Below are positions 1 to 64,000 of a stretch of 64,000 nucleotides of DNA, piece by piece; the first letter of the stretch is position 1, and each line of letters opens with the position of its first letter. The position numbers and the translations under genes were made by a program. Source of the DNA: Pseudofrankia sp. DC12 (GTDB lineage Bacteria > Actinomycetota > Actinomycetes > Frankiales > Frankiaceae); NCBI RefSeq assembly GCF_000966285.1, contig NZ_KQ031391.1:3383208-3447207 (forward strand), written 5' to 3'. Below the pieces are notes generated by a model that was not told where the DNA came from, searched no databases, and was given only the letters and a program-made list of their open reading frames with translations.

Positions 1-43
1 TCGGCTCAATCCGGTCGCCAGGCGGCGGTAGTACGTCGACCAC
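1..43 (-). CDS. gyrA: DNA gyrase subunit A, 5' end only (partial)
   Basis: Only the first 14 codons lie in the window; the gene continues off the left edge. The reading is MVDVLPPPGDRIEP, and the end resembles the RIEPV segment that precedes the conserved GyrA core. The GTG start at 43 is preceded by a GGAAGGA Shine-Dalgarno sequence (48-54, reverse strand). The frame is closed by a TGA about 60 bases upstream, so the start must lie here. The position directly downstream of gyrB on the same strand is the usual actinobacterial arrangement. The identification rests on a short peptide plus synteny. Confidence 0.7.
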   Translation of the reverse strand, partial: MVDVLPPPGDRIEP

Positions 44-192
44 GGTGTCCTTCCAGGGCAGTTCGGAGCTAACCGGTTGACTGCTGTCCCTCGAACGGCT
101 GTCGTCTCAGCTAGCGCTGTAGGTCTCGGTCTTTCTGGTGGCTCGATCTGTCTCGGTCAGTGCATTCAGGCCCGTAGCCAGACCTGCCCCCA

Positions 193-238
193 GTCGGGCG
201 AAGCCCGACATCGGGGGGTCGGGGGGGTCGCCCCCCGG
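193..238. repeat. GC hairpins in the gyrB-gyrA spacer
   Basis: A perfect 7-bp stem with a GAA loop (193-209) is followed by a G-run/C-run hairpin around 221-237. They fill the 264-base spacer between gyrB and gyrA (44-307), where I see no gene. They could be a terminator or attenuator, or a REP-like element; no T-tract follows on either strand. Confidence 0.4.
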
Positions 239-307
239 GTAGACATTGCGGGCCACCAGGGAAGCTGGCCGCGGGCCAGCGAACAGGGCCGCCTGCCTCG
301 GCCCCCC

Positions 308-2380
<2,073 letters not shown>

Positions 2381-2686
2381 CTACCCGGCAACGCACCACA
2401 ACAGACGCAGGGTGGGCTCTGACGTCTGCGTAGCGGGCCGAACGAGGGCCGGGCGAACCCCCCCTACGAGGCGGGCGGCCTCAACGGCCGTGAGGCCGAT
2501 CCACGCCGGTCGCCGCTTGACGGCCGGCTCACAGCACCTTCCGGACCTGACGCGGCCACCCCGCCCGACGGTGTCACGGACGACCGCCAGGCCCCGCCGC
2601 CGATCGGCCCAGGACCGGCGGTACGAGGCGGCTCCCGGCGTCGCCAGGCGCCTGCCGCGCGGCCCGGAGAGGTGCGTCGGAACCCC

Positions 2687-3307
2687 TCAGCCGTAGGTAT
2701 CCCGAGGCCCGCGACCACCCGGCATCTGGGCCGGGCCATGCCGCCAGGACGGCGCGGACGGACCCCGCACCGTGATCCCGGTGACGATGCCCTGGCCTAG
2801 CTCGCGGCGCAGCACGCCGAGCAGCCGCGGGGCCAGCAGCCGGAGCTGGGTGGCCCAGGCAGTGGACTCCGCCTCCAGCTCCAGCAAGCCGTCGCGCAGC
2901 GAGACCGGGGTCGCGTGCGAGGCGATCTCCGGGCCGACGATCACATCCCATCTGGCCAGCACACCGGAGTCCGTCGCCCTGGTCTGCCAGCCACGGGCGG
3001 CCAGCAGCCGGTTGATCGAGGCCGCGAAGCTGGTCGGCTCGCGCCACTCCCGGCCGGGCGCCGCGATCCCCGGCTGACGGGGCCGGCGTGGCGGCTCCCG
3101 GTCGTCGTCCGCCGGGATGGTGCGGTCCGCAGGGGGTGACGTGGCGTCGGCCCCTCGGCCAGGGCCGCCCCCGCAGCCAGGCCGGCCGCCCCTGGATCGG
3201 GCCCGCGCGTCCGCCTTCGCGGCGGCGAGCACCTGGCGGGCCAGGTCCGCGCCCGTGACCCGGGGAGCGGCAGCGCTCTGGTCGGGTTCAGCCGGATCGG
3301 TCGGCAT
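2687..3307 (-). CDS. DUF721 (DciA-like) protein
   Basis: This 206-residue protein has an Arg/Ala/Pro-rich N-terminal half and a C-terminal DUF721 domain (about residues 95-180, including [22 protein letters not shown] and [13 protein letters not shown]). DUF721 includes DciA, the helicase-loading factor of many bacteria lacking DnaC. The same gene (Rv0004 in M. tuberculosis) sits between recF and gyrB across actinobacteria, which supports a replication role. The ATG at 3307 is chosen; a TTG at 3310 is one codon further upstream. The start overlaps the recF 3' end by about 20 bases, so translation is probably coupled. Confidence 0.85.
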
Positions 3308-4412
3308 CAAGCACCTCCCCCCGGTGGACGGTGAACCGCGGCCCGACCAACTCCGCCGGCACGTCCGCGCCGACCGCGGCCGTGATCAGCACCTGCTCGG
3401 CCGACGCCACCAGTTCGGCGAGCCGGCGGCGGCGATGCGCGTCCAGCTCCGCGAAGACGTCGTCCAGCAGCAGTACCGGTGCGCGGTCGTCGGCGTCGAG
3501 CAGCTCGTACGACGCCAGCCGCAGCGCGAGCGCGAGCGACCAGGACTCGCCGTGGCTCGCGTAGCCGCGAGCCGGGCGCCCGCCGACCGCCAGCGCGAGC
3601 TCGTCGCGGTGCGGGCCGACCAGGGTCACGCCCCGCTCTATCTCCCGGGGCCGCACACGTGCGAGCTCTGCGATCAGCGCGGCCGCGATCGCCTCCCGGT
3701 CCGCACCCTCCGGCAGCTCCACCCCGCAGCGGTAGTCGACACCGACGCCCTGCCCGGTCACGTCCTCGTCCGCGGTTCCGGCCACAGCGGCGTACGCGGC
3801 CCGGACCCGGGGACGCAGCTCGTCGACGAGGGCCAGCCGGGCGGCGAGCAGCTCGGCGCCGTGCTGGGCCAGCGCCTGGTCCCAGGAATCGAGGGTGCGC
3901 AGGTCGCCGTGGGCACGCAGCAGGGTCGTTCGCTGGCGCAGTACCCGTTCGTAGTCGGCGATCACCGCGGCCAGCCGCGGCGTCCTGGCGACCAGCAGGT
4001 CATCGAGGAACCGCCTGCGCTCGCCCGGATCGCCCTTGACCATCGCCAGGTCCTCCGGCGCGAACAGGACGACGGACAGCAGGCCGAGCAGGTCGCGTGG
4101 GCGGCTGAGCGGCCGGCGGTTCAGCCAGACCTTGTTGGCCCGGCCGGTGACGATCTCGATCTCGGCCAGCGCGGCCCGGTCACCACGCACGATCCGCGAC
4201 CGGACCACGGCCCGCTCGGCGCCCTCGCGAATCAGCGGCGCGTCGCCGGAGACTCGGTGACTACCGAGGGTGGCGACGTAGCCAACGGCCTCGAGCAGGT
4301 TCGTCTTGCCCTGGCCGTTGGCCCCCACGAAGGTGACCACCCCGGGCGAAAGCGTCAGCTCCAGCGCCGGGTAGGACCGGAAGTCGACCAGTTGCAGGTG
4401 CGTGACGTACAC
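3288..4412 (-). CDS. recF: DNA replication/repair protein RecF
   Basis: RecF is an SMC-like ATPase that helps load RecA at gaps. The 374-residue protein shows the Walker A motif [13 protein letters not shown] near the N-terminus, the RecF signature around ATLGSHR, the ABC signature-like region [14 protein letters not shown], and the Walker B segment [14 protein letters not shown]. Length and order of motifs are normal. It starts with GTG 9 bases after the dnaN stop, and its 3' end overlaps the DUF721 gene, consistent with one dnaN-recF-DUF721 transcript. Confidence 0.97.
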
Positions 4413-4421
4413 GTCACCCGG

Positions 4422-5585
4422 TCAGCCGTTCAGCTGAATGGGCATGAGCAGGTAGCGGTAGTCCGGCAGCTCGTCGCCGGCGCCCTTACCGGTCAGGATG
4501 GCCGGCTTCTTCGCCGCCACCTCGGCGTCCTCGGCGCTGGCGAAGCCGAACTCGACCTGGTCGGACTCGACCGCCGTCAGCGCGTCCTGCAGGTACGCGG
4601 GGTTGAACGCGACCTCCAGGTCGGGACCGTCGTAGGTCGCGGGCAGCGTCTCGGAGGCCTGCGCCTCGCCGCCGTGGCTGCCAGCCTCCAGCCGCAGGTG
4701 GTCGGCGCTGAACGCCAGCCGCACCGGCGCGGTCTTCGGGGCCACCAGCGCGACCCGCTTGACCGCCTCCAGGAGCGGGGCCTTCTCCGCCTGGGCGGCC
4801 AGCGGGCACGAGTCCGGCAGCAGCTTGCGGTAGGGCGGGAACTGGCCGTCGACGAGCCTGGTCGTGGTCTGGCGGTGGTTGCCCGCGAAACCGGCGAGTG
4901 CCTCCCCGGACGGGCCGGTGCCGAGCGCGATCGCGACCTGGGCCGTCCCGCCGCCCAGCGAGCGGGCCGTGTCCAGCAGTGTGCGCGCCGGGATGAGCGC
5001 GACCCCGGACGCGTCGGGGCTCGACGGGCTCCACTTGAGGGTTCGCACCGCGAGCCGGTAACGGTCGGTGGCGGCGAGGGTGAGGGTGTCTCCCTCGATC
5101 TCCAGCCGGACGCCGGTCAGCACGGGCAGCGTGTCGTCCTTGCCCGCGGCCACCGCCACCTGGGCGACGGCGGCGCCGAACGCGCCGCCCTCGATGTGTC
5201 CGGTGACCGGCGGCAGCGGGGGCAGCGTCGGGTACTCGTCGACGGGCAGCGTCTGCAGGGTGAACCGGGCGTTGCCGCAGGTGATGATCAGCTTGTTGTC
5301 GTCGGTCTCGACCTCGACCGGCGCGGCCGGTAGCTGCTTGGTGATGTCCGCGAGCATCCGTCCCGGCGCCAGCGCGCGGCCCTCCTCGTGGACGGTCGCC
5401 TCCAGCGTCGCCTGCGCCGCGACCTCGTAGTCGAAGGCGGCGACGACCAGGCCCGGCGCAGTCGCGTCCAGCAGCAGGCCCATCAGCACCTGCTGGTTGG
5501 TCGCTGTCGCCGAACGGCTCGGCAGGCTGCGCGCGGTCCAGGCGACCGCTTCGGTGAACTCGTCCCGTTCAACCCGGAACTTCAT
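4422..5585 (-). CDS. dnaN: DNA polymerase III beta subunit (sliding clamp)
   Basis: DnaN is the ring-shaped clamp that tethers DNA polymerase III to the template. The 387-residue protein begins MKFRVERDEFTEAVAW and spans the three clamp domains, with typical segments such as LPVLTGVRLEIEGD, TDRYRLAVRTL and a C-terminus ending in YRYLLMPIQLNG; the PIQL-type terminus is characteristic. The ATG start has a GAGGAGG ribosome-binding site 6 bases upstream. It lies immediately beyond oriC, as in other actinobacteria. Confidence 0.98.
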   Translation of the reverse strand: MKFRVERDEFTEAVAWTARSLPSRSATATNQQVLMGLLLDATAPGLVVAAFDYEVAAQATLEATVHEEGRALAPGRMLADITKQLPAAPVEVETDDNKLIITCGNARFTLQTLPVDEYPTLPPLPPVTGHIEGGAFGAAVAQVAVAAGKDDTLPVLTGVRLEIEGDTLTLAATDRYRLAVRTLKWSPSSPDASGVALIPARTLLDTARSLGGGTAQVAIALGTGPSGEALAGFAGNHRQTTTRLVDGQFPPYRKLLPDSCPLAAQAEKAPLLEAVKRVALVAPKTAPVRLAFSADHLRLEAGSHGGEAQASETLPATYDGPDLEVAFNPAYLQDALTAVESDQVEFGFASAEDAEVAAKKPAILTGKGAGDELPDYRYLLMPIQLNG

Positions 5586-6456
5586 GCCTGCCTCCTCAGC
5601 GACGAACGTGGTCCAGCATCTCAGAGCCCTCCGACGCGTTCGCGAGCGGTCCAGTGGTACGGCGAACGCGGAGCGTCACGTCGGGTCGGCGAGGCGTGAA
5701 GCCGGCCCGCTCGGGACCGAGGCGACCGAGGCCGCGCGAGCGTCATCCCCAGGCCCTAGTTCTTCGAGCTTTTGATCTTCTAATTAGAAATCTTGGTAGT
5801 GGTAGTAGTAGGGGCTGTGGAAACTGTGGAAAACTCGCGTTTTCCCAGGTCAGGCCGCAGATTGGCCGGTGGAGATCGTGTGGGTCGACCTGTGCGTGAC
5901 GCCGGTAGTTGTCCACACCGCTCGCTGTCCCCCGGCGCCATCCACCGTCCATCCACCGGTTACACCCAGGTCGTCCCCAGGCTGTCCCCTGGTTCTCCAC
6001 AGGAGCCGGGGGCCTTGAGCCGGGTCCCGAAGTGATCTCCGGCGGTCGCGAGCGGACGGCTGCCCCCAGGTAATCCACAGGCTTGTCCACAAGCTGTGGG
6101 TGAATACCACCCAAGTGGTCTCGTGGGTCCTGAGCCCTGCGTTGGGGGTCCATCACGGCCAGCGAGAGTTGAGGGCGGGGGTCGAGCACGCTCCGTCCCC
6201 GTGCGCACATATACGGCGCATATCGGGCATATGGGGCTCTTGGTGGGTCGACCAGTAGGCGCGATTCGGGCGCCGTGCCGAGCGGAACCGGTCAGGCCGA
6301 CCATCCCCGCTGGAACCCACAGGCTGTGGACAATCCCTGGGTATTACCGAAGATGTCGGGCCCAAGAGCTTGTGCTTGAAGATCGACGGCAGCCCGGACG
6401 GTGACCGCCCGTCAACCGCGCTGGTTCCAGCCTCGGGCTAGACCCAGCCGCCGGGC
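5586..6456. other. oriC: Chromosomal replication origin, oriC (dnaA-dnaN intergenic region)
   Basis: This 871-base gene-free stretch between dnaA and dnaN carries the cluster of DnaA boxes expected of an actinobacterial origin. Exact TTGTCCACA boxes occur at 5909-5917, 6083-6091 and 6325-6333 (reverse). Near matches are at 5816-5824, 5825-5833, 5993-6001 and 6071-6079. An AT-rich segment with the 12-bp palindrome TTCTAATTAGAA (5778-5789) lies on the dnaN side, next to TAG repeats and two abutting DnaA boxes. Small ORFs read through it on both strands but none looks coding. Position and box density make the call strong; the exact unwinding site is inferred. Confidence 0.93.
5778..5833. promoter_or_regulatory. 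Candidate DnaA-trio / basal unwinding element
   Basis: The order is an AT palindrome (5778-5789), then TAG-TGG-TAG-TAG-TAG (5797-5811), a GGGC spacer, then two abutting DnaA boxes TGTGGAAAC (5816-5824) and TGTGGAAAA (5825-5833). DnaA-trios (3'-GAT-5' repeats beside a DnaA box with a GC-rich spacer) are the known single-strand DnaA-binding motif that directs origin melting. The match is by eye. Confidence 0.65.
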
Positions 6457-7989
6457 TTACAGATGGCGCGTCTCGGCGCGGATGCGGTTGGTCAGCTCGG
6501 TGACCTGGTTGTAGATCGCCCGGCGCTCCGCCATCAGCCCGCGGATCTTGCGATCGGCATGCATGACGGTCGTGTGGTCGCGACCGCCGAAGTGCTGACC
6601 GATCTTGGGCAGCGACAGGTCGGTGAGCTCCCGGCACAGGTACATCGCGATCTGGCGGGCCGTCACCAGCACCCGGCTGCGCGACGTCCCGCACAGGTCC
6701 TCCATCGAGACGCCGAAGTAGGACGCCGTCGCGTTCATGATCGAGGTGGCTGTGATCTCCGTGTTGGTCGCGTCCGGGATGAGGTCGCGCAGCACGATCT
6801 CGGCCAGCGTCCGGTCGACGTGCGACTTGTTCAGGCTCGCGAACGCGGCCACCCGGATCAGGGCGCCCTCGAGCTCGCGGATGTTGCGCTCGATGTGCGT
6901 CGCGATGTATTCGAGCACGTCCGGTGGCACTGGGAGCCGCTCGATCGCCGCCTTCTTGGACAGGATCGCGATCCTGGTCTCCAGGTCAGGCGGGGTGACG
7001 TCGGTGATCAGGCCCCACTCGAACCTGCTGCGCAGCCGGTCCTCCAGCGCCGAGAGCTGGCGCGGCGAGCGGTCCGAGGAGATGACCAGCTGCTTCTCGG
7101 TGTCGTGCAGGACGTTGAACGTGTGGAAGAACTCCTCCTGCGTCCGCTCCTTGTTCTCCAGGAACTGGATGTCGTCGACGAGCAGCACGTCGATGTCCCG
7201 GTAGCGGCGCTGGAACGCCTGCTGGCGGTCGTCGCGGATGGAGTTGATGAAGTCGTTCGTGAACTCCTCGGTGCTGACGTACTTCACCTGCGCGTCCGGG
7301 TAGAGCTTCTTCGTGTAGTGCCCGATCGCGTGCAGCAGGTGGGTCTTGCCGAGGCCGGAGTCGCCGTAGATGAACAGCGGGTTGTAGGCCTTGGCCGGCG
7401 CCTCGGCGACGGCGACCGACGCGGCGTGCGGGAACCGGTTGCTGTCGCCGATGACGAACGTCTCGAAGACGTACCGCGGGTTGAGCCGGGCCGGCTCCGA
7501 CGGGCGCGGCTCCGGGTCGCGGCCGAGGCCGGTGGCCACCCGCTGGATGGGCGAGGTCGGCGAGCCCAGCGGTGAGTCCGCGCGCCCGTCGTGGCCCGTG
7601 CCCGCGGCACCGGCCGACCCAGCTCCGGCGAGCGCCGCCTGCGGCAGCACCATCGGGCCGGTCATCGGCTCCGGGTCGGGCAGATGCTCGACGGTGACGG
7701 CTACCCGGATCTCCCTGCCATAGGCGGCGGTCAGCGCGGTCGACAGGAACGGGCGCAGCCGTGAGTCGAGCAGGTCCTTGGTGAACTCGTTCGGCGCGGC
7801 GAGCAGCGCGGTGTCCTGCACGAGGCCGAGCGGCCGGGTCAGCCGCAGCCAGGCGCGCTGCTGCGCGGACAGTGTGCCGTCCGCGACGCCGGCGACGGCC
7901 TGGCGCCAGACCTCGTGCAGGTCCGGGTCCTCGCCGAGCGGAAGCTGGCGCTGGGAGCCCGTGACGGGGGTGGTGTCGCGGTCGGTCAC
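6457..7989 (-). CDS. dnaA: Chromosomal replication initiator DnaA
   Basis: DnaA binds the boxes in the adjacent origin and opens it for replication. The 510-residue protein has an N-terminal domain I ([16 protein letters not shown]), a variable Pro/Gly/Ala linker, the AAA+ domain with Walker A ([15 protein letters not shown]) and Walker B ([10 protein letters not shown]), and the C-terminal helix-turn-helix domain with the [15 protein letters not shown] signature. The frame stays open to 8325, but the GTG at 7989 is chosen because GAGGAGCACC lies just upstream and the protein then begins with a typical domain I. Two DnaA-box-like motifs lie about 150 bases upstream, suggesting autoregulation. 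Confidence 0.97.
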
Positions 7990-8485
7990 GGGTGCTCCTC
8001 GATACGTCGGCCAGTGAGGTGTCGGCCGGTTCGGCTGGTGGCCGACGGAGCCGCGACGATGGTCACGGTCGGGTCTCCTTCGGCCGGGGCGCGGTGTTGG
8101 GGACGAGGATCGGGCCCGGCGTGCCGCCAAGGTTTCCACATAGTCGTCCACAACCTGTGTACGGACATGACACCGCATCCGGCGTGGCGCCGGCACGGTA
8201 GGGCGGACGGTGGGCATCCAGACATCCAGGGACTCGGCCCTCGATGGGCGCTGGTCGGTGCGGCGGGCACTGTGTGGTCCGGGCGTGTGTAGGCTGGTGC
8301 GTCGCCAGCCCACTCCTGTCGGCACTTCTACGGCGTCGCGCTCGGCCCGGCATTGCGTCGGCGACGCGCGCGCTGCGAGCCGGGGGCAGTGTTGGCGTAG
8401 CCTGAGTACGCGCGGTGTTGCCCGCGTGTCCCGTCCGCCTGTCCCGGCCCGTCAGCACCGCGGCCTGTAACCACGGAGTCGTCAC
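7990..8485. promoter_or_regulatory. Divergent dnaA / rpmH promoter region
   Basis: These 496 bases separate the divergently read dnaA and rpmH genes and must hold both promoters. Two DnaA-box-like sites, GTTTCCACA (8132-8140) and TCGTCCACA (8144-8152), sit upstream of dnaA and fit the autoregulation known for dnaA promoters. I could not assign -35/-10 elements with confidence, and no gene is seen. Confidence 0.55.
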
Positions 8486-8623
8486 GTGAGCAAGCGCACC
8501 TTCCAGCCGAACAACCGTCGGCGGTCCAAGACCCACGGGTTCCGGCTGCGGATGCGTACCCGTGCCGGCCGCGCCATCATTTCCGGCCGCCGCCGCAAGG
8601 GCCGCGCCGAACTGTCCGCCTGA
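8486..8623 (+). CDS. rpmH: 50S ribosomal protein L34
   Basis: This 45-residue basic protein ([13 protein letters not shown], then [17 protein letters not shown]) is L34 of the large ribosomal subunit, with the family's usual length and sequence. The GTG start is at 8486 and the stop at 8621-8623. It heads the conserved rpmH-rnpA-yidD-yidC-jag series on the plus strand, opposite dnaA. Confidence 0.97.
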
Positions 8624-8659
8624 CGGCGGACCTCGCCGGCGCGCGGTTACCGGCCTCCG

Positions 8660-9049
8660 ATGCTCCCCGCCCGTTCCCGGGTCGCGTCCCGGGCGGAGCA
8701 TGCCCAGGTCGGGCGAGGTGGTCGCCGGTTCAGCTGCCATCCACTGGTTGTTCACGCTCTGCGCACCGACGATTCCGGCCCGGCGAGGGCCGGCTTCGTG
8801 GTGAGCCGCAAGGTCGGCGCGGCCGTGACCCGCAACCGGGTCCGCCGCCGGCTGCGCGAGCAGACCAGGTCCCGGCTGGCCTCGGTGCCAGCGGGAACCC
8901 TGCTGGTCATCCGTGCGCTGCCCGCCGCCGCGGAAGCCAGCTCGGCCGAGCTCGGCCTCGCTCTCGACCGAGGTTTCGCCGCGGTGCGATCGGCTCGGCC
9001 CGGTCCCGACCGTGCCGACCCGGGACGCCCACGCAGGAGTCGGGGATGA
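8660..9049 (+). CDS. rnpA: Ribonuclease P protein component
   Basis: RnpA is the protein cofactor of RNase P, which trims the 5' leader of tRNA precursors. The 129-residue protein keeps the family pattern: MLPARSR at the start, a beta region ending in [23 protein letters not shown] (the RNR-type RNA-binding motif is [12 protein letters not shown]), then [14 protein letters not shown]. The C-terminus is Arg/Pro-rich. It starts 36 bases after rpmH and its stop overlaps the yidD start as ATGA, so the genes are probably cotranslated. Confidence 0.95.
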
Positions 9050-9417
9050 CCGCGCTCGCCTGGGCCGGGATCGTCCTCGGCGCCTTCGCCCTCCTCGACC
9101 TCGCGCTCGCGTCCGCTGCACTACGCCAACGGGCGCCCCGGATCGCCCGTGACCAGTCCGGAGCCGTCCGCGGCCCGCTCGCCTGGGTGCTCGGCGCGCT
9201 CATCCGCGGTTACCAGCTCGTCTGGTCACCCCGGTCGGCCGGCGCGTGCCGATTTGATCCATCCTGCAGCGTCTACGCGCTCTCCGCCGTTCGTATACAC
9301 GGGGGCGTGCGCGGAGGCCTGCTCGCCGGCTGGCGGCTCCTACGCTGCCAGCCGCTATCCCGCGGTGGGTACGACCCAGTACCTGTAGAGTCCGCCCGAG
9401 GGGCCTGGAGGAGTTAG
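9046..9417 (+). CDS. yidD: Membrane protein insertion efficiency factor YidD
   Basis: YidD is a small membrane-associated protein thought to help YidC-dependent insertion. This copy has 123 residues. After an N-terminal hydrophobic stretch (about residues 1-28) comes the YidD core: [10 protein letters not shown], then [15 protein letters not shown] and [19 protein letters not shown], with the conserved cysteines. The N-terminal hydrophobic extension makes it longer than the usual 70-90 residues. The start overlaps rnpA by four bases (ATGA) and yidC follows 4 bases later. Confidence 0.92.
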
Positions 9418-9421
9418 ACCG

Positions 9422-10705
9422 GTGCTGGATCCGCTTTACCATCTCGCGGCGAACTCGATCGTCTTCTTCCACAAGGGCTTCGGGCCGATCTTCGGCGAGA
9501 GCAGCTTCTTCGCCTGGGCGTTCTCGGTCGCCCTGCTGGTCGTCTGTGTCCGCATCCTGATCTTCCCGCTGTTCGTCAAGCAGGTGAAGTCGCAGCGGAC
9601 GATGCAGCTCATGCAGCCCCGGATCAAGGAGATCCGGGAGAAGTATGGGCATGACAAGCAGCAGATGAACCAGAAGATGATGGAGCTGCAGAAGGAGCAC
9701 GGGAACCCGCTGCTCGGCTGCCTCCCGATCTTCCTGCAGATCCCGCTGTTCATCTCGCTGTTCCACGTCTTCACCCACATGGCCCCGGTCACGAGGAACG
9801 GGAAGCTGGAGTGGGTCGACCGCGTCGGCCTGACCGGCGCGACGATTGAGAAGATCGCGAAGGCCAAGATCTGGGGCATCTCGCTCTCGACGAACTTCAA
9901 CTCGTCGAAGGCACTGCTGGACGAACTGCACGCGAACAGCACGCACATCAAGATCGTCTGTGTCGTGCTCATCCTGTTGATGGCCGCGACGACGTTCTTC
10001 ACGCAGCGCCAGATCATGGCCCGCACCGGTGGGACCGTCGACCCACAGCAGGCGATCGTCCAGAAGGTCATGCTCTACGGCTCGCCGATCACCCTGGCGG
10101 TCTTCGGTTTCCGCTTCCCGGTCGCCGTGCTGATCTACTGGCTCGTCACGAACCTGTGGAGCATGGGCCAGCAGTTCTTCGTCATCAAGCGGATGCCGCC
10201 GGTCGGGGAGGCAGCCGGAACCGGCAAGCTGCCTGCCGCCCGCACCGCCGCTGCGGTGTCCGACCGGCCCACCCCCCCTCGTCCGGCCCCGGGCGCCCGC
10301 CCCGCCCCCGGCGCCCGAGCCGGTGCCAAGGGCAAGACAGCTCCGAAGCCGGCCACGCTGACCAAGGCGACCCCCGCAGCCGACGGCCCGTCCGTCAACG
10401 GCGCGGCGGTGAAGAGCGGCGCGGCCACCAAGACCGGCGCCAGCGGCACGGCCCCGGCAGGCACCCGGTCACCCCGCGGCGGTACTTCCAAGCGGGTGGT
10501 TCAGCCGCCTGCCGCCGCGGAGGCAGGTACGCCGCCCGCGGCCCAGGATGTGAGTAAGTCCAGTGACGCCGAGCCGCCCGCTGGTTCCGCCGCCGACTCG
10601 GCCAGGCCGGTCCCGGCTGGAGTCCAGCGTCACGTCGGCGGGTCACGTCCGGCCGCGAAGCGGCGCAGCGGCGGCAAGGGGAAGCGACCCGGCGGCCGGC
10701 GGTGA
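9422..10705 (+). CDS. yidC: Membrane protein insertase YidC
   Basis: YidC/Oxa1 inserts and folds inner-membrane proteins, alone or with the Sec translocon. The 427-residue protein has membrane segments around residues 35-55 (FAWAFSVALLVVCVRILIF) and 93-113 (a CLPIFLQIPLFISLFHVF-like hairpin), plus later segments (CVVLILLMAATTFF, and one ending VAVLIYWLVTNLW). It closes with a roughly 170-residue Ala/Pro/Lys/Arg-rich cytoplasmic tail ending in GGKGKRPGGRR; basic tails that contact ribosomes are common in this family. The GTG start has GGAGG upstream. It lies between yidD and jag as usual. Confidence 0.96.
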   Translation: MLDPLYHLAANSIVFFHKGFGPIFGESSFFAWAFSVALLVVCVRILIFPLFVKQVKSQRTMQLMQPRIKEIREKYGHDKQQMNQKMMELQKEHGNPLLGCLPIFLQIPLFISLFHVFTHMAPVTRNGKLEWVDRVGLTGATIEKIAKAKIWGISLSTNFNSSKALLDELHANSTHIKIVCVVLILLMAATTFFTQRQIMARTGGTVDPQQAIVQKVMLYGSPITLAVFGFRFPVAVLIYWLVTNLWSMGQQFFVIKRMPPVGEAAGTGKLPAARTAAAVSDRPTPPRPAPGARPAPGARAGAKGKTAPKPATLTKATPAADGPSVNGAAVKSGAATKTGASGTAPAGTRSPRGGTSKRVVQPPAAAEAGTPPAAQDVSKSSDAEPPAGSAADSARPVPAGVQRHVGGSRPAAKRRSGGKGKRPGGRR

Positions 10706-10804
10706 CCGCTGCCGCGCCCGCGGCCCCTTTCCTCCGGCTGGACCCGGCGTTCCGATTGCGTACCGCCACTCACGGCGGTCCCCCAACCCCATGGAGTTGC
10801 GCTG

Positions 10805-11341
10805 ATGAGCGGTTCTGACATCGCCGTTGGCCCTGACGAAGACGCCCCGCGGGTCGATGAGCCCGCGAGCGCTCAGCAGCGGCTGACCGCCCTGGAGCAG
10901 GAAGGCGAAATCGCCGCCGACTACATCGAGGGCCTGCTCGACATCGTCGACATGGATGGCGATCTCGACCTGGACGTCGAAGGCAGCCGCGCCGTCGTCG
11001 CGGTCGTCGGTGACGACCTGGACAAGCTGATCGGGTCCAACGGAGAGACCCTCGAGGCGCTGCAGGAGCTGACCAGGCTCGCGGTGCTGCAGAAGACCGG
11101 CGAGCGCAGCCGGCTGATGCTCGACGTCGGCGGTCATCGGGCTCGCCGCCGCGCGGAGTTGCGCGAGCTTGCCACGGAGGTGGCCAAGCGGGTCGCGGGC
11201 GGGGCCAAGCAGGAGAAACTCGCGCCGATGACGCCGTTCGAGCGCAAGGTCGTGCACGACGTCATCGCCGACGTCGACGGCGTGCGCAGCGAGTCGGAGG
11301 GCGAAGAGCCGAACCGCTGCGTCGTCGTCATGCCGGTCTGA
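10805..11341 (+). CDS. jag: Jag/KhpB-type R3H RNA-binding protein
   Basis: This 178-residue protein has an acidic N-terminus, a KH domain (about residues 35-100, with DDLDKLIGSNGETLEALQ) and a C-terminal R3H domain (MTPFERKVVHDVIADVDGV and SESEGEEPNRCVVV). Jag/KhpB proteins bind RNA and influence cell elongation and division in several Gram-positives; the role here is inferred from the family. The gene follows yidC. Normally rsmG comes next, but here a 2.9-kb insert intervenes. Confidence 0.93.
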   Translation: MSGSDIAVGPDEDAPRVDEPASAQQRLTALEQEGEIAADYIEGLLDIVDMDGDLDLDVEGSRAVVAVVGDDLDKLIGSNGETLEALQELTRLAVLQKTGERSRLMLDVGGHRARRRAELRELATEVAKRVAGGAKQEKLAPMTPFERKVVHDVIADVDGVRSESEGEEPNRCVVVMPV

Positions 11342-11357
11342 CCGCCCGATCGTCGAG

Positions 11358-13595
11358 GTGAGCCGAGACCCGAGCCCTGGGCGGCCGGTCCACGACGGGA
11401 CTCCAGCTGCGTCGGGGGGTCTGGCTGAGACGGGCCTGGCGCCGGTCGGCCTGGCTCAGGTAGGCGATGCCTCGATCCGCTCGGCAGAATCGGGCGTTGC
11501 TCCGGTCGGCTTGGCCTCCGAGTCGGGCGTCGCCGCGGCCAGCCTGGCCGAGGTGGGCGTCGCCTCGGCCTCCGCTGGTTCGACACCGCGCCGCGGGCGG
11601 GCCTGGGGGGTCTCCCTCCTCGATCTCTGGTGGGCCGGTGGTGTCGGCGGGGCGCTCGTAGCCGTTGACGTCGTGCTACGCGCCTACCTGCGCCGACCGT
11701 TCTGGTACGACGAGATCTGGCGGGGGCATTTCGTCAGCGAGCCGCTCGGGACCTTCTGGCCGGAGCTGGCCAAGGCCAATACCCCGTCGGCCACCGGCTG
11801 GGTCGTGATGGAACGGCTCGGTGGGGACGTACTCGGCTGGCATACCTGGGTCCTGCGGCTGCCGGGATTCGTCGCGCTGCCGCTGCTTGGGGTTGGGATC
11901 ACGCTGCTGGTCGGTCGCTTCGCCGGACGACTGGCTGGAGCGTTCGCCGCGCTGTGGATCTGTCTGAACAGCACTCTTCTCGACCTCGGTACCCAGTTGA
12001 AGCCATACACCATCGAGACCCTCGCCGCGGTCGTCGCTGTCCTCCTCTGGTTGGCCGGCGAGCCCACGGCGACCGATGCCGCCCCAGACAACGCACGAGG
12101 CGAAGGCCTCCACCGTGCAGTTCCCGGCGGGGTCAGAGAGGGTGCGGTCCTCGGGGGCGTCGGTGACGACGCTGAGCCCAGCAGTCCTGCCGGGCCACAA
12201 CCGGCCGCAGATGCCGGCCTTGATGGCCCCTCCAGCGGACTCGGGGCCGGCAACGAGGCTGATGCGCTCAGGTCCACCGGCGACGGGCCGCGTCGCCTGA
12301 ACCGGGGTCGGCTGGCGCGGCGGACAGCCGCCGGGGTGATCAGCCTGTTCTCAGTCCCGGCGATCTTCATCATCGCGCCGCTGGCGGCGGCAGACATCCT
12401 TCTCGCGGCGCAGGCGGCCTGGCGGCGGAGGCGGTCTCGGGACGCCCTGCTGGCCGGCGGGTGGCGTGCTGTGGAGGCGCTGCCCGCGCTCGTCCTCACG
12501 GCGGCCAACACGTTCCTCTTCGTCGGGCACCAGTCCAGCCAGCGGCTCGGGCACTACTGGGACGCGCAGTTCCTCGCCGGCCGCGGCCTGGCGGGCGGGC
12601 TCGCCTTCGTCGGGCGGCAGTTGCGCGACATCGTCACCGGCACGCCGCCGGGCATCGACCGGTACGACCCAAGCCTGCTGCACCCCCCGACCGACGGCTC
12701 GTGGGCGTCCTACTGGGTGCTCGCTCCCGCGGTCGTCGTCTGCGGCCTCGCCGGCGTCGCGGTGCTCGCCCGACGGCACGACGGCAGGCTGCTCCTTCTC
12801 GCGCTCGGCGGCGCCCAGGCGGCGATGCTGGCCGCGAGTGCCATCCGGTTCTGGCCGTTCGGCCCCACTCGCACCAACCTGTTCCTGGTCCCGTTGCTCG
12901 TGCTCGTGGTCGTAACCGGCGCCGCGACCCTGGTGCGTCGGGTCGCCGCCGCGGCTGCCGGGGCGGTCGCCAGACCGGTTGAAGCCGCGGTGGGTTCGGC
13001 CGTCGAGGCACACGTCTCCGGTCCTGCGCGCGGCGTTGGTCGGGTCGGCATCGTCGCGTCGGCGGTCGTGGTCATCGTCGCGGTCGCCGTCGCCGGAACA
13101 ACCGCGCAGATCTCGTCGGCCTCGAAGGACGGCCGGCTGTATGGGCAACGTGACCGGCTCCGTGGCCTGGACCTGACGGTCGACGCCGCGATCGCGGCCC
13201 GCCGGCTCTATCGTCCCGGCGATCTCGTCGTCGTAGGCGGCCGACTTCTGCGGCCCGGCTGGATCTATGCGATGGAAGCCAACGATGACGCGGCCCGGCG
13301 CCCGGCCAACCTGCCGGCCAGGCCCGCGGGGGCAGCCGGAGAGGCACCTCGAATTCCGCGGTCGGACACGGTGTTCTTCGTCCAGCCCGGTGCGGGACAG
13401 GTCGTGGCCGACGTCGACGCGCGCACCCCGGCGCCGGACCGCATCCTGCTGTTCGTGTTCGACCTCGATGCCACCAGCGCGCGCTCAGACCTGGCCGACC
13501 TACGTCGTTCCGGCTGGTGTTCCTCCGAGGCCTATCCCTTTCCCCAGGCCGGCACCCTGACCGTTCTCGTCCACTGTCAGCCCGCGGCTGGCTGA
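11358..13595 (+). CDS. GT-C-fold multi-pass membrane glycosyltransferase-like protein
   Basis: This 745-residue protein is probably a polyprenyl-phosphate-dependent (GT39/ArnT-like) sugar transferase. After about 90 Ala/Gly/Ser-rich residues comes a membrane segment and then the loop motif RRPFWYDEIWRGHFVSE; the Asp-Glu pair after a first membrane helix is typical of GT-C catalytic loops. Roughly ten hydrophobic segments follow, with a disordered loop (about residues 235-320) and a C-terminal extracytoplasmic domain. It starts with GTG 16 bases after jag, so it may be read with that operon. It is not part of the standard jag-rsmG neighbourhood. Acceptor and donor cannot be told from sequence. 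Confidence 0.75.
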   Translation: MSRDPSPGRPVHDGTPAASGGLAETGLAPVGLAQVGDASIRSAESGVAPVGLASESGVAAASLAEVGVASASAGSTPRRGRAWGVSLLDLWWAGGVGGALVAVDVVLRAYLRRPFWYDEIWRGHFVSEPLGTFWPELAKANTPSATGWVVMERLGGDVLGWHTWVLRLPGFVALPLLGVGITLLVGRFAGRLAGAFAALWICLNSTLLDLGTQLKPYTIETLAAVVAVLLWLAGEPTATDAAPDNARGEGLHRAVPGGVREGAVLGGVGDDAEPSSPAGPQPAADAGLDGPSSGLGAGNEADALRSTGDGPRRLNRGRLARRTAAGVISLFSVPAIFIIAPLAAADILLAAQAAWRRRRSRDALLAGGWRAVEALPALVLTAANTFLFVGHQSSQRLGHYWDAQFLAGRGLAGGLAFVGRQLRDIVTGTPPGIDRYDPSLLHPPTDGSWASYWVLAPAVVVCGLAGVAVLARRHDGRLLLLALGGAQAAMLAASAIRFWPFGPTRTNLFLVPLLVLVVVTGAATLVRRVAAAAAGAVARPVEAAVGSAVEAHVSGPARGVGRVGIVASAVVVIVAVAVAGTTAQISSASKDGRLYGQRDRLRGLDLTVDAAIAARRLYRPGDLVVVGGRLLRPGWIYAMEANDDAARRPANLPARPAGAAGEAPRIPRSDTVFFVQPGAGQVVADVDARTPAPDRILLFVFDLDATSARSDLADLRRSGWCSSEAYPFPQAGTLTVLVHCQPAAG

Positions 13596-13606
13596 GCAGG
13601 TCCGAG

Positions 13607-13963
13607 AGCGGGATCGCAGAGCACGGTGCCTCACCTCGGCCCGTTCTGCGGAACGCAGAGATCGTCAGGCGGTCAGACGGGATGTTCCGCCTGGCAGCGG
13701 TGCTGACAGCGGAGGAGGGCGCGCGACTCGCGGCGGCTATCGACTCGGCGCAAGCAAGCCTGGACGACTCCAGCCCGCAGCCGGCTGACGGGGAGCCAGG
13801 CTCCGTCCGACAGACGAGGACGTTTTGGCCATCCCCGGGACCCTGCTGGCCAATTCGGGAGAGCCTCGGTGATCTAGAAGAGTCGCCCAGGCATACGCCG
13901 CATAACGGACGCCGGAGCGACCGCTCGCCCCCTGATCGGCGGCCAGTCCCGGCCGAATCGTAG
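13607..13963 (+). pseudogene. Relic of a DUF222 (HNH-endonuclease-associated) gene
   Basis: A short stretch here reads LRNAEIVRRSDGMFRLAAVL followed by TAEEGARLAAAIDSAQASL. This resembles the middle of DUF222 proteins, where a DGM-(x)-L-x(2)-LDPE-x-GA pattern precedes an Ala-rich helix. The rest of the domain and the HNH motif are missing, and the frame degenerates after about codon 60. I read it as a decayed fragment left between the GT-C gene and rsmG. No other gene is visible between 13596 and 14238. Confidence 0.4.
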
Positions 13964-14238
13964 CTGCGTGTAATTGGCCAGCAGGATCCCCCGGGACCGG
14001 CGGGCGGACGCGGACGCGCTCGTCGCGTTGGCGGATGGGTTCCTGGCCCGTCCAGCACCGGGCTGATGCATGTAATTCCGCCTAGGGAGCCCGGAGACTT
14101 GCTTGCGCTGGGGAGGCGGCGGCATGGCTTCGTGCGGGTTGCCGGGCGCGTCGTGGATGCTGGTCAGATGCGGCGTTTGTGTGGCTGCCCTGCGGCCTGG
14201 TCCTCGTCCCTGGTTCGGCTCGATCCCGAGGCGGCCCG

Positions 14239-14994
14239 GTGAGCGTGGTGGCGCCGCCTCCACCCGTTGCTGCCGAGGTGTTCGGTGCGGCGCTCGATGA
14301 CGCGATCCGGTACGTCGAGCTACTGGCCACCGCGGGTGTGGAACGCGGGCTGATCGGACCGCGGGAGACCGAGCGGTTGTGGGATCGGCACCTGCTCAAC
14401 TGCGCGCTCCTCGCGGAGGTTGTCGGGCCCGACGTGACGGTCGTCGATGTCGGCAGCGGCGCGGGTCTGCCGGGGGTGCCACTCGCGTTGGCCCGTCCCG
14501 ATCTGCGGGTCGTGTTCCTGGAGCCGATGGAGCGCCGGTGTGTCTTCCTACGGGAGGTTGTCGAGGCGCTGGGCGCCACGAGCCGGATGTCCGTGTTGCG
14601 GGGCCGCGCGCCGGACGTCGGAATGGGCCGGGACGGGCTACGGTGGGACGTAGCCGTCGCTCGGGCAGTGGCGCCCCTGGAGCGGTTGGGCGGCATGCTG
14701 CTTCCGGTTGTTCAACCCGGGGGTGTCATGCTTGCGATGCGAGGTTCACGCGTGGACGAGGAACTCGCGGAAGCGCGGGACGGCCTGCATTCGCAGGGAT
14801 GGCGCGAGGTACAGGTCCTTCTGTGTGGAAAAGATCGGCTGACCGAGCCCACTCGCCTAGTCTCAGCTGTACGGGTGGCCGACGATGTGGGGCGGGGCGG
14901 CGGAGACCGGCACGATGGCAGGCAGCGTGAACGGCGTGGACAGACAGCACGTGAACAGCAACGAGGGGCACGCGGACGGGCGTGTTCCACGTGA
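14239..14994 (+). CDS. rsmG: 16S rRNA (guanine-N7) methyltransferase RsmG
   Basis: RsmG (GidB) methylates G527 of 16S rRNA using S-adenosylmethionine. The protein (251 residues from the chosen start) has the family motifs ERLWDRHLLNCALLAEVV, the SAM-binding VVDVGSGAGLPGVPLAL, and WDVAVARAVAPLERL. The frame is open from 14179, but conserved sequence begins near VFGAALDDAIRYVELL, so the GTG at 14239 is preferred. The C-terminal tail (last 35 residues) is Arg/Gln/Gly-rich. The stop codon lies inside a parS site (14983-14998), and parA follows immediately. Confidence 0.93.
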   Translation: MSVVAPPPPVAAEVFGAALDDAIRYVELLATAGVERGLIGPRETERLWDRHLLNCALLAEVVGPDVTVVDVGSGAGLPGVPLALARPDLRVVFLEPMERRCVFLREVVEALGATSRMSVLRGRAPDVGMGRDGLRWDVAVARAVAPLERLGGMLLPVVQPGGVMLAMRGSRVDEELAEARDGLHSQGWREVQVLLCGKDRLTEPTRLVSAVRVADDVGRGGGDRHDGRQRERRGQTAREQQRGARGRACST

Positions 14995-14998
14995 AACA
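14983..14998. promoter_or_regulatory. parS: parS centromere site 1
   Basis: The 16-base palindrome TGTTCCACGTGAAACA matches the bacterial parS consensus exactly. It lies at the rsmG-parA junction; its TGA serves as the rsmG stop codon. ParB loads here as a CTP-dependent clamp. Confidence 0.95.
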
Positions 14999-15016
14999 GC
15001 GTCGACAGGTCTGGGA

Positions 15017-15913
15017 ATGGACCCCCTCGATCCGTCGACCCCGATCGGAGCGGCGGCGGCAGCAGCGGTGGAAGCATTGACCATGGAACGTCGACGGCCC
15101 TTCCCGCGGCCCACCAGGCGGCGAATCTTCGCGGTCGCCAACCAGAAGGGCGGCGTCGGTAAGACCACGACGACCGTCAACCTCGCGGCGGCCCTGGCAA
15201 TGCACGGGGTCCGTGTCCTGGTCGTCGATCTAGACCCTCAGGGCAACGCATCAACGGCGCTCGGGGTGGAACATCGTTCCGGGGTGCCGTCCATCTACGA
15301 GGTTCTGCTCGGCGACCGGCCACTCCACGAGGTGGTCGTCGAGTCCGGCGAGGCGGACGGTCTCTACTGCGCCCCCGCGACCATCGATCTCGCCGGCGCG
15401 GAGATCGAGCTGGTCTCGATGGTGGCTCGGGAGGGCCGGCTACGCAAAGCGATCGCGTCCCTCTCCAAGGAAGTCGACGTCGACTATGTCTTCATCGACT
15501 GCCCGCCGTCGCTCGGTCTGCTCACGGTGAACGCGCTCGTGGCGGCGAAAGAGCTGCTCATCCCGATCCAGTGCGAGTACTACGCGCTGGAGGGTCTTGG
15601 GCAGCTGCTACGCAACGTCGACCTGGTGCAGGCGCATCTGAACCAGGAACTCCGGCTCACCACGATCCTGCTGACCATGTACGACTCGCGGACCCGGCTT
15701 GCCGACCAGGTCGTCGCGGAGGTCAAGGAGCACTTCGGTGACCGGGTGCTCGGGACGACCATCCCCCGCAACGTCCGGCTGGCGGAGGCGCCCAGCTACG
15801 GGCAGTCCGCCCTGACGTACGACCCGGTTTCGCGGGGCTCGCTGTCCTACCTCGCGGCTGCCCGGGAGCTGGCCGAGCGCGGCGTCGAGGCACCGAACGG
15901 AACCGTTCGATGA
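15017..15913 (+). CDS. parA: Chromosome partitioning ATPase ParA (Soj)
   Basis: ParA is the ATPase that moves ParB-parS complexes during chromosome segregation. It shows the deviant Walker A motif [20 protein letters not shown], Walker A' ([13 protein letters not shown]) and Walker B ([20 protein letters not shown]). The frame is open from 14885, but that start would put parS inside the gene; the ATG at 15017 leaves parS upstream and gives 298 residues, a usual length. It ends in an ATGA overlap with parB, so the two are coupled. Confidence 0.96.
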
Positions 15914-16851
15914 GCCCGCCCCCGCGGCGGGTCGGCGGGCTCGGCAGGGGGCTCGGCGCGCTCATTCCGACCGCGCCGGAGGGGTACGACGGCTACGGTG
16001 CCGGCGGTAACGGCAACGGCACGTCGACCCGGCTCGGGTCGGAGCCCGTGCCGGTCCACGGCGCCGTGTTCCGGGAGATCCCGGTCGACTGGGTGGAGCC
16101 GAACCCACGTCAGCCTCGGCTGGTCTTCGACGAAGAAGCGCTGGAGGAGCTCGCCGCCAGTCTCCGCGAGGTCGGTCTGCTTCAGCCCGTCGTCGTCCGC
16201 GAGGTAATGCCCGATCGGTACGAGCTCGTCATGGGCGAGCGCCGCTGGCGGGCCTCGAAGCTCGCCGGGCTGACCGAGATCCCGGCGATCGTGCGGGAGA
16301 CCGCCGACGACCAGATGCTCCGGGACGCGCTGCTGGAGAACCTGCACCGCCAGCAGCTCAACCCGCTCGAAGAGGCTGCGGCCTATGAGCAGCTGCTGCG
16401 CGAGTTCGGCGCCACACATGACCAGCTCGCCAGCAAACTGGGCCGATCTCGATCCCACGTCACGAACACGATCCGGCTTCTGGCATTGCCGCCGGCCGTC
16501 CAGCGCAGGGTCGCCGCCGGTGTGCTTTCTGCCGGCCACGCCCGTGCGCTGCTCGCGCTTGAGGACACCGAGGCCCAGGACCGTCTTGCTACCCGGATCG
16601 TCGCCGAGGGCCTGTCCGTGCGCGCTGTCGAGGAAATCGTGGCGTTGGGCGAGGAGGGGCCACGCAAGCGAACGCCGCGGTCGCCCCGCCACACGCCGCC
16701 GGCCCTGAACCAGGTCGCCGAGCGCCTTGCCGACCGCCTGGACACAAAGGTGAAGGTCGACATGGGCCGCAACCGGGGCAAGATAACCGTCGAGTTCGCC
16801 AGCATCGAGGACCTGGAGCGGATCGTCGCCGCCATCGTCCCTGGCGCCTAG
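15910..16851 (+). CDS. parB: Chromosome partitioning protein ParB
   Basis: ParB binds parS and spreads as a CTP-dependent DNA clamp. The 313-residue protein begins with [12 protein letters not shown], the N-terminal motif that contacts ParA. The nuclease-like CTPase domain follows ([47 protein letters not shown]), then the helix-turn-helix ([20 protein letters not shown]) and a C-terminal dimerisation domain ([16 protein letters not shown]). It overlaps parA by four bases. Perfect parS sites at 14983 and 18996, and a near-perfect one at 18823, support it. Confidence 0.97.
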
Positions 16852-17673
16852 CTCGCGCCTTCTTGCTCGCGGGCCGTCAGGCGGCGTCGCTGGGGGCTGG
16901 CGGGTCGGCCGCTCGATCGTTGGCATCGGCAGGTTCCCAGGGACCTGGCGCCAGCTGTTCGCGTGACCGGCAGCCTGCTTCGGCCCGGCCTGGTTCTAGT
17001 GCCTTCTCTGGCAGCGTCCGCCCGTTCCGGCGGTGACAAACCCGCTGCTCCCAGCTTCGCCCCGCCACGGCTCGACGGTCCGGTCCGACCTTGCCAGGAC
17101 CGGTACTGGTCGCGTCGGCCTGCGTGGTCGGCGTATGGCGCCTCTGTCTGGCGAGTTCTCCCATTTCCGCGGATAGCTACGGGTCAGGGCTGAGGCTGTC
17201 GGCGCCATCTCGACCTACTCGGTCTCAAGCATCGCTCTCGGCATTCGCCTGGCGGGCCTTGGGCCGTACCTCCCCGGTGGCCCTGCTGCCGAGCGGCGGC
17301 CGACGCCCCGGTGCCCCGAGCTAGTGCCGCCTCCGACAAGGTTCGCCCGCTCCCGGCGTCCCCATGATCGCTGCCTCGACCCTCCAGCGGTCGTATCCGG
17401 CCCCGTTTCGTAGCCGCCAGAGGCTGCAATCAGCGATCAAGTCGACGGGCGGACGTTGACGGTCGCGGCACCAGGTGGCGACGTGGAGGTAGGGGCACAG
17501 TGCCCAAGCCTCGCGCAGCGCTGAAACGCGCGGACATCCCACCCGATCGTGAACCTTCACTCGGACGGTGCGCGCCGTAGGCCCGCCCCAGGCCGCTGCT
17601 CCTGTTGGAGCTTGGTCGGCAGCGGCGCTGATCGAGTGACCGCTCTGCCCGACAGGGATGTGCGGACCGATGC
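16852..17673. other. Gene-poor stretch after parB
   Basis: These 822 bases separate the convergent parB and GNAT genes. Open frames exist on both strands but show no recognisable domain or ribosome-binding site. The minus-strand reading around 17321-17560 has a faintly protein-like composition and might be an old gene remnant; I cannot name it. Confidence 0.4.
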
Positions 17674-18330
17674 TCAGGCGGGAGCCGGAGCCGGAGTCGG
17701 GGTGCCGCCGCCGATGGGGCGAAGGATCCCCTCGGGAGTCATCGAACCGAGAAGGCGCTCCAAGGCGACCTCGACGTCCTCGCGCCAGGTGACGGCGTTC
17801 TTTACTTCGAGGCGCAGCCGGGGCCAGCGTCGATGCGGGCGAACCGTCTTGAAACCGACCGAGAGAAGGTAGTCGGCGGGCACTACGCATTTGGTGCCCT
17901 CGTCCTGCCGAAGGTCGCCGAAAGCCTCGATGGCTCGGTAGCCGCGCCGGATGACGTCCTTCACCATCGCTTGGACCAGCACCCGCCCGAGGCCCTGTCC
18001 TGCGAACTCATCGACGATTTTCGCGGTCATGAGGAGCACTGCGTCGGCACTGACCGGACTGGTCGGGAAGGCGATCGAGCGAGGGACGTAGGCAGGAGGC
18101 GCGTACATCGCGAAGCCAGCGGGGACATTGTCGATGTAGACGATTTTCCCGCAGCTTCCCCATTCGAGCAGCGCGGAGGAGACCCAGGCTTCCTTCTCGA
18201 TGTCGGTTCCGCCGGCTTCCTCGGCCCGGCTTCGCGCAACCGGATCGAGCTCCCAGAACACGCATCGGCGACACCGCTGGGGTAGGTCGTCGATGTTGTC
18301 GAGCGTAATGTTGGCGACGCGACGACTCAT
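17674..18330 (-). CDS. GNAT-family acetyltransferase-like protein
   Basis: This 218-residue protein looks like a GNAT N-acyltransferase. Residues about 60-80 give a beta strand GKIVYIDNVPAGFAMYAPP; residues about 100-130 include LMTAKIVDEFAGQGLGRVLVQ, where GQGLGRVL corresponds to the acetyl-CoA pyrophosphate-binding R/Q-x2-G-x-G/A motif. The N-terminus has CRRCVFWE, a cysteine pair that could bind metal. A gene of this type (Rv3916c in M. tuberculosis) lies between parB and cwlM in many actinobacteria, so it belongs to the conserved neighbourhood. Its substrate is unknown. The last 20 residues are Pro/Thr/Gly-rich. Confidence 0.8.
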   Translation of the reverse strand: MSRRVANITLDNIDDLPQRCRRCVFWELDPVARSRAEEAGGTDIEKEAWVSSALLEWGSCGKIVYIDNVPAGFAMYAPPAYVPRSIAFPTSPVSADAVLLMTAKIVDEFAGQGLGRVLVQAMVKDVIRRGYRAIEAFGDLRQDEGTKCVVPADYLLSVGFKTVRPHRRWPRLRLEVKNAVTWREDVEVALERLLGSMTPEGILRPIGGGTPTPAPAPA

Positions 18331-18822
18331 CGGTGGCGCTCCGCACGTCGAGGGATCCAGGTAGCTGGACCCAGCCTAAGCGTCCCTCCCGGAATCTTCC
18401 TGACAGGGGCGGGTGCGATCGCCCTCCGCGTCCACGCCTTCCCCGCTGCCATCGTGGCGCCCATCGTCCGGCCCCGGCTCGGCACGTCGAGGTCGAACGA
18501 TGGTCTCCCGCGCGAGGAAATCTTAGTTCGACGGCGCAGGTCGAAGGGTTTGCGGGTTGCGACCTTGAGGCTGGCGAGCGCGAGTGCTCTTCGTCTTCGG
18601 CGTCCCGCCCGACACGGTGTTGCTGACGCGGCGGACGCTGGCTCACGGAGGGAGCTGCGGCCAGTGATGGCATCGGAGTACGAGATCTAAGGACGAGCGG
18701 CGGGTGGTCGATGGTATCGCCCGGCCTGGTGCCGCTCTTGTCTCGAGGCTGCGTCGTGACGCTAGAAGCGCGCCGTCCGCGCTCACGTCTGGACCCCGTA
18801 AGAACAGTTCGCGCGATGGTCA

Positions 18823-18838
18823 GGTTTCACGTGGAACA
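18823..18838. promoter_or_regulatory. parS: parS centromere site 2 (one mismatch)
   Basis: GGTTTCACGTGGAACA differs from the parS consensus TGTTTCACGTGGAACA only at the first base. It lies in the gene-free 18331-19392 stretch, about 3.8 kb from the rsmG-parA site. Confidence 0.85.
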
Positions 18839-18900
18839 TCGGGCGACTGTCATCCGCAGGCGCCCCGCAGATGGATCGGGTGCTGCCTGAGTGAGACTGG

Positions 18901-18935
18901 CCTGCGGCCTGCGGCCTGCGGCCTGCGGCCTGCGG
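18901..18935. repeat. Five tandem CCTGCGG heptamers between two parS sites
   Basis: CCTGCGG is repeated five times without mismatch. The repeat is centred between parS sites 2 and 3 and is not part of a gene I can recognise. Confidence 0.9.
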
Positions 18936-18995
18936 TCCGGGAACGCGGCGCCGAAGACCACCCGATACGACGTCACGCGGGCCGCTGTGCCCGCC

Positions 18996-19011
18996 TGTTC
19001 CACGTGAAACA
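18996..19011. promoter_or_regulatory. parS: parS centromere site 3
   Basis: TGTTCCACGTGAAACA is an exact parS match, 158 bases from the end of site 2. Together the three sites make a compact centromere around parAB. Confidence 0.95.
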
Positions 19012-19392
19012 TCGGCGAACTCTGTGACCGAAACTGCCGTCCAACCGCGACGGCCCCCAGAAGATCGGCGCTGCGACGTTCGCTACGTAGACCCGAGAGA
19101 CGGTTTGCCGCGCAGCGCGGCCGATGGATCGTGAACGGTCATTCGCGACTGCCTCCTATTCGCCGGTGCCCGAACGTTGGCTTGCGTTCCAACCCTGGTC
19201 GCCGGCGAATCTCGAGTGGTTCGTCGCCTGCCGATTCGTCGTGCGGAAGCCACGTCGACAGACTTCGTCCTCACGATGACATCCTGTTCGAACGGCGCCC
19301 GCCAGGCCCGTCCTCGGGGCGTGCGGCCTGGGTCCGTTCTTGGCCTCGCATCGCGTGGGTTCGTTCTAGGGACGGCATGGCTGGACTCGTCC

Positions 19393-20544
19393 TCAGGATG
19401 GTGTGGCAACGCGGGGCACTCGAAGCTGACCGGTCGGGGGGTCCTGTTCGGGGGGAAGGTAGAGCCGCTGAATGGCAGCGAGGATCGCCTCGGCGACGTT
19501 GGCGCGGTAGTTGGGGGAGCCGAGCGCGGCGGCGTCGCGGGCGTTCGTCAGGTAGCCGACCTCGATCCGGACCGCGGGCATCGTCGTCCGGCGCAGGAGG
19601 TCCCAGGTCTTGGCATGGGTCCAGCAGTCGACCAGGTCCGTTCGGGAGACGAGCTCCTTCTGGATGAGGGCGGCGAGCCGTTCACCGACCGCCGACGAGC
19701 CGCGGGCGTTGCCGAAGTAGTAGCAGGAGATGCCCTCGGCCTTCGGAGAGTCGCTGGCATCGAGGTGGAGGGACACGAGGAGGTCGGCGCCCTGCTCGTT
19801 CGCTCGTCTGGCGCGCTCCGCCTCGTCTGGCGACTCGTCCTCGGTGTGGACCCGGAAGGTCTCCAGCCCGGAGGAGAGGAGCCGGGCTTCAAGCCGGCGG
19901 GCCAGGTCGGCCACGACGTTCCGCTCCGTCAGGCCGTGGGCGACGACGCCCTGGTCGTCACCGCCGTGGCCGGCGTCGATCGCCACCAGCATGCCGAGGA
20001 GCGATGGGCCGCGCACTAGCAGGCGCACCGACTCTCGCAGCATGTCTGGGCGACCGCCGGTGACGGTGCGCTCCAGCCGCTTGAGCTCGCGCAGAGTGTG
20101 CGGGCCGCAGCGTCCGTCGGGCTCGAGGCCTCGATTGCGCTGGAAGTCGCGGACGGCGGACTCGGTGCGCGGGCCGAAGATCCCGTCGCTGCGGCCGACG
20201 TCGAACCCCATGTTCGACAGCCGCTCCTGCAATGCGGCTACGTCGTCGCCGGTGAGCGACTGGCCTGGTGCATGGAAGAGCAGACGATCGCCCAGGCCGT
20301 GACGGGCCTCTTCGAGAGAGCGCGCCGTGTCCGGACCGATGATGCCATCGACTGATAGGCCGCGACTCTGCTGGAAGGCGCGGACGGCGCGGTCAAGGTC
20401 GTCATCGAACAGCTCGGCGTCGGCGGCGCCGCCTTCTTCCCCGTCAGGCTGACGTGGGGCGGCCGGAAGGAACGACAGATAGGCCAGGGCGACGCGCGCG
20501 TCGGCCACGCGTGTTCCGCGGTCGCCGAGCCGGAGCAGCTTCAC
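19393..20544 (-). CDS. cwlM: CwlM-type protein: two peptidoglycan-binding domains plus Amidase_3
   Basis: The conserved protein has about 383 residues. Two PG-binding-1 repeats come first (FDDDLDRAVRAFQQSRGL with VDGIIGPDT, and GIFGPRTESAVRDFQRNRGL with DGRCGPHT). An N-acetylmuramoyl-L-alanine amidase domain follows (VAIDAGHGGDDQG, LTERNVV, LVSLHLDASDSPKAEG, VRIEVGYLTNARD). There is no signal peptide. The gene sits where M. tuberculosis has cwlM, beside trxC/trxB2; that CwlM is a cytoplasmic regulator of MurA. Here the zinc-ligand His and Glu positions and the catalytic Glu of Amidase_3 all appear present, so activity is possible. The frame is open to 20904, but the GTG at 20544 is chosen where conservation begins; no good ribosome-binding site is seen. 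Confidence 0.85.
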   Translation of the reverse strand: MKLLRLGDRGTRVADARVALAYLSFLPAAPRQPDGEEGGAADAELFDDDLDRAVRAFQQSRGLSVDGIIGPDTARSLEEARHGLGDRLLFHAPGQSLTGDDVAALQERLSNMGFDVGRSDGIFGPRTESAVRDFQRNRGLEPDGRCGPHTLRELKRLERTVTGGRPDMLRESVRLLVRGPSLLGMLVAIDAGHGGDDQGVVAHGLTERNVVADLARRLEARLLSSGLETFRVHTEDESPDEAERARRANEQGADLLVSLHLDASDSPKAEGISCYYFGNARGSSAVGERLAALIQKELVSRTDLVDCWTHAKTWDLLRRTTMPAVRIEVGYLTNARDAAALGSPNYRANVAEAILAAIQRLYLPPEQDPPTGQLRVPRVATPS

Positions 20545-21440
20545 GGAAGACCAGCGTAGGCGATGCCGCTCATGGTCGCGCTTCGCCTTCTCATCTGCTG
20601 CTGTCGTGGTAGCCGGAACCGAACCCGGGTCAGCTCCGTCGCGAGGTCTGGGTCCGGGCCTGGCTGCGTGGCCACGGTGGGATAGCCCGCGCACCGGTGT
20701 CGGGGCGGGGCTGCGCGACGGGCGTCGGCCCTGGGCCGCGCGACGGTCGACGGGGGAAGAGAGCGTGGTCGGGCTGCAGGGCAGCGCGGTGGCGAGGCGG
20801 CCGGGATGAGAGACGGCGGTCGGGGCTGGCCGGGACACGGCTGCGAGGCCGGCCGGGTGGTGTGAAGAGGCTTCCCGGAGTCGCCGGGCGCCGGATTCCC
20901 GCAATCGTCCGACCGAGCGAGAGGATCCCGCCAGAAGCGGCCATTTCTATACGTACGGTAATGATACGTGTGCGGCTGAGATCGCCGCTGGCGGACGATC
21001 GCAGCAGTCCTGGGTAACCGGGGTGGGTTCAGGTTCGCTGTCCGCTAGCGGTGACCCCAGGGCCCTTTATCGCGGCTTCCTTATGCCCCTTTGCGCCCGG
21101 TGGCATGGCGTTGTGCGAATGCTGGAAATCCGGGGCAGCCGCCGCGGCCCGAGGCAGCTGGGCCGGCCGGACCTGGCATCGTGCGGGAGATCTGGCCGCC
21201 GGACACGTCGACGGGCCGACTCTGGCGCTGGGGCGTGCCCGCGGAGCCGAGCCGGGCCGGCGGGCCGGGGTCGGAGACGCGATCGGCCCGCCAGCCTCTC
21301 GCCCTCGCGGGCGGGGAAACTGGCGGGCCGAGAGAAGCCTGCCCGAGCGGAGCCGTCGAACGCCTCGCGCCGGAGAGCACACGCTGCCCCGCGGCCGTGG
21401 CCTGCTCAGCGGAGGCCGCGGCGGCCTGGCGGGCCGAGGC
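20545..21440. other. Gene-free stretch between cwlM and trxA
   Basis: These 896 bases contain no gene I can support. The cwlM frame stays open upstream of its chosen start, but the translated sequence is low-complexity. A short AT-richer patch (about 20943-20972) could hold a promoter for cwlM. Confidence 0.4.
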
Positions 21441-21767
21441 TTAGATGTACTCGGCGAGGTCCTTCAGAAGGACGCTCTTCGGCTTCGCGCCGACGATGCT
21501 CTTCGCGATCGCGCCGTCGACGAAGACCGCCATCGTCGGGATCGACATGATCTGGTAGGCCCGGGCGGTCTGCGGGTTCTCGTCGATGTTGAGCTTGACG
21601 ATCCGCAGCTGGTCGCCGTGGGTCGCGGCGATCTCCTCCAGGACCGGGGCGACCATCTTGCACGGCCCGCACCACTCGGCCCAGAAGTCCACCAGCACGG
21701 GCTTGTCACTCTTGAGTACCTCGGCGTCGAACGTGCTGTCCGTCACCGGGGTGGTCGCACCTGCCAT
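21441..21767 (-). CDS. trxA: Thioredoxin
   Basis: Thioredoxin is the small dithiol reductant recharged by thioredoxin reductase. The 108-residue protein has the active site FWAEWCGPCKM, the cis-proline motif SIPTMAVF and the normal fold length. The ATG at 21767 has GAGGAGAAG upstream. It follows trxB by 56 bases on the same strand and is probably cotranscribed with it. The frame stays open further upstream, but that part overlaps trxB out of frame. Confidence 0.97.
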   Translation of the reverse strand: MAGATTPVTDSTFDAEVLKSDKPVLVDFWAEWCGPCKMVAPVLEEIAATHGDQLRIVKLNIDENPQTARAYQIMSIPTMAVFVDGAIAKSIVGAKPKSVLLKDLAEYI

Positions 21768-21823
21768 CGAACTCTTCTCCTCGGGTCGACTGCGGTTGAT
21801 CTCGTCTTCAAGCTGCCTGTGGT

Positions 21824-22774
21824 CTAGGCGTCCTTCTCGTGGGCGGCGATCCAGCGCTCGGCGTCGAGGGCGGCGGCGCAGCCGGTGCCGGCGGCCGTGA
21901 TGGCCTGCCGGTAGGTGTGGTCGACGACGTCGCCGGCGGCGAACACCCCGTCCAGGTTGGTCCGCGTTGACGGAGCCTCGACCAGCACGTAGCCCTCGTC
22001 GTCGAGCGTCACCTGGTCGCGGAACAGATCGGAGCGCGGCACGTGGCCGATCGCGACGAACAGCCCGGTCACGTCCAGCTTGTCGTCCGCGCCGGTGACC
22101 GTGTCCTTGAGCCGGACCCCGGTGAGCTTGCTGTCGCCCTCGAGCCCGGTGACGACCGCGTTCCACCGGAACTTGATCTTCGGGTTCGCCAGGGCGCGCT
22201 CGGCCATGATGGCGCTTGCGCGCAGTTTGTCCCGGCGGTGCACGACGGTCACGGAGCTGGCGAACCGGGTGAGGAACGTGGCCTCCTCCATCGCCGAGTC
22301 GCCGCCGCCGACGACCACGATGTCCTGGTCGCGGAAGAAGAAGCCGTCACAGGTCGCACAGGCCGAGACACCGCGTCCCAGCAGCTTGCCCTCGTCCGGG
22401 ACGCCCAGCTTGCGATAGGCCGAACCGGTCGCGAGGATCACCGTCTTCGCGTAGTAGGTCTCCTCGCCGACCTTGACGACCTTCGGGGTGGCGGTGAGGT
22501 CGACCTCGGTCACGTCGTCCGTGACCAGTTCCGCGCCGAACCGCTCCGCCTGCTTGCGCAGGTTGTCCATCAGGTCGGGGCCCTGGATGCCCTCGGGCCA
22601 GCCCGGGAAGTTCTCCACCTCGGTGGTGGTCATCAGCGCGCCACCCGCGGACACCGCGCCCTCGAACACCAACGGGTGCAGGCTCGCGCGCGCCGTATAG
22701 ATCGCTGCCGTGTATCCCGCCGGGCCGGAGCCGACGATGATGACGTCCCGGACCCCGCTGTCCTGCGCTGTCAC
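21824..22774 (-). CDS. trxB: Thioredoxin reductase
   Basis: This 316-residue FAD/NADPH flavoenzyme reduces the thioredoxin encoded next to it. Visible motifs are the FAD-binding [12 protein letters not shown], the redox-active CATC ([11 protein letters not shown]), the NADPH-binding [13 protein letters not shown] with HRRDKLRAS, and the C-terminal FAD motif [15 protein letters not shown]. Length and motif order match low-molecular-weight bacterial TrxB. The sigma/anti-sigma pair lies upstream on the same strand, as in M. tuberculosis (sigM, rsmA, trxB2, trxC). Confidence 0.97.
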
Positions 22775-23080
22775 GCCCTGCTCCCTTCACATTGCGGCCA
22801 AAGCCGCTGACACGCTAACCGCGCGGGCCAGCCAGAGATTCCTGCTGGGTTCCTGCCTGCTACCGGGCGGAACGGTACCGCGCCGCGAACTGTCCGGACC
22901 GCTGGCCCGGGTCGGCTCATCCTTCGACGAGCCCCGGCGAGGTGCCGTCGAGGCCGTCGAGGCCGTCGAAGGACAAACGATCTCCGGCGGCCGGTCGGAG
23001 CTTCGGCGCACCGCCCTACGCTGACAACTCTAAGTGACATCTTTGGTCGAATTTGTTATGGCGAAGTCGACAACGAATTG

Positions 23081-23115
23081 TGTACGTACAGTGTCAATAT
23101 GTAGTTATTAACTAC
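23081..23115. promoter_or_regulatory. AT-rich double palindrome upstream of trxB
   Basis: TGTACGTACA (23081-23090, perfect palindrome) is followed 10 bases later by GTAGTTATTAACTAC (23101-23115, 7-bp arms around one base). They lie in an unusually AT-rich patch (about 23028-23145) of the 396-base gap between the anti-sigma gene and trxB. They could be operators or part of a promoter for trxBA; no factor can be named. Confidence 0.45.
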
Positions 23116-23170
23116 CACTAAACAGAAGTTAAGCGCCAATAATCGAGTTCCCCTGCCTTCGTCGCCTTGC

Positions 23171-24454
23171 TCAGGCGGCCTTCGTCGACCGTTCGTCGAA
23201 CAGGGTGGCCGCGGGCAGGCGCCCGACATTGCAGTCAAGGTCGACGACAGTCAGCTGGATCCGGTCCTGACTCGCTGGAACCAGGGCCGCGCCGGGCGCC
23301 GCCGAGGCCGGCCCAACCGGGGCGGCCGCCGATGCGGACGCGGTCCCCACGGCGCTCCCCCCGTCCGGGAGGTCGAGGACGACGAGGATGGCGTCGCGTC
23401 CCCGGTAGTTGACCTCGTCGACGGCGAGCAGCGGGCCGTGCGCGGTGTCGACGAGCTCCCGATAGCAGGCCAGCAGAGCGGGGGTGGCGACGACGGCCCA
23501 CGCTCCGGTGGCTGTCCGCGCGTCGGACGCGGCGAACGGAGCGGTCTCGGCGCCGGGCACTCTCCCGGCGAGCAGATCCCTCGCGTGCGCGGCGACGTTG
23601 GCCGGGTCGAGCGCCGCCCGGCTCGTCGCGACGCGGAAGGACTGGACCGAGCCGCCGTCCGTCACGGTGACCAGGCCTTCGGGAGTGGGCGCGGCCGCGA
23701 CAGCGCTGGGCACCGCGGCACGGGCGGCCGAGTCCGCGCTGTTCTGCTGGTCCGCGGCGATCGCGGGTCCGGCGGCGGAGCTGCTGGTCGAGGACGACGA
23801 CTGCGCGTTGTGCTGCAGGGCGACGACCAGGCCGCCCCCGGCGACGACGACGAGCAGACACACTGCCAGGAGGACCAGCCGCTCGGACCACTGCGAGTGG
23901 GAAAGCACCGTCGAACGGTCTGGCGGGCGCAGCGGGGTGACGCCGTGCGGGGCCGTCGGCCGGCGCCGGCCGGCCGACGGGCGCCCGGCGGAGCGCCCGC
24001 CCGCCGGCCGACGGCGAGCCGGACCGCCGCGGCGGCCCTCGCCGGCCGGCGGCATCGACGGGAGCGGCGTGGCGGTCAGCGCCTCCTGGATCCGGCGGGC
24101 GACATCCGGCGGCATGCTGACCGGCGCGAGCCGGGCCAGCTCGACCCGCACGCCGCGCAGCGCGACCACGGTCTGCTGGCAGACGGCGCAGCCTCGGACA
24201 TGCCGGTCGACGGATCCAGGCGTCCGCTCGCCGTCCGCGTAGGCGTCCAGGAGGTCGCCCTCCGGATGCCGCGGCCCAGACCCGCCGCTGGCGTCCAACG
24301 GCGTCGGCCCGTTCCTGGCGCCCAAGGGATCAAGCCCGTTGTCGGCCGCCAGAGGCAGCGGCCCGTTGTCGGCCGCCGGGAGCATCGGCCCCGAGGGCCC
24401 GAGCTCGTCCCTGGCCTCCGAGGGCACAGATTCGCCGCGCTCGTCAGGACCCAC
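23171..24454 (-). CDS. Zinc-finger anti-sigma factor (membrane-bound)
   Basis: This 427-residue protein is probably the anti-sigma factor of the ECF sigma factor encoded just upstream. The N-terminal cytoplasmic part carries the ZAS zinc motif, H-x3-C-x2-C (DRHVRGCAVCQQ, near residue 85). A Pro/Arg/Gly-rich linker leads to one membrane helix (LVLLAVCLLVVVAGGGLVVAL, about residues 195-215) and an extracytoplasmic Ala/Ser-rich domain. The start overlaps the sigma gene by 11 bases. The location, followed by trxB and trxA, equals that of M. tuberculosis RsmA (Rv3912). Confidence 0.85.
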   Translation of the reverse strand: MGPDERGESVPSEARDELGPSGPMLPAADNGPLPLAADNGLDPLGARNGPTPLDASGGSGPRHPEGDLLDAYADGERTPGSVDRHVRGCAVCQQTVVALRGVRVELARLAPVSMPPDVARRIQEALTATPLPSMPPAGEGRRGGPARRRPAGGRSAGRPSAGRRRPTAPHGVTPLRPPDRSTVLSHSQWSERLVLLAVCLLVVVAGGGLVVALQHNAQSSSSTSSSAAGPAIAADQQNSADSAARAAVPSAVAAAPTPEGLVTVTDGGSVQSFRVATSRAALDPANVAAHARDLLAGRVPGAETAPFAASDARTATGAWAVVATPALLACYRELVDTAHGPLLAVDEVNYRGRDAILVVLDLPDGGSAVGTASASAAAPVGPASAAPGAALVPASQDRIQLTVVDLDCNVGRLPAATLFDERSTKAA

Positions 24455-25187
24455 CGCCGATCACCTCCCGCCTCTGGAAGACGGCGGGGGCGGCCGGCTG
24501 GTTCCCTGGACGCAGGTAGCCCAGCTCGGCCGCGAGCCGGGCCCGGCCGCGTGAGGCCCGGCTCTTGACCGTCCCGACGGGCACGTCGAGCAGCTCGGCC
24601 ACCTGTGCCACCGGCAGTCCTTCGACGTCGACGAGGACGACGGCCGCCCGTAGCTGGGCCGGCAGCCGGGCCAGTGCGTCGGCGATGTCGAGGCGCAGCT
24701 CACCCTCGGCGTGGGCGTCCCGCGGGTCGGGTGGCTCGCGCTCCTCACCCTCGGGCGTGGTGGGCATGGGCACGGTCGTCGGGCGGGCGGCCTGCCGGCG
24801 CAGCCGGTCCAGCGCGGCGTTCACGGTGATCCGGTGCAGCCAGGTGCGGACGGCCGACTCACCGCGGAAGGCCGCGGCCCGCCTGTGCGCGGACAGCATG
24901 GCTTCCTGGACGGCGTCCGCGGCGTCCTCGGCATCGTGCAGGAGCCGGAAGGCGACGGACCAGAGCCGGTCGGCGTTGGCTCGGAACAGCTCGGCGAACG
25001 CCGTCGGGTCGCCGGCGACGTGCCGACGCAGCAGCTCGAGATCCGGGTCGTCGCGGCGTTCGGCCTCGGAGTCGGGCTCGCCGCCGGCCGAGTCGGGGGC
25101 GTCACTCTGGCCGGACGTCGGCATTCCCCACCACCCGGGCGCGCCGGCAGGGGCAGACGGTTCTGGCGAGTCGGGCTGGGCGGGCAT
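24444..25187 (-). CDS. sigM: ECF RNA polymerase sigma factor (SigM-like)
   Basis: This 247-residue group 4 sigma factor has region 2 (FAELFRANADRLWSVAFRLL, DAEDAADAVQEAMLSAHRR, TWLHRITVNAALDRLRR) and region 4 (LPAQLRAAVVLVDVEGLPV, LDVPVGTVKSRASRGRARL). An acidic 50-residue N-terminal extension precedes them. The gene is followed by its likely anti-sigma factor and lies between trxB and murJ as sigM does in mycobacteria; the symbol is given by that synteny. In mycobacteria SigM acts on cell-surface genes; the regulon here is unknown. Confidence 0.88.
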   Translation of the reverse strand: MPAQPDSPEPSAPAGAPGWWGMPTSGQSDAPDSAGGEPDSEAERRDDPDLELLRRHVAGDPTAFAELFRANADRLWSVAFRLLHDAEDAADAVQEAMLSAHRRAAAFRGESAVRTWLHRITVNAALDRLRRQAARPTTVPMPTTPEGEEREPPDPRDAHAEGELRLDIADALARLPAQLRAAVVLVDVEGLPVAQVAELLDVPVGTVKSRASRGRARLAAELGYLRPGNQPAAPAVFQRREVIGGGS

Positions 25188-25220
25188 GGCATGTGGCCGG
25201 ACGGCGTTCGACGGCCCGGG

Positions 25221-27098
25221 TCAGGACAGGAATTTGATCTCGGCGATCGAGCCCTTGAACTTCGAGTCCGCGCCCTGCGGGATGTTCGTCAGCCACACGA
25301 CCCAGTACCGGTGCGCACCACGTGGCGAGACGTTCACTGTCACGGTGCCCGAGGCGTTCTGCTGCTGTCCGACGACCTGGTAGAGACCCAGATTCTGGGC
25401 GTTGGCGTCGAACGAGTCGCCCGCGCGGATCTCGAACGAGTCCGGCGCGAGGGTGCCGAGCGTGACGACCACCTGGGACACGTCATGGCTCTGGCCGAGG
25501 TCGAACAGCAGGCCGACCCCCTTCTTCGCCGGATTGCCGAACGTATACGGCGGCAGGTAGCCCTCGGTCTCCCACTGGGTCGCGGGGTTGCCGTCGTACG
25601 CCCTGGCGACCTGGCCGTTGTTCTCGGAGCCGTCGCCCGGCGGCGGGTCGAAGGACACCACGTTCACCGGGGTGATCGGCACGCCGGCCGTCACGGTCGC
25701 CGACGCCGTCGGGGAGTTGTTGGCGCCGCCGCCGCCACCGTTGCTGCCCAGGTTGAGGCCCAGCACGACGGCGACGACTACGACGACGACCGCCAAAGCG
25801 ATGATGACGATCAGCGGACGGCGACTGGTCCGGCCGGAGCGCCCGTGCGCCGCAGCTCGGCTCCCTGGCCGGGGGCCGGTCCCACCCGGGCCGGCCGCCT
25901 GGTAGCCGCGCTGCGCCGGTGGATAGCCCTCGTCCTGGTAGCTGGGCCGGTACCCGCCGCCACGGCCACGGTCGACCTGGGTCTCGCCCCTGTACTCGTC
26001 CCGGTAGCGGCCGCCGTCCTGGTAGCCGTTGTCGTAGTCGTCGTAGCCGTAACGGTCGTAGTCGTCCTGGTCGGGCGCGGCGAAACCGGCGGTCGACGGA
26101 AGGTTCGACGTGTCGGGGCCGTAGCCGTCGTAGCCGGCCATGGCCTCGGTGTCGGACGGCTCGTCACCGAAGGTCATCAGGCCGGTCGCGTGCAGGGCCT
26201 CGACCGGGGTGACCGCCTCGAGCTCGGCGATCAGCTCGGCGGCGGTGGTGATCGGCTCGGTGCCGGCCTCCTCGCCGCTGAGCGCGGCCATCGTGATCGC
26301 GTCCAGGTCGCGCGGCACCGCGTGGTTGAGCTGACGCGGGCTCTGGAGCCGGCCGTACGTGCCGTAGGGCGCCGCAGGCAGACCCGTGTCGCCGGCGAGC
26401 GGCCAGCAGCCGGTGAGGGCCGCGTAGAGCAGGCCGCCCAGGGCGCACACGTCGGCGGCCGCCGCGTCGGCGTCGGCGGGGGCATCGGCCGGCGCGGTGC
26501 CGTCGATGCCGGCGAGCACGGCGCCGACCTCGAGGTCGATGACCTTGACCGTGCCGTGGCCGGACACGATGACATCACCGGGACGAAGCCCGCCGTGGCG
26601 CAGCCCGCGTTCGTGCGCGGCGGCGATCACTCGGGCGGCACCGAGGACGACGGCGGACGCCTGGTCGGGCCGCAGCGGCTGGTCCTCGACGAGCTGGCGC
26701 AGGGTACGGCCGTCAACCCACTCGGTGATGACGTACGAGACCTGGCCGTTCTCGGTGTTGGTGACCGTCGCGTCGTAGGTGGACGCCGCGCCCGGGTGTA
26801 CGAGCCGTCCGGAGCTGACCGCGGCCTGGAGAAGGGACTGCGCCGCCTCGCGGCGCGCGGGGTCGTCGTCGATGTGCTCGACAACCCGGACCGCGACGGG
26901 CCGGGTGAGCACCGTGTCGTCGCCGCGCCACAGGGTGACCGGGCCGCGCGAGCTGAGGACCCCGATCAGGCGGTACCGGCGGTCGAGGACCGACTCGGCG
27001 AGCAGCGTGCCGCCGCCGTGGGCATCGGAGGACGAGGCGTTGACCGTCACGTCATTGTCGACGTCCGCCGGCTGGGGCCGGTTGCCTGCCTCGACCAC
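25221..27098 (-). CDS. Membrane-anchored Ser/Thr pseudokinase with extracellular discoidin-like domain
   Basis: The N-terminal ~290 of 625 residues resemble a bacterial Ser/Thr kinase without catalytic residues. The VAVK lysine is Arg (VAVRVVE, about residue 71), the HRD motif is HGG (LRHGGLRPGDVIV), and DFG is replaced (VIDLEVG). A Tyr/Asp/Gly-rich linker, one membrane helix (LIVIIALAVVVVVVAVVLGL) and an extracellular beta domain follow (about the last 170 residues: YDGNPATQWETEGY, LGTLAPDSFEIRAG, HRYWVVWLTNIP), like a galactose-binding/discoidin fold. In M. tuberculosis the same modules form the C-terminus of MviN/MurJ (Rv3910); here they are a separate gene after murJ. The GTG at 27098, with GGAGG upstream, is preferred over the open frame to 27206. 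Confidence 0.85.
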   Translation of the reverse strand: MVEAGNRPQPADVDNDVTVNASSSDAHGGGTLLAESVLDRRYRLIGVLSSRGPVTLWRGDDTVLTRPVAVRVVEHIDDDPARREAAQSLLQAAVSSGRLVHPGAASTYDATVTNTENGQVSYVITEWVDGRTLRQLVEDQPLRPDQASAVVLGAARVIAAAHERGLRHGGLRPGDVIVSGHGTVKVIDLEVGAVLAGIDGTAPADAPADADAAAADVCALGGLLYAALTGCWPLAGDTGLPAAPYGTYGRLQSPRQLNHAVPRDLDAITMAALSGEEAGTEPITTAAELIAELEAVTPVEALHATGLMTFGDEPSDTEAMAGYDGYGPDTSNLPSTAGFAAPDQDDYDRYGYDDYDNGYQDGGRYRDEYRGETQVDRGRGGGYRPSYQDEGYPPAQRGYQAAGPGGTGPRPGSRAAAHGRSGRTSRRPLIVIIALAVVVVVVAVVLGLNLGSNGGGGGANNSPTASATVTAGVPITPVNVVSFDPPPGDGSENNGQVARAYDGNPATQWETEGYLPPYTFGNPAKKGVGLLFDLGQSHDVSQVVVTLGTLAPDSFEIRAGDSFDANAQNLGLYQVVGQQQNASGTVTVNVSPRGAHRYWVVWLTNIPQGADSKFKGSIAEIKFLS

Positions 27099-27318
27099 AA
27101 CGCCTCCGTCGTCCCCAGCTCCATGGCGCCGTCGCCACCGTGCTCGCCTGGCCGTGCTGGTCTCGTATGTCGTCGCGTGGCCTGGCCGCCCGATCTTTGC
27201 ACGCACCGTGTGGCCGTGTCCGCTGGTCTGGCGTCCGTGGGCTGGCGTTCGCTGTCGCTTGCCGGCCGATTGGCGATGTTCCCGGGTTTAGTCTACGGGG
27301 ATCGCCCGGACAGGTCGC

Positions 27319-30114
27319 TCAGCCCCGGGGGAAACGTCGAGAAACCATCCGGGTCAGGGCCCTGACCTCAGGGATTCCCATCCGGGTAACCGTGCCGACG
27401 AACAACGGCAGGCCGACGACCGCCCCCGCCAGCACCGCCGAGAACGAGCCGACGAACCCGTTGCCGAGGACCGTGCGCAGCCCGTGCGCGACGGCGCTCG
27501 CGGCAGCCGCCCCGAGGCCCGCGGCGACGCTGATCCGCGCGAGCGTCGCGATGATCCGGTCGCCGTCCATCCCGCCGAGCCGCCGGCGCAGCAGCACACA
27601 GGTCACGCACAGGCCGACCAGATAGCCGACGGTGAAGGCGAGCGCGAGGGCGAGCGCGCGGTGCTCGGGCGGCAGCACATGGCTGATCACCACGGCCGCC
27701 GTCACGTTCGTCGCGACGACTCCGATGTTCACCAGCGACGGTGTCCGGCTGTCCTGATGGGCGTAGAAAACCCGTAGGTGCAGCTGGAACACCGAGAACG
27801 GCACCAGGGCGACGGCGAACGCCGAGAGCGTGTCGCCGACCGACAACGCCGACTCGTAGCCGAACGCGTCGTGGTTGAAGACACCGACGGCGATCGGCCG
27901 CCCCAACGCCAGCAGGAACAACGCCGCCGGCACGATCGCGGTCAGGCTGAGCCGGGTCGCCGTCGACAGGTCCTCGAGTACCAGCGCCCGGTCGCCGTCC
28001 GCCGCGTGCGCGCTCATCCGCGGCAGCAGTGCGGTGATCACGGAGACGCCGATGATCGCGTATGGCAGCTGGAAGAGCTGGTAGGCGTACGTGTAGACCG
28101 GGAACGAGTTCGTCGCGGTCGAAAGGTTCGTGATGACGAGGTACCCGAGCTGGCTGATGATGACCCACAGGAACGTCCAGCCCGCCAGCCGCAGCGCGCC
28201 CCGCAGACCCGGATGGGTCAGGTCCAGGCGCGGGCGGTAGCGGAAGCCGACCTTCCGTAGCGCCGGCAGCAGCGCGATGGTCATCAGTACGACGCCGATC
28301 GTCGTACCGGCCGCCAGCACGAGCTCCTGGGTGTTGGTGATCGTGTGTGCGCCGTTCACCTGTGGTGGGTGCGGCCCGGCGATGACGTAGGCGAACGCCA
28401 CACAGGAGACGATCACCACGAGGTTGTTCAGCACGGGCGTGAACATCGGCGCGGCGAACGAGCCGCGGACGTTGAGGATCGCGCCGATCGTCGCGCCGAC
28501 GCCGTAGAAGACGATCTGCGGCATGAACCAGCGCAGGAAGGTGGCGCCGAGCGCGCGTTCCGCGGCGGCGTCCGGCCCGGTGGCGTGCAGGTAGCTGTTG
28601 ACGATCTGGGGCGCCAGGAACATGCCGACGGCGCAGGCGGCGCCGAGCAGCAGGATCATCAGCGTCAGCAGCGACGACGCGAACCGCTCACCGCCGTCCG
28701 GGTCCTCCTTGGTGGCCCGGACGAGCACCGGCACCACGACGCTGGTCAGGATGCCGCCGATCAGCAGGTCGTAGACGATGTTCGGGATCGTGTTCGCGAC
28801 GTTGTAGGCGTTGCTGACCGCGCCGGCGCCGATCGTGACCGCGATCGCGACCGTCCGCAGGAACCCGGTGGCCCGCGAGGCGATCGTGCCGAGCGCCATG
28901 ACGCCGCTGGCCCGGCCGAGGCTGCTCTTGCCGGTCCTGCCCGACGGGCGCTGGGCCGCGGCCCTGCCCGGTGCCGTCCGGCCCGCGGCTCCGGCGCTGC
29001 CCTGGATCCGGGTCTGCTGGCCGGTCCCGCCGCCCCTGGGCTGCTGGCCGGGGTCCCGGCGTGGCTGGGGGGGCTGCCGCGAGCCGGACCGCCGCGGGCG
29101 TGGCTGGGCGACCGTCTCCTCGCCGCGGCCCGACGCGCGGGCCACCGCCCGGTCGGTCCGCGCGACCATCCGGTCTGGCGGGATCGGCCGGCCCGTCCCG
29201 TCCGGGCGGGGGCGCTGCTGCCTCGGCGGCTCGGGCGGCGGGGTGGCCCGGCGGCCCTCGGCGCGGTGCGAGCCGAGCCTGCGGCCATCCCGGGACGGAA
29301 GCCGGGAGACGGGCGTCGTCGGGCGCGCCTCCGCCGCCCGGCCGCTCGGGGCCCGGTCGCCGGGCAGCGGCGGTGGGCTGGCGGGTGGGCCTGGCAGCCG
29401 GCTGGTCGGCGGTGCCTGCGGCGCGGGAGGCGGCGTGCGCGGGGTCGCCGGAAGGCGGCGGGTCGGCTCCGGGCCAGTGCCCGGTCGAGGACGACGATCC
29501 TCGCGATGCGGCTCGGCGCGGGCGTCGCGGGGCCGCTCGTCCCGCTCCCAGGGCTGCCGGTAGGGCTGGTTGCGCGGCGGCTGCAGGTAGCGCTCGTCCC
29601 GGTAGCCGGCGTCGGCGCGCCGCGGGTCGCGGCGTTCTCGCCCCCGGGGTTCTGGCTCCCGATGTCCTGGGTCCCGGAGCCCTGGGTCCCGGAGCCCTGG
29701 GTCGCGCTGCCTCGGGTCGCGCTGTCCTGGGCCTGCGCTCCCTGACGCCCGGTAGCCCGGCTCTGGGTCGCCCGGCTCCGGGTAGCCACGGCTGGCCGGC
29801 CGGCCGCCGGCGCGCCCGCGCTCCTGGTACCGGTCGTCGCCGTAGCCGTTCGCCTGCGGGCGGTCTGGCCGATAGTGGTTCGGAGCACCGCGGCCGGGCT
29901 CGTGTTCGTCGGCGTAGTGCGGGTCGGCGTAGTGCGGGTCGGCGTAGTACCGGTCGACGGGCCGCGGATCTCCGGCGTAGGGATCCGCGGAGTACGGATC
30001 GACCGAGTAAGGATCAGCGTGGTTGGGGTCGTCGCGGTAGCTGTCATCCCGGCGAGTGGGGCCTCCGCGGCGCCGCGGTCCCCGGGGACCGTCGGAACCG
30101 TCGGCCGGGCTCAC
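27319..30114 (-). CDS. murJ: Lipid II flippase MurJ with long disordered N-terminus
   Basis: MurJ (MviN) moves lipid II across the membrane for peptidoglycan synthesis. The C-terminal ~530 of 931 residues form the MOP-family transporter with about 14 helices. It opens with ASGVMALGTIASRATGFLRT and includes AYNVANTIPNIVYDLLIGG and FYGVGATIGAILNVRGSFA. The first ~400 residues are an Arg/Pro/Asp/Tyr-rich extension with short repeats (DPYSVDPYSADPYAGDP, ADPHYADPHYAD, RDPGLRDPGLRDPG), far longer than usual. The pseudokinase domain fused to mycobacterial MurJ is encoded separately downstream. The GTG start overlaps the DUF6049 stop (GTGA), so translation is coupled. Confidence 0.93.
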   Translation of the reverse strand: MSPADGSDGPRGPRRRGGPTRRDDSYRDDPNHADPYSVDPYSADPYAGDPRPVDRYYADPHYADPHYADEHEPGRGAPNHYRPDRPQANGYGDDRYQERGRAGGRPASRGYPEPGDPEPGYRASGSAGPGQRDPRQRDPGLRDPGLRDPGHREPEPRGRERRDPRRADAGYRDERYLQPPRNQPYRQPWERDERPRDARAEPHREDRRPRPGTGPEPTRRLPATPRTPPPAPQAPPTSRLPGPPASPPPLPGDRAPSGRAAEARPTTPVSRLPSRDGRRLGSHRAEGRRATPPPEPPRQQRPRPDGTGRPIPPDRMVARTDRAVARASGRGEETVAQPRPRRSGSRQPPQPRRDPGQQPRGGGTGQQTRIQGSAGAAGRTAPGRAAAQRPSGRTGKSSLGRASGVMALGTIASRATGFLRTVAIAVTIGAGAVSNAYNVANTIPNIVYDLLIGGILTSVVVPVLVRATKEDPDGGERFASSLLTLMILLLGAACAVGMFLAPQIVNSYLHATGPDAAAERALGATFLRWFMPQIVFYGVGATIGAILNVRGSFAAPMFTPVLNNLVVIVSCVAFAYVIAGPHPPQVNGAHTITNTQELVLAAGTTIGVVLMTIALLPALRKVGFRYRPRLDLTHPGLRGALRLAGWTFLWVIISQLGYLVITNLSTATNSFPVYTYAYQLFQLPYAIIGVSVITALLPRMSAHAADGDRALVLEDLSTATRLSLTAIVPAALFLLALGRPIAVGVFNHDAFGYESALSVGDTLSAFAVALVPFSVFQLHLRVFYAHQDSRTPSLVNIGVVATNVTAAVVISHVLPPEHRALALALAFTVGYLVGLCVTCVLLRRRLGGMDGDRIIATLARISVAAGLGAAAASAVAHGLRTVLGNGFVGSFSAVLAGAVVGLPLFVGTVTRMGIPEVRALTRMVSRRFPRG

Positions 30115-32705
30115 GGCTCGCTCGGGTTGGCTGGCACCCCGCCAGCGTAGGCCCGTTCGACCTCGGTCCGTTGTGTTCCCGCGGCGTTCGCCTGGATTCG
30201 CCGGATGGGTACCGTGGCCCGATCCGTTGCCGCTGCCGTGTTCGGGCCAGTCGGGGTGACGCCGGCTACTGGTCCGGCGGAACCACCGCTGTCACCCCCG
30301 TCGCGGCGCTTGCGGCGCGACCGCCTGACCTGGCGCAGCACGACCGCCGCGACGAACAGTCCGATCGTGACATAGGTGATCGCGGTCGCGATCGAGCCGT
30401 ACGCCGTGGAGCGGACCAGGATGCGGACCGGCTGGGCCGACAGCCGTTGCCCGTCCGGCGTCAGCACCTGGACGAAGACCGGGAACGTGCCGGCGGCGTC
30501 GGAACTGACCGAGATCTCCACCTGCGTCTTCGCGCCCGGGGCGACGGTCAGCGCCATCCGCGCCGCCGAGCGCAGCCGAGTCTTGTCGTTGGAGGACAGG
30601 GAGAGGATCACGGTCATCGGGTAGCCGCCGCCGCCCTGCTGGTCGCTGATGTTCTGCACACTCAGCGGGACGGCGCCGTTGCGGCTGGTAAGCGTGACCT
30701 TCTGTGAAGCGACGACCTCGACATTGGCGCGGATCTGGCTGATCCGGCCGTCGACCTCCTGGCTGAGCCGGACGGCGCCGGAGCGGTCGGGCCGCCAGTC
30801 GACGGACAGCGCGGTCAGCAGGGTGTTCAGCATCGGGTTGATGACGGTGGCGCGCCCGTCCTGCGGCTTCGACCCGGCGGCGTCCACCACGTCGGTGAGC
30901 GCGCACGGGGCCGGAGCCGGCGGATTGGTCGTCTTTCCATTGCGAGCGGTGGTGGCGCACAGGACCGGATCGAGCTCTCTGACCTCGGCGCGCAGATGCT
31001 CGACGGCATCGACGTACGACGTCGGTATCTCGGTGGCCGTCGCCGAGTCAGGGTAGACGTACGTGCGACTGCTGCCGGCGGGGGCGAACGTGAGCGTCGC
31101 GGCCTGGCCGATGGACGCGGTCGTACCCGCGCCGCCCTTGGGGGCGACCGGGAGCGGCACGGGCTGGAAGAACGGCTGGTAGCCGGGGTCGGCCGGGGTG
31201 CTGAGCGAGTGCAGCACGAGGCTGGCCCAGTCGTCCGTCGGGTCCCACAGCCGTGGCAACGCGAGCACGGCAAGCCGGCTCGCCGAGGCGCTGGGCTGTT
31301 CGGCTGTGATCATGGCGACGTCGGCGAGCACGTCGGCGAGTGCCTGATCCTTGCTCAGGCCGTTCTGGCTGATCTTGGGGGTCAGCAGTGTGGCGAGCCT
31401 CGAGTCCGCCGCCAGAGCCCGGATCGGGCCGTTGGCCGTCTGCTGGACGGTCAGCGCGGTCGGCGTCGAGGAGGCGGCCTTGGACGTCGCTGGCAGCAGT
31501 CTGTCGTCGAGGATCGCGGTGGTCACGCCGACGGTCGGGTGGGCCAGGAACTCCAGCGTCGCGGCGTTGGCCAGGCCGTCCCCCGGGTAGGCGACCGGCG
31601 GCGGGTTCGCGACGCCGAGCACGTCGCGCAGCGTCTGCTGGCCGGTGTTGATGGCCCAGAGGGCGTCGTTGAGCTGGCCGTCGTCATGCTGGCCGCCGGC
31701 GCGCACCAGCGCGGCGATGTCGGCGTCGCCCCAGGGCAGCGCGAACACCACGTTGCCCGGCGTCGCGGCAAAGATACGCAGCGCGGCCAGATAGTCGCCC
31801 GCGTACCGGTCGGGAGGCTTGCTCTTCGGGCCCTCGGTGTCCGCGTAGCTGTAGGGCCCGCTCATCAGTTGCAGTTCTTTGAGCAGCGTCGGATCGACGG
31901 CCAGGGCGATCGGGGACGGCTGGCGGCTGGTCGGGCTGACGGCGATCAGCAGCTTGTAGAGGCGGCCGCCCGGCCGCACCTCCGTGGCGAGCTGGTTGTC
32001 GGTGAGGATGTTGTCGGAGCGCAGCCGGGGGTAGTCGGAGATGGGCAGCACCGTGGCCAGCGAGGTCGCCTTCAGGCCGGGCTGCTCCGGAGACCAGACC
32101 AGGAAGGAGTAGGCGGCACCGAGCACCTTGGACGGGCCGCCCGTCGGCGCAATGGTGATCTTCATTGCATAGATCGTCAGCGGCTTCTCGATCTTCAGTT
32201 TCTGGTTGATCGAGAACGCCGTGCCCACGACGGGGGTTCCCGAGGAGTTCGGGGCAAGCACGTAGCGGGCCTTGCCACCCAGGGTGGGGTCGGCCCGCAG
32301 CTTCGCGAGAGTGCCGCGGCTGCCCACGCCGCCCGACATCACCGACACGTAGGCCGACAGCCCGGTCATGGGTGTGGCGTCAATGTGGCCGTTCAGGACC
32401 AGCGGCTTGTCTGGCGAGGCGATCCCGTCGTACTGGTCGATATGCACGCGGACGGCAGCGGCCGCCGTTGTCACCGCCGAACCCGCCGCCGAGACAACGC
32501 CCGCGGTCACGTCGGTACCGGGGCTGGTGGCTGTACTGCCTGTGGATAGACCTGTGGACAAGCTTGTGGACACTGTGGATGAGGCGGCCGCCGGCTGGGC
32601 CGGCCCGCTCACCAGAAGCGCGCCCAGCACCGCGGTCACCACCGCCGCGACGGCCGTCCGGGCAAGCCCGCGGACGAGCGGGCGAGGCCGGGGCGGTCTG
32701 GTCAT
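30111..32705 (-). CDS. DUF6049-type secreted, membrane-anchored protein
   Basis: This 864-residue protein has a signal peptide ([18 protein letters not shown], cleavage near PAAAS), a long extracytoplasmic region and a C-terminal membrane helix ([19 protein letters not shown]) with a basic tail ([11 protein letters not shown]). It corresponds in position and layout to Rv3909, encoded between mutT4 and mviN. Its function is not established; the operon suggests a cell-envelope role with MurJ. The ATG at 32705 overlaps the NUDIX stop as ATGA. Just after the signal peptide a Ser/Thr/Gly repeat ([19 protein letters not shown]) is encoded by DNA carrying four DnaA-box-like motifs. Confidence 0.85.
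32541..32582. promoter_or_regulatory. Cluster of four DnaA-box-like motifs inside the DUF6049 gene
   Basis: TGTGGATAG (32541-32549), TGTGGACAA (32553-32561, exact reverse of TTGTCCACA), TGTGGACAC (32565-32573) and TGTGGATGA (32574-32582) lie in one orientation within 42 bases. They encode a Ser/Thr repeat, so the spacing may reflect codon repetition. A DnaA-titration site is possible. Confidence 0.5.
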
Positions 32706-33172
32706 GCGCTGGCCGCCAGCAGGGCCGGAACGTCGTCCAACAGGCGCCGCTCGTCGGCGTACGCGAGCATCTCGGCCACCTGGTCGAGCGGTACCCACGC
32801 CACGGCGCTGACCTCGATGTCCGCGTCGGACAGCTCGCCGGCGGTGCGCAGCAGCAGGTAATGGTGCACGGTCTTGTGGATACGCGAACGGCCGGTGACG
32901 AACCAGAAGTCGATCGTCCCGAGCGGCGCGACGATCTCCCCGGTCACCCCGGTCTCCTCAGCGACCTCACGAACGGCGGTCTGCTCGTGGGTCTCGCCGC
33001 CTTCGACGTGCCCCTTCGGCAGCGACCACAGTAGCCGGCCGCGCCGGTCCCGCCGCGCGATCAGGGCCGCGTTGGCATGGTCGGAGCGGACGTCGAGTAC
33101 CAACCCGCCGGCCGACGTCTCCTCGACCCGACGCAGCCGCCGACGGCTGCGGGGCGACGAGGTGGGCGGCAT
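32702..33172 (-). CDS. NUDIX hydrolase (MutT4-like)
   Basis: This 156-residue protein is a Nudix enzyme, cleaving a nucleoside-diphosphate-linked substrate. The Nudix box is complete: G-x5-E-x7-REVAEETGV ([14 protein letters not shown], then REVAEETGV). It is preceded by SAGGLVLDV and [10 protein letters not shown] and followed by [18 protein letters not shown]. The preferred substrate cannot be told. It matches Rv3908 (mutT4) by synteny, between pcnA (divergent) and the DUF6049 gene, with which it overlaps by four bases. The ATG at 33172 is chosen; the frame is open to 33259. Confidence 0.92.
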
Positions 33173-33369
33173 TAAACGATCGTACGAGCATTGCCGGGAG
33201 CGCCCCGCTCGACTGTCCGGCTTGTCCGGTACCGACAGGAGCTCTGTCGCCGACGACACCTCGCGTGGGTGACTACCGTGCTGCGTGACCCTCTGGGGGA
33301 CGGCCCCCAGACCCTGTGCGGGACGTGAGCCCGGGGCGCTTCAGTCTCGATCGCCGCTACCCTGAGCAG

Positions 33370-34994
<1,625 letters not shown>

Positions 34995-34998
<4 letters not shown>

Positions 34999-36374
34999 CG
35001 AAACGAGATGTCCGGGCCGGCGGCCGTGACGGCCGCCGGTGGCGGCGTCGGCTCGGACGTCCCGGCGGGCTGCGTGGTGCCGTCCACGGCGATGCGCAGG
35101 TCGGTCGGGTGGCGTCGGGCGGCCAGGTAGTAGATCACGCCGGCGAGCAGGTAGCCGGCTCCGGCCGCGATGATCGTGCCGGGTGAGTGGCCGTTCTTCG
35201 GCACCACGAGCGCGGCCACGGCCCCGGCGCCGGCGAACGCGACGTTGAACAGCAGGTCATAGAGCGAGAAGGCCCGCCCGCGGTAGGCGTCGGGGACGTG
35301 CTCCTGGACGATCGTGTCGACGCAGATCTTGCTGGCCTGCGCGGAGAAGCCCAGCGGCAGGCCGGCGAGGACGAACAGCACCGAGGAGTAGGGCAGCCCG
35401 AAGGCGATCTCGACGACGCCACCACCGGTCAGCACGATCAGGATCCAGCGGGCCCGTGGCATCCGCGCGGTGACGGCCGGGGTGGCCACAGCCGCCAGCA
35501 CGGTGCCGATCCCGCTCGCCACGGCGACGGCCGCCAGCCCCCAGAGACGGCCGTCATCGCCCTTGAAGTAGTTGGCGTAGAGCAGGATCGTCATGAACAG
35601 CACCAGCCCGTAGGCCGCCCGCGACGCGGTCAGCGCGGCGAGTGCGCGCCGGGCCGGGCCGGCGCGCCACAGCACCCGCGCACCATCCGCGAAGTCGAAC
35701 GCCACCCGTCGCAGCTGCTCCGTGCTGCCGGCCCAGTCGCCGACCTCGGCCGGGCCGAACATCCGCCGGTCGGCGAGGGTCGCCGCGGTCGCGGCGGCGC
35801 CCAGGTAGGCGAGCCCCGCCAGCCCCGCGACGAGCGCGACCGAGGCGTCGTGGCCGCCGGTGAGCCCGCGGACGCCGGTGCCGATGCCACCGCCGACCAG
35901 CGCGGCGACCGTTCCCGAGGTGACGGACAGCGAGTCGGCGCTGACCAGCCACTCGAGGTCGACCACCATCGGCAGGCCGGCCGAGAGGGCGGCCAGCACG
36001 AACCGGTTGACGCTGACGGCCCCGAGCGCGACGACGTAGAAGTCCGCACCGGTGTGCCCGGCCGCGATCAGTACCGCCAGGACCGCCAACAGCGCCGCGC
36101 GGACCAGCGAGCAGTAGACCAGGACCCGCTGGCGCGACACCCGGTCGAGCACGATCCCGGCGAACGGCCCGATCACGCTGAACGGCAGCACCACGATGGC
36201 CAGCGCGGCGGCCAACGCACCCGGCGACGTGGCCCGCTCGGGCGAGAACAGCACGTAGCTCACCAGACTCGCCTGGAAGATCCCGTCGGCGGTCTGTGAC
36301 GTCAGCCGGGACGCGTAAAGCGCCCGGAACCCGGGGACGTCCAGCAACTCCCGTAGCTTCCCCGCCCGCGCCAT
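34995..36374 (-). CDS. MFS transporter
   Basis: This 459-residue membrane protein of the major facilitator superfamily has about 12 predicted helices. It includes a motif A-like loop between helices 2 and 3 (AGIVLDRVSRQRVLVY) and a second-half counterpart near VPDAYRGRAFSLYDLLFNVAF. The N-terminal segment LDVPGFRALYASRLTSQTADGIFQASL is typical of actinobacterial drug-efflux-like MFS proteins. The substrate cannot be deduced. Its stop overlaps the end of pcnA on the opposite strand, so the two genes converge with no space for a separate terminator. Confidence 0.9.
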
Positions 36375-36576
36375 ATCCCAACAGCCTAGAAGCTCCGGCG
36401 ACCATCCGGTGCCGGAGGCTGTCTGGTGCGCGGCGCACCTAGGGCGTCACATCATGTCGTCAGCGACCGGTGAAGCGCGCCCAACCCCATCACAACCAGT
36501 GTTGCGTTTGGCAAGGATTCTTCACTAGGCGTTATGTTCGGGCCTCTCGTACCCAGTGTCGCGGAGGTCCGGTCCG

Positions 36577-38433
36577 ATGGCCGACGCACGTCACCGCCCC
36601 CGTCACCGTCCGTCCAGTCGGTCCGTTGCTCCGGTCAAGATTTTCATCGCGGCCGTCGTTGTGCTTCTGCTGGCGGGTGGCGGCTATGTCGCGAGCACCC
36701 GGCTGGTGAGCCGCGACGAGCCGGGCGCCGGCTGCGCCCAGACGATGCCGCTGACGGTGCGCACCGGGTCGACGCTCACCGCGCCGCTCACCCAGATCGC
36801 CGCCACCTACAACAACGAGCGGCACCAGGTGCTGGGCAAGTGCGTCCAGGTCAAGATCGAGACCGTCGACAGCGGGCAGACGGCCGAGGCGATCGCCTCC
36901 GGCTGGACCGACCAGCAGTACGGCCAGGCCCCGGACGTGTGGGTGCCCGAGTCGGCCGGCTGGGTCGCGTTGGCGAAGGCGGGCCCGGCCGGGGTGAAGA
37001 TGCTCGGCGGGACGGGGACGGTCATAGCCAGCTCCCCGGTTGTGCTCGCGATGCCGCGGCCCCTGGCCGTCGCGCTCGGCTGGCCGGACCGACAGCTCAG
37101 CTGGGCCGACCTGCGCGCGAACGAGAACTCGCCGTCATTCTGGGCCGGGCGCGGCCACCCCGAGTGGGGTGACTTCAGCATCGGGTTCGCGAACCCGCAG
37201 ACCTCGTCGGCGGGCCTGGCCGCGGTGCTGAACGTGGTGGCGAGCACCGTCGGCCAGCCGTCGTCGGCGTTGACCGCGGCGCAGTTCAGCGGCGACCTGA
37301 ACACCAAGGGCGCGATCCTCACGTTCGAGCGGGGCGCCGACCTCGTCGCCAACTCGGACACCGACCTGCTTGGTTCCTACGTCGGCTGGGGCAAGAACGC
37401 GCCGGCGCAGATGTCCGCGCTGGTCATGCCGGAAAGCATGGTGTACCAGGCGAATGTCGGGACCAGCGCCACGGTCGCCAGCGATGACTCGATCAGCGCG
37501 GGGGCGCTGGCGCCCGCCGCCGTGCCGCTCGTCGCCGCCTACCCGACCGACGGCCTCGTCGTGGACGAGGCGAGCTACCAGCCGCTCGAGCTTCCGGCCA
37601 GCTCGGACCGGGCCGCCGCCGCGGCCGACTTCCGTGCCGAGCTCACCGGCCCGCATGGCCAGGCGGCGTTCCAGTCGGCCGGTTTCCGGTCGCCGGACCG
37701 GCAGAACCCCAAGCTCACCGAGAGCCTCGGCTTCGCCCCGACGCTTCGTACCGAGCCGCGGGCGGCCCTCGACGGCAAGGCCATCAACGCCGCCCGGAAC
37801 ACCTTCATCGGTATCCACCAGCGCGGGAACACGTTGGCCGTGTACGACACCTCCGGCTCGATGGACCTGCCGGTCGCCAACAGCGGTGGAAAGACCAGGC
37901 TGCAGATCGCCGTCGGCGCGGCCGACGCGGCCATCCCGTTGTTCGCCAAGGACAGCCGGCTGGGCCTGTGGCAGTTCTCCACCAGACTCGACGGCAACAA
38001 GCCCTACCGGGAGCTGGTGCCGGTCGGGCCGATGAGCGACGAGGTTGGCACAGGTACCCGCGAGGAAGCGCTGGTGGCCGCCGTCAACGGGCTGAAGGCG
38101 AAGGGCGGGACGGGGCTGTACGCGACCGCGCTGGCGGCGTTCGAGAGCCTTACCGCGCAGTACCAGCCCGACAAGCCCAACCAGGTGGTACTGCTGACCG
38201 ACGGGCAGAACGACGATCCGACCAGCTCGCTGACCCTCACCCAGCTGGTCTCGGCCCTGAAGGCCGAGTACAACCCGAAGGCGCCGGTCCACATCATCAC
38301 GATCGGCTATGGCGCGGACGCCGACCTGGACGCGCTGCGGCAGATCTCGGCGGCCACCGGCTCGAAGAGCTACCCGGCCCAGGACCCGAACTCGATCTTC
38401 CAGGTCATGGTCAACGCCCTGACCGACCGGTAA
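36577..38433 (+). CDS. Substrate-binding-like plus von Willebrand factor A domain protein
   Basis: This 618-residue extracytoplasmic protein has one N-terminal membrane helix (VKIFIAAVVVLLLAGGGYVA). A periplasmic solute-binding-like domain follows (about residues 55-380; LTVRTGSTLTAPLTQIAATYN, DVWVPESAGWVAL, GDFSIGFANPQTSSAGLAAV). The C-terminal VWA domain (about residues 405-618) has the MIDAS motif DTSGSMD, later TGLYATALAAFESL and VVLLTDGQND. This SBP-VWA architecture occurs in actinobacteria, but its role is not settled. The ATG at 36577 has GGAGG 9 bases upstream. The gene stands alone between the MFS and DUF5318 genes. Confidence 0.85.
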   Translation: MADARHRPRHRPSSRSVAPVKIFIAAVVVLLLAGGGYVASTRLVSRDEPGAGCAQTMPLTVRTGSTLTAPLTQIAATYNNERHQVLGKCVQVKIETVDSGQTAEAIASGWTDQQYGQAPDVWVPESAGWVALAKAGPAGVKMLGGTGTVIASSPVVLAMPRPLAVALGWPDRQLSWADLRANENSPSFWAGRGHPEWGDFSIGFANPQTSSAGLAAVLNVVASTVGQPSSALTAAQFSGDLNTKGAILTFERGADLVANSDTDLLGSYVGWGKNAPAQMSALVMPESMVYQANVGTSATVASDDSISAGALAPAAVPLVAAYPTDGLVVDEASYQPLELPASSDRAAAAADFRAELTGPHGQAAFQSAGFRSPDRQNPKLTESLGFAPTLRTEPRAALDGKAINAARNTFIGIHQRGNTLAVYDTSGSMDLPVANSGGKTRLQIAVGAADAAIPLFAKDSRLGLWQFSTRLDGNKPYRELVPVGPMSDEVGTGTREEALVAAVNGLKAKGGTGLYATALAAFESLTAQYQPDKPNQVVLLTDGQNDDPTSSLTLTQLVSALKAEYNPKAPVHIITIGYGADADLDALRQISAATGSKSYPAQDPNSIFQVMVNALTDR

Positions 38434-38443
38434 CGGCCGCGCC

Positions 38444-38878
38444 TCACTCGGCGCGGCGGCTGACCCGGCGGACCGGCGGCCCGCCGGTCCCGATGACGTA
38501 CGACGTGACCAGGTGGTTCCAGCCGCACTCGGCGCACACCTCGACGACGTAGATCTGGAGCTCGCTGAACCGCCCGGCAAGGGTGGGCAGGTCCGCGGTC
38601 GCCCACGTCCGCCCCGAGGTGCCGCCCAGCTCGTCGCCGTAGCCGTAGATGACGTTCACCAGCGGGTCGCCGGGCTTTGGGCGCTCCGGGTCGCCCGCGA
38701 GGCAGACCGGGCAGGTCCTGGTGGTCGGCTCGCCGTGGTGGCGCGCGGCCCGCAGCAGGTACGGGCTGGCGTCGCAGACCTCTGGCCGGGAGACCCGGCC
38801 GGCCTGCAGGCCGGTCAGCGCCGCCCGGCGGGCAAGGGCGTAGTCGATGACCGACCTCGCTCCCGGCCCGGGTCCCAT
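38444..38878 (-). CDS. DUF5318 family protein
   Basis: This 144-residue soluble protein begins GARSVIDYALARRAALTGLQAG and has two CxxC pairs (TCPVCLAG and VCAECGWNHL), which suggests a small zinc-ribbon-like site. I assign it to DUF5318, an actinobacterial family of unknown function, because of the pattern and because M. tuberculosis Rv0049 sits in the same place, next to a PadR regulator, ino1 and ponA1. The ATG at 38878 is chosen; a GTG three codons upstream is possible. Confidence 0.75.
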   Translation of the reverse strand: MGPGPGARSVIDYALARRAALTGLQAGRVSRPEVCDASPYLLRAARHHGEPTTRTCPVCLAGDPERPKPGDPLVNVIYGYGDELGGTSGRTWATADLPTLAGRFSELQIYVVEVCAECGWNHLVTSYVIGTGGPPVRRVSRRAE

Positions 38879-39128
38879 GACTGCCACGGTACCGCCACAC
38901 CCTGGCCCGGCAGCCCCCGTTCGACGGCTCCGGCCGCCTTCGCCACTTCCCCACCCATTCCGGGTCGGTCCTGGTCTGCGGGTTCGAGCCTGGTAGGTGA
39001 TCAGGGGGCGGAATCGGCGGGGGCCCCGGCGACGGCCCGCCGTCTGGTTGGAAGGTCATCATGCCGCCGCCAGCCGGACACCGGTGAGACATCCCCTGTT
39101 GCCATGGTCGTCCCGAGTCGTCTAAGGT

Positions 39129-39188
39129 CGATGTATCGGCTCGATATGTTGTGTCGACACGTTGGCTCGACATATCGGGGACACATCG
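39129..39188. promoter_or_regulatory. Nested inverted repeats upstream of padR (candidate operator)
   Basis: CGATATGT (39142-39149) pairs with ACATATCG (39170-39177). An outer pair CGATGT/ACATCG (39129-39134, 39183-39188) and the central palindrome GTGTCGACAC (39151-39160) are nearly concentric. The array ends 22 bases before the padR start. PadR regulators usually bind such TATGT/ACATA-type dyads and repress their own gene. Confidence 0.6.
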
Positions 39189-39210
39189 GTGCGGAGGGGA
39201 GGGCGGCGCG

Positions 39211-39885
39211 ATGTTGGAGCTCGCGGTGCTCGGGATCCTCTCCGAGAGCCCGATGCACGGGTATGAGCTGCGCAAGCGGCTCGCGGCCGTGCTCGGGGCC
39301 TTTCACCGGTTCAGCTATGGCTCGCTGTACCCGCTCCTGCGCAAGCTGCAGGCCGAGGGCTTCGTCACCGCCGACGACGCCGGTGCGGCTGCCCGGATCG
39401 GCGGGCGCAGCCGGGTCGTCTACACCCTCACTGCCGAGGGGAAGGAACGGCTCACCGAGCTGCTCGGCGAGGGCGGCCCGGCCTCGTGGGAAGACGAGAT
39501 GTTCGGCGTCCGCTTCGCCTTCTTCGGGAAGACCGACGCCGCTGTGCGGCTGCGGATCCTCGAAGGCCGGCGCACCCGGCTGGAGGAGCGGCGGGAGAAG
39601 GTCCGTTCGGCGCTTTCCCGCACCCGGGAGCGCTTCGACGCATACACCCTTGAGCTGCAGCGTCACGGGTTGGAGTCCGTCGAACGTGAGGTCCGCTGGC
39701 TCACAGAGCTGATCGAGACGGAACGCGCTCACGGCCAGCCTGGTATGGAGGATCTTGGCTTGCCGGAGCCAGCGCCGCAGCCGCAGGCGGCAGTACGGCC
39801 AGCCGAAGTTCGGCCATTGGTGCCACCCGCGGCACCACCCGCAACATCCCAGGACCCCGACGGTGAGGTCCCCGGGCCCCGGTGA
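39211..39885 (+). CDS. PadR-family transcriptional regulator
   Basis: This 224-residue regulator has the PadR winged helix at the N-terminus (MLELAVLGILSESPMHGYEL, FSYGSLYPLLRKLQAEGFVT, GGRSRVVYTLTAEGKERL). A C-terminal helical dimerisation domain follows (RILEGRRTRLEERREKVRSAL, REVRWLTELIETERAHG), and a disordered Pro/Ala-rich tail of about 40 residues ends the protein. The ATG at 39211 has GGAGGGGAGGG upstream and an inverted-repeat array just before it. It matches Rv0047c in synteny and precedes ino1 by 77 bases, so it may control ino1 or only itself. Confidence 0.92.
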   Translation: MLELAVLGILSESPMHGYELRKRLAAVLGAFHRFSYGSLYPLLRKLQAEGFVTADDAGAAARIGGRSRVVYTLTAEGKERLTELLGEGGPASWEDEMFGVRFAFFGKTDAAVRLRILEGRRTRLEERREKVRSALSRTRERFDAYTLELQRHGLESVEREVRWLTELIETERAHGQPGMEDLGLPEPAPQPQAAVRPAEVRPLVPPAAPPATSQDPDGEVPGPR

Positions 39886-39962
39886 ACGCCGATGACCGTC
39901 GCGGCGCCCCAGTTGGCCCACTGTCCCGCATGCATTCCGCGTAACTAAAGGAGTAGACCGTC

Positions 39963-41036
39963 ATGGGTTCGGTACGTGTCGCCATCGTCGGCGTTGGCAA
40001 CTGCGCCGCGTCGCTCGTCCAGGGGGTCGAGTACTACCGCAGCGCCGACCCGTCCGAGCAGGTACCTGGGCTCATGCACGTCCAGCTCGGTGACTACCAC
40101 GTCTCCGACCTCGAGTTCGTCGCCGCGTTCGACATCGACGCGAAGAAGGTCGGCCGTGACCTGGCCGAGGCCATCGGCGCCAGCGAGAACAACACCATCA
40201 AGATCGCTGACGTCCCGCCGACCGGGGTAACCGTCGCTCGTGGCCACACCTACGACGGCTTCGGCAAGTACTACCGGGAGACCGTCGAGGAGTCCGACGA
40301 GGAGCCGGTGGACGTCGTCGCCGCCCTGCGTGAGGCGCGGGCCGACGTGCTGGTCTGCTACCTGCCGGTCGGGTCCGAGAACGCGGCCAAGTTCTACGCC
40401 CAGTGCGCGATCGACGCGGGCGTCGGCTTCGTCAACTGCCTGCCGGTCTTCATCGCCGGCGTCCCCGAGTGGGCCGAGAAGTTCCGCGCCGCCGGCGTGC
40501 CGATCGTCGGTGACGACATCAAGTCGCAGGTCGGCGCCACCATCACCCACCGGGTGCTGGCGAAGCTGTTCGAGGACCGGGGCGTCATCCTGGACCGCAC
40601 GATGCAGCTGAACGTCGGCGGCAACATGGACTTCAAGAACATGCTGGAGCGCGACCGGCTGGAGTCCAAGAAGATCTCCAAGACCCAGGCCGTCACTTCG
40701 CAGGTGTCGCACGACATGGGCGCGCGCAACGTGCACATCGGCCCGTCGGACTACGTCGCCTGGCTGGACGACCGCAAGTGGGCGTTCGTCCGGCTCGAGG
40801 GCCGCGCGTTCGGCGACGTCCCGCTGAGCCTGGAGTACAAGCTCGAGGTCTGGGACTCCCCGAACAGCGCCGGTGTCGTCATCGACGCGGTGCGCTGCGC
40901 CAAGATCGCCCTGGACCGCGGCGTCGGCGGCCCGATCCTGTCGGCGTCGAGCTACTTCATGAAGTCCCCGCCGGAGCAGTACCGGGACAGCGTCGCCCGG
41001 GACAAGGTCGAGGCCTTCATCCTCGGCGAGGAGTAG
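39963..41036 (+). CDS. ino1: Inositol-3-phosphate synthase (Ino1)
   Basis: Ino1 converts glucose-6-phosphate to inositol phosphate using bound NAD. It is the first step toward phosphatidylinositol and mycothiol in actinobacteria. The 357-residue protein shows the NAD-binding [52 protein letters not shown] and [10 protein letters not shown], all typical of the short actinobacterial form. A strong AAAGGAG site precedes the ATG. A 12-bp-stem hairpin follows the stop. Confidence 0.97.
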
Positions 41037-41073
41037 TCGTCCTCGCGCACAACTGAGTACGTACAGCGACGAT

Positions 41074-41103
41074 GGTCGGGCCACCGGAGGGGGTGGCCCG
41101 ACC
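41074..41103 (+). terminator. Hairpin terminator after ino1
   Basis: A perfect 12-bp stem (41074-41085 with 41092-41103) has a 6-base loop, 38 bases after the ino1 stop. No long T-run follows, which is common in high-GC actinobacteria. Confidence 0.8.
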
Positions 41104-41345
41104 CTCGTCGTGTGTCGGGCCTGGCCGTCCGAGCCGATGAGACGCACCGGCGCAACCCACAGCGGGCCTTGCGCGTCCTGCTATCAGCCTCGACGTGACG
41201 GCGCAGTAGCTGCATCAGGGGCGCGCAGGGGGTGCTGGTCGGGCCCACAGCCGGACATGAGACCCTGAGCTTCCATGTACCGAACGCGACCGAACTGTCT
41301 GTATTGTCCCAGTCCTGGTCGCGGTGCGGGAAGGACGGGACGGCT

Positions 41346-44300
41346 TTGAGCCTGCCTAATGATCAGGAACCAACCCGGCGGCGTCCGACGCCGCCAGGTG
41401 GCGCGTCGCGCGGCTTCGCGGACCCGGTCGACAACGGGGCGCGCCCCGGCGGCCCGCGGCCCGGTCGCTACGACCGGCCCGAGCGGCCGGCCGACGACGA
41501 CGGCACCGGCCGCTCCGCGCGGCCGAGTGGCGACCGCGGTGAGCGGCCCGAGCGGCCGGTGGCCGGGCGCGGCCCGCGCCCAGGTGGCGTCAACGGTGGT
41601 ACCGGCGCTACTGGTGCCCGTCCGCCCGCTGGCCGTGGCGACCGGGCCGGCGCGCGTCCCGCCGCCGATGATGGTGTTCCGCCGACCGACCGGCCTTCCT
41701 ACCATCCGCGGGCTACCGCCAACCGGACTGGCGCGACAGGCGCGACGGGCGCCCGGCCGAGTGGCCCGCGCACAGGCGCCGGCCGCGCGAACGGCCCGAC
41801 CGGCGCGCGTGCCGGTGGCGGGGTTACCGGAACCATGGCGATCGGCGACCGAGGCCGTGGCATCTCCGACCGAGGCCGGGGAGTCTCCGACCGAGGTCGG
41901 CGTCCCCTGCATCCGGCCGAGCGCGACGCTGTCTACGACACCGTCGACCAGGCCGCGCTCAGCAAGATCGAGGTACGCGACCGCGACGAGAACGCCACCA
42001 CCTACCGTCGCGTCGGCGCCGACGGCGCCGCCCTGGCTCCCCGCAGGCCAACCGGCCCCGGCGGCCATCGGCGCCCCGGCGGGCCGAACGACCCCAACGC
42101 GGCGCCGGACGGCCCCGCCCGTCCCGGCCGCAAGGTCGGCGCGCACGGTCCGCGGATCTGGCGGGAACGGCCGCTGTGGATGCGGCGCCTGGTCATCTTC
42201 GGCTCGCTGGGCACCTTCCTGCTGTTCGTCGCCGCCTGCGCGATCCTGTACTCGGCGACCAAGGTGCCGCTGCCGGACTCGATCAAGACCGACCAGACGT
42301 CGATCATCTACTTCTCCGACAAGAGCACCCAGCTCGCCCGGTTCGGCACGACCAACCGGACCGACGTCCCGTTGTCGCAGGTCTCCAAGCCGGCGCAGCA
42401 GGCGGTGCTCGCGGCCGAGGACAAGAACTTCTACACCGAGCCGGGCATCTCCTACCGCGGCATCGCGCGGGCGCTGCTGGTCAACCTCAAGAGCGGCAGC
42501 GTCCAGCAGGGCGCCTCGACGATCACGCAGCAGTACGTCAAGAATGCCTACCTGACGCAGGACCGCACGTTCTCCCGAAAAATCAAGGAGATCGTGATCT
42601 CGGTCAAGCTGTCCCACAAGTACTCGAAGGACGAGATCCTTCAGTACTACCTGAACACGATCTACTTCGGCCGTAACTCGTACGGCATCTACGCCGCCTC
42701 TGAGGCGTACTTCGGCATCCCGCCGAGCCAGCTGACGGCCGCGCAGGGGGCGATCCTCGCCGGTCTCATCCGGCAGCCGAACTACCTCGACCCCGTGGTC
42801 CACACGGACGCCGCGAAGGCACGGTGGAAGGAGGTCGTCAACACGATGATCTCCCAGAAGTGGCTGAGCTCGGTGCCGGACTACCCGCTGTCCACGGTGA
42901 AACAGAAGACGGACGTCTCGTCGACGAATGGCAACGTCCAGAACCGGTACATCCAGGACCAGGTGGTCGCCGAGCTGGAGGCGCACGGGATCTCGGAGCA
43001 ACAGATCGAGACCGGCGGCCTGAGGATCACGACGACGATCGATCCCGTCAGACAGGCTGATGCCGTCGCCGCCGTCAACAAGGTCATCGGTCCGATCTAC
43101 CCGAACCCGATCGCGACCCTGAAAACCGGACTCGTCGCGCTTGACCCGGCGAGCGGGAAGATCCTCGCCTGGTACGGCGGTTCGCAGTATGGCACGAACC
43201 CGCAGAGCTCGGACCCGACCTACAAGTCGTACGGCGACACGGTGTCCAACGCGAGCATTCCGACGGGCTCGACGTTCAAGGCCGTGACGCTGCTGACCGC
43301 GCTGAGCAACGGCGTCAACCTGAACTCGACATTTGACGCGTCCGATCCGCAGAAGCTGCCGGGTGAGAACGGCCAGGACTACGTAATCCACAACGACGAG
43401 ACCGACGGCCATTACGACTCCGCGAACCTGATCCAGGCGACGGGCGAGTCGATGAACACCGTCTATGTGCCGCTCGGATATCACGTCGGCGTTTCCAAGG
43501 TCATCCAGATGGCGAAGAGTCTGGGAGTCTCGGATGACCTGAAGAACCTGGCCGGTATCACCCTCGGTCAGGACTCGATTCACCCGCTTGAGATGGCCAA
43601 TGTTTATAACTCCATCGCCAGCGGCGGGTACCGGACGACCCCGCACATCGTCGACACCGTCTACAACGGCTCGAACCACCTGATCTACCAGGGCCAGCCG
43701 GATGCGAAGAAGGTCCTCGAGCCCGGAGTCGTCGCCGACGCCACCTTCGCGCTGCAGTCGGTGCTCCAGCCCGGTGGCACGGCGGCGAAATCGTCGCTGA
43801 CCGGCCGGCCGGCCGCAGGTAAGACCGGAACCGTCCAGCAGTACCGTAGTGCCTGGTTCTGCGGTTTCACCCCGCAGCTGACCTCGTGTGTGGACATGTA
43901 CCGGGACCAGGCGTTGATGGATAACAGCGATCCGAAAAATCCGAAGCCGCTGCCGGGTGAGGCGCTGACCGGAATTCCGGGCGCGACCAGTGGCGTGTAC
44001 GGCGGTGGGATGCCGGCGAAGATCTGGAACGCGTTCATGAACGCCGCGCTCACCGGTCAGCCGGTCAAGCAGTTCCCACCGCCGGTCTACGGCGGCTCGA
44101 TCCGGACCTTCACCCCGACCAACTCGCCCAGCGCGACCCCCGACATGTCGACGCTCACCCCGGGCGACCTGTTCAACAACCCCGGCACCTCGAACACCCC
44201 GTGGAACCCGTTCGCCAGCTGGGGCACCAACCAGAACCGCGGCACCACCAGTACCAGCGGCAGTGGGAACGGCAACGGCTCTGGCGGCGGCGGGAACAAA

Positions 44301-44372
44301 CCGCCGACGGCGACACCCGCACCGACACCAACGACCCGAAGAACCGGGGTCCTCGGGATTCCATCGGGGTAG
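41346..44372 (+). CDS. ponA: Bifunctional penicillin-binding protein (class A, PonA-type)
   Basis: This class A PBP both polymerises glycan strands and cross-links peptides. After a ~270-residue Arg/Gly/Pro-rich cytoplasmic tail comes one membrane helix (LVIFGSLGTFLLFVAACAILY). The GT51 domain follows (AEDKNFYTEPGISYRGIARA, GASTITQQYVKNAYL, RKIKEIVISVKLSHKYSKDE), then the transpeptidase with GSTFK (SxxK), SMN (GESMNTVY) and KTGT (AGKTGTVQQYRSAWFCGF). A Gly/Thr/Pro-rich C-terminus closes it. The TTG at 41346 is preferred because the tail's biased composition begins there; the frame is open from 41232. It equals Rv0050 (ponA1) in synteny. A strong hairpin lies downstream. Confidence 0.95.
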   Translation: MSLPNDQEPTRRRPTPPGGASRGFADPVDNGARPGGPRPGRYDRPERPADDDGTGRSARPSGDRGERPERPVAGRGPRPGGVNGGTGATGARPPAGRGDRAGARPAADDGVPPTDRPSYHPRATANRTGATGATGARPSGPRTGAGRANGPTGARAGGGVTGTMAIGDRGRGISDRGRGVSDRGRRPLHPAERDAVYDTVDQAALSKIEVRDRDENATTYRRVGADGAALAPRRPTGPGGHRRPGGPNDPNAAPDGPARPGRKVGAHGPRIWRERPLWMRRLVIFGSLGTFLLFVAACAILYSATKVPLPDSIKTDQTSIIYFSDKSTQLARFGTTNRTDVPLSQVSKPAQQAVLAAEDKNFYTEPGISYRGIARALLVNLKSGSVQQGASTITQQYVKNAYLTQDRTFSRKIKEIVISVKLSHKYSKDEILQYYLNTIYFGRNSYGIYAASEAYFGIPPSQLTAAQGAILAGLIRQPNYLDPVVHTDAAKARWKEVVNTMISQKWLSSVPDYPLSTVKQKTDVSSTNGNVQNRYIQDQVVAELEAHGISEQQIETGGLRITTTIDPVRQADAVAAVNKVIGPIYPNPIATLKTGLVALDPASGKILAWYGGSQYGTNPQSSDPTYKSYGDTVSNASIPTGSTFKAVTLLTALSNGVNLNSTFDASDPQKLPGENGQDYVIHNDETDGHYDSANLIQATGESMNTVYVPLGYHVGVSKVIQMAKSLGVSDDLKNLAGITLGQDSIHPLEMANVYNSIASGGYRTTPHIVDTVYNGSNHLIYQGQPDAKKVLEPGVVADATFALQSVLQPGGTAAKSSLTGRPAAGKTGTVQQYRSAWFCGFTPQLTSCVDMYRDQALMDNSDPKNPKPLPGEALTGIPGATSGVYGGGMPAKIWNAFMNAALTGQPVKQFPPPVYGGSIRTFTPTNSPSATPDMSTLTPGDLFNNPGTSNTPWNPFASWGTNQNRGTTSTSGSGNGNGSGGGGNKPPTATPAPTPTTRRTGVLGIPSG

Positions 44373-44398
44373 CACCCTCACGGGACATTGACACAAGC

Positions 44399-44430
44399 CG
44401 GGCCTGGCGAGTGAGAACTCGCCAGGCCCG
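44399..44430. terminator. Strong bidirectional hairpin between ponA and the secreted-protein gene
   Basis: A perfect 14-bp stem (44399-44412 with 44417-44430) has a GAGA loop and is followed by TGGTCTTTCT on the plus strand. It lies between two convergent genes and can serve both. It also marks the left edge of the accessory region. Confidence 0.85.
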
Positions 44431-44450
44431 TGGTCTTTCTGCCAGCTGGG

Positions 44451-44930
44451 TCAGCAGTGATCGGTAAAGGTGGGGCCTACAAGTCCGAGCGTTTTGCCGT
44501 CGAATTTGTCGACGACGGCCGTCCGCCAGTACGTGCAACCACTGGTGGTGCGTCCAGCCGAAACTATGCCGCCACCCACGTCAGTGGAGGTGGCCGCGTT
44601 CGACCACGAGGAGCCGCGGTTGGTCGACTTCTGGAGGGTGGTCGTAACATTGTTGATGATGTTGTTCGGCGGGTTACCCGTATCGCATCCTCCCGAGCTT
44701 TGTGCCCAAATCTCGGAGGAATTGCTATAGCCGACATAAGGCGCCCATGCGTAAACAAGGCCGCTGTACTGTGATCCAGCGTGGGTGCAGTCCAGCCAAT
44801 ATGATCCATCGAAATACTGGGCACCGGCGTAGGCTGGAACGGCGGACAATGCGCTGCCGACGGACGCGAAAGCCGCGGTCCCACAGGCTCCGATCGCGAC
44901 TCGGGTGGCCAGGTTTCGTCTTGGTGTCAT
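44451..44930 (-). CDS. Small secreted protein of unknown function with four cysteines
   Basis: The 159-residue product begins with a clear signal peptide (MTPRRNLATRVAIGACGTAA, hydrophobic to about residue 30, cleavage near AYAG). The mature part is rich in Ser, Thr, Tyr, Trp and Asn and has four cysteines (LDCTHAG, GGCDTG, SGCTYW and the last residue), enough for two disulfides. I recognise no family. The ATG at 44930 has GAGAGGGAAG just upstream; the open frame continues to 45494 but there runs antisense through the P450 gene. Sequence and base composition differ from the neighbouring core genes. Confidence 0.75.
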   Translation of the reverse strand: MTPRRNLATRVAIGACGTAAFASVGSALSAVPAYAGAQYFDGSYWLDCTHAGSQYSGLVYAWAPYVGYSNSSEIWAQSSGGCDTGNPPNNIINNVTTTLQKSTNRGSSWSNAATSTDVGGGIVSAGRTTSGCTYWRTAVVDKFDGKTLGLVGPTFTDHC

Positions 44931-45034
44931 CTTCCCTCTCAAATGATTTCGATTACTGCTGTGATAGATACGTCTTAGTGACCGAAGTGCACGATAGGAG
45001 CTTTGATCCCTTCTGCGGGCCTGCCCTCCCTTAT

Positions 45035-46306
45035 TCAGGCTGGCTTTGGTGTGGTTGTGGCGGGGAGGTGTGTGAGGGCGTTGACGGTGATCGATCGCAG
45101 GCGCTGTGGTTCTTCTGTGATGATCAGGCTTGGGAGGTGGTGGAAGGTTTCGCGGAGGAGTGCGGTGATTTCGGCGCGGGCGAGGTGGGCGCCGAGGCAG
45201 TGGTGGGGCCCGGGGCCGCCGAAGCCGAGGTGGGGGTTGGGGGTGCGGGTGAGGTCGAGTCGGTCGGGGTGGGTGAACAGGGTGGGGTCGTGGTTGGCGG
45301 CGGTGAAGCAGAGGGCGATCTTTTCGCCGGCGTGGAGTGGGTGGCCGGCGAGGGTGGTGTCGTGGGCGGTGGTGCGGCGCATGAGGACGACGGGGCTGGT
45401 GTAGCGGACGAGTTCTTCGACGGCGGTGGGTGCGAGGCGGTCGAAGTCCGCGGCCCAGGTGGTGCGGGCGTCGGGTTGGGTGTGTAGGGCCCATAGGCCG
45501 AGGGAGATGGTGTTGCGGGTTGTTTCCTGGCCGGCGAAGGTCAGCAGGGTGAAGAACGAGGCGATTTCACCGGTGGTGAGGGGCTGTCCGTCGATCTGTG
45601 CATGGGCAAGGGTGGTGAGTAGGTCGTCGGTGGGGTGGGTGCGGCGGAACGCGGCGAGGTCGGTCGCGAGGTCTGCGAGGTAGGTGCCGGCGTCGAGGAC
45701 GGCGCGGACGGGGTCGTGCTCGGGGGGGAGCAGGTCGGGGGCGCCCGCGGAGGCGATGAGGGTGGAGGCCTCGAGGACGCGGGTGTGTTGGCTGTCGGGG
45801 ATGCCGAGCATCCCGGCGATGACGAGGAGGGAGAACCGTGCCGCGAGGTCGGTGACGATGTCGAACTCCCGCCGGGAGGCGACGGCCTCGACGGTGTCCG
45901 CGGCGGCTCGCTCGATCTGTTCGCGTAGCGTGCGCAGGTTCTGTCGGGTGAATGTCTGGGCGACGATGGCGCGGAGTTTGCGGTGGCAGGGGTCGTCCAT
46001 GGTGATGATCGAGCCGAAGGACTCCCCGAATCCTGCTGGTAGATCGTTGATGAACAGGGATCCCTGGCCGGAGCGGAAGGCGGCCGGCCTGCGGATCGCC
46101 TTGAGGACGTCGGCGTGGCGGGCTACTGCCCGATAGCCCGGACCGAGCGGGAGACCGGGCACAGATGGTTCGTCGAACAGGGGGAGGCCGGGGGCCTCGC
46201 GGAGTTGAGCGAGATGAACAAGCCTTTGTTCGAGCGGGGCGTCGCGGAACTCGCCGCTGGTCGGGGCGACGAGGGCGCGGTCGTGGCTCTGGGCGGTGAG
46301 TGGCAT
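45035..46306 (-). CDS. Cytochrome P450
   Basis: This 423-residue bacterial P450 has the I-helix oxygen-activation motif (TFAGQETTRN), the K-helix ExxR (EELVRYTSPVVLMRRT) and the heme-thiolate loop (GFGGPGPHHCLGAHLARAE) with the cysteine ligand. FINDLPAGFGESFGSIITMDDP sits where the B-C region is expected. It is the last gene of a four-gene cassette after ACP-GNAT, acyl-AMP ligase and NTF2-like genes. In that context it may oxidise an acyl chain while it is bound to the carrier protein; this is inference. The ATG at 46306, 8 bases after the previous stop, is chosen although the frame is open to 46657. Confidence 0.93.
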   Translation of the reverse strand: MPLTAQSHDRALVAPTSGEFRDAPLEQRLVHLAQLREAPGLPLFDEPSVPGLPLGPGYRAVARHADVLKAIRRPAAFRSGQGSLFINDLPAGFGESFGSIITMDDPCHRKLRAIVAQTFTRQNLRTLREQIERAAADTVEAVASRREFDIVTDLAARFSLLVIAGMLGIPDSQHTRVLEASTLIASAGAPDLLPPEHDPVRAVLDAGTYLADLATDLAAFRRTHPTDDLLTTLAHAQIDGQPLTTGEIASFFTLLTFAGQETTRNTISLGLWALHTQPDARTTWAADFDRLAPTAVEELVRYTSPVVLMRRTTAHDTTLAGHPLHAGEKIALCFTAANHDPTLFTHPDRLDLTRTPNPHLGFGGPGPHHCLGAHLARAEITALLRETFHHLPSLIITEEPQRLRSITVNALTHLPATTTPKPA

Positions 46307-46314
46307 GGGTGAGG

Positions 46315-46767
46315 TCAGGTCGTGTAGGTGTAGGCGAGGTTCGGGGGCTGGCCGAAGAAGGACACGATCGCGGCCAGTCGTCCCTCGTGGGTGAACCGGA
46401 CGATCTCCAGGCCGGCCAGGGCCGTCTGACCGCGCCGGTCGCGCATGGCCCAGGAGTAGCGCGCGGTGTCGTGGTGCACGTCGAGGCCGGAGGTCCGGAA
46501 GGGCAGGTACCCGGGGTATTCGCCGGCCAGCCGGGTGATCAGCTCGGCGAGGGCGCGGACCCCGGTGCTGTCGGCCAGCGGGTTGGCGTAGGTGACGTCC
46601 TCGGTACACACCTCGCAGAGCAGGGCCGCGCGCTGGTCGGTGTCGGCAGAACGCCAAACTTCATGGACGCGGCCTGTCGCCGCCGCGACAACCTGGGCGA
46701 TCGCGGTGGAGACGCCCTGACCGACGTTGATCGGTATCTGGTGGCTGACGGATCCGCTGCTGCTCAC
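46315..46767 (-). CDS. SnoaL/NTF2-like protein
   Basis: The 150-residue protein resembles the NTF2-like/SnoaL fold: an N-terminal helix (GRVHEVWRSADTDQRAALLCE), VTYANPLADSTGVRALAELI, then beta strands (YPGYLPFRTSGLDVHHDTARYSW, LAGLEIVRFTHEGRLAAIVSFFG). Such domains act as small isomerases, cyclases or binding subunits in biosynthetic pathways. The GTG at 46767 overlaps the acyl-AMP ligase stop (GTGA), so it is coupled to it, and the P450 follows after 8 bases. The family match is by pattern; activity is unknown. Confidence 0.72.
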   Translation of the reverse strand: MSSSGSVSHQIPINVGQGVSTAIAQVVAAATGRVHEVWRSADTDQRAALLCEVCTEDVTYANPLADSTGVRALAELITRLAGEYPGYLPFRTSGLDVHHDTARYSWAMRDRRGQTALAGLEIVRFTHEGRLAAIVSFFGQPPNLAYTYTT

Positions 46768-48416
46768 CGGTGTTGCCCCCACCGTCGCGCGGCCGCTGCG
46801 CGCTGGAGCTTGCCCGACGGCGTCTTCGGGACCGACCCGGGTGGCACGGCGCGCACCGCCGCGGGCCTGGTTCCGACTGTGGCGAGCACGGCCGCGGTGA
46901 CCTGCGCGCAAACATCCGCCTCGTCGTGACCGGCACGCAGCTCGAAGACGACCATTACGCCGTCGGTCGCGGCGTTCGGACGGCGGGTCGCGAACGCGAC
47001 CGCGTTGCCCGCGCGGACTCCGGGAACGGATGTGGCGGCCTGCTCGACCTCCTCGGGGTGGATGTTGCGACCCCCCACGATGATCAGATCCTTGACCCGG
47101 CCACACACGACCAGGTCGTCATCGACGAGGTAGCCGAGATCCCCCGTGACCAGCCAGCCGTCGGCTGGTGGCTCGCCGAGGTAGCCGGCCACCGACGGCC
47201 CCGCGACCCGCACCTCGCCCACCGTGCGCGGCCCGCAGTCGGCCCCGGTGATCGGGTCGACGACCCGGACCTGCGTGCCGGGCAACGGCGGTCCCAACCG
47301 AGTCAGCCGGCGCGCCCGCCGGCCCGGCCGGGCGGGCGTGGCGAGGCCGTGTTCCGCGAGGGTGTCGGCGTCGACCTCATCGACCGTCAGACCCCGGTCA
47401 GGTTCGGGCGCGGTGACCGCGAGGGTGGCCTCGGCCAGCCCGTAGGCCGCCACGAACGTCTCCGGCCGCAGGCCATGGCGCTGTCCGGCATCAAGGAAGC
47501 CCTCGATCGCTTCCGGGTCGATCGGCTCACCGCCCGACAACACCTGCTGCACGCAGGACAGATCGAGCGCCGGGCCGCTGCGCAACAGCCGCCCGGCCAG
47601 CGCATAGGCCGACGGCGGGCCCATCAGCACCGTCGCCCGAAGCCGGGCGGCGTTACGCAGCCACGACGACGGCGACGCCAGATAATCGACCGGCGAGCCG
47701 ACCAGCACGTCACACCCACCGCAGGTCAGCTGCGAGGCCAGCGCCCCGATCAGCCCCATGTCATGCGAGAAAGGCAGCCAGGTCAGCAACCGGCCGTGCA
47801 TCTCGTCATGGCGCAGCCGCTCCTGGACCGCCGCGATGTTCGCCGCGAGATTCCTGTGACTGACCTGAACAATCTTCGCCTCGGACGTGGTCCCACTGGT
47901 GAACTGCAGAATCGCCGGATCGTCATCGGTGAGATCAGGCGCCTTCCACACCCCGGCCGGACTGGCCGCGACCACATCCGCGAGAAGCTCCACCCGCGTC
48001 CCACCGACCCCGAGCGCGCCGACCAGGTCCTCATAGGGCGCACCCACCAGCACGACCGGATCCCGAAGCGCCGCGAGCCGCGCCCGGGTCTGCTCGACGT
48101 AGCTCTCCAGCGCCACGGTCCGCGCCGGCGTCGGCGCACAGGTCACGCTCGCGCCCGCCATCCATGCCCCGACCAGCCCGGTCACCACCGCACGTGACGG
48201 CAGCCCCAGCACGACGATCCGATCGCCCGGCCCGGTTCCTCGAGCGTCTCGGAGCCACACCGCAACCCGCTCCGCCTCGGCGAACAACTCAGACCACGTC
48301 AGGGCGTCCTCGCCGTCCGGGCGGAGAAAGACAATCTGACCATCCCTGAGCCGCGCCCGAGCGAACCCATCCAACAAACGGACCACGACCGCGCCTTTCG
48401 CGTCGAGTATCACCAT
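46764..48416 (-). CDS. Fatty acyl-AMP ligase-like (FAAL) adenylating enzyme
   Basis: This 550-residue member of the acyl-adenylate-forming superfamily has the P-loop LQFTSGTTSEAKIVQVSH and LPFSHDMGLIGALASQL, whose HDMGLIG is typical of FAALs. VAAYGLAEATLAV, GDLGYLVDDDLVVCGRVKDL and the C-terminal lysine motif KTPSGKLQR follow. FAALs load acyl-AMP onto acyl carrier proteins rather than CoA. The gene upstream encodes an ACP domain fused to a GNAT domain, the obvious partner. It starts 13 bases after that gene and is coupled to the NTF2-like gene. The substrate acid is unknown. Confidence 0.88.
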   Translation of the reverse strand: MVILDAKGAVVVRLLDGFARARLRDGQIVFLRPDGEDALTWSELFAEAERVAVWLRDARGTGPGDRIVVLGLPSRAVVTGLVGAWMAGASVTCAPTPARTVALESYVEQTRARLAALRDPVVLVGAPYEDLVGALGVGGTRVELLADVVAASPAGVWKAPDLTDDDPAILQFTSGTTSEAKIVQVSHRNLAANIAAVQERLRHDEMHGRLLTWLPFSHDMGLIGALASQLTCGGCDVLVGSPVDYLASPSSWLRNAARLRATVLMGPPSAYALAGRLLRSGPALDLSCVQQVLSGGEPIDPEAIEGFLDAGQRHGLRPETFVAAYGLAEATLAVTAPEPDRGLTVDEVDADTLAEHGLATPARPGRRARRLTRLGPPLPGTQVRVVDPITGADCGPRTVGEVRVAGPSVAGYLGEPPADGWLVTGDLGYLVDDDLVVCGRVKDLIIVGGRNIHPEEVEQAATSVPGVRAGNAVAFATRRPNAATDGVMVVFELRAGHDEADVCAQVTAAVLATVGTRPAAVRAVPPGSVPKTPSGKLQRAAAARRWGQHR

Positions 48417-48429
48417 CAGGGAGGCCTGG

Positions 48430-49266
48430 TCAGCTGGCGAACTCCCCAGAGGACTCCGGGTTCTCGCCGGGTCGGTAGATCGCCAGAATCAACCGGTCCC
48501 ATCTGCGGCCCTGGTAGTAGTCATGGTCCCGTAGCCGCGCCTCCACAGACAGGCCGCGGCCGCTCGCACTCGCGAACTGAGTGAAATTGAACTCGGGAAG
48601 TTCCAGGTAAAGTTTCCGTAGAGGCCACACGTCGAACAAGTACCTGACGAGAAGCTGCACCGGTTCAGCCGCAATCCCTGATCCGAGGTACTGATTTGTC
48701 ATTGCCGCGCCCACGTAGGCGTGACCCAGGTTCGGATCGGCGTTGTAGCACATTACATGTCCGGCGGGTTGGTTTGTTTGCACCGACTCCACGAGGAACT
48801 GCGTGAATACTCCCTGCCACAAGTCGTTCTCGAACTGCGCGAACGGGGGCACCGATCCCCGGTAACGCCACCGGAAACCCACGTCAGGGCTCACTGCAAG
48901 TTCATATAGGAACGGTACGGCCTGTGGGTGTATCGGCACCAGTCGGAAGAATCTGCCGGCCAGCCGCGGCGGGCCGACAAGATCCTCAGGCCCTCGCGCG
49001 GACTCCACCGCAGTTTCGCCAACCGCCGTGGAGAAAGATCCGACCCGATCCTTGTAGCAGTCGTACAGTCCGCCGACCGTCTCCGCCGCGAGCCACTCTC
49101 GCTCCTCCAGATCCACCCCAAGGTCCGCGAGCGACGCTGCTAGTTCCAGTAGGCCGAACGAGTCGAGGCCCAGATCCGTAACCAGCCGGGAAGCGGCGCC
49201 CACTGACCCCCGCAGCACACCCGTTCGCGCGCTGACCAGATCCACGAACTCATCCTCAGTTAGCAT
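48430..49266 (-). CDS. Acyl carrier protein fused to a GNAT acyltransferase
   Basis: In this 278-residue protein, residues 1-80 form an acyl carrier domain. DLGLDSFGLLEL carries the phosphopantetheine site, Ser36. From about residue 100 a GNAT fold of RimJ/RimL type follows (RFFRLVPIHPQAVPFLYELA, TNQPAGHVMCYN, GHAYVGAAMTNQYLGSGIAA, PLRKLYLELPEFN). A carrier and an acyltransferase in one chain suggests that the GNAT moves the ACP-bound acyl group onto an amine or similar acceptor; this is inference. The ATG at 49266 has GGGGAGCAG upstream. It leads the cassette with FAAL, NTF2-like and P450 genes. The 5' ~100 bases are duplicated at 52716-52840. Confidence 0.82.
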   Translation of the reverse strand: MLTEDEFVDLVSARTGVLRGSVGAASRLVTDLGLDSFGLLELAASLADLGVDLEEREWLAAETVGGLYDCYKDRVGSFSTAVGETAVESARGPEDLVGPPRLAGRFFRLVPIHPQAVPFLYELAVSPDVGFRWRYRGSVPPFAQFENDLWQGVFTQFLVESVQTNQPAGHVMCYNADPNLGHAYVGAAMTNQYLGSGIAAEPVQLLVRYLFDVWPLRKLYLELPEFNFTQFASASGRGLSVEARLRDHDYYQGRRWDRLILAIYRPGENPESSGEFAS

Positions 49267-49819
49267 CTGCTCCCCGCCGCATTTCCGGTCTGACCAACGT
49301 CGAACACCATCTCTCCCGACCACCTTGTTGCGGCAATTCGTACGGCGCAGCCGTCTCCAGTCGAGAGCGAGCTCATCTGGCAGCACCCTCGCCGAGGTCA
49401 CCTGAGTCGGATCATGGGCGAGCAGCTGGGTCGGAACTCCTGGACGGCGCCGCGCTGAATTCCGCTGAACACACACTCTCCAACGTAAGAAGTGGAGAAG
49501 GATCCGTCGAGACGGGCCAGGGCGCGGCTCGATTACAAGAAGCTGATTTCGAGATCGGGCACGATTGGGAGTCCTGGTGGCAATGCCACGGTGTGGGTCT
49601 GTCGCGCAGCTTAGCGGCAATGCTGAGGAGTGGACAAGCGGTTCGCTGAACCTCCTCGTGATCGTTCTTCGAAGCTAGATCGACACCCTCTCTACCAGGG
49701 CTTATCGCGGAACGTTACGCGATCCCGCCGCCACGATCTTCTTGTGGCGCACTGATGTAGCTGAAAGTGAGCGCCAGTAGCCGAAATGCTCACTCTGAGT
49801 GGGCTAACCGTCGAAGGAA
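49267..49819. other. Leader region between the ACP-GNAT gene and the IS66-type element
   Basis: These 553 bases hold no convincing gene. The ACP frame is open upstream, but the translation shows no domain. An inverted repeat AGTGAGC/GCTCACT (49766-49772, 49788-49794) lies near the IS end. The cassette promoter should lie here; I could not place it. Confidence 0.4.
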
Positions 49820-49856
49820 GTAGCTGTTCAGCTGGCGTCGTAGCTGATTGTGCTGG

Positions 49857-51100
49857 TCAGACGGGTTGTGTCGCTGGTGGTAGCCAGGGGCCGGTGGTGA
49901 AGAGCCGGGTGAGGGCGTCGAGGGTGTCGAGGCCCCATTTGCTGGCGGTGGACAGGTAGGACTGGACGATCGCGAAGTCGGCGAGGCCTTCCAGGGTGCG
50001 CCAGCAGCCGCCGGAGGCGCGTTGTTGGACCTTGACCGGCCGGACGTCGCGCTCCGCGAGATTGTTCGAGAACGGGACCGTCAGGTCGGTGGCGAACCGC
50101 AGGATCAGGTCCTCGTAGGCGCGGAACCGGCGGATCAGGGTCCGGGCATCGGCGGCGAGCGGGTTCCGTTTCCCGTGGTTGTCGGTCTCGCCGCGGGCGA
50201 GCGCGCCGAGGTAGTGGTTGCGGATCGTCGCGAGCGTCTCGGGGGTGAGCGCGTTCTGTCCGTTCTGGCGGGCGGCGCCCGCGGCGTGGTGGGCGTCGAG
50301 CAGGGTGGTGGCCATCGCCTGGGCCCAGACCTGCCCGTCTGGGTCGGAGTCGTGGATCTGGCGTAGGTCACGGAGTAGGTGTGCGCCACACCAGGCGTGC
50401 ACGGCCCCGGTCAGGTGGGTGTAGCCGGCGTAGCCGTCGCGGACGAGGACCCCGGTGAAGCCGGGCCAGACCCCGCCGGCGTCGATCGCCGCCGCGGTGC
50501 GGTCACCGGTGTGCATCACGGTCAGGTAGTCGGTGGCGGCCACGTGCAGGTAGCGCAACGCGCCGGCGGCGCGGGCGGTCGTCTCGTCGGCGTGCGCGAC
50601 CGGCGCAGCGGTGATCAGCCCGCGCACGTGGGGCAGGAACGTGGCCTCGAGCAGCCGGGCGGCCCGGCCCTGTGTGGCGGCGACCCAGCCGGTCGAGACC
50701 GCGACGCCGAGCAGCGCGGCGAGCACCGCCCCGGCCCGGCGAACCGGCAGGTGATGGCCACAGACGAGCCACACCGCCCGGGCGAGCAGCCCCGGCCCGT
50801 AGACGACCCGGCCGGTCACCCCCGCCGGAGCCTGTCCGGCGGTCGTGGCCTGGCAGCACGGGCAGACCCTGGCGATCACCCGGTACTCGACCACATACGG
50901 CTGCGGCGGCGGGGGCGGAACGTCGAAGACCTGATGGCGGCGCATCCCGAACACCGCCGCCCCGGCCAGCGAGCCGCCGCACCGCCCGCACGCGGCCGGA
51001 TCAAGGGTGACCACCTCGTCGGGGTCCGCGACCATGTTCCGCGTCTGCCCCGGCTCGCCCGGCTGCTTGCCACGGGGCCGGCCCGACGCCGTCCGCGACG
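49857..51100 (-). pseudogene. tnpC: IS66-family transposase, C-terminal part (interrupted)
   Basis: This part begins with the zinc-binding region after the split (PKRSSRTASGRPRGKQPGEPG, then AACGRCGGSLAG and ARVCPCCQATT). It continues through the catalytic domain (ITAAPVAHADETTARAAG, HAWCGAHLLRDLRQI) to VPFSNNLAERDVRPVKVQQR, the IS66 C-terminal signature. From the first internal ATG it is a 392-residue open frame (49857-51035). The N-terminal part lies at 52381-52616 beyond the nested IS3, so the transposase is broken and probably inactive. Confidence 0.85.
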
Positions 51101-51137
51101 ACCGCTTTGGAGTGTTTCCGCTTTTGTGGACGCCGTT

Positions 51138-52022
51138 TTAAGCTGCTAGTTGGCTGATATCCCTGTAGCCTAGCTCGTATTCTCTGGATGTCAAGTATTC
51201 GAGGGTAGAGTGACGGCGAATTGTGTTGTAGTAGTTGTTGATCCAGTCGGTGGTTTCGGTTTTGAGGTCGGCTCGGGTCGGCCGGGGGCGGGTATGGACA
51301 AGCTCCTTCTTGTAGGTTGCGAAGAAAGATTCCGAGACGGCATTGTCGTAGCAGATCCCGGTCCGCCCCAGAGACCGGCTGATCTTGTTGGTTTTGCAGT
51401 AGTCATCGAACGCGGCGGAGGTGTATTGGGTGCCGCGGTCGGAGTGGAATATCACCCCGGGTGGTGGGCTCCGGCGGGTCAATGCCATATCGAGAGCTTC
51501 GGTGACGAGGCTGGTGCGCATGTGGTCGGCCACGGCCCAGCCGACCACGGTGCGGGAATGCAGGTCGATCACGGTTGCGGTGTAGGCCCAGCCGTCCCAG
51601 GTTTTGACGTAGGTGATGTCTCCGCACCAGCGGGTGTTGGGCTCGGTGGCGGTGAAGTCCCGGGCGATCAGGTCGGGTGCGGGCACGGGATGGTCCCCGC
51701 CGATGGTGGTGCGGCGCCACGCCTTGGGGTGACGTCCTTGCAGGCCAGCGGCCTTCATGAGGCGCCAGACACGCTTGGGCGACAGTAGGTGGCCCGAGGC
51801 GGCCAGGTCGGCCTGGACCCGGCGGACGCCGGGGTTCCCGCGTCCGTGGGCGCAGATCGCCTTGATCAGGGTGGTGTAGGTAGCGTCATCGAGGGACCGC
51901 TGGCTCGGCCGGCGCTGGAACCAGGCGTAGTAGCCCGACCGAGACACCTCCAGTTCGTCGCACATGAACGTGACGGGGAATGCGTCGGAGGCAGCCCAGT
52001 CCGCGATAGCAGCGAACTTCAC
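51138..52022 (-). CDS. IS3-family transposase OrfB (DDE integrase)
   Basis: This 294-residue rve-type integrase has the three catalytic acids: Asp in RWCGDITYVKTW, Asp in FHSDRGTQYTS and Glu in SESFFATYKKEL. The N-terminal segment CDELEVSRSGYYAW and the C-terminal ELGYRDISQLAA are typical of IS3 OrfB. It starts with GTG, overlapping the orfA stop (GTGA). In the alternative frame an A7-G slippery run (52051-52058) would fuse it to OrfA as the active OrfAB transposase. Confidence 0.95.
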   Translation of the reverse strand: MKFAAIADWAASDAFPVTFMCDELEVSRSGYYAWFQRRPSQRSLDDATYTTLIKAICAHGRGNPGVRRVQADLAASGHLLSPKRVWRLMKAAGLQGRHPKAWRRTTIGGDHPVPAPDLIARDFTATEPNTRWCGDITYVKTWDGWAYTATVIDLHSRTVVGWAVADHMRTSLVTEALDMALTRRSPPPGVIFHSDRGTQYTSAAFDDYCKTNKISRSLGRTGICYDNAVSESFFATYKKELVHTRPRPTRADLKTETTDWINNYYNTIRRHSTLEYLTSREYELGYRDISQLAA

Positions 52023-52336
52023 TGCTTTCCTTTCGCGAACCAGGTCGCAACTTTTTTTGCAAAGTCGACCTGCATCCGTAGTTCCGCGATCGTCGCCGTC
52101 GCATCGGCCGCTTCCCTGCGTAGCCGGTCGAGTTCGGTCCGTTCAGACTCGTTCAAGACCGCGTCCGCTGGCCGCTCGGCGGCGGCTTCCCGTGCCTTCT
52201 TCACCCATTTACCCAACGTCATCTCGTGGACGCCGATGTTGCGGGCGACCTCGGCGATCGGACGATCACCATCGAGGACGAAAGCTACCGCTTGATCTTT
52301 ATACTCTTCGGTAAATGCGCGGCGTGTCGAACCCAT
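52019..52336 (-). CDS. IS3-family transposase OrfA (helix-turn-helix)
   Basis: OrfA is the 105-residue DNA-binding part of the IS3 transposase: MGSTRRAFTEEYKDQAVAFV, IAEVARNIGVHEMTLGKWV, then a leucine-zipper-like helix (ERTELDRLRREAADATATIA). The ATG at 52336 has GGGAGAG upstream. Near its end an A7-G run could cause the -1 frameshift used by IS3 elements; the shifted frame reads into OrfB as CDLVRERKAVKFAAI. Confidence 0.93.
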   Translation of the reverse strand: MGSTRRAFTEEYKDQAVAFVLDGDRPIAEVARNIGVHEMTLGKWVKKAREAAAERPADAVLNESERTELDRLRREAADATATIAELRMQVDFAKKVATWFAKGKQ

Positions 52337-52380
52337 TTTTGCTCTCCCGATCAATCGGGCAGCTACTCCGGGTGTCCACC

Positions 52381-52616
52381 GAAGCGGTTACGTTCCACCC
52401 CGGCGCCTTCGTGAACGGGCTGTCCGACGACGGCGGACGCGACGACGTCGAACTGTCCGTCCCGAGCCGGCGTTCGAGCTCCGCGACCCGCGCGGTCAGC
52501 CCCTCGATCAGCGCCGCCTGCCGTTCGATCAGCGCGGCCTGCCCAGCGATGACAGCCGCCTGCTCCGCGACCAGACGCTCAAGCTCCTCATAGCTCGGCC
52601 GGCCCGCGGACTCCAC
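52381..52616 (-). pseudogene. tnpC: IS66-family transposase, N-terminal fragment
   Basis: From the GTG at 52616 the fragment reads ESAGRPSYEELERLVAEQ, a coiled coil (AALIERQAALIEGLTARVAE), and the IS66 N-terminal signature LGTDSSTSSRPPSSDSPFTK. The frame then runs into the nested IS3. It is the missing 5' part of the gene at 49857-51100. Confidence 0.85.
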
Positions 52617-52715
52617 CCCGCAACCTAACCGATCTTGCCCCGCCGCCCGACAACCAGGAGACCGATCACCACACAAGATCCGGAAGACAGCCGCTCAACC
52701 GAGCTGAACAGCTAC

Positions 52716-52813
52716 CCCAGATCCATCTCCAGGCGGGAAGAACCGTCCACGACTTCCCGCAGCACACCTGTTCGCGCACTGACCAGATCGACGAACTCAT
52801 CCTCAGTTAGCAT
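52716..52813 (-). pseudogene. Truncated second copy of the acyl carrier gene
   Basis: The reading MLTEDEFVDLVSARTGVLR is identical to the start of the intact ACP-GNAT protein, then diverges (EVVDGSSRLEMDLG). It stops where the IS66-type inverted repeat begins, just before the phosphopantetheine serine. DNA similarity to 49168-49290 extends from the exact IS border through the start codon and some 25 bases upstream. The rest of the gene is missing. Confidence 0.85.
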
Positions 52814-52844
52814 CTGCTCGCCACCGCCGTAATCTCCGGTCTGG

Positions 52845-53189
52845 CTAGAAGGTGAACCACGGTTTGTACACATAGGTGACGACTGCTTCGCAGATGCAGC
52901 CGGCGGCGAGACATCCGAGGCCGACCAGGATGCCTACCCATCGTGTGCCACGCTTTGCGGCCGCTGCGCCTGCCCACGCTGGCAGTGCGCCCAGCAGGCT
53001 CATTTTCACAAACAGGCCGGCGTGAGTACGGATCTCGACCGGAACGCCAAAGTCGGTGATGTAGTGACGGTCGAGCTTCGCGGCCCACTTCAGGAGGTAG
53101 ACCGTCAGAAAGAAGCTCGCGAGTGGCCCCACGGCGACCGAAAAGACGGTCCGGGCCTGGCGCCAGCCCGCCGAGGTCCCGAGCCGCAT
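52845..53189 (-). CDS. Small membrane protein of unknown function
   Basis: The 114-residue product has three hydrophobic segments (VFSVAVGPLASFFLTVYLL, VKMSLLGALPAWAGAAAA, VGILVGLGCLAAGCICEAVV) and a short basic N-terminus. No family is recognised. It lies 31 bases upstream of the truncated ACP copy, and its ATG overlaps the preceding frame's stop as TGATG, so it was probably read in an operon with both. No similar gene lies before the intact ACP-GNAT gene. Confidence 0.6.
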   Translation of the reverse strand: MRLGTSAGWRQARTVFSVAVGPLASFFLTVYLLKWAAKLDRHYITDFGVPVEIRTHAGLFVKMSLLGALPAWAGAAAAKRGTRWVGILVGLGCLAAGCICEAVVTYVYKPWFTF

Positions 53190-53437
53190 CAGGGGTGTGG
53201 CCGCGGCCTGGGCCCGGGACGGCGACAGTTGGGGCCCGGAACCTCCAGGTAGATCTTTCGCAGGCGGTGCATGCCGGGCCCTGCCCCCGTCTCGGAGAGA
53301 GACGGTGGCATCGACGAGGACCTGTGCGTGATCATGAATGGGTCGACGTTCCGCACCTCAGTCAAAAGATCATTTACCACGGTGCATTGCAGTTCACCGA
53401 GCACGGACGCTCCAAGACTTAAGCCAGCGGGACGCAT
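53189..53437 (-). pseudogene. Possible relic of a GNAT acyltransferase
   Basis: Within this 82-codon frame, residues about 55-67 read HRLRKIYLEVPGPN (DNA 53231-53280). This resembles PLRKLYLELPEFN in the GNAT half of the intact fusion. Sequence before and after does not align clearly. The frame ends in TGATG, coupled to the membrane protein. A decayed paralogue is the simplest reading, but chance similarity is possible. Confidence 0.35.
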
Positions 53438-54187
53438 CCTGAATCAGCGGGTTCCCGGAGCAAGATGAGGCGGGAGCGCCGATCCGTGGGCTGAGGTATG
53501 GGCAGCGGGATGCAACATAAGCGGCCACGGGGGCAAGCGCAAGCCGTATCTGGAAATTTCTCCCGTTCTGGTGTCGGCTCACGGTCCGCCTGCCTGGGCC
53601 TATGACGTTCGGTAGCCAATTTCTCCCCTGTTCTGGACGCTAGCGGCGCATCGAAGTAGCTAATTGTATACGCCAACTCGGCGTGAATCACGGTCAGTGA
53701 GCACCCTGCTTGTAGATGCCCTGCTCAGGCGCCTGTGGCGCGAACGCTCAGCGCGGGATGAGGTTGGCGACAGAAAGTAGTCGCGAGTCGGCTCGGGTTG
53801 CTGGTTGACAGTGGCCGTCACTGTCCGCATAGTCATGCCCCATGTGAGTTTGTCACCAATCTAAATTCCAGCTCCGGGCCTGGTCGGTACTCGTGGCAGG
53901 TCGGTGCGCGCCTACATGATCAATCCGGCGCACTTCTCACCCGCTCAACAGCACAGGCGCCGAACCTCGTCGCCGAACCTCGTCGGGGTTCCAATCAGGA
54001 GATCCTCGACCGTGGGATTTCCTGCGCCTGTATTCGGCGTCAAAGGGGCATGCCCACAAAGCAGCAGCCGCAGTTAGTCGAGGTGCGGGCGGTCTCTGCC
54101 GGCCTGCTCGCTTCCTGGCGCCAGTAGTCACCGACACGGATTGTTCGTCCTTGCCGCGCGCCGCTGCGCGACTCCGTTGTCGTCCAG
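53438..54187. other. Gene-free stretch before the large secreted protein
   Basis: No gene is supported in these 750 bases. Small frames on both strands lack domains. A 13-base tandem duplication (GCCGAACCTCGTC, around 53958-53984) and AT-richer patches are the only visible structure. Promoters for the flanking genes probably lie here. Confidence 0.4.
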
Positions 54188-54214
54188 ATGCCTGATCGGA
54201 GCAGAGGAAGAGCC

Positions 54215-54366
54215 TTGCCTCGAACGCGTAGGTACAAGCTTCTTTTCGCAGAGAGCGTCGTGATCGTGATCTGCCTGGCGCTGGCGATGTCGAGTGGCCT
54301 GCCGGGCCTCACCGGCACCGCCCTCGCGGTCGAGGCCTCGCCAGGCGGGGGGTCGGCCCCCCCCCC
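54215..54366 (+). pseudogene. Signal-peptide leader of the large secreted protein, out of frame
   Basis: From TTG at 54215 (AGAGGAAGAG upstream; ATG at 54188 is the alternative) the frame encodes a basic start and a hydrophobic core (LLFAESVVIVICLALAMSSG) with an Ala-x-Ala cleavage region. It then enters a C10 run (54357-54366). One more C would join it to the downstream frame, which opens with SPTPAGGTGGGGSANPAQPG. Confidence 0.7.
54357..54366 (+). repeat. C10 homopolymer at the frame break
   Basis: Ten consecutive C bases sit exactly between the signal-peptide frame and the main frame of the large secreted protein. A change of one C would restore or break the reading frame. Confidence 0.85.
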
Positions 54367-54444
54367 AGTCCCACGCCCGCCGGCGGGACCGGCGGGGGCG
54401 GGTCGGCGAATCCGGCCCAGCCGGGCGCCGGTGGCAACGTCCCC

Positions 54445-57400
54445 GTGCCGGCCGGAGATGTCGCGGCGCTGGCGGTCGGTACCCCTGACGGCGTGAACGT
54501 CCTGGTGCCGAACTCCGCTGCGGACGGCGGCTGGCGCGAGCTGACCAACCTAGCGGTTCAGGGCTGGGACACCCCGCTCTGGACCGAGTTCCACTGCGTG
54601 ACGGGGGATGGCCGCTACATGGCTGTGACCTTCGCCCCGATCGGCATGGCTGATGACGAGACGTTGCGCGACGAGGGTGCGTTCGGCGCAATCGTCGACC
54701 TCAGGACAGGCAGCCGGTGGGTCCTGCCGGTCCGAGTCGGGCTCAAGTACTACTCACCCGGCTGTGGCACCGGCACGGATGTCGTCTTCAGCCGTAACAC
54801 CGGAACCGACCATGCGAACACCGAACTGATCAGGGTCGATGCCGCGGGCAGCAAGATCCGCGACCGACGCACTGTGACCGGTCGGGTGGCGTCAGCCGTG
54901 CCGACGGCGAAGGGGGTGGCAGCGGCCGACGGTTCCAGGGTGATCTCGGTCGCGGCCGACGGAGGCAAATCGACCTTGGTGACTGCGCCAGGTGCGGTTT
55001 TCGATCTGCGGCCGAGCTCCGGTGACGGGCTCGACTACCTCGCCGTGACGGGCTCGGCGACCTCGAAGGCGTTCCGCCGAGGGAGCAGCGGCAAGATCAC
55101 GGAGCTGGCCGAGGGGCCGCTACGCAACATGGCGCTCTGGCAGGGCCGGGGCGGCAAGAACCACCTCGTCGGCCGTCCGAGCCGGGTCACCGGCGGAAAC
55201 CCGATCGATGTTCTCGGCGCCGACGCGCAACCGGCGGATCTGTCCCTGGATGCCGGGCTCGTCGTCGAAAAAGAGGACATTCCAGGCGGGACGGCGCCGA
55301 CCAAGACGACCAACGCCATCACGATCAGGAACCGGCCCCGGTCGGGCGGCGCGGTTACGACCACCCAGGTCACCACCGCCGCGCCGGAACAGACCCCCGC
55401 AGCGAGCAGCAGCCCGACGCCGTCCAGCCTGGCACCGAGCACCCTCAAGCCGAACACCCTTCCGAGTGGCGGAGCCGCCGGTTCTGGCTCGCCCTGCGCG
55501 GTCGCGCCGCTCGATCCGCAGATGCAGATCATCCAGCCGTCTCCAGCGCAGATTCAGTGGGGTGCCTACCGCGCCGTTTCCGGTGGTCTGACGGCTCAAC
55601 GGCCCGCGAACTGGGAGAAGCACGGCCTTCCGGCTTACACGCCGGCGTCGCTTATCCCTATCGCGACCCTCGCGGGTGCTCCCACCGGGGGCCACATCCC
55701 AGCCCAGGTGTTGGAGGGCGTGCTCGCTCAGGAGTCCAACTTCAGCCAGGCCAGCTGGCGCGCACTGCCGGGCATCGCGAGCGACCCGCTCATCGCCAAC
55801 TATTACGGGACCGCCTACAGTTCCGACGGCTCTCTGATCACCGGCGCCAATCCCAGCAACGCCGACTGTGGCTACGGCGTCGGCCAGATCACCTCGGGCA
55901 TGACGGGTGCGGCGACCAGCCCGTGGAGCGACACCGTGAAGCTGGCGATCGCCACCGACTACGAGGTGAACGAGCTCGCCGCTGTCAAGATGCTCACGGA
56001 CTTCTGGAACCAGCTCTACGGCATGGGAATTCTTGCCAACAACGGCGACCCGACAAAGATTGAGAACTGGTATTTCGCGATCTGGGCTTATAATACCGGT
56101 ATCCATGCGAACCCGTTGCCGAGTAACTACCATTCGCTCGGCCTGGGCTGGACGAACAATCCGGCGCAGAACGACTACCCGCCGAACCGTCAGCCCTTCC
56201 TGAGTGTCACCTACGATGACGCCGCCCACCCCTCGCGGTGGCCGTACCAGGAGAAGGTCCTGGGCTGGGCCGCCAATGCCCAGCTCGACCTGATCAACGG
56301 TGGTAACAAGTACACGCCGAGTGGCATCCTGAACCTGCCCCAGAACTACTTCCTCTTCTGCACCTCCGCGAATAACTGCAGCCAGACGAATACCTCTGGG
56401 GGATACTGCAACAACGCTGACCGCTCCTACTGTGCGTGGCACACGGCAGTCACCTGGACCTCTGTCGACCGCCCGAATCTGGCCTCGGAAAATCCTTCCG
56501 GAGACGTCGGCGGCGGCGAGCCGGCGGTCGCTGATCCCTATCCGGCATCATGCTCGGCCGCGGCCTCGCCCGTCGTGCAGACACCAGGGACCGCGGCCCT
56601 GCCCGGTGGCGCCGTGATCGTCGACGAACTTTCGAGCTCCACCACGAACCTCGCCGGCTGTGGGACCACCACTTCCGCGGGGACCTTCGCGATGACCTAT
56701 GGAACCGACAGCTCCGGCCACCCGATCGGAGCCATCGACACTCATCAGCTCGGCGTCGGATACATGGGTCATACTTACTTCGCCAGGACCGTCTCGGTCA
56801 GTCGGGCCTGGTCCACGACCTCCGTACGCGCCACCGGCACCTGGACGCCGCCGTCCAGCGTGACTGGGTGGCAGCGGATCTGGGTGCACATCCCGGACAA
56901 CGGTGCCGACACCCAGCAGGCCGACTATGTCATCAACACTGGTACGACGACGAAGGACCGGATCGTCAACCAGCGATGGAACCAGAACGCATGGTTCGAT
57001 CTCGGCTCGTTTCAGCTAAGCGCTGGTGCCTACGTCTACCTGACGAACATCACCAACGAGGATTACAGTCACACCGTTGACATCGCGTGGGACGCGATCG
57101 CCTTCACGCCATCGTCGAAACCCGCCGTCGACTATGTAGCCCTGGGCGATTCTTACCAGGCTGGAGAAGGAGTCCAGCCGTACTACGGGAATGCCGACAG
57201 GCCGGAGATGAACGGCATCTCCGATGCCTGCCACCGCAGCCCGCAGGCCTACTCAAACGCTGTTTTTGGTGCACTGCAGGCCGCGCATCCGGGCAACGAC
57301 GAGTTTCATTTCCTGGCCTGTAGTGGCGCGGTCATCGACGACATCAACGGTCAGCACTACGACCAGGGGGAGCTGCCGCAGATAACCACAGACTGGCTTG

Positions 57401-58044
57401 ATGAGAACGTCACCAATGTGACGATCGGTATCGGCGGAAATGACTCACGTTTCAGCACGATCGTGCAGGCGTGTTTGATCGATGACCTGCAGGACGCTTA
57501 TTCGCAACTACCACTGAGCGGCCCGGACTGCATGGCGTCAGATTTTCATCTCAAGGCCGATGGAGTACTTGATCCGCAACCGTTGACCGTTCAGGAGCCC
57601 ATCGCCATCGACGCTCTCAAACCACGCCTGGTCACGCTGTACCAGCAGATACATTCTCTGGCTCCCAACGCGAAAATAACGGTCATCGGCTATCCACATA
57701 TCGTCACGACCGGCAGTCTTCGGCTGGATATCTGCACGGTGGCCCTCAACCCCGATCTGGCCCAGTGGTTCGCGGATATGGGCGACCGGCTGGACAGCGT
57801 GACCGCACAGGCCGTTTCGGAGGCCGGGGTCGGAGCGACCTTCGTCAACCCTGTGAGCACCTTCCAAGGGCCACCTGACCATGGTGCCTGCTCCTTCAAC
57901 CACGACGACGAGTGGATCAACTCACTCATACCCCACAGCAGTACGGGGAGTGGAAGCACCTATCCCGGACCGGGAAGCTTCCATCCCGACGCCGCGGGCC
58001 ATGGTGCCGTCGCCGGTCTCATCAACGCCTCTCTCGGAGTGTGA
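54445..58044 (+). CDS. Large secreted multidomain protein: propeller-like, lysozyme-like, golvesin-like and SGNH esterase domains
   Basis: This 1199-residue frame begins at an internal GTG; the real N-terminus is probably the out-of-frame signal peptide upstream. Residues about 1-270 look like a TolB-type beta-propeller. A Thr/Pro/Ser linker (about 290-345) leads to a lysozyme/transglycosylase-like domain (about 370-600) with VLEGVLAQESNFSQASW and CGYGVGQITSG. Residues about 715-885 match the golvesin C-terminal-like beta domain (WQRIWVHIPDNGADTQQADY). The C-terminal ~310 residues form an SGNH hydrolase: VALGDSYQAGEG, FLACSGA, IGIGGNDSRF and FHPDAAGHG. A role in cutting or de-esterifying envelope polymers is inferred. 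Confidence 0.82.
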   Translation: MPAGDVAALAVGTPDGVNVLVPNSAADGGWRELTNLAVQGWDTPLWTEFHCVTGDGRYMAVTFAPIGMADDETLRDEGAFGAIVDLRTGSRWVLPVRVGLKYYSPGCGTGTDVVFSRNTGTDHANTELIRVDAAGSKIRDRRTVTGRVASAVPTAKGVAAADGSRVISVAADGGKSTLVTAPGAVFDLRPSSGDGLDYLAVTGSATSKAFRRGSSGKITELAEGPLRNMALWQGRGGKNHLVGRPSRVTGGNPIDVLGADAQPADLSLDAGLVVEKEDIPGGTAPTKTTNAITIRNRPRSGGAVTTTQVTTAAPEQTPAASSSPTPSSLAPSTLKPNTLPSGGAAGSGSPCAVAPLDPQMQIIQPSPAQIQWGAYRAVSGGLTAQRPANWEKHGLPAYTPASLIPIATLAGAPTGGHIPAQVLEGVLAQESNFSQASWRALPGIASDPLIANYYGTAYSSDGSLITGANPSNADCGYGVGQITSGMTGAATSPWSDTVKLAIATDYEVNELAAVKMLTDFWNQLYGMGILANNGDPTKIENWYFAIWAYNTGIHANPLPSNYHSLGLGWTNNPAQNDYPPNRQPFLSVTYDDAAHPSRWPYQEKVLGWAANAQLDLINGGNKYTPSGILNLPQNYFLFCTSANNCSQTNTSGGYCNNADRSYCAWHTAVTWTSVDRPNLASENPSGDVGGGEPAVADPYPASCSAAASPVVQTPGTAALPGGAVIVDELSSSTTNLAGCGTTTSAGTFAMTYGTDSSGHPIGAIDTHQLGVGYMGHTYFARTVSVSRAWSTTSVRATGTWTPPSSVTGWQRIWVHIPDNGADTQQADYVINTGTTTKDRIVNQRWNQNAWFDLGSFQLSAGAYVYLTNITNEDYSHTVDIAWDAIAFTPSSKPAVDYVALGDSYQAGEGVQPYYGNADRPEMNGISDACHRSPQAYSNAVFGALQAAHPGNDEFHFLACSGAVIDDINGQHYDQGELPQITTDWLDENVTNVTIGIGGNDSRFSTIVQACLIDDLQDAYSQLPLSGPDCMASDFHLKADGVLDPQPLTVQEPIAIDALKPRLVTLYQQIHSLAPNAKITVIGYPHIVTTGSLRLDICTVALNPDLAQWFADMGDRLDSVTAQAVSEAGVGATFVNPVSTFQGPPDHGACSFNHDDEWINSLIPHSSTGSGSTYPGPGSFHPDAAGHGAVAGLINASLGV

Positions 58045-58073
58045 CGAAACCGGAGGCCGAACAGGTGTGAGAT

Positions 58074-58116
58074 CCGGCCGCCGGTTCCGAGCAGAACTCT
58101 CGGAACCGGCGGCCGG
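58074..58116 (+). terminator. Strong hairpin terminator after the large secreted protein
   Basis: A perfect 18-bp stem (58074-58091 with 58099-58116) with a 7-base loop begins 30 bases after the stop codon. It marks the right edge of the accessory region. Confidence 0.88.
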
Positions 58117-58246
58117 GTCGTCGATGGGGTCCGGGGCTCGCTGGCGCCGTGCGTCGGCACGCTCAGGGCATGCGTGGTGGCTGGCGAAGCACGGGCATGT
58201 ACCACAATGGGTTGCATGAGTGTGGGGTGCGGATGAGGTGGCGGGG

Positions 58247-60304
58247 ATGACGGCGGCCGACGTCGTGGACGCCACCGTCAGCCCTAGCGACGAGGACCCT
58301 GTCGTCCGGGGCGCGAGTGAGCTGGTCGGCGGGCCGCCCGGGCGGCACGCGGCGCTGCCCGCGTCGACCTGGTGGACGCCGCTGCGGGTGCTGCTCGCGT
58401 TGACGATCGTGGTCTGCGGCCTCGGCTACACCCAGAAGTCGACCTGCCGGGACACCCGCAACTGGGCGCACGAGTACCAGTACACCCGGATGTGTTACTC
58501 GGACGTCGTCGCGCTCTACTCGCAGGAGGGCCTGTCCGGCGGCAAGACGCCCTACCTGGACTACCCGACCGAGTACCCGCCGCTGATCGGCCTGACGATG
58601 GAGGTCGTCGGGGCGGTCTCGCGGCTCGCTCCCACCCAGCACCCGGTCTACAAGACGGTCGATGGCAAGCAGGTCGTCGATCACTACACGATGGACAGCC
58701 GGTCAGCACTCTTCTACGACCTGACCTGGGTCCTTTTCCTCGGCCTGGCCTGCGTCACCGTCGTCGCGACGGCGCTGACCGCCGGACGAAGGCGGATCTG
58801 GGACGCGGCGCTGTTCGCGCTGGCGCCGACCATGGTGCTGCATCTCCTGACGAACTGGGACATCATCGCCGTCGCCTTCGCGGCGCTGGCCAGCTACGCG
58901 TGGTCGCGACGGATGCCGGTGGTCGCGGGGGTGATGCTCGGGTTGGGGGTGTGTACCAAGCTCTACCCGATCTTCTTCCTCGTCGGGTTGTTCATGCTGT
59001 GCCTGCGGACCGGGTACCTTCGCACCTTCGCCCGCACGGCGATAGCCACCGCCGTCACCATCGCGGCGGTGATGCTGCCGACCTGGCTGGTCGCCGGCTA
59101 TTTCGTCGGCACGCGGAAGGTGCAGGACGGCATTCTGCCGACGTTTTTCTCCGGCGGGGACTGGCTGAGTCTGCTCGGCGGCCACGGCCCCGACGGCTCG
59201 CGCAACGCGGTCGAACAGTTCTTCCACCTGAACGAGACCCGGGTCGCCGACTGGGACTCGGTCGCCTTCGCCCTGCAGTGGCTGTCCGGGGCGCACGATC
59301 CAGGCTGGTTCGGCGGCCTGCACCTGGTGGTCGTCCTGCTGAGCGGGCTGCTGCTGGCCGGGGCGGTCGTCCTCGTCCGCTATCGCGCCGAACGAGCGCG
59401 GTGGGCGGCGGGGCCCGAGGAGCCGGAGCTGGCCCGAGGCCTGCTCGACGCGCCGCGGGTCCAGGTGGCCCTGGCCGGCGGGACGTGGCTCGTCATCGTC
59501 ATCGCGACGCCGCTCGTGCTGACCGCGATCCGTGAGCACGGCATCCCCGTGCACGTGCTCAACTGGGTCACCGCGGTGGTGCTGCTCATGGTCGTCGCCG
59601 CGATCTGCGCGCTGTGCTGGTTCGCGCCGCGCCGGCCCCGGCTGCCGCAGGTGCTGTTCCTGCTCGTGGTGGCGTTTCTGGTCACCAACAAGGTGTTCTC
59701 GCCGCAGTACACGCTGTGGCTGGTCCCGCTGTACGCGCTCGCCCGGCCGAGGTGGCGAGCGTTCCTGGTCTGGCAGGCGACCGAGGCCTACCTGCTCTTC
59801 ATGCGGTTCATGCACTTCATCTACAACGACACGTCCGGTGGGCGAGGTGTCGCGCGCGGCTGGTTCGTCGGCGCGGTGGCGCTGCGCGACCTGATGCTGG
59901 TGGTGCTCGCGGGTCTCGTGATCCGCGAGATCCTGCGCCCGGAGCTGGACGTCGTGCGGGCCTCCGGGCTGGATGACCCGGCCGGCGGTGTCCTCGACGG
60001 TGCGGCGGACGTCGCTGCGGGCCGCGGCCGGGCCGTGCGCCGGGACTACGCGCCGCCCGCCCGGCCGCCGTCCGACCGGCTGCTGGCCTCCGGGCCCAGC
60101 CCGACCGTGCCTGAGTACGCCGAGACGGGACCGCTCCCGTCGCTCGGCCGGCGCTGGCGACGCGCCGAGGTGGTCGGTGACGCGGGCGCGACCCCGACGG
60201 GGACGGGAACATCCGGCCGGGGCGACGAGGCCGGCGGAGATGGCGGGCTGGGCGAGCCGGGTGCGCTGTTCAAACCGCGCCGGACGGATCCCGACGCTCC
60301 GTGA
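58247..60304 (+). CDS. GT87-like (DUF2029) polyprenol-dependent mannosyltransferase family protein
   Basis: This multi-pass membrane protein (685 residues from the ATG at 58247; frame open from 58220) resembles GT87/DUF2029 glycosyltransferases. After the first helix comes a periplasmic loop (MCYSDVVALYSQEGLSGG, YLDYPTEYPPLIGLTME), where Asp residues and the YPTEYPP segment are characteristic. Further helices include FALAPTMVLHLLTNWDIIAVA and GLGVCTKLYPIFFLVGLFML. The last ~100 residues are a charged tail. Synteny equals Rv0051, downstream of ponA1 in M. tuberculosis; here an accessory region intervenes. The acceptor is unknown; a cell-wall glycolipid is likely. Confidence 0.85.
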   Translation: MTAADVVDATVSPSDEDPVVRGASELVGGPPGRHAALPASTWWTPLRVLLALTIVVCGLGYTQKSTCRDTRNWAHEYQYTRMCYSDVVALYSQEGLSGGKTPYLDYPTEYPPLIGLTMEVVGAVSRLAPTQHPVYKTVDGKQVVDHYTMDSRSALFYDLTWVLFLGLACVTVVATALTAGRRRIWDAALFALAPTMVLHLLTNWDIIAVAFAALASYAWSRRMPVVAGVMLGLGVCTKLYPIFFLVGLFMLCLRTGYLRTFARTAIATAVTIAAVMLPTWLVAGYFVGTRKVQDGILPTFFSGGDWLSLLGGHGPDGSRNAVEQFFHLNETRVADWDSVAFALQWLSGAHDPGWFGGLHLVVVLLSGLLLAGAVVLVRYRAERARWAAGPEEPELARGLLDAPRVQVALAGGTWLVIVIATPLVLTAIREHGIPVHVLNWVTAVVLLMVVAAICALCWFAPRRPRLPQVLFLLVVAFLVTNKVFSPQYTLWLVPLYALARPRWRAFLVWQATEAYLLFMRFMHFIYNDTSGGRGVARGWFVGAVALRDLMLVVLAGLVIREILRPELDVVRASGLDDPAGGVLDGAADVAAGRGRAVRRDYAPPARPPSDRLLASGPSPTVPEYAETGPLPSLGRRWRRAEVVGDAGATPTGTGTSGRGDEAGGDGGLGEPGALFKPRRTDPDAP

Positions 60305-61491
60305 CATCGCTGCTCACGCCGGGGGAATCGGTCGAACCGGAGCCGCCGGTTTCGGCCGTGCGGACCTGGTGGGCACGGTTGCCGGAAACGGTGCGCGCCA
60401 CCCTGCCGGTCTGGTTCGCCAGCCGGGTCGGAGTCGCGGTGCTGTCTTACGCGGCCGCACGGGTCGCGGTCGAGGGCGCACTGGGCCGGCAACCCACGTT
60501 CCTGGCGCTGTGGGACCGCTGGGACGTCGGCCTGTTCACCAAGGTCGCGCGCTACGGCTACGTCTCGCCGCACTATGCCGACCAGACCGAGGTCGACTTC
60601 CCAGCCTTCCCGCTCGCGATCCGGCTGGTTCACCTGTTCACCCGCAGCTGGCTCGCGTCCGGGCTGATCGTCGTCTTCCTGGCCGGCGCGGTGGCGATGG
60701 CTGCGCTCTGGCGGCTCGCCGCGGACGAGGACGGGCCCGAGGCCGGCCGGGCGGCGGTGCTCGCCGCGATCTTCGCCCCGTACGCGGTCTTCCTGTTCGC
60801 CGGCTACTCCGAGGCGTTGTTCCTGGCCTTCGCGAGCACCGCCTGGCTGGCCGGCCGGCGCGGCCACTGGTGGGTCGCCGGGCTGCTCGCGGCCGGAGCC
60901 ACCGGCACCCGGATCACCGGCATTCCGCTGTGGTGCGGACTGGTCGTGCTCTACCTGGTCGAACGTCGCGTCGCCGGGCAGCCGGTACTCGCCCGGCCGG
61001 CGTTCGCGCTGGCGTTGCCGCCGCTGCCGGTCTTCGGCTTCCTCTGGTATCTGCACGGCAAGACGGGCGAGTGGAACGCCTACACGGTGGCGATGCGGGC
61101 CGGCTGGCACCGCTGGACCGACTGGCCGTGGTCCGGCTGGCGGGCGACGTGGCATTCGGCTTTTCCCGGTCCGGACGGATCCACGACGTTTACCTGGTTC
61201 TGGCGGGCCGAGTTGCTCGCTGTCGTGCTGGGCGTCGTCGTCACGCTCATGTTGCTGCGCGGCCGGCGCTGGGCCGAGGCGACCTTCATCGGCACCGCGA
61301 CCCTCCTGATGGCGGCGACCAACTACTACGCCTCCGGGGTGCGCACGATGCTGGTCGCCTTCCCGGTCTACCTGCTGCTGGCCCGGCTCGCCGGCCGGTA
61401 CCCGCGGCTCGCGCCGGCCTACCTCTGGCTGTCCGGGCCCGTCATGGCCGCGTTCGTCGTCGCCTTCACCCAGGGCCACTGGGTCGACTGA
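60301..61491 (+). CDS. PIG-V-like membrane mannosyltransferase
   Basis: This 396-residue multi-pass membrane protein has about eight helices. Its first large loop carries LALWDRWDVGLFTKVARYGY and VDFPAFPLAIRLVHLF, the pattern of PIG-V-type mannosyltransferases (W-D near a membrane face, then a FPxxPxxxR-like segment). The GTG start overlaps the GT87 stop (GTGA), so the two glycosyltransferases are translationally coupled and may act in one glycan pathway. Donor and acceptor are not evident. Confidence 0.8.
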   Translation: MTSLLTPGESVEPEPPVSAVRTWWARLPETVRATLPVWFASRVGVAVLSYAAARVAVEGALGRQPTFLALWDRWDVGLFTKVARYGYVSPHYADQTEVDFPAFPLAIRLVHLFTRSWLASGLIVVFLAGAVAMAALWRLAADEDGPEAGRAAVLAAIFAPYAVFLFAGYSEALFLAFASTAWLAGRRGHWWVAGLLAAGATGTRITGIPLWCGLVVLYLVERRVAGQPVLARPAFALALPPLPVFGFLWYLHGKTGEWNAYTVAMRAGWHRWTDWPWSGWRATWHSAFPGPDGSTTFTWFWRAELLAVVLGVVVTLMLLRGRRWAEATFIGTATLLMAATNYYASGVRTMLVAFPVYLLLARLAGRYPRLAPAYLWLSGPVMAAFVVAFTQGHWVD

Positions 61492-61715
61492 CCGCCGTGA
61501 GGGCGCGCGCTGCTCGGGCTGGTGGCTACGGTCGGTAGCGCGTGGGGTGGTGCGAGGACGCCCTGGATGACCATGCCGAAGCCGAGGACTATCCCGGTAC
61601 CGAGCAGCGCCGCGGCGGCGATCGCCGGGTACGGCATGGGCGGTGGCTCAGGCTCGCGCTGCGACGGCCAGCTGTCCCAGACCTCCACGGCCGTCCCCCG
61701 TCCGCGCTCCGTCAC
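61419..61715 (-). CDS. Possible small membrane protein
   Basis: The minus-strand frame from GTG 61715 encodes about 98 residues: a polar N-terminus (VEVWDSWPSQREPEPPP), one hydrophobic helix (YPAIAAAALLGTGIVLGFGM) and a polar tail. It overlaps the 3' end of the PIG-V-like gene by 73 bases. No family is recognised, and composition is the only support. Confidence 0.35.
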   Translation of the reverse strand: MTERGRGTAVEVWDSWPSQREPEPPPMPYPAIAAAALLGTGIVLGFGMVIQGVLAPPHALPTVATSPSSARPHGGQSTQWPWVKATTNAAMTGPDSQR

Positions 61716-61886
61716 CGCTCGTCGGCCGGCAAGATAACGCACAGTGACGGTCGGGTGGGCTGGTCCTCGGGGCCCGGCCAGCCTGGGCACCCGGCACGGG
61801 TCCACCGAAGCGGCGCCTACCGCGGAAGCACCACACCAAGGACGCCAATGGAGGTGATCGGCGCGTCGGTAGGCCAGGATGGGGCG

Positions 61887-62279
61887 ATGAATACGGACGG
61901 CGACCCAGCCGGCCCGCCGGCCGACGGTGCCCCGGCCCCCGAGCCCCGGCCCGCCGGCCCGCGCCGCGGCTTCACGGAGCGCGAGCGAGCGATCAACGCG
62001 TTGGCCTATCCGGTCGCGGGGACCGCCGCGGCCGCCGTGGTGGTCGTCATCGTGGTCGCGCTGGTCGACCCGTCGCCGGGGCGGCACGTGCGCGGGCTGC
62101 TGATCCTGCTGGCCCTGGTCGGGCTGCTGGCGGCGGCGTGTGGCTGGGTGCGCACGGTCTGGCACGGGCCGACGGACGGTCCGGGCGCCGACGCCCCGAC
62201 GGACGGGCCCTCGTCCCCGGCGCACTCCGCCGCGCGGCCCCGAGACGGCGAGCGTCAGGTCGTCCGACACGTCGAGTAA
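61887..62279 (+). CDS. Small two-helix membrane protein
   Basis: The 130-residue product has a Pro/Ala-rich N-terminus and a short basic motif (RRGFTERERAINALAYP). Two hydrophobic helices follow (GTAAAAVVVVIVVALV and GLLILLALVGLLAAACGW), then a polar tail. I recognise no family. The ATG at 61887 follows a GGATGGGG purine stretch. It lies between the glycosyltransferase pair and rpsF, where relatives often have a small membrane gene. Confidence 0.6.
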   Translation: MNTDGDPAGPPADGAPAPEPRPAGPRRGFTERERAINALAYPVAGTAAAAVVVVIVVALVDPSPGRHVRGLLILLALVGLLAAACGWVRTVWHGPTDGPGADAPTDGPSSPAHSAARPRDGERQVVRHVE

Positions 62280-62344
62280 GCTCGACGCGACGTGACGCCC
62301 GCTCCTATACCGGGTGTCGTCGACACATCTTCGCGGCTCCAGCT

Positions 62345-62371
62345 GTAGGACGTCAGCGGTAGGACGTCAGC
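62345..62371 (+). repeat. Tandem 14-base repeat in the rpsF leader
   Basis: GTAGGACGTCAGC occurs at 62345-62357 and again at 62359-62371, one base apart, about 160 bases before rpsF. It lies in the 253-base region that should hold the promoter and leader of the rpsF-ssb-rpsR-rplI operon. Confidence 0.6.
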
Positions 62372-62532
62372 TTCAGAGCCTCAGCCTCACGGCTGGGCCG
62401 CCAACGATGTGCCGAGCGTCTGCTCTGCCGGCGGAGCCGCTCGTTCGAGTGGCGTCGTCCGTCGGTACAGCACTGTCCTCCTGCCACGGGCACGTCCCGC
62501 GGCCGCCGAGTCCACAGGAGGTGGGTTCAGCC

Positions 62533-62862
62533 TTGGCACGTCATTACGAGCTCATGGTCATCCTCGACCCCGATCTCGAAGAGCGCACCGTCTCCCCGTC
62601 CCTCGACCAGTTCCTCAGCGTCGTCCGCAACGGCGGCGGCGCGGTCGAGAAGGTCGACGTCTGGGGCCGGCGCCGGCTCGCCTACGAGATCCGCAAGAGC
62701 CACGAGGGCATCTACGCCGTCATCGATCTGCACGCCGAGCCGGACGTGGTCGCCGAGCTCGACCGGCAGCTCACGCTCAACGAGTCGGTCATCCGCACCA
62801 AGGTCATCCGACTGCCGGAAGCGAAGAAGCCGCGCGCCGCCCGTCGGCCGGTCGCCGCTTAA
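62533..62862 (+). CDS. rpsF: 30S ribosomal protein S6
   Basis: S6 pairs with S18 on the platform of the small subunit. The 109-residue protein reads [17 protein letters not shown], then [20 protein letters not shown] and [16 protein letters not shown], all typical. A TTG at 62533 is chosen as start because AGGAGG lies 11 bases upstream; the GTG at 62521 overlaps that ribosome-binding site. The gene heads the conserved rpsF-ssb-rpsR-rplI operon. Confidence 0.96.
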
Positions 62863-62915
62863 CACCGTGTCAATCGAGGCCAACCACAGGCCTTGCGGGA
62901 CTGGGGGCACAAGCC

Positions 62916-63524
62916 ATGGCCGGTGAGACCGTCATCACGGTTGTCGGCAACCTGACCAGCGATCCGGAGCTGCGGTTCACCCCGAACGGGGCGGCTGTCG
63001 CGAGCTTCACCGTCGCGTCGACCCCGCGCACGCTCGACCGCGCCACCAACGAGTGGAAGGACGGCGAAGCGCTGTTCCTTCGCTGCTCGATCTGGCGGCA
63101 GGCGGCCGAGCACGTCGCGGAGTCGCTGCAGAAGGGCGCCCGGGTGATCGTCCAGGGCCGCCTCAAGCAGCGCACCTTCGAGACTCGCGAGGGCGAGAAG
63201 CGCACCGTCATCGAGCTCGACGTCGATGAGATCGGCCCGTCGCTGCGGTACGCGACCGCCAAGGTCGTTCGCGCCGCGCGCGGCGGCGGCCCGGGCGGTG
63301 GCGGCGGCTTCGACGGTGGCGGCTACTCCGGTGGCGGCCCCAGCGGTGGTGCCAGCGGCGCCAGCGCCGGTGGTGCCGGTGGTGCCGGTGGTGCCGGCGG
63401 CGGTGGCGGCTACCGGGGTGGAGGCCAGGGCGGCTCCTCGTCCGGTGGCGGCTACTCCGGTGGAGCCGTCGACGATCCCTGGTCGCAGTCGGCCGGCGGC
63501 TACTCGGACGAGCCCCCGTTCTAG
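62916..63524 (+). CDS. ssb: Single-stranded DNA-binding protein
   Basis: SSB coats single-stranded DNA in replication and repair. The 202-residue protein has the OB fold at residues 1-115 ([59 protein letters not shown]). A Gly/Ser-rich linker of about 70 residues follows, then the acidic tip ending DEPPF that binds partner proteins. Its place between rpsF and rpsR is universal in actinobacteria. The ATG at 62916 gives the conserved MAGETVIT start. Confidence 0.97.
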
Positions 63525-63613
63525 GCACCACCCACGGTGCCCACGGGTGCGCGGCGCCCGTTGCGCGCTCTTGCGCGCCCTCATGACGTTTGTCTGAACC
63601 TAGGAGTGCACAC

Positions 63614-63850
63614 ATGGCCAAGGCGGCTGTGCGCAAGCCCAAGAAGAAGGTTTGCGTTTTCTGCAAGGACAAGACCGATTACATCGACTACAAGGACACG
63701 TCGCTGCTGCGGAAGTTCATCTCCGACCGCGGCAAGATCCGTGCCCGCCGTGTGACCGGCAACTGCAGCCAGCACCAGCGCGACGTCGCGATCGCGGTGA
63801 AGAACAGCCGCGAGATGGCGCTGCTGCCCTACACCTCGACCGCTCGCTGA
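63614..63850 (+). CDS. rpsR: 30S ribosomal protein S18 (zinc-binding type)
   Basis: The 78-residue S18 has [38 protein letters not shown] and SQHQR. The CxxC and CxxH pair indicates the zinc-containing (C+) form, whereas many actinobacteria also carry a zinc-free copy elsewhere. The ATG at 63614 has TAGGAG upstream. Two genes apart from its partner S6, it belongs to the same operon. Confidence 0.97.
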
Positions 63851-63866
63851 GGAGGGTGACGCCGAC

Positions 63867-64000
63867 ATGAAGCTCGTTCTCACCCACGAGGTGCCTGGTC
63901 TCGGCAGCCCCGGCGACATCGTCGAGGTCGCCGACGGTTACGGCCGCAACTACCTCGTCCCGAAGCAGTTCGCGATCGTGGCGACTCGCGGTGTCGAGCG
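63867..64000 (+). CDS. rplI: 50S ribosomal protein L9, 5' part (cut by the window end)
   Basis: The first 44 codons read [20 protein letters not shown] followed by [20 protein letters not shown], the conserved N-terminal domain of L9, which binds 23S rRNA. The GGAGG ribosome-binding site overlaps the end of rpsR. The gene runs off the window. Confidence 0.96.

What the first reader, a model, noticed from the sequence alone, without database searches (positions are those of the whole stretch)
45035..49266. Compact ACP-GNAT / FAAL-like / NTF2-like / P450 cassette: possible undescribed acyl-conjugate pathway
Four coupled minus-strand genes encode an acyl carrier domain fused to a GNAT acyltransferase (Ser36 as phosphopantetheine site), a fatty acyl-AMP ligase-like enzyme, a SnoaL/NTF2-like protein and a P450. 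Spacings are 13 bases, a GTGA overlap and 8 bases. From family knowledge, FAALs load acyl-AMP onto ACP, P450s can oxidise carrier-bound chains and GNATs transfer acyl groups to amines. I infer a self-contained route that activates an acid, holds it on the ACP, oxidises it and transfers it with the GNAT domain of the same chain. I know of no named pathway with this ACP-GNAT fusion, but cannot search. It lies in an accessory insertion beside mobile DNA.
Basis: partly seen in the sequence, partly recalled or inferred. Interest (0 to 1): 0.78.

Follow-up and report, generated by a model that had tools for sequence, protein, structure and literature searches.

The report
Carrier-fused acyltransferase cassette beside exported proteins
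A conserved gene set in Frankia relatives, for which I found no description in the papers I could search, looks built to activate a fatty acid, hold it on a carrier fused to its own transfer enzyme and hand it to an amine; it often sits next to genes for exported proteins, so such a protein may be what receives the fatty acid.

Summary
The ACP-GNAT fusion belongs to a family with invariant Ser36 (31 of 31 aligned). Its partner is a FAAL by sequence. The order ACP-GNAT > FAAL > NTF2 is found in 16 of 41 loci; the P450 follows in 4 of these 16. The FAAL subfamily is in 24 of 25 Frankiaceae genomes with ACP-GNAT and 0 of 10 without.

In the window a 159-aa exported protein (44451-44930) follows the P450, then a strong hairpin. 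At the same site in the nearest relative the cassette is 87.5% identical, but a different exported protein follows.

Best reading: the FAAL loads the ACP and the GNAT N-acylates an amine, most likely on a co-encoded exported protein. The relay is inferred from families; the acceptor only from gene order. It works like acyl-ACP-dependent toxin acyltransferases and lipo-RiPP GNATs but passed no test for those families. 15 of 36 loci showed no such neighbour within 1.5 kb. No chemistry was tested.

The parts
48430..49266 (-). ACP-GNAT fusion (278 aa): acyl carrier domain (helices within residues 4-78, phosphopantetheine Ser36), then a GNAT domain (about 101-270)
   Evidence: Translation; PP-binding; model pLDDT 86.8, pTM 0.82; GNAT part best matches SpeG acetyltransferases, Z 17.2, rmsd 2.2, 160 aligned; Ser36 31 of 31
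46764..48416 (-). Fatty acyl-AMP ligase (550 aa)
   Evidence: profile matches FAALs 3pbk 1.3e-101, 7r7f, 3kxw, FadD23, FadD32; NCBIfam PRK07768, named long-chain-fatty-acid--CoA ligase, 560.1 bits (cut-off 572), then MbtM 331.5 (cut-off 621)
46315..46767 (-). NTF2/SnoaL-like protein (150 aa), GTGA overlap with the FAAL gene
   Evidence: SnoaL_2 22 bits, below cut-off; follows FAAL in 16 of 41 loci
45035..46306 (-). Cytochrome P450 (423 aa), nearest solved relative CYP124, methyl-branched lipid omega-hydroxylase
   Evidence: 2wm4 5.7e-87; directly follows NTF2 in 4 of the 16 three-gene cassettes
44451..44930 (-). Exported 159-aa protein (signal peptide by inspection), last gene before a strong hairpin; candidate acyl acceptor
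   Evidence: No Pfam family; beta-sandwich model, mean pLDDT 67.8, best but weak match MspA, Z 9.0 and 8.5; stretch between it and the P450 folds no better than shuffles (z +1.44)
44399..44430 (.). 14-pair hairpin between the exported gene and the convergent PBP1A-type gene; probable terminator
   Evidence: Stretch 44385-44450 folds at -37 kcal/mol, z -4.26; the terminator scan lists it on the + strand, 1 found against 2.0 expected in shuffles
52716..52843 (-). Truncated second copy of the ACP-GNAT 5' end (84% DNA identity over 129 columns), next to IS DNA

Best explanation
The cassette is a dedicated N-acylation machine. The FAAL turns a free fatty acid into acyl-AMP and loads it onto the phosphopantetheine of Ser36 in the ACP domain (inferred from families). 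The GNAT domain of the same chain takes the acyl group from its own carrier and transfers it to an amine (inferred from fold and gene coupling). The most likely acceptor is a Lys or other amine on the co-encoded exported protein (44451-44930 in the window) while it is still in the cytoplasm; the protein would then leave the cell as a lipidated protein (inferred from gene order only). NTF2-like protein and P450, where present, would tailor the chain. Shown here: the genes, the invariant Ser, the FAAL and GNAT assignments, FAAL/ACP-GNAT co-occurrence, enrichment of exported-protein genes. Not shown: any reaction, the chain, the acceptor.
For: Ser36 31 of 31; the CoA-pyrophosphate motif Q/R-x-x-G-x-G/A is complete in only 11 of 31. 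FAAL subfamily (E<1e-200) in 24 of 25 ACP-GNAT genomes and 0 of 10 others, in G001 on different contigs. Signal-peptide genes: 34 of 73 same-strand non-core neighbours within 1.5 kb, 3 of 18 on the opposite strand, 19 of 95 and 12 of 71 at 1.5-4.5 kb (same, opposite), 38 of 225 beyond 4.5 kb (Fisher 8e-7), 33 of 324 in control regions (1e-11); 21 of 36 non-redundant loci have one within 1.5 kb versus 46 of 234 control genes. Partners are of several unrelated kinds: matrixin-like, amidase_6, CHAP, peptidoglycan-binding, inhibitor I36, DUF2690-like (below cut-off), unknown. In Nocardia L099 and L101 the FAAL, ACP-GNAT and exported genes overlap by 4 bases each; in L098 ACP-GNAT and exported gene do. 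Precedent: HlyC/RtxC proteins use acyl-ACP, have a GNAT-like fold and lipidate Lys of secreted proteins (PMC8339906, passages).
Against: The nearest relative (L037, ACP-GNAT 83% identical) has a different exported protein in the same slot, so recognition would have to be loose. 15 of 36 loci had no same-strand signal-peptide gene within 1.5 kb, the window among them because core genes lie between; L062, L065, L109, L112 and L116 had none within 4.5 kb on either strand. FAAL lies in the fetched locus in only 8 of 19 loci outside Frankiaceae (some are contig ends). With signal peptides removed, the window protein is not recovered by the profile of the Frankia exported family. Nearest GNAT folds are polyamine acetyltransferases, with ribosomal-protein ones close, so a small amine is equally plausible by fold. 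The window protein itself keeps the CoA motif. Loci are related by descent, so Fisher values overstate independence; the signal-peptide rule is home-made, and genes far out in the same loci score 17% against 10% in control regions.
Confidence: 0.42

Rival explanations
1. The relay is as above, but the acceptor is a small amine (amino acid or polyamine), giving an N-acyl amide lipid or signal; the exported-protein genes are neighbours for another reason, such as a receptor, a lipid-binding protein or shared regulation.
For: GNAT domain closest to spermidine acetyltransferases (Z 17.2). Acyl-ACP-dependent N-acyltransferases making aminolipids are established, and GNAT enzymes make N-acyl amino acids (PMC11631085, passages). 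The exported protein differs between nearly identical cassettes.
Against: No match to Acetyltransf_5, the OlsB family, at E <= 0.01. Does not by itself explain the strand-specific enrichment of exported-protein genes. O-acyltransferase genes were not searched for.
Confidence: 0.3
2. Siderophore- or natural-product-type tailoring: the set acylates a secondary metabolite made elsewhere in the genome, like MbtK/MbtL/MbtM in mycobactin.
For: MbtM is the second NCBIfam match of the ligase. Mycobactin genes mbtL, mbtM/fadD33, mbtN and mbtK are Rv1344-Rv1347c (gene table passage in PMC4324632; their functions recalled).
Against: MbtM cut-off not met (331.5 of 621 bits); no match to Acetyltransf_8, recalled as the MbtK family, at E <= 0.01. 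NRPS and PKS genes nearby were not searched for systematically.
Confidence: 0.12
3. The GNAT domain does not make amides but loads or edits its own ACP, as in the GNAT-containing loading module of curacin synthase.
For: Carrier and GNAT share one chain; the curacin GNAT is a decarboxylase/S-acetyltransferase next to an ACP (PMC3252866, passages).
Against: A FAAL that could load the carrier co-occurs in 24 of 25 genomes.
Confidence: 0.08

Closest known systems
RTX toxin-activating acyltransferases (HlyC/RtxC) and CdiC
   Same: Acyl-ACP donor, GNAT-like fold, dedicated acyltransferase gene with the gene of a secreted protein (PMC8339906 and PMC8510554, passages).
   Different: Here the carrier is fused to the enzyme and a FAAL goes with it. 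No match to a TAAT family in Pfam at E <= 0.01. Acceptors here are only inferred.
GNATs of lipidated RiPPs (goadvionins, lipoavitides, selidamides, nostolysamides)
   Same: A GNAT attaches an acyl chain to a ribosomally made peptide of the same cluster (PMC13060382, passages).
   Different: Partners here are exported proteins, mostly about 100-590 aa; fused ACP and own FAAL. RiPP enzymes were not searched for systematically.
Mycobactin MbtL/MbtM/MbtK
   Same: Carrier, FAAL and acyltransferase for a fatty chain (function recalled; gene table PMC4324632).
   Different: Separate proteins and a siderophore acceptor (recalled); family cut-off not met.
AatD/CexE glycine acylation
   Same: Dedicated acylation of a secreted protein by its own system (PMC7943197, abstract).
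   Different: AatD recalled as an Lnt-type enzyme, not a GNAT; no FAAL or fused ACP known to me.
M. tuberculosis bioF2-acpA-Rv0034-fadD34
   Same: Recalled as a carrier, a small NTF2-like protein and a FAAL in one operon.
   Different: Recalled only; homology not tested here, and two paper searches listed no study of the operon (listings only).

Membership tests
Acyl carrier domain (PP-binding) | Profile above cut-off and phosphopantetheine Ser | tested here: met
   24.1 bits, cut-off 20.8; Ser36 31 of 31
Acyl carrier domain (PP-binding) | Ser is modified in vivo | not testable with these tools
   Needs mass spectrometry
Fatty acyl-AMP ligase (FAAL) | Closest to solved FAALs, with the FAAL-specific insertion | tested here: met
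   Best match 3pbk 1.3e-101; about residues 342-376 align through the corresponding stretch of 3pbk with one single-residue gap. Location of the insertion recalled
Fatty acyl-AMP ligase (FAAL) | Rejects CoA, loads the ACP | not testable with these tools
   Enzyme assay needed; NCBI names the closest family a CoA ligase
GNAT superfamily | GNAT fold | tested here: met
   Model pLDDT 86.8; Z 17.2, rmsd 2.2, 160 aligned to 4mj8_B
GNAT superfamily | CoA-binding motif Q/R-x-x-G-x-G/A in the window protein | tested here: met
   QYLGSG at residue 192; across the family only 11 of 31 are complete
RTX toxin-activating acyltransferase | Match to the TAAT sequence family | tested here: not met
   No such match at E <= 0.01 in Pfam
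RTX toxin-activating acyltransferase | Transfers acyl from ACP to Lys of a secreted protein | not testable with these tools
   Inferred only
MbtM (mycobactin FAAL) | NCBIfam equivalog cut-off | tested here: not met
   331.5 bits, cut-off 621
OlsB-type N-acyltransferase (Acetyltransf_5, PF13444) | Match to the family | tested here: not met
   No match at E <= 0.01
Lipidated RiPP cluster | RiPP-modifying enzyme beside the GNAT | not tested
   Only selected neighbours were scanned against Pfam

The most novel reading that the evidence does not exclude
A transferable lipidation system for exported proteins in actinobacteria: a self-loading enzyme (FAAL plus carrier-fused GNAT) that acylates whatever exported protein is encoded beside it, with the protein exchanged between strains while the machine stays the same.
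Probability: 0.35. Interest if true: 0.82.

Novelty: new variant of a known kind. Interest (0 to 1): 0.6.

Why it matters
If true, it would be a protein lipidation system that brings its own fatty-acid activation and carrier and so need not draw on the cell's acyl-ACP pool, in bacteria where I know of lipoprotein acylation and corynebacterial mycoloylation but of no such system (recalled). It would give a function to a family of fused proteins, and the different exported partners at one chromosomal site would make the specificity of such enzymes directly testable.

Tried and rejected
Twin-arginine (Tat) export as the shared feature of the partners: RR in 16 of 34 near versus 35 of 71 far and control signal-peptide genes. 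Dropped.

Window protein as a homologue of the Frankia exported family over its whole length: leave-one-out E 6.3e-8 with the signal peptide, not recovered at E <= 1 with mature parts only, where L060 gave 4.7e-4 and L038 and L039 about 0.02. Kept as 'signal region alike'. Its MspA-like fold (Z 9.0 and 8.5; Foldseek E 9.4e-3, no match at E <= 0.001) is too weak to use.

FAAL beside NTF2-like genes in general: of 18 regions fetched around hits (a part of its list), only L160 and L165, both Frankiaceae, had this FAAL beside them. Weak NTF2 hits were set aside. Hits above 100 bits were in 18 genomes, all with ACP-GNAT; G166, which has ACP-GNAT, had no hit.

M. tuberculosis Rv0032-Rv0035 parallel: recalled only.

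Literature on the combination: 0 papers held GNAT, acyl carrier protein, fatty acyl-AMP ligase and cytochrome P450; 0 held Frankia and fatty acyl-AMP ligase; 1 held FAAL, GNAT and acyl carrier protein, on aminolipids. Other searches. Of the papers cited I saw passages or an abstract and outline, none in full.

Rows dropped or mixed: alignment A2 held one wrong-frame row (L067) and was replaced by A7. In one search, 60 loci were reduced to 36 at 70% identity and all 36 counted, GNAT-only or cut-off relatives included (for example L068, L112-L116). L069-L073 (GNAT only) were in the 41 loci but not among the 60. One search used a stricter signal rule: 47 of 121 neighbours versus 33 of 353, and 24 of 43 loci with neighbours versus 22 of 117. 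One search missed the window's own exported gene because its filter used an over-long reading frame; it is not used for counts.

HlyC-type and MbtK-type structures are not among the 50 rows; this says nothing about relationship.

Full report
What is there. Four minus-strand genes lie at 45035-49266 as described, with the stated spacings. The first encodes an acyl carrier domain followed by a GNAT domain. PP-binding passes its cut-off; Acetyltransf_3 and SnoaL_2 do not. A model of the fusion (pLDDT 86.8, pTM 0.82) has carrier helices and a GNAT fold whose closest solved relatives are SpeG spermidine acetyltransferases (Z 17.2, rmsd 2.2, 160 aligned), with RimL close (Z 15.3).

The ligase. A profile of 12 relatives matches solved FAALs best (3pbk 1.3e-101, then 7r7f, 3kxw and others, FadD23, FadD32), and the FAAL-specific stretch aligns with one single-residue gap against 3pbk. 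NCBIfam puts it just below the cut-off of PRK07768 (560.1 of 572 bits), a family named long-chain-fatty-acid--CoA ligase, with MbtM second and far below its cut-off.

A conserved cassette. ACP-GNAT relatives (E <= 1e-20) occur in 25 of 35 Frankiaceae genomes. In a sample of 393 genomes of the class, 41 match at 1e-10: 25 Frankiaceae and 16 others, of which one (G102) matches over carrier and GNAT and 15 over the GNAT part only. A scan of named genomes gave 41 loci, in Frankia and kin, Nocardia, Micromonospora and kin, Actinophytocola and MAGs. In 16 of the 41 loci the order is ACP-GNAT > FAAL > NTF2 on one strand; in 4 of these (window, L037, L039, L053) the P450 follows. Of the 19 loci outside Frankiaceae, 8 have a FAAL beside the ACP-GNAT and none an NTF2-like gene; L103-L105, L108 and three Nocardia loci have the order FAAL > ACP-GNAT > exported gene.

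Coupling of FAAL and ACP-GNAT. With E<1e-200 the FAAL subfamily is in 24 of the 25 ACP-GNAT genomes (G325 lacks it) and in none of the 10 others, whose best matches score at most 412 bits against 772 or more. In G001 the two genes are on different contigs, so this is not only linkage.

Carrier rather than CoA. Ser36 is kept in 31 of 31 members. The CoA motif Q/R-x-x-G-x-G/A (definition in a passage of PMC13060382) is complete in 11 of 31, the window protein included; G197 alone of it is invariant.

Exported neighbours. Reading neighbourhoods showed exported proteins beside many ACP-GNAT genes. In 36 non-redundant loci a home-made signal-peptide rule scores 34 of 73 non-core same-strand genes within 1.5 kb, 3 of 18 on the opposite strand, and 38 of 225 beyond 4.5 kb (Fisher 8e-7); in 20 control regions of five Frankiaceae genomes it scores 33 of 324 (1e-11). 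21 of 36 loci have at least one within 1.5 kb, against 46 of 234 control genes. Partners differ: matrixin-like peptidase, amidase_6, CHAP, peptidoglycan-binding, inhibitor I36, DUF2690-like below cut-off, and proteins without a family. Not all fits: Nocardia L100 and L106 and Actinophytocola L109 have no FAAL and no same-strand exported gene adjoining. In one Frankia clade other genes recur near the cassette too: a class II tRNA-synthetase-like gene directly upstream and, on the opposite strand, ABC-importer genes (8 loci each), so recurrence alone does not prove a functional link.

A Frankia exported family. A profile of ten such proteins (A5, the window's among them) finds 27 hits in 19 of 35 genomes. 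Of 20 strong hits (E<1e-30, 17 genomes), 10 are seeds, 5 are non-seeds within 4 kb of an ACP-GNAT, 1 is tied to one through a FAAL split over two contigs (G127), and 4 lie on other contigs, 3 of them at contig ends, and cannot be placed. Seven weaker hits lie away from ACP-GNAT. None of the 10 genomes without ACP-GNAT has a hit; 6 of 25 genomes with it have none.

The window. A 159-aa exported protein (44451-44930) starts 104 bases after the P450 stop. The stretch between folds no better than shuffles (z +1.44), and a strong hairpin follows the gene (z -4.26). The transcription unit therefore probably has five genes, by inference. L058 lacks this cassette at the same site and has another ACP-GNAT, another exported gene and an FAAL/NTF2 pair there. 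This fits a machine with exchangeable clients, but also shows that the exported gene is not tied to the cassette.

Interpretation. FAAL > ACP > GNAT as an amide-forming relay is the simplest reading, about 0.75 in my judgement. An exported protein as acceptor is inference from gene order; the whole statement stands at 0.42. It works like acyl-ACP-dependent toxin acyltransferases (PMC8339906, PMC8510554, passages) and lipo-RiPP GNATs (PMC13060382, passages), but it has no match to a toxin-acyltransferase family and RiPP enzymes were not searched for, so I do not file it with either.

Noticed in passing
window 52716-52843: Truncated second copy of the ACP-GNAT 5' end (84% DNA identity), separated from the intact gene by IS66 and IS3 genes; a former second gene or a rearrangement.
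   Followed up: partly
window 49857-52354: IS66 transposase (49857-51035) and IS3 transposase (51138-52022, with a reading frame upstream to 52354) directly upstream of the cassette; the matching stretch of L037 has no such insert.
   Followed up: partly
L037:8045-8641: Reading frame resembling a broken second ACP-GNAT upstream of the intact one; this chromosomal site seems to gain and lose such genes.
   Followed up: no
window 52845-53189: Small membrane-like protein with relatives at the same site in L037 and L058, beside the ACP-GNAT genes.
   Followed up: no
window 54445-58044: Large protein with Golvesin_C and GDSL lipase domains, with relatives at this site in L037 and L058.
   Followed up: no
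window 44451-44930, L060:11398-11871, L075:6827-7405, L038:8487-8963: Signal peptides of several exported partners look more alike than their mature parts (a run like RN..A....IGAC in the window, L060 and L038); reason unknown.
   Followed up: partly
L115:5691-8543 and Frankiaceae L056, L059, L063, L067: Matrixin-like peptidase, then a lipoprotein-like protein, then the GNAT or ACP-GNAT gene, in the same order in an Acidimicrobiaceae MAG and in Frankiaceae.
   Followed up: partly
L044:3194-4801 and relatives: Class II tRNA-synthetase-like gene (family F7, 8 loci) directly upstream of the cassette in one Frankia clade.
   Followed up: partly
window 58071-58119: Near-palindrome of 49 bases (88% identity in a self-comparison).
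   Followed up: no
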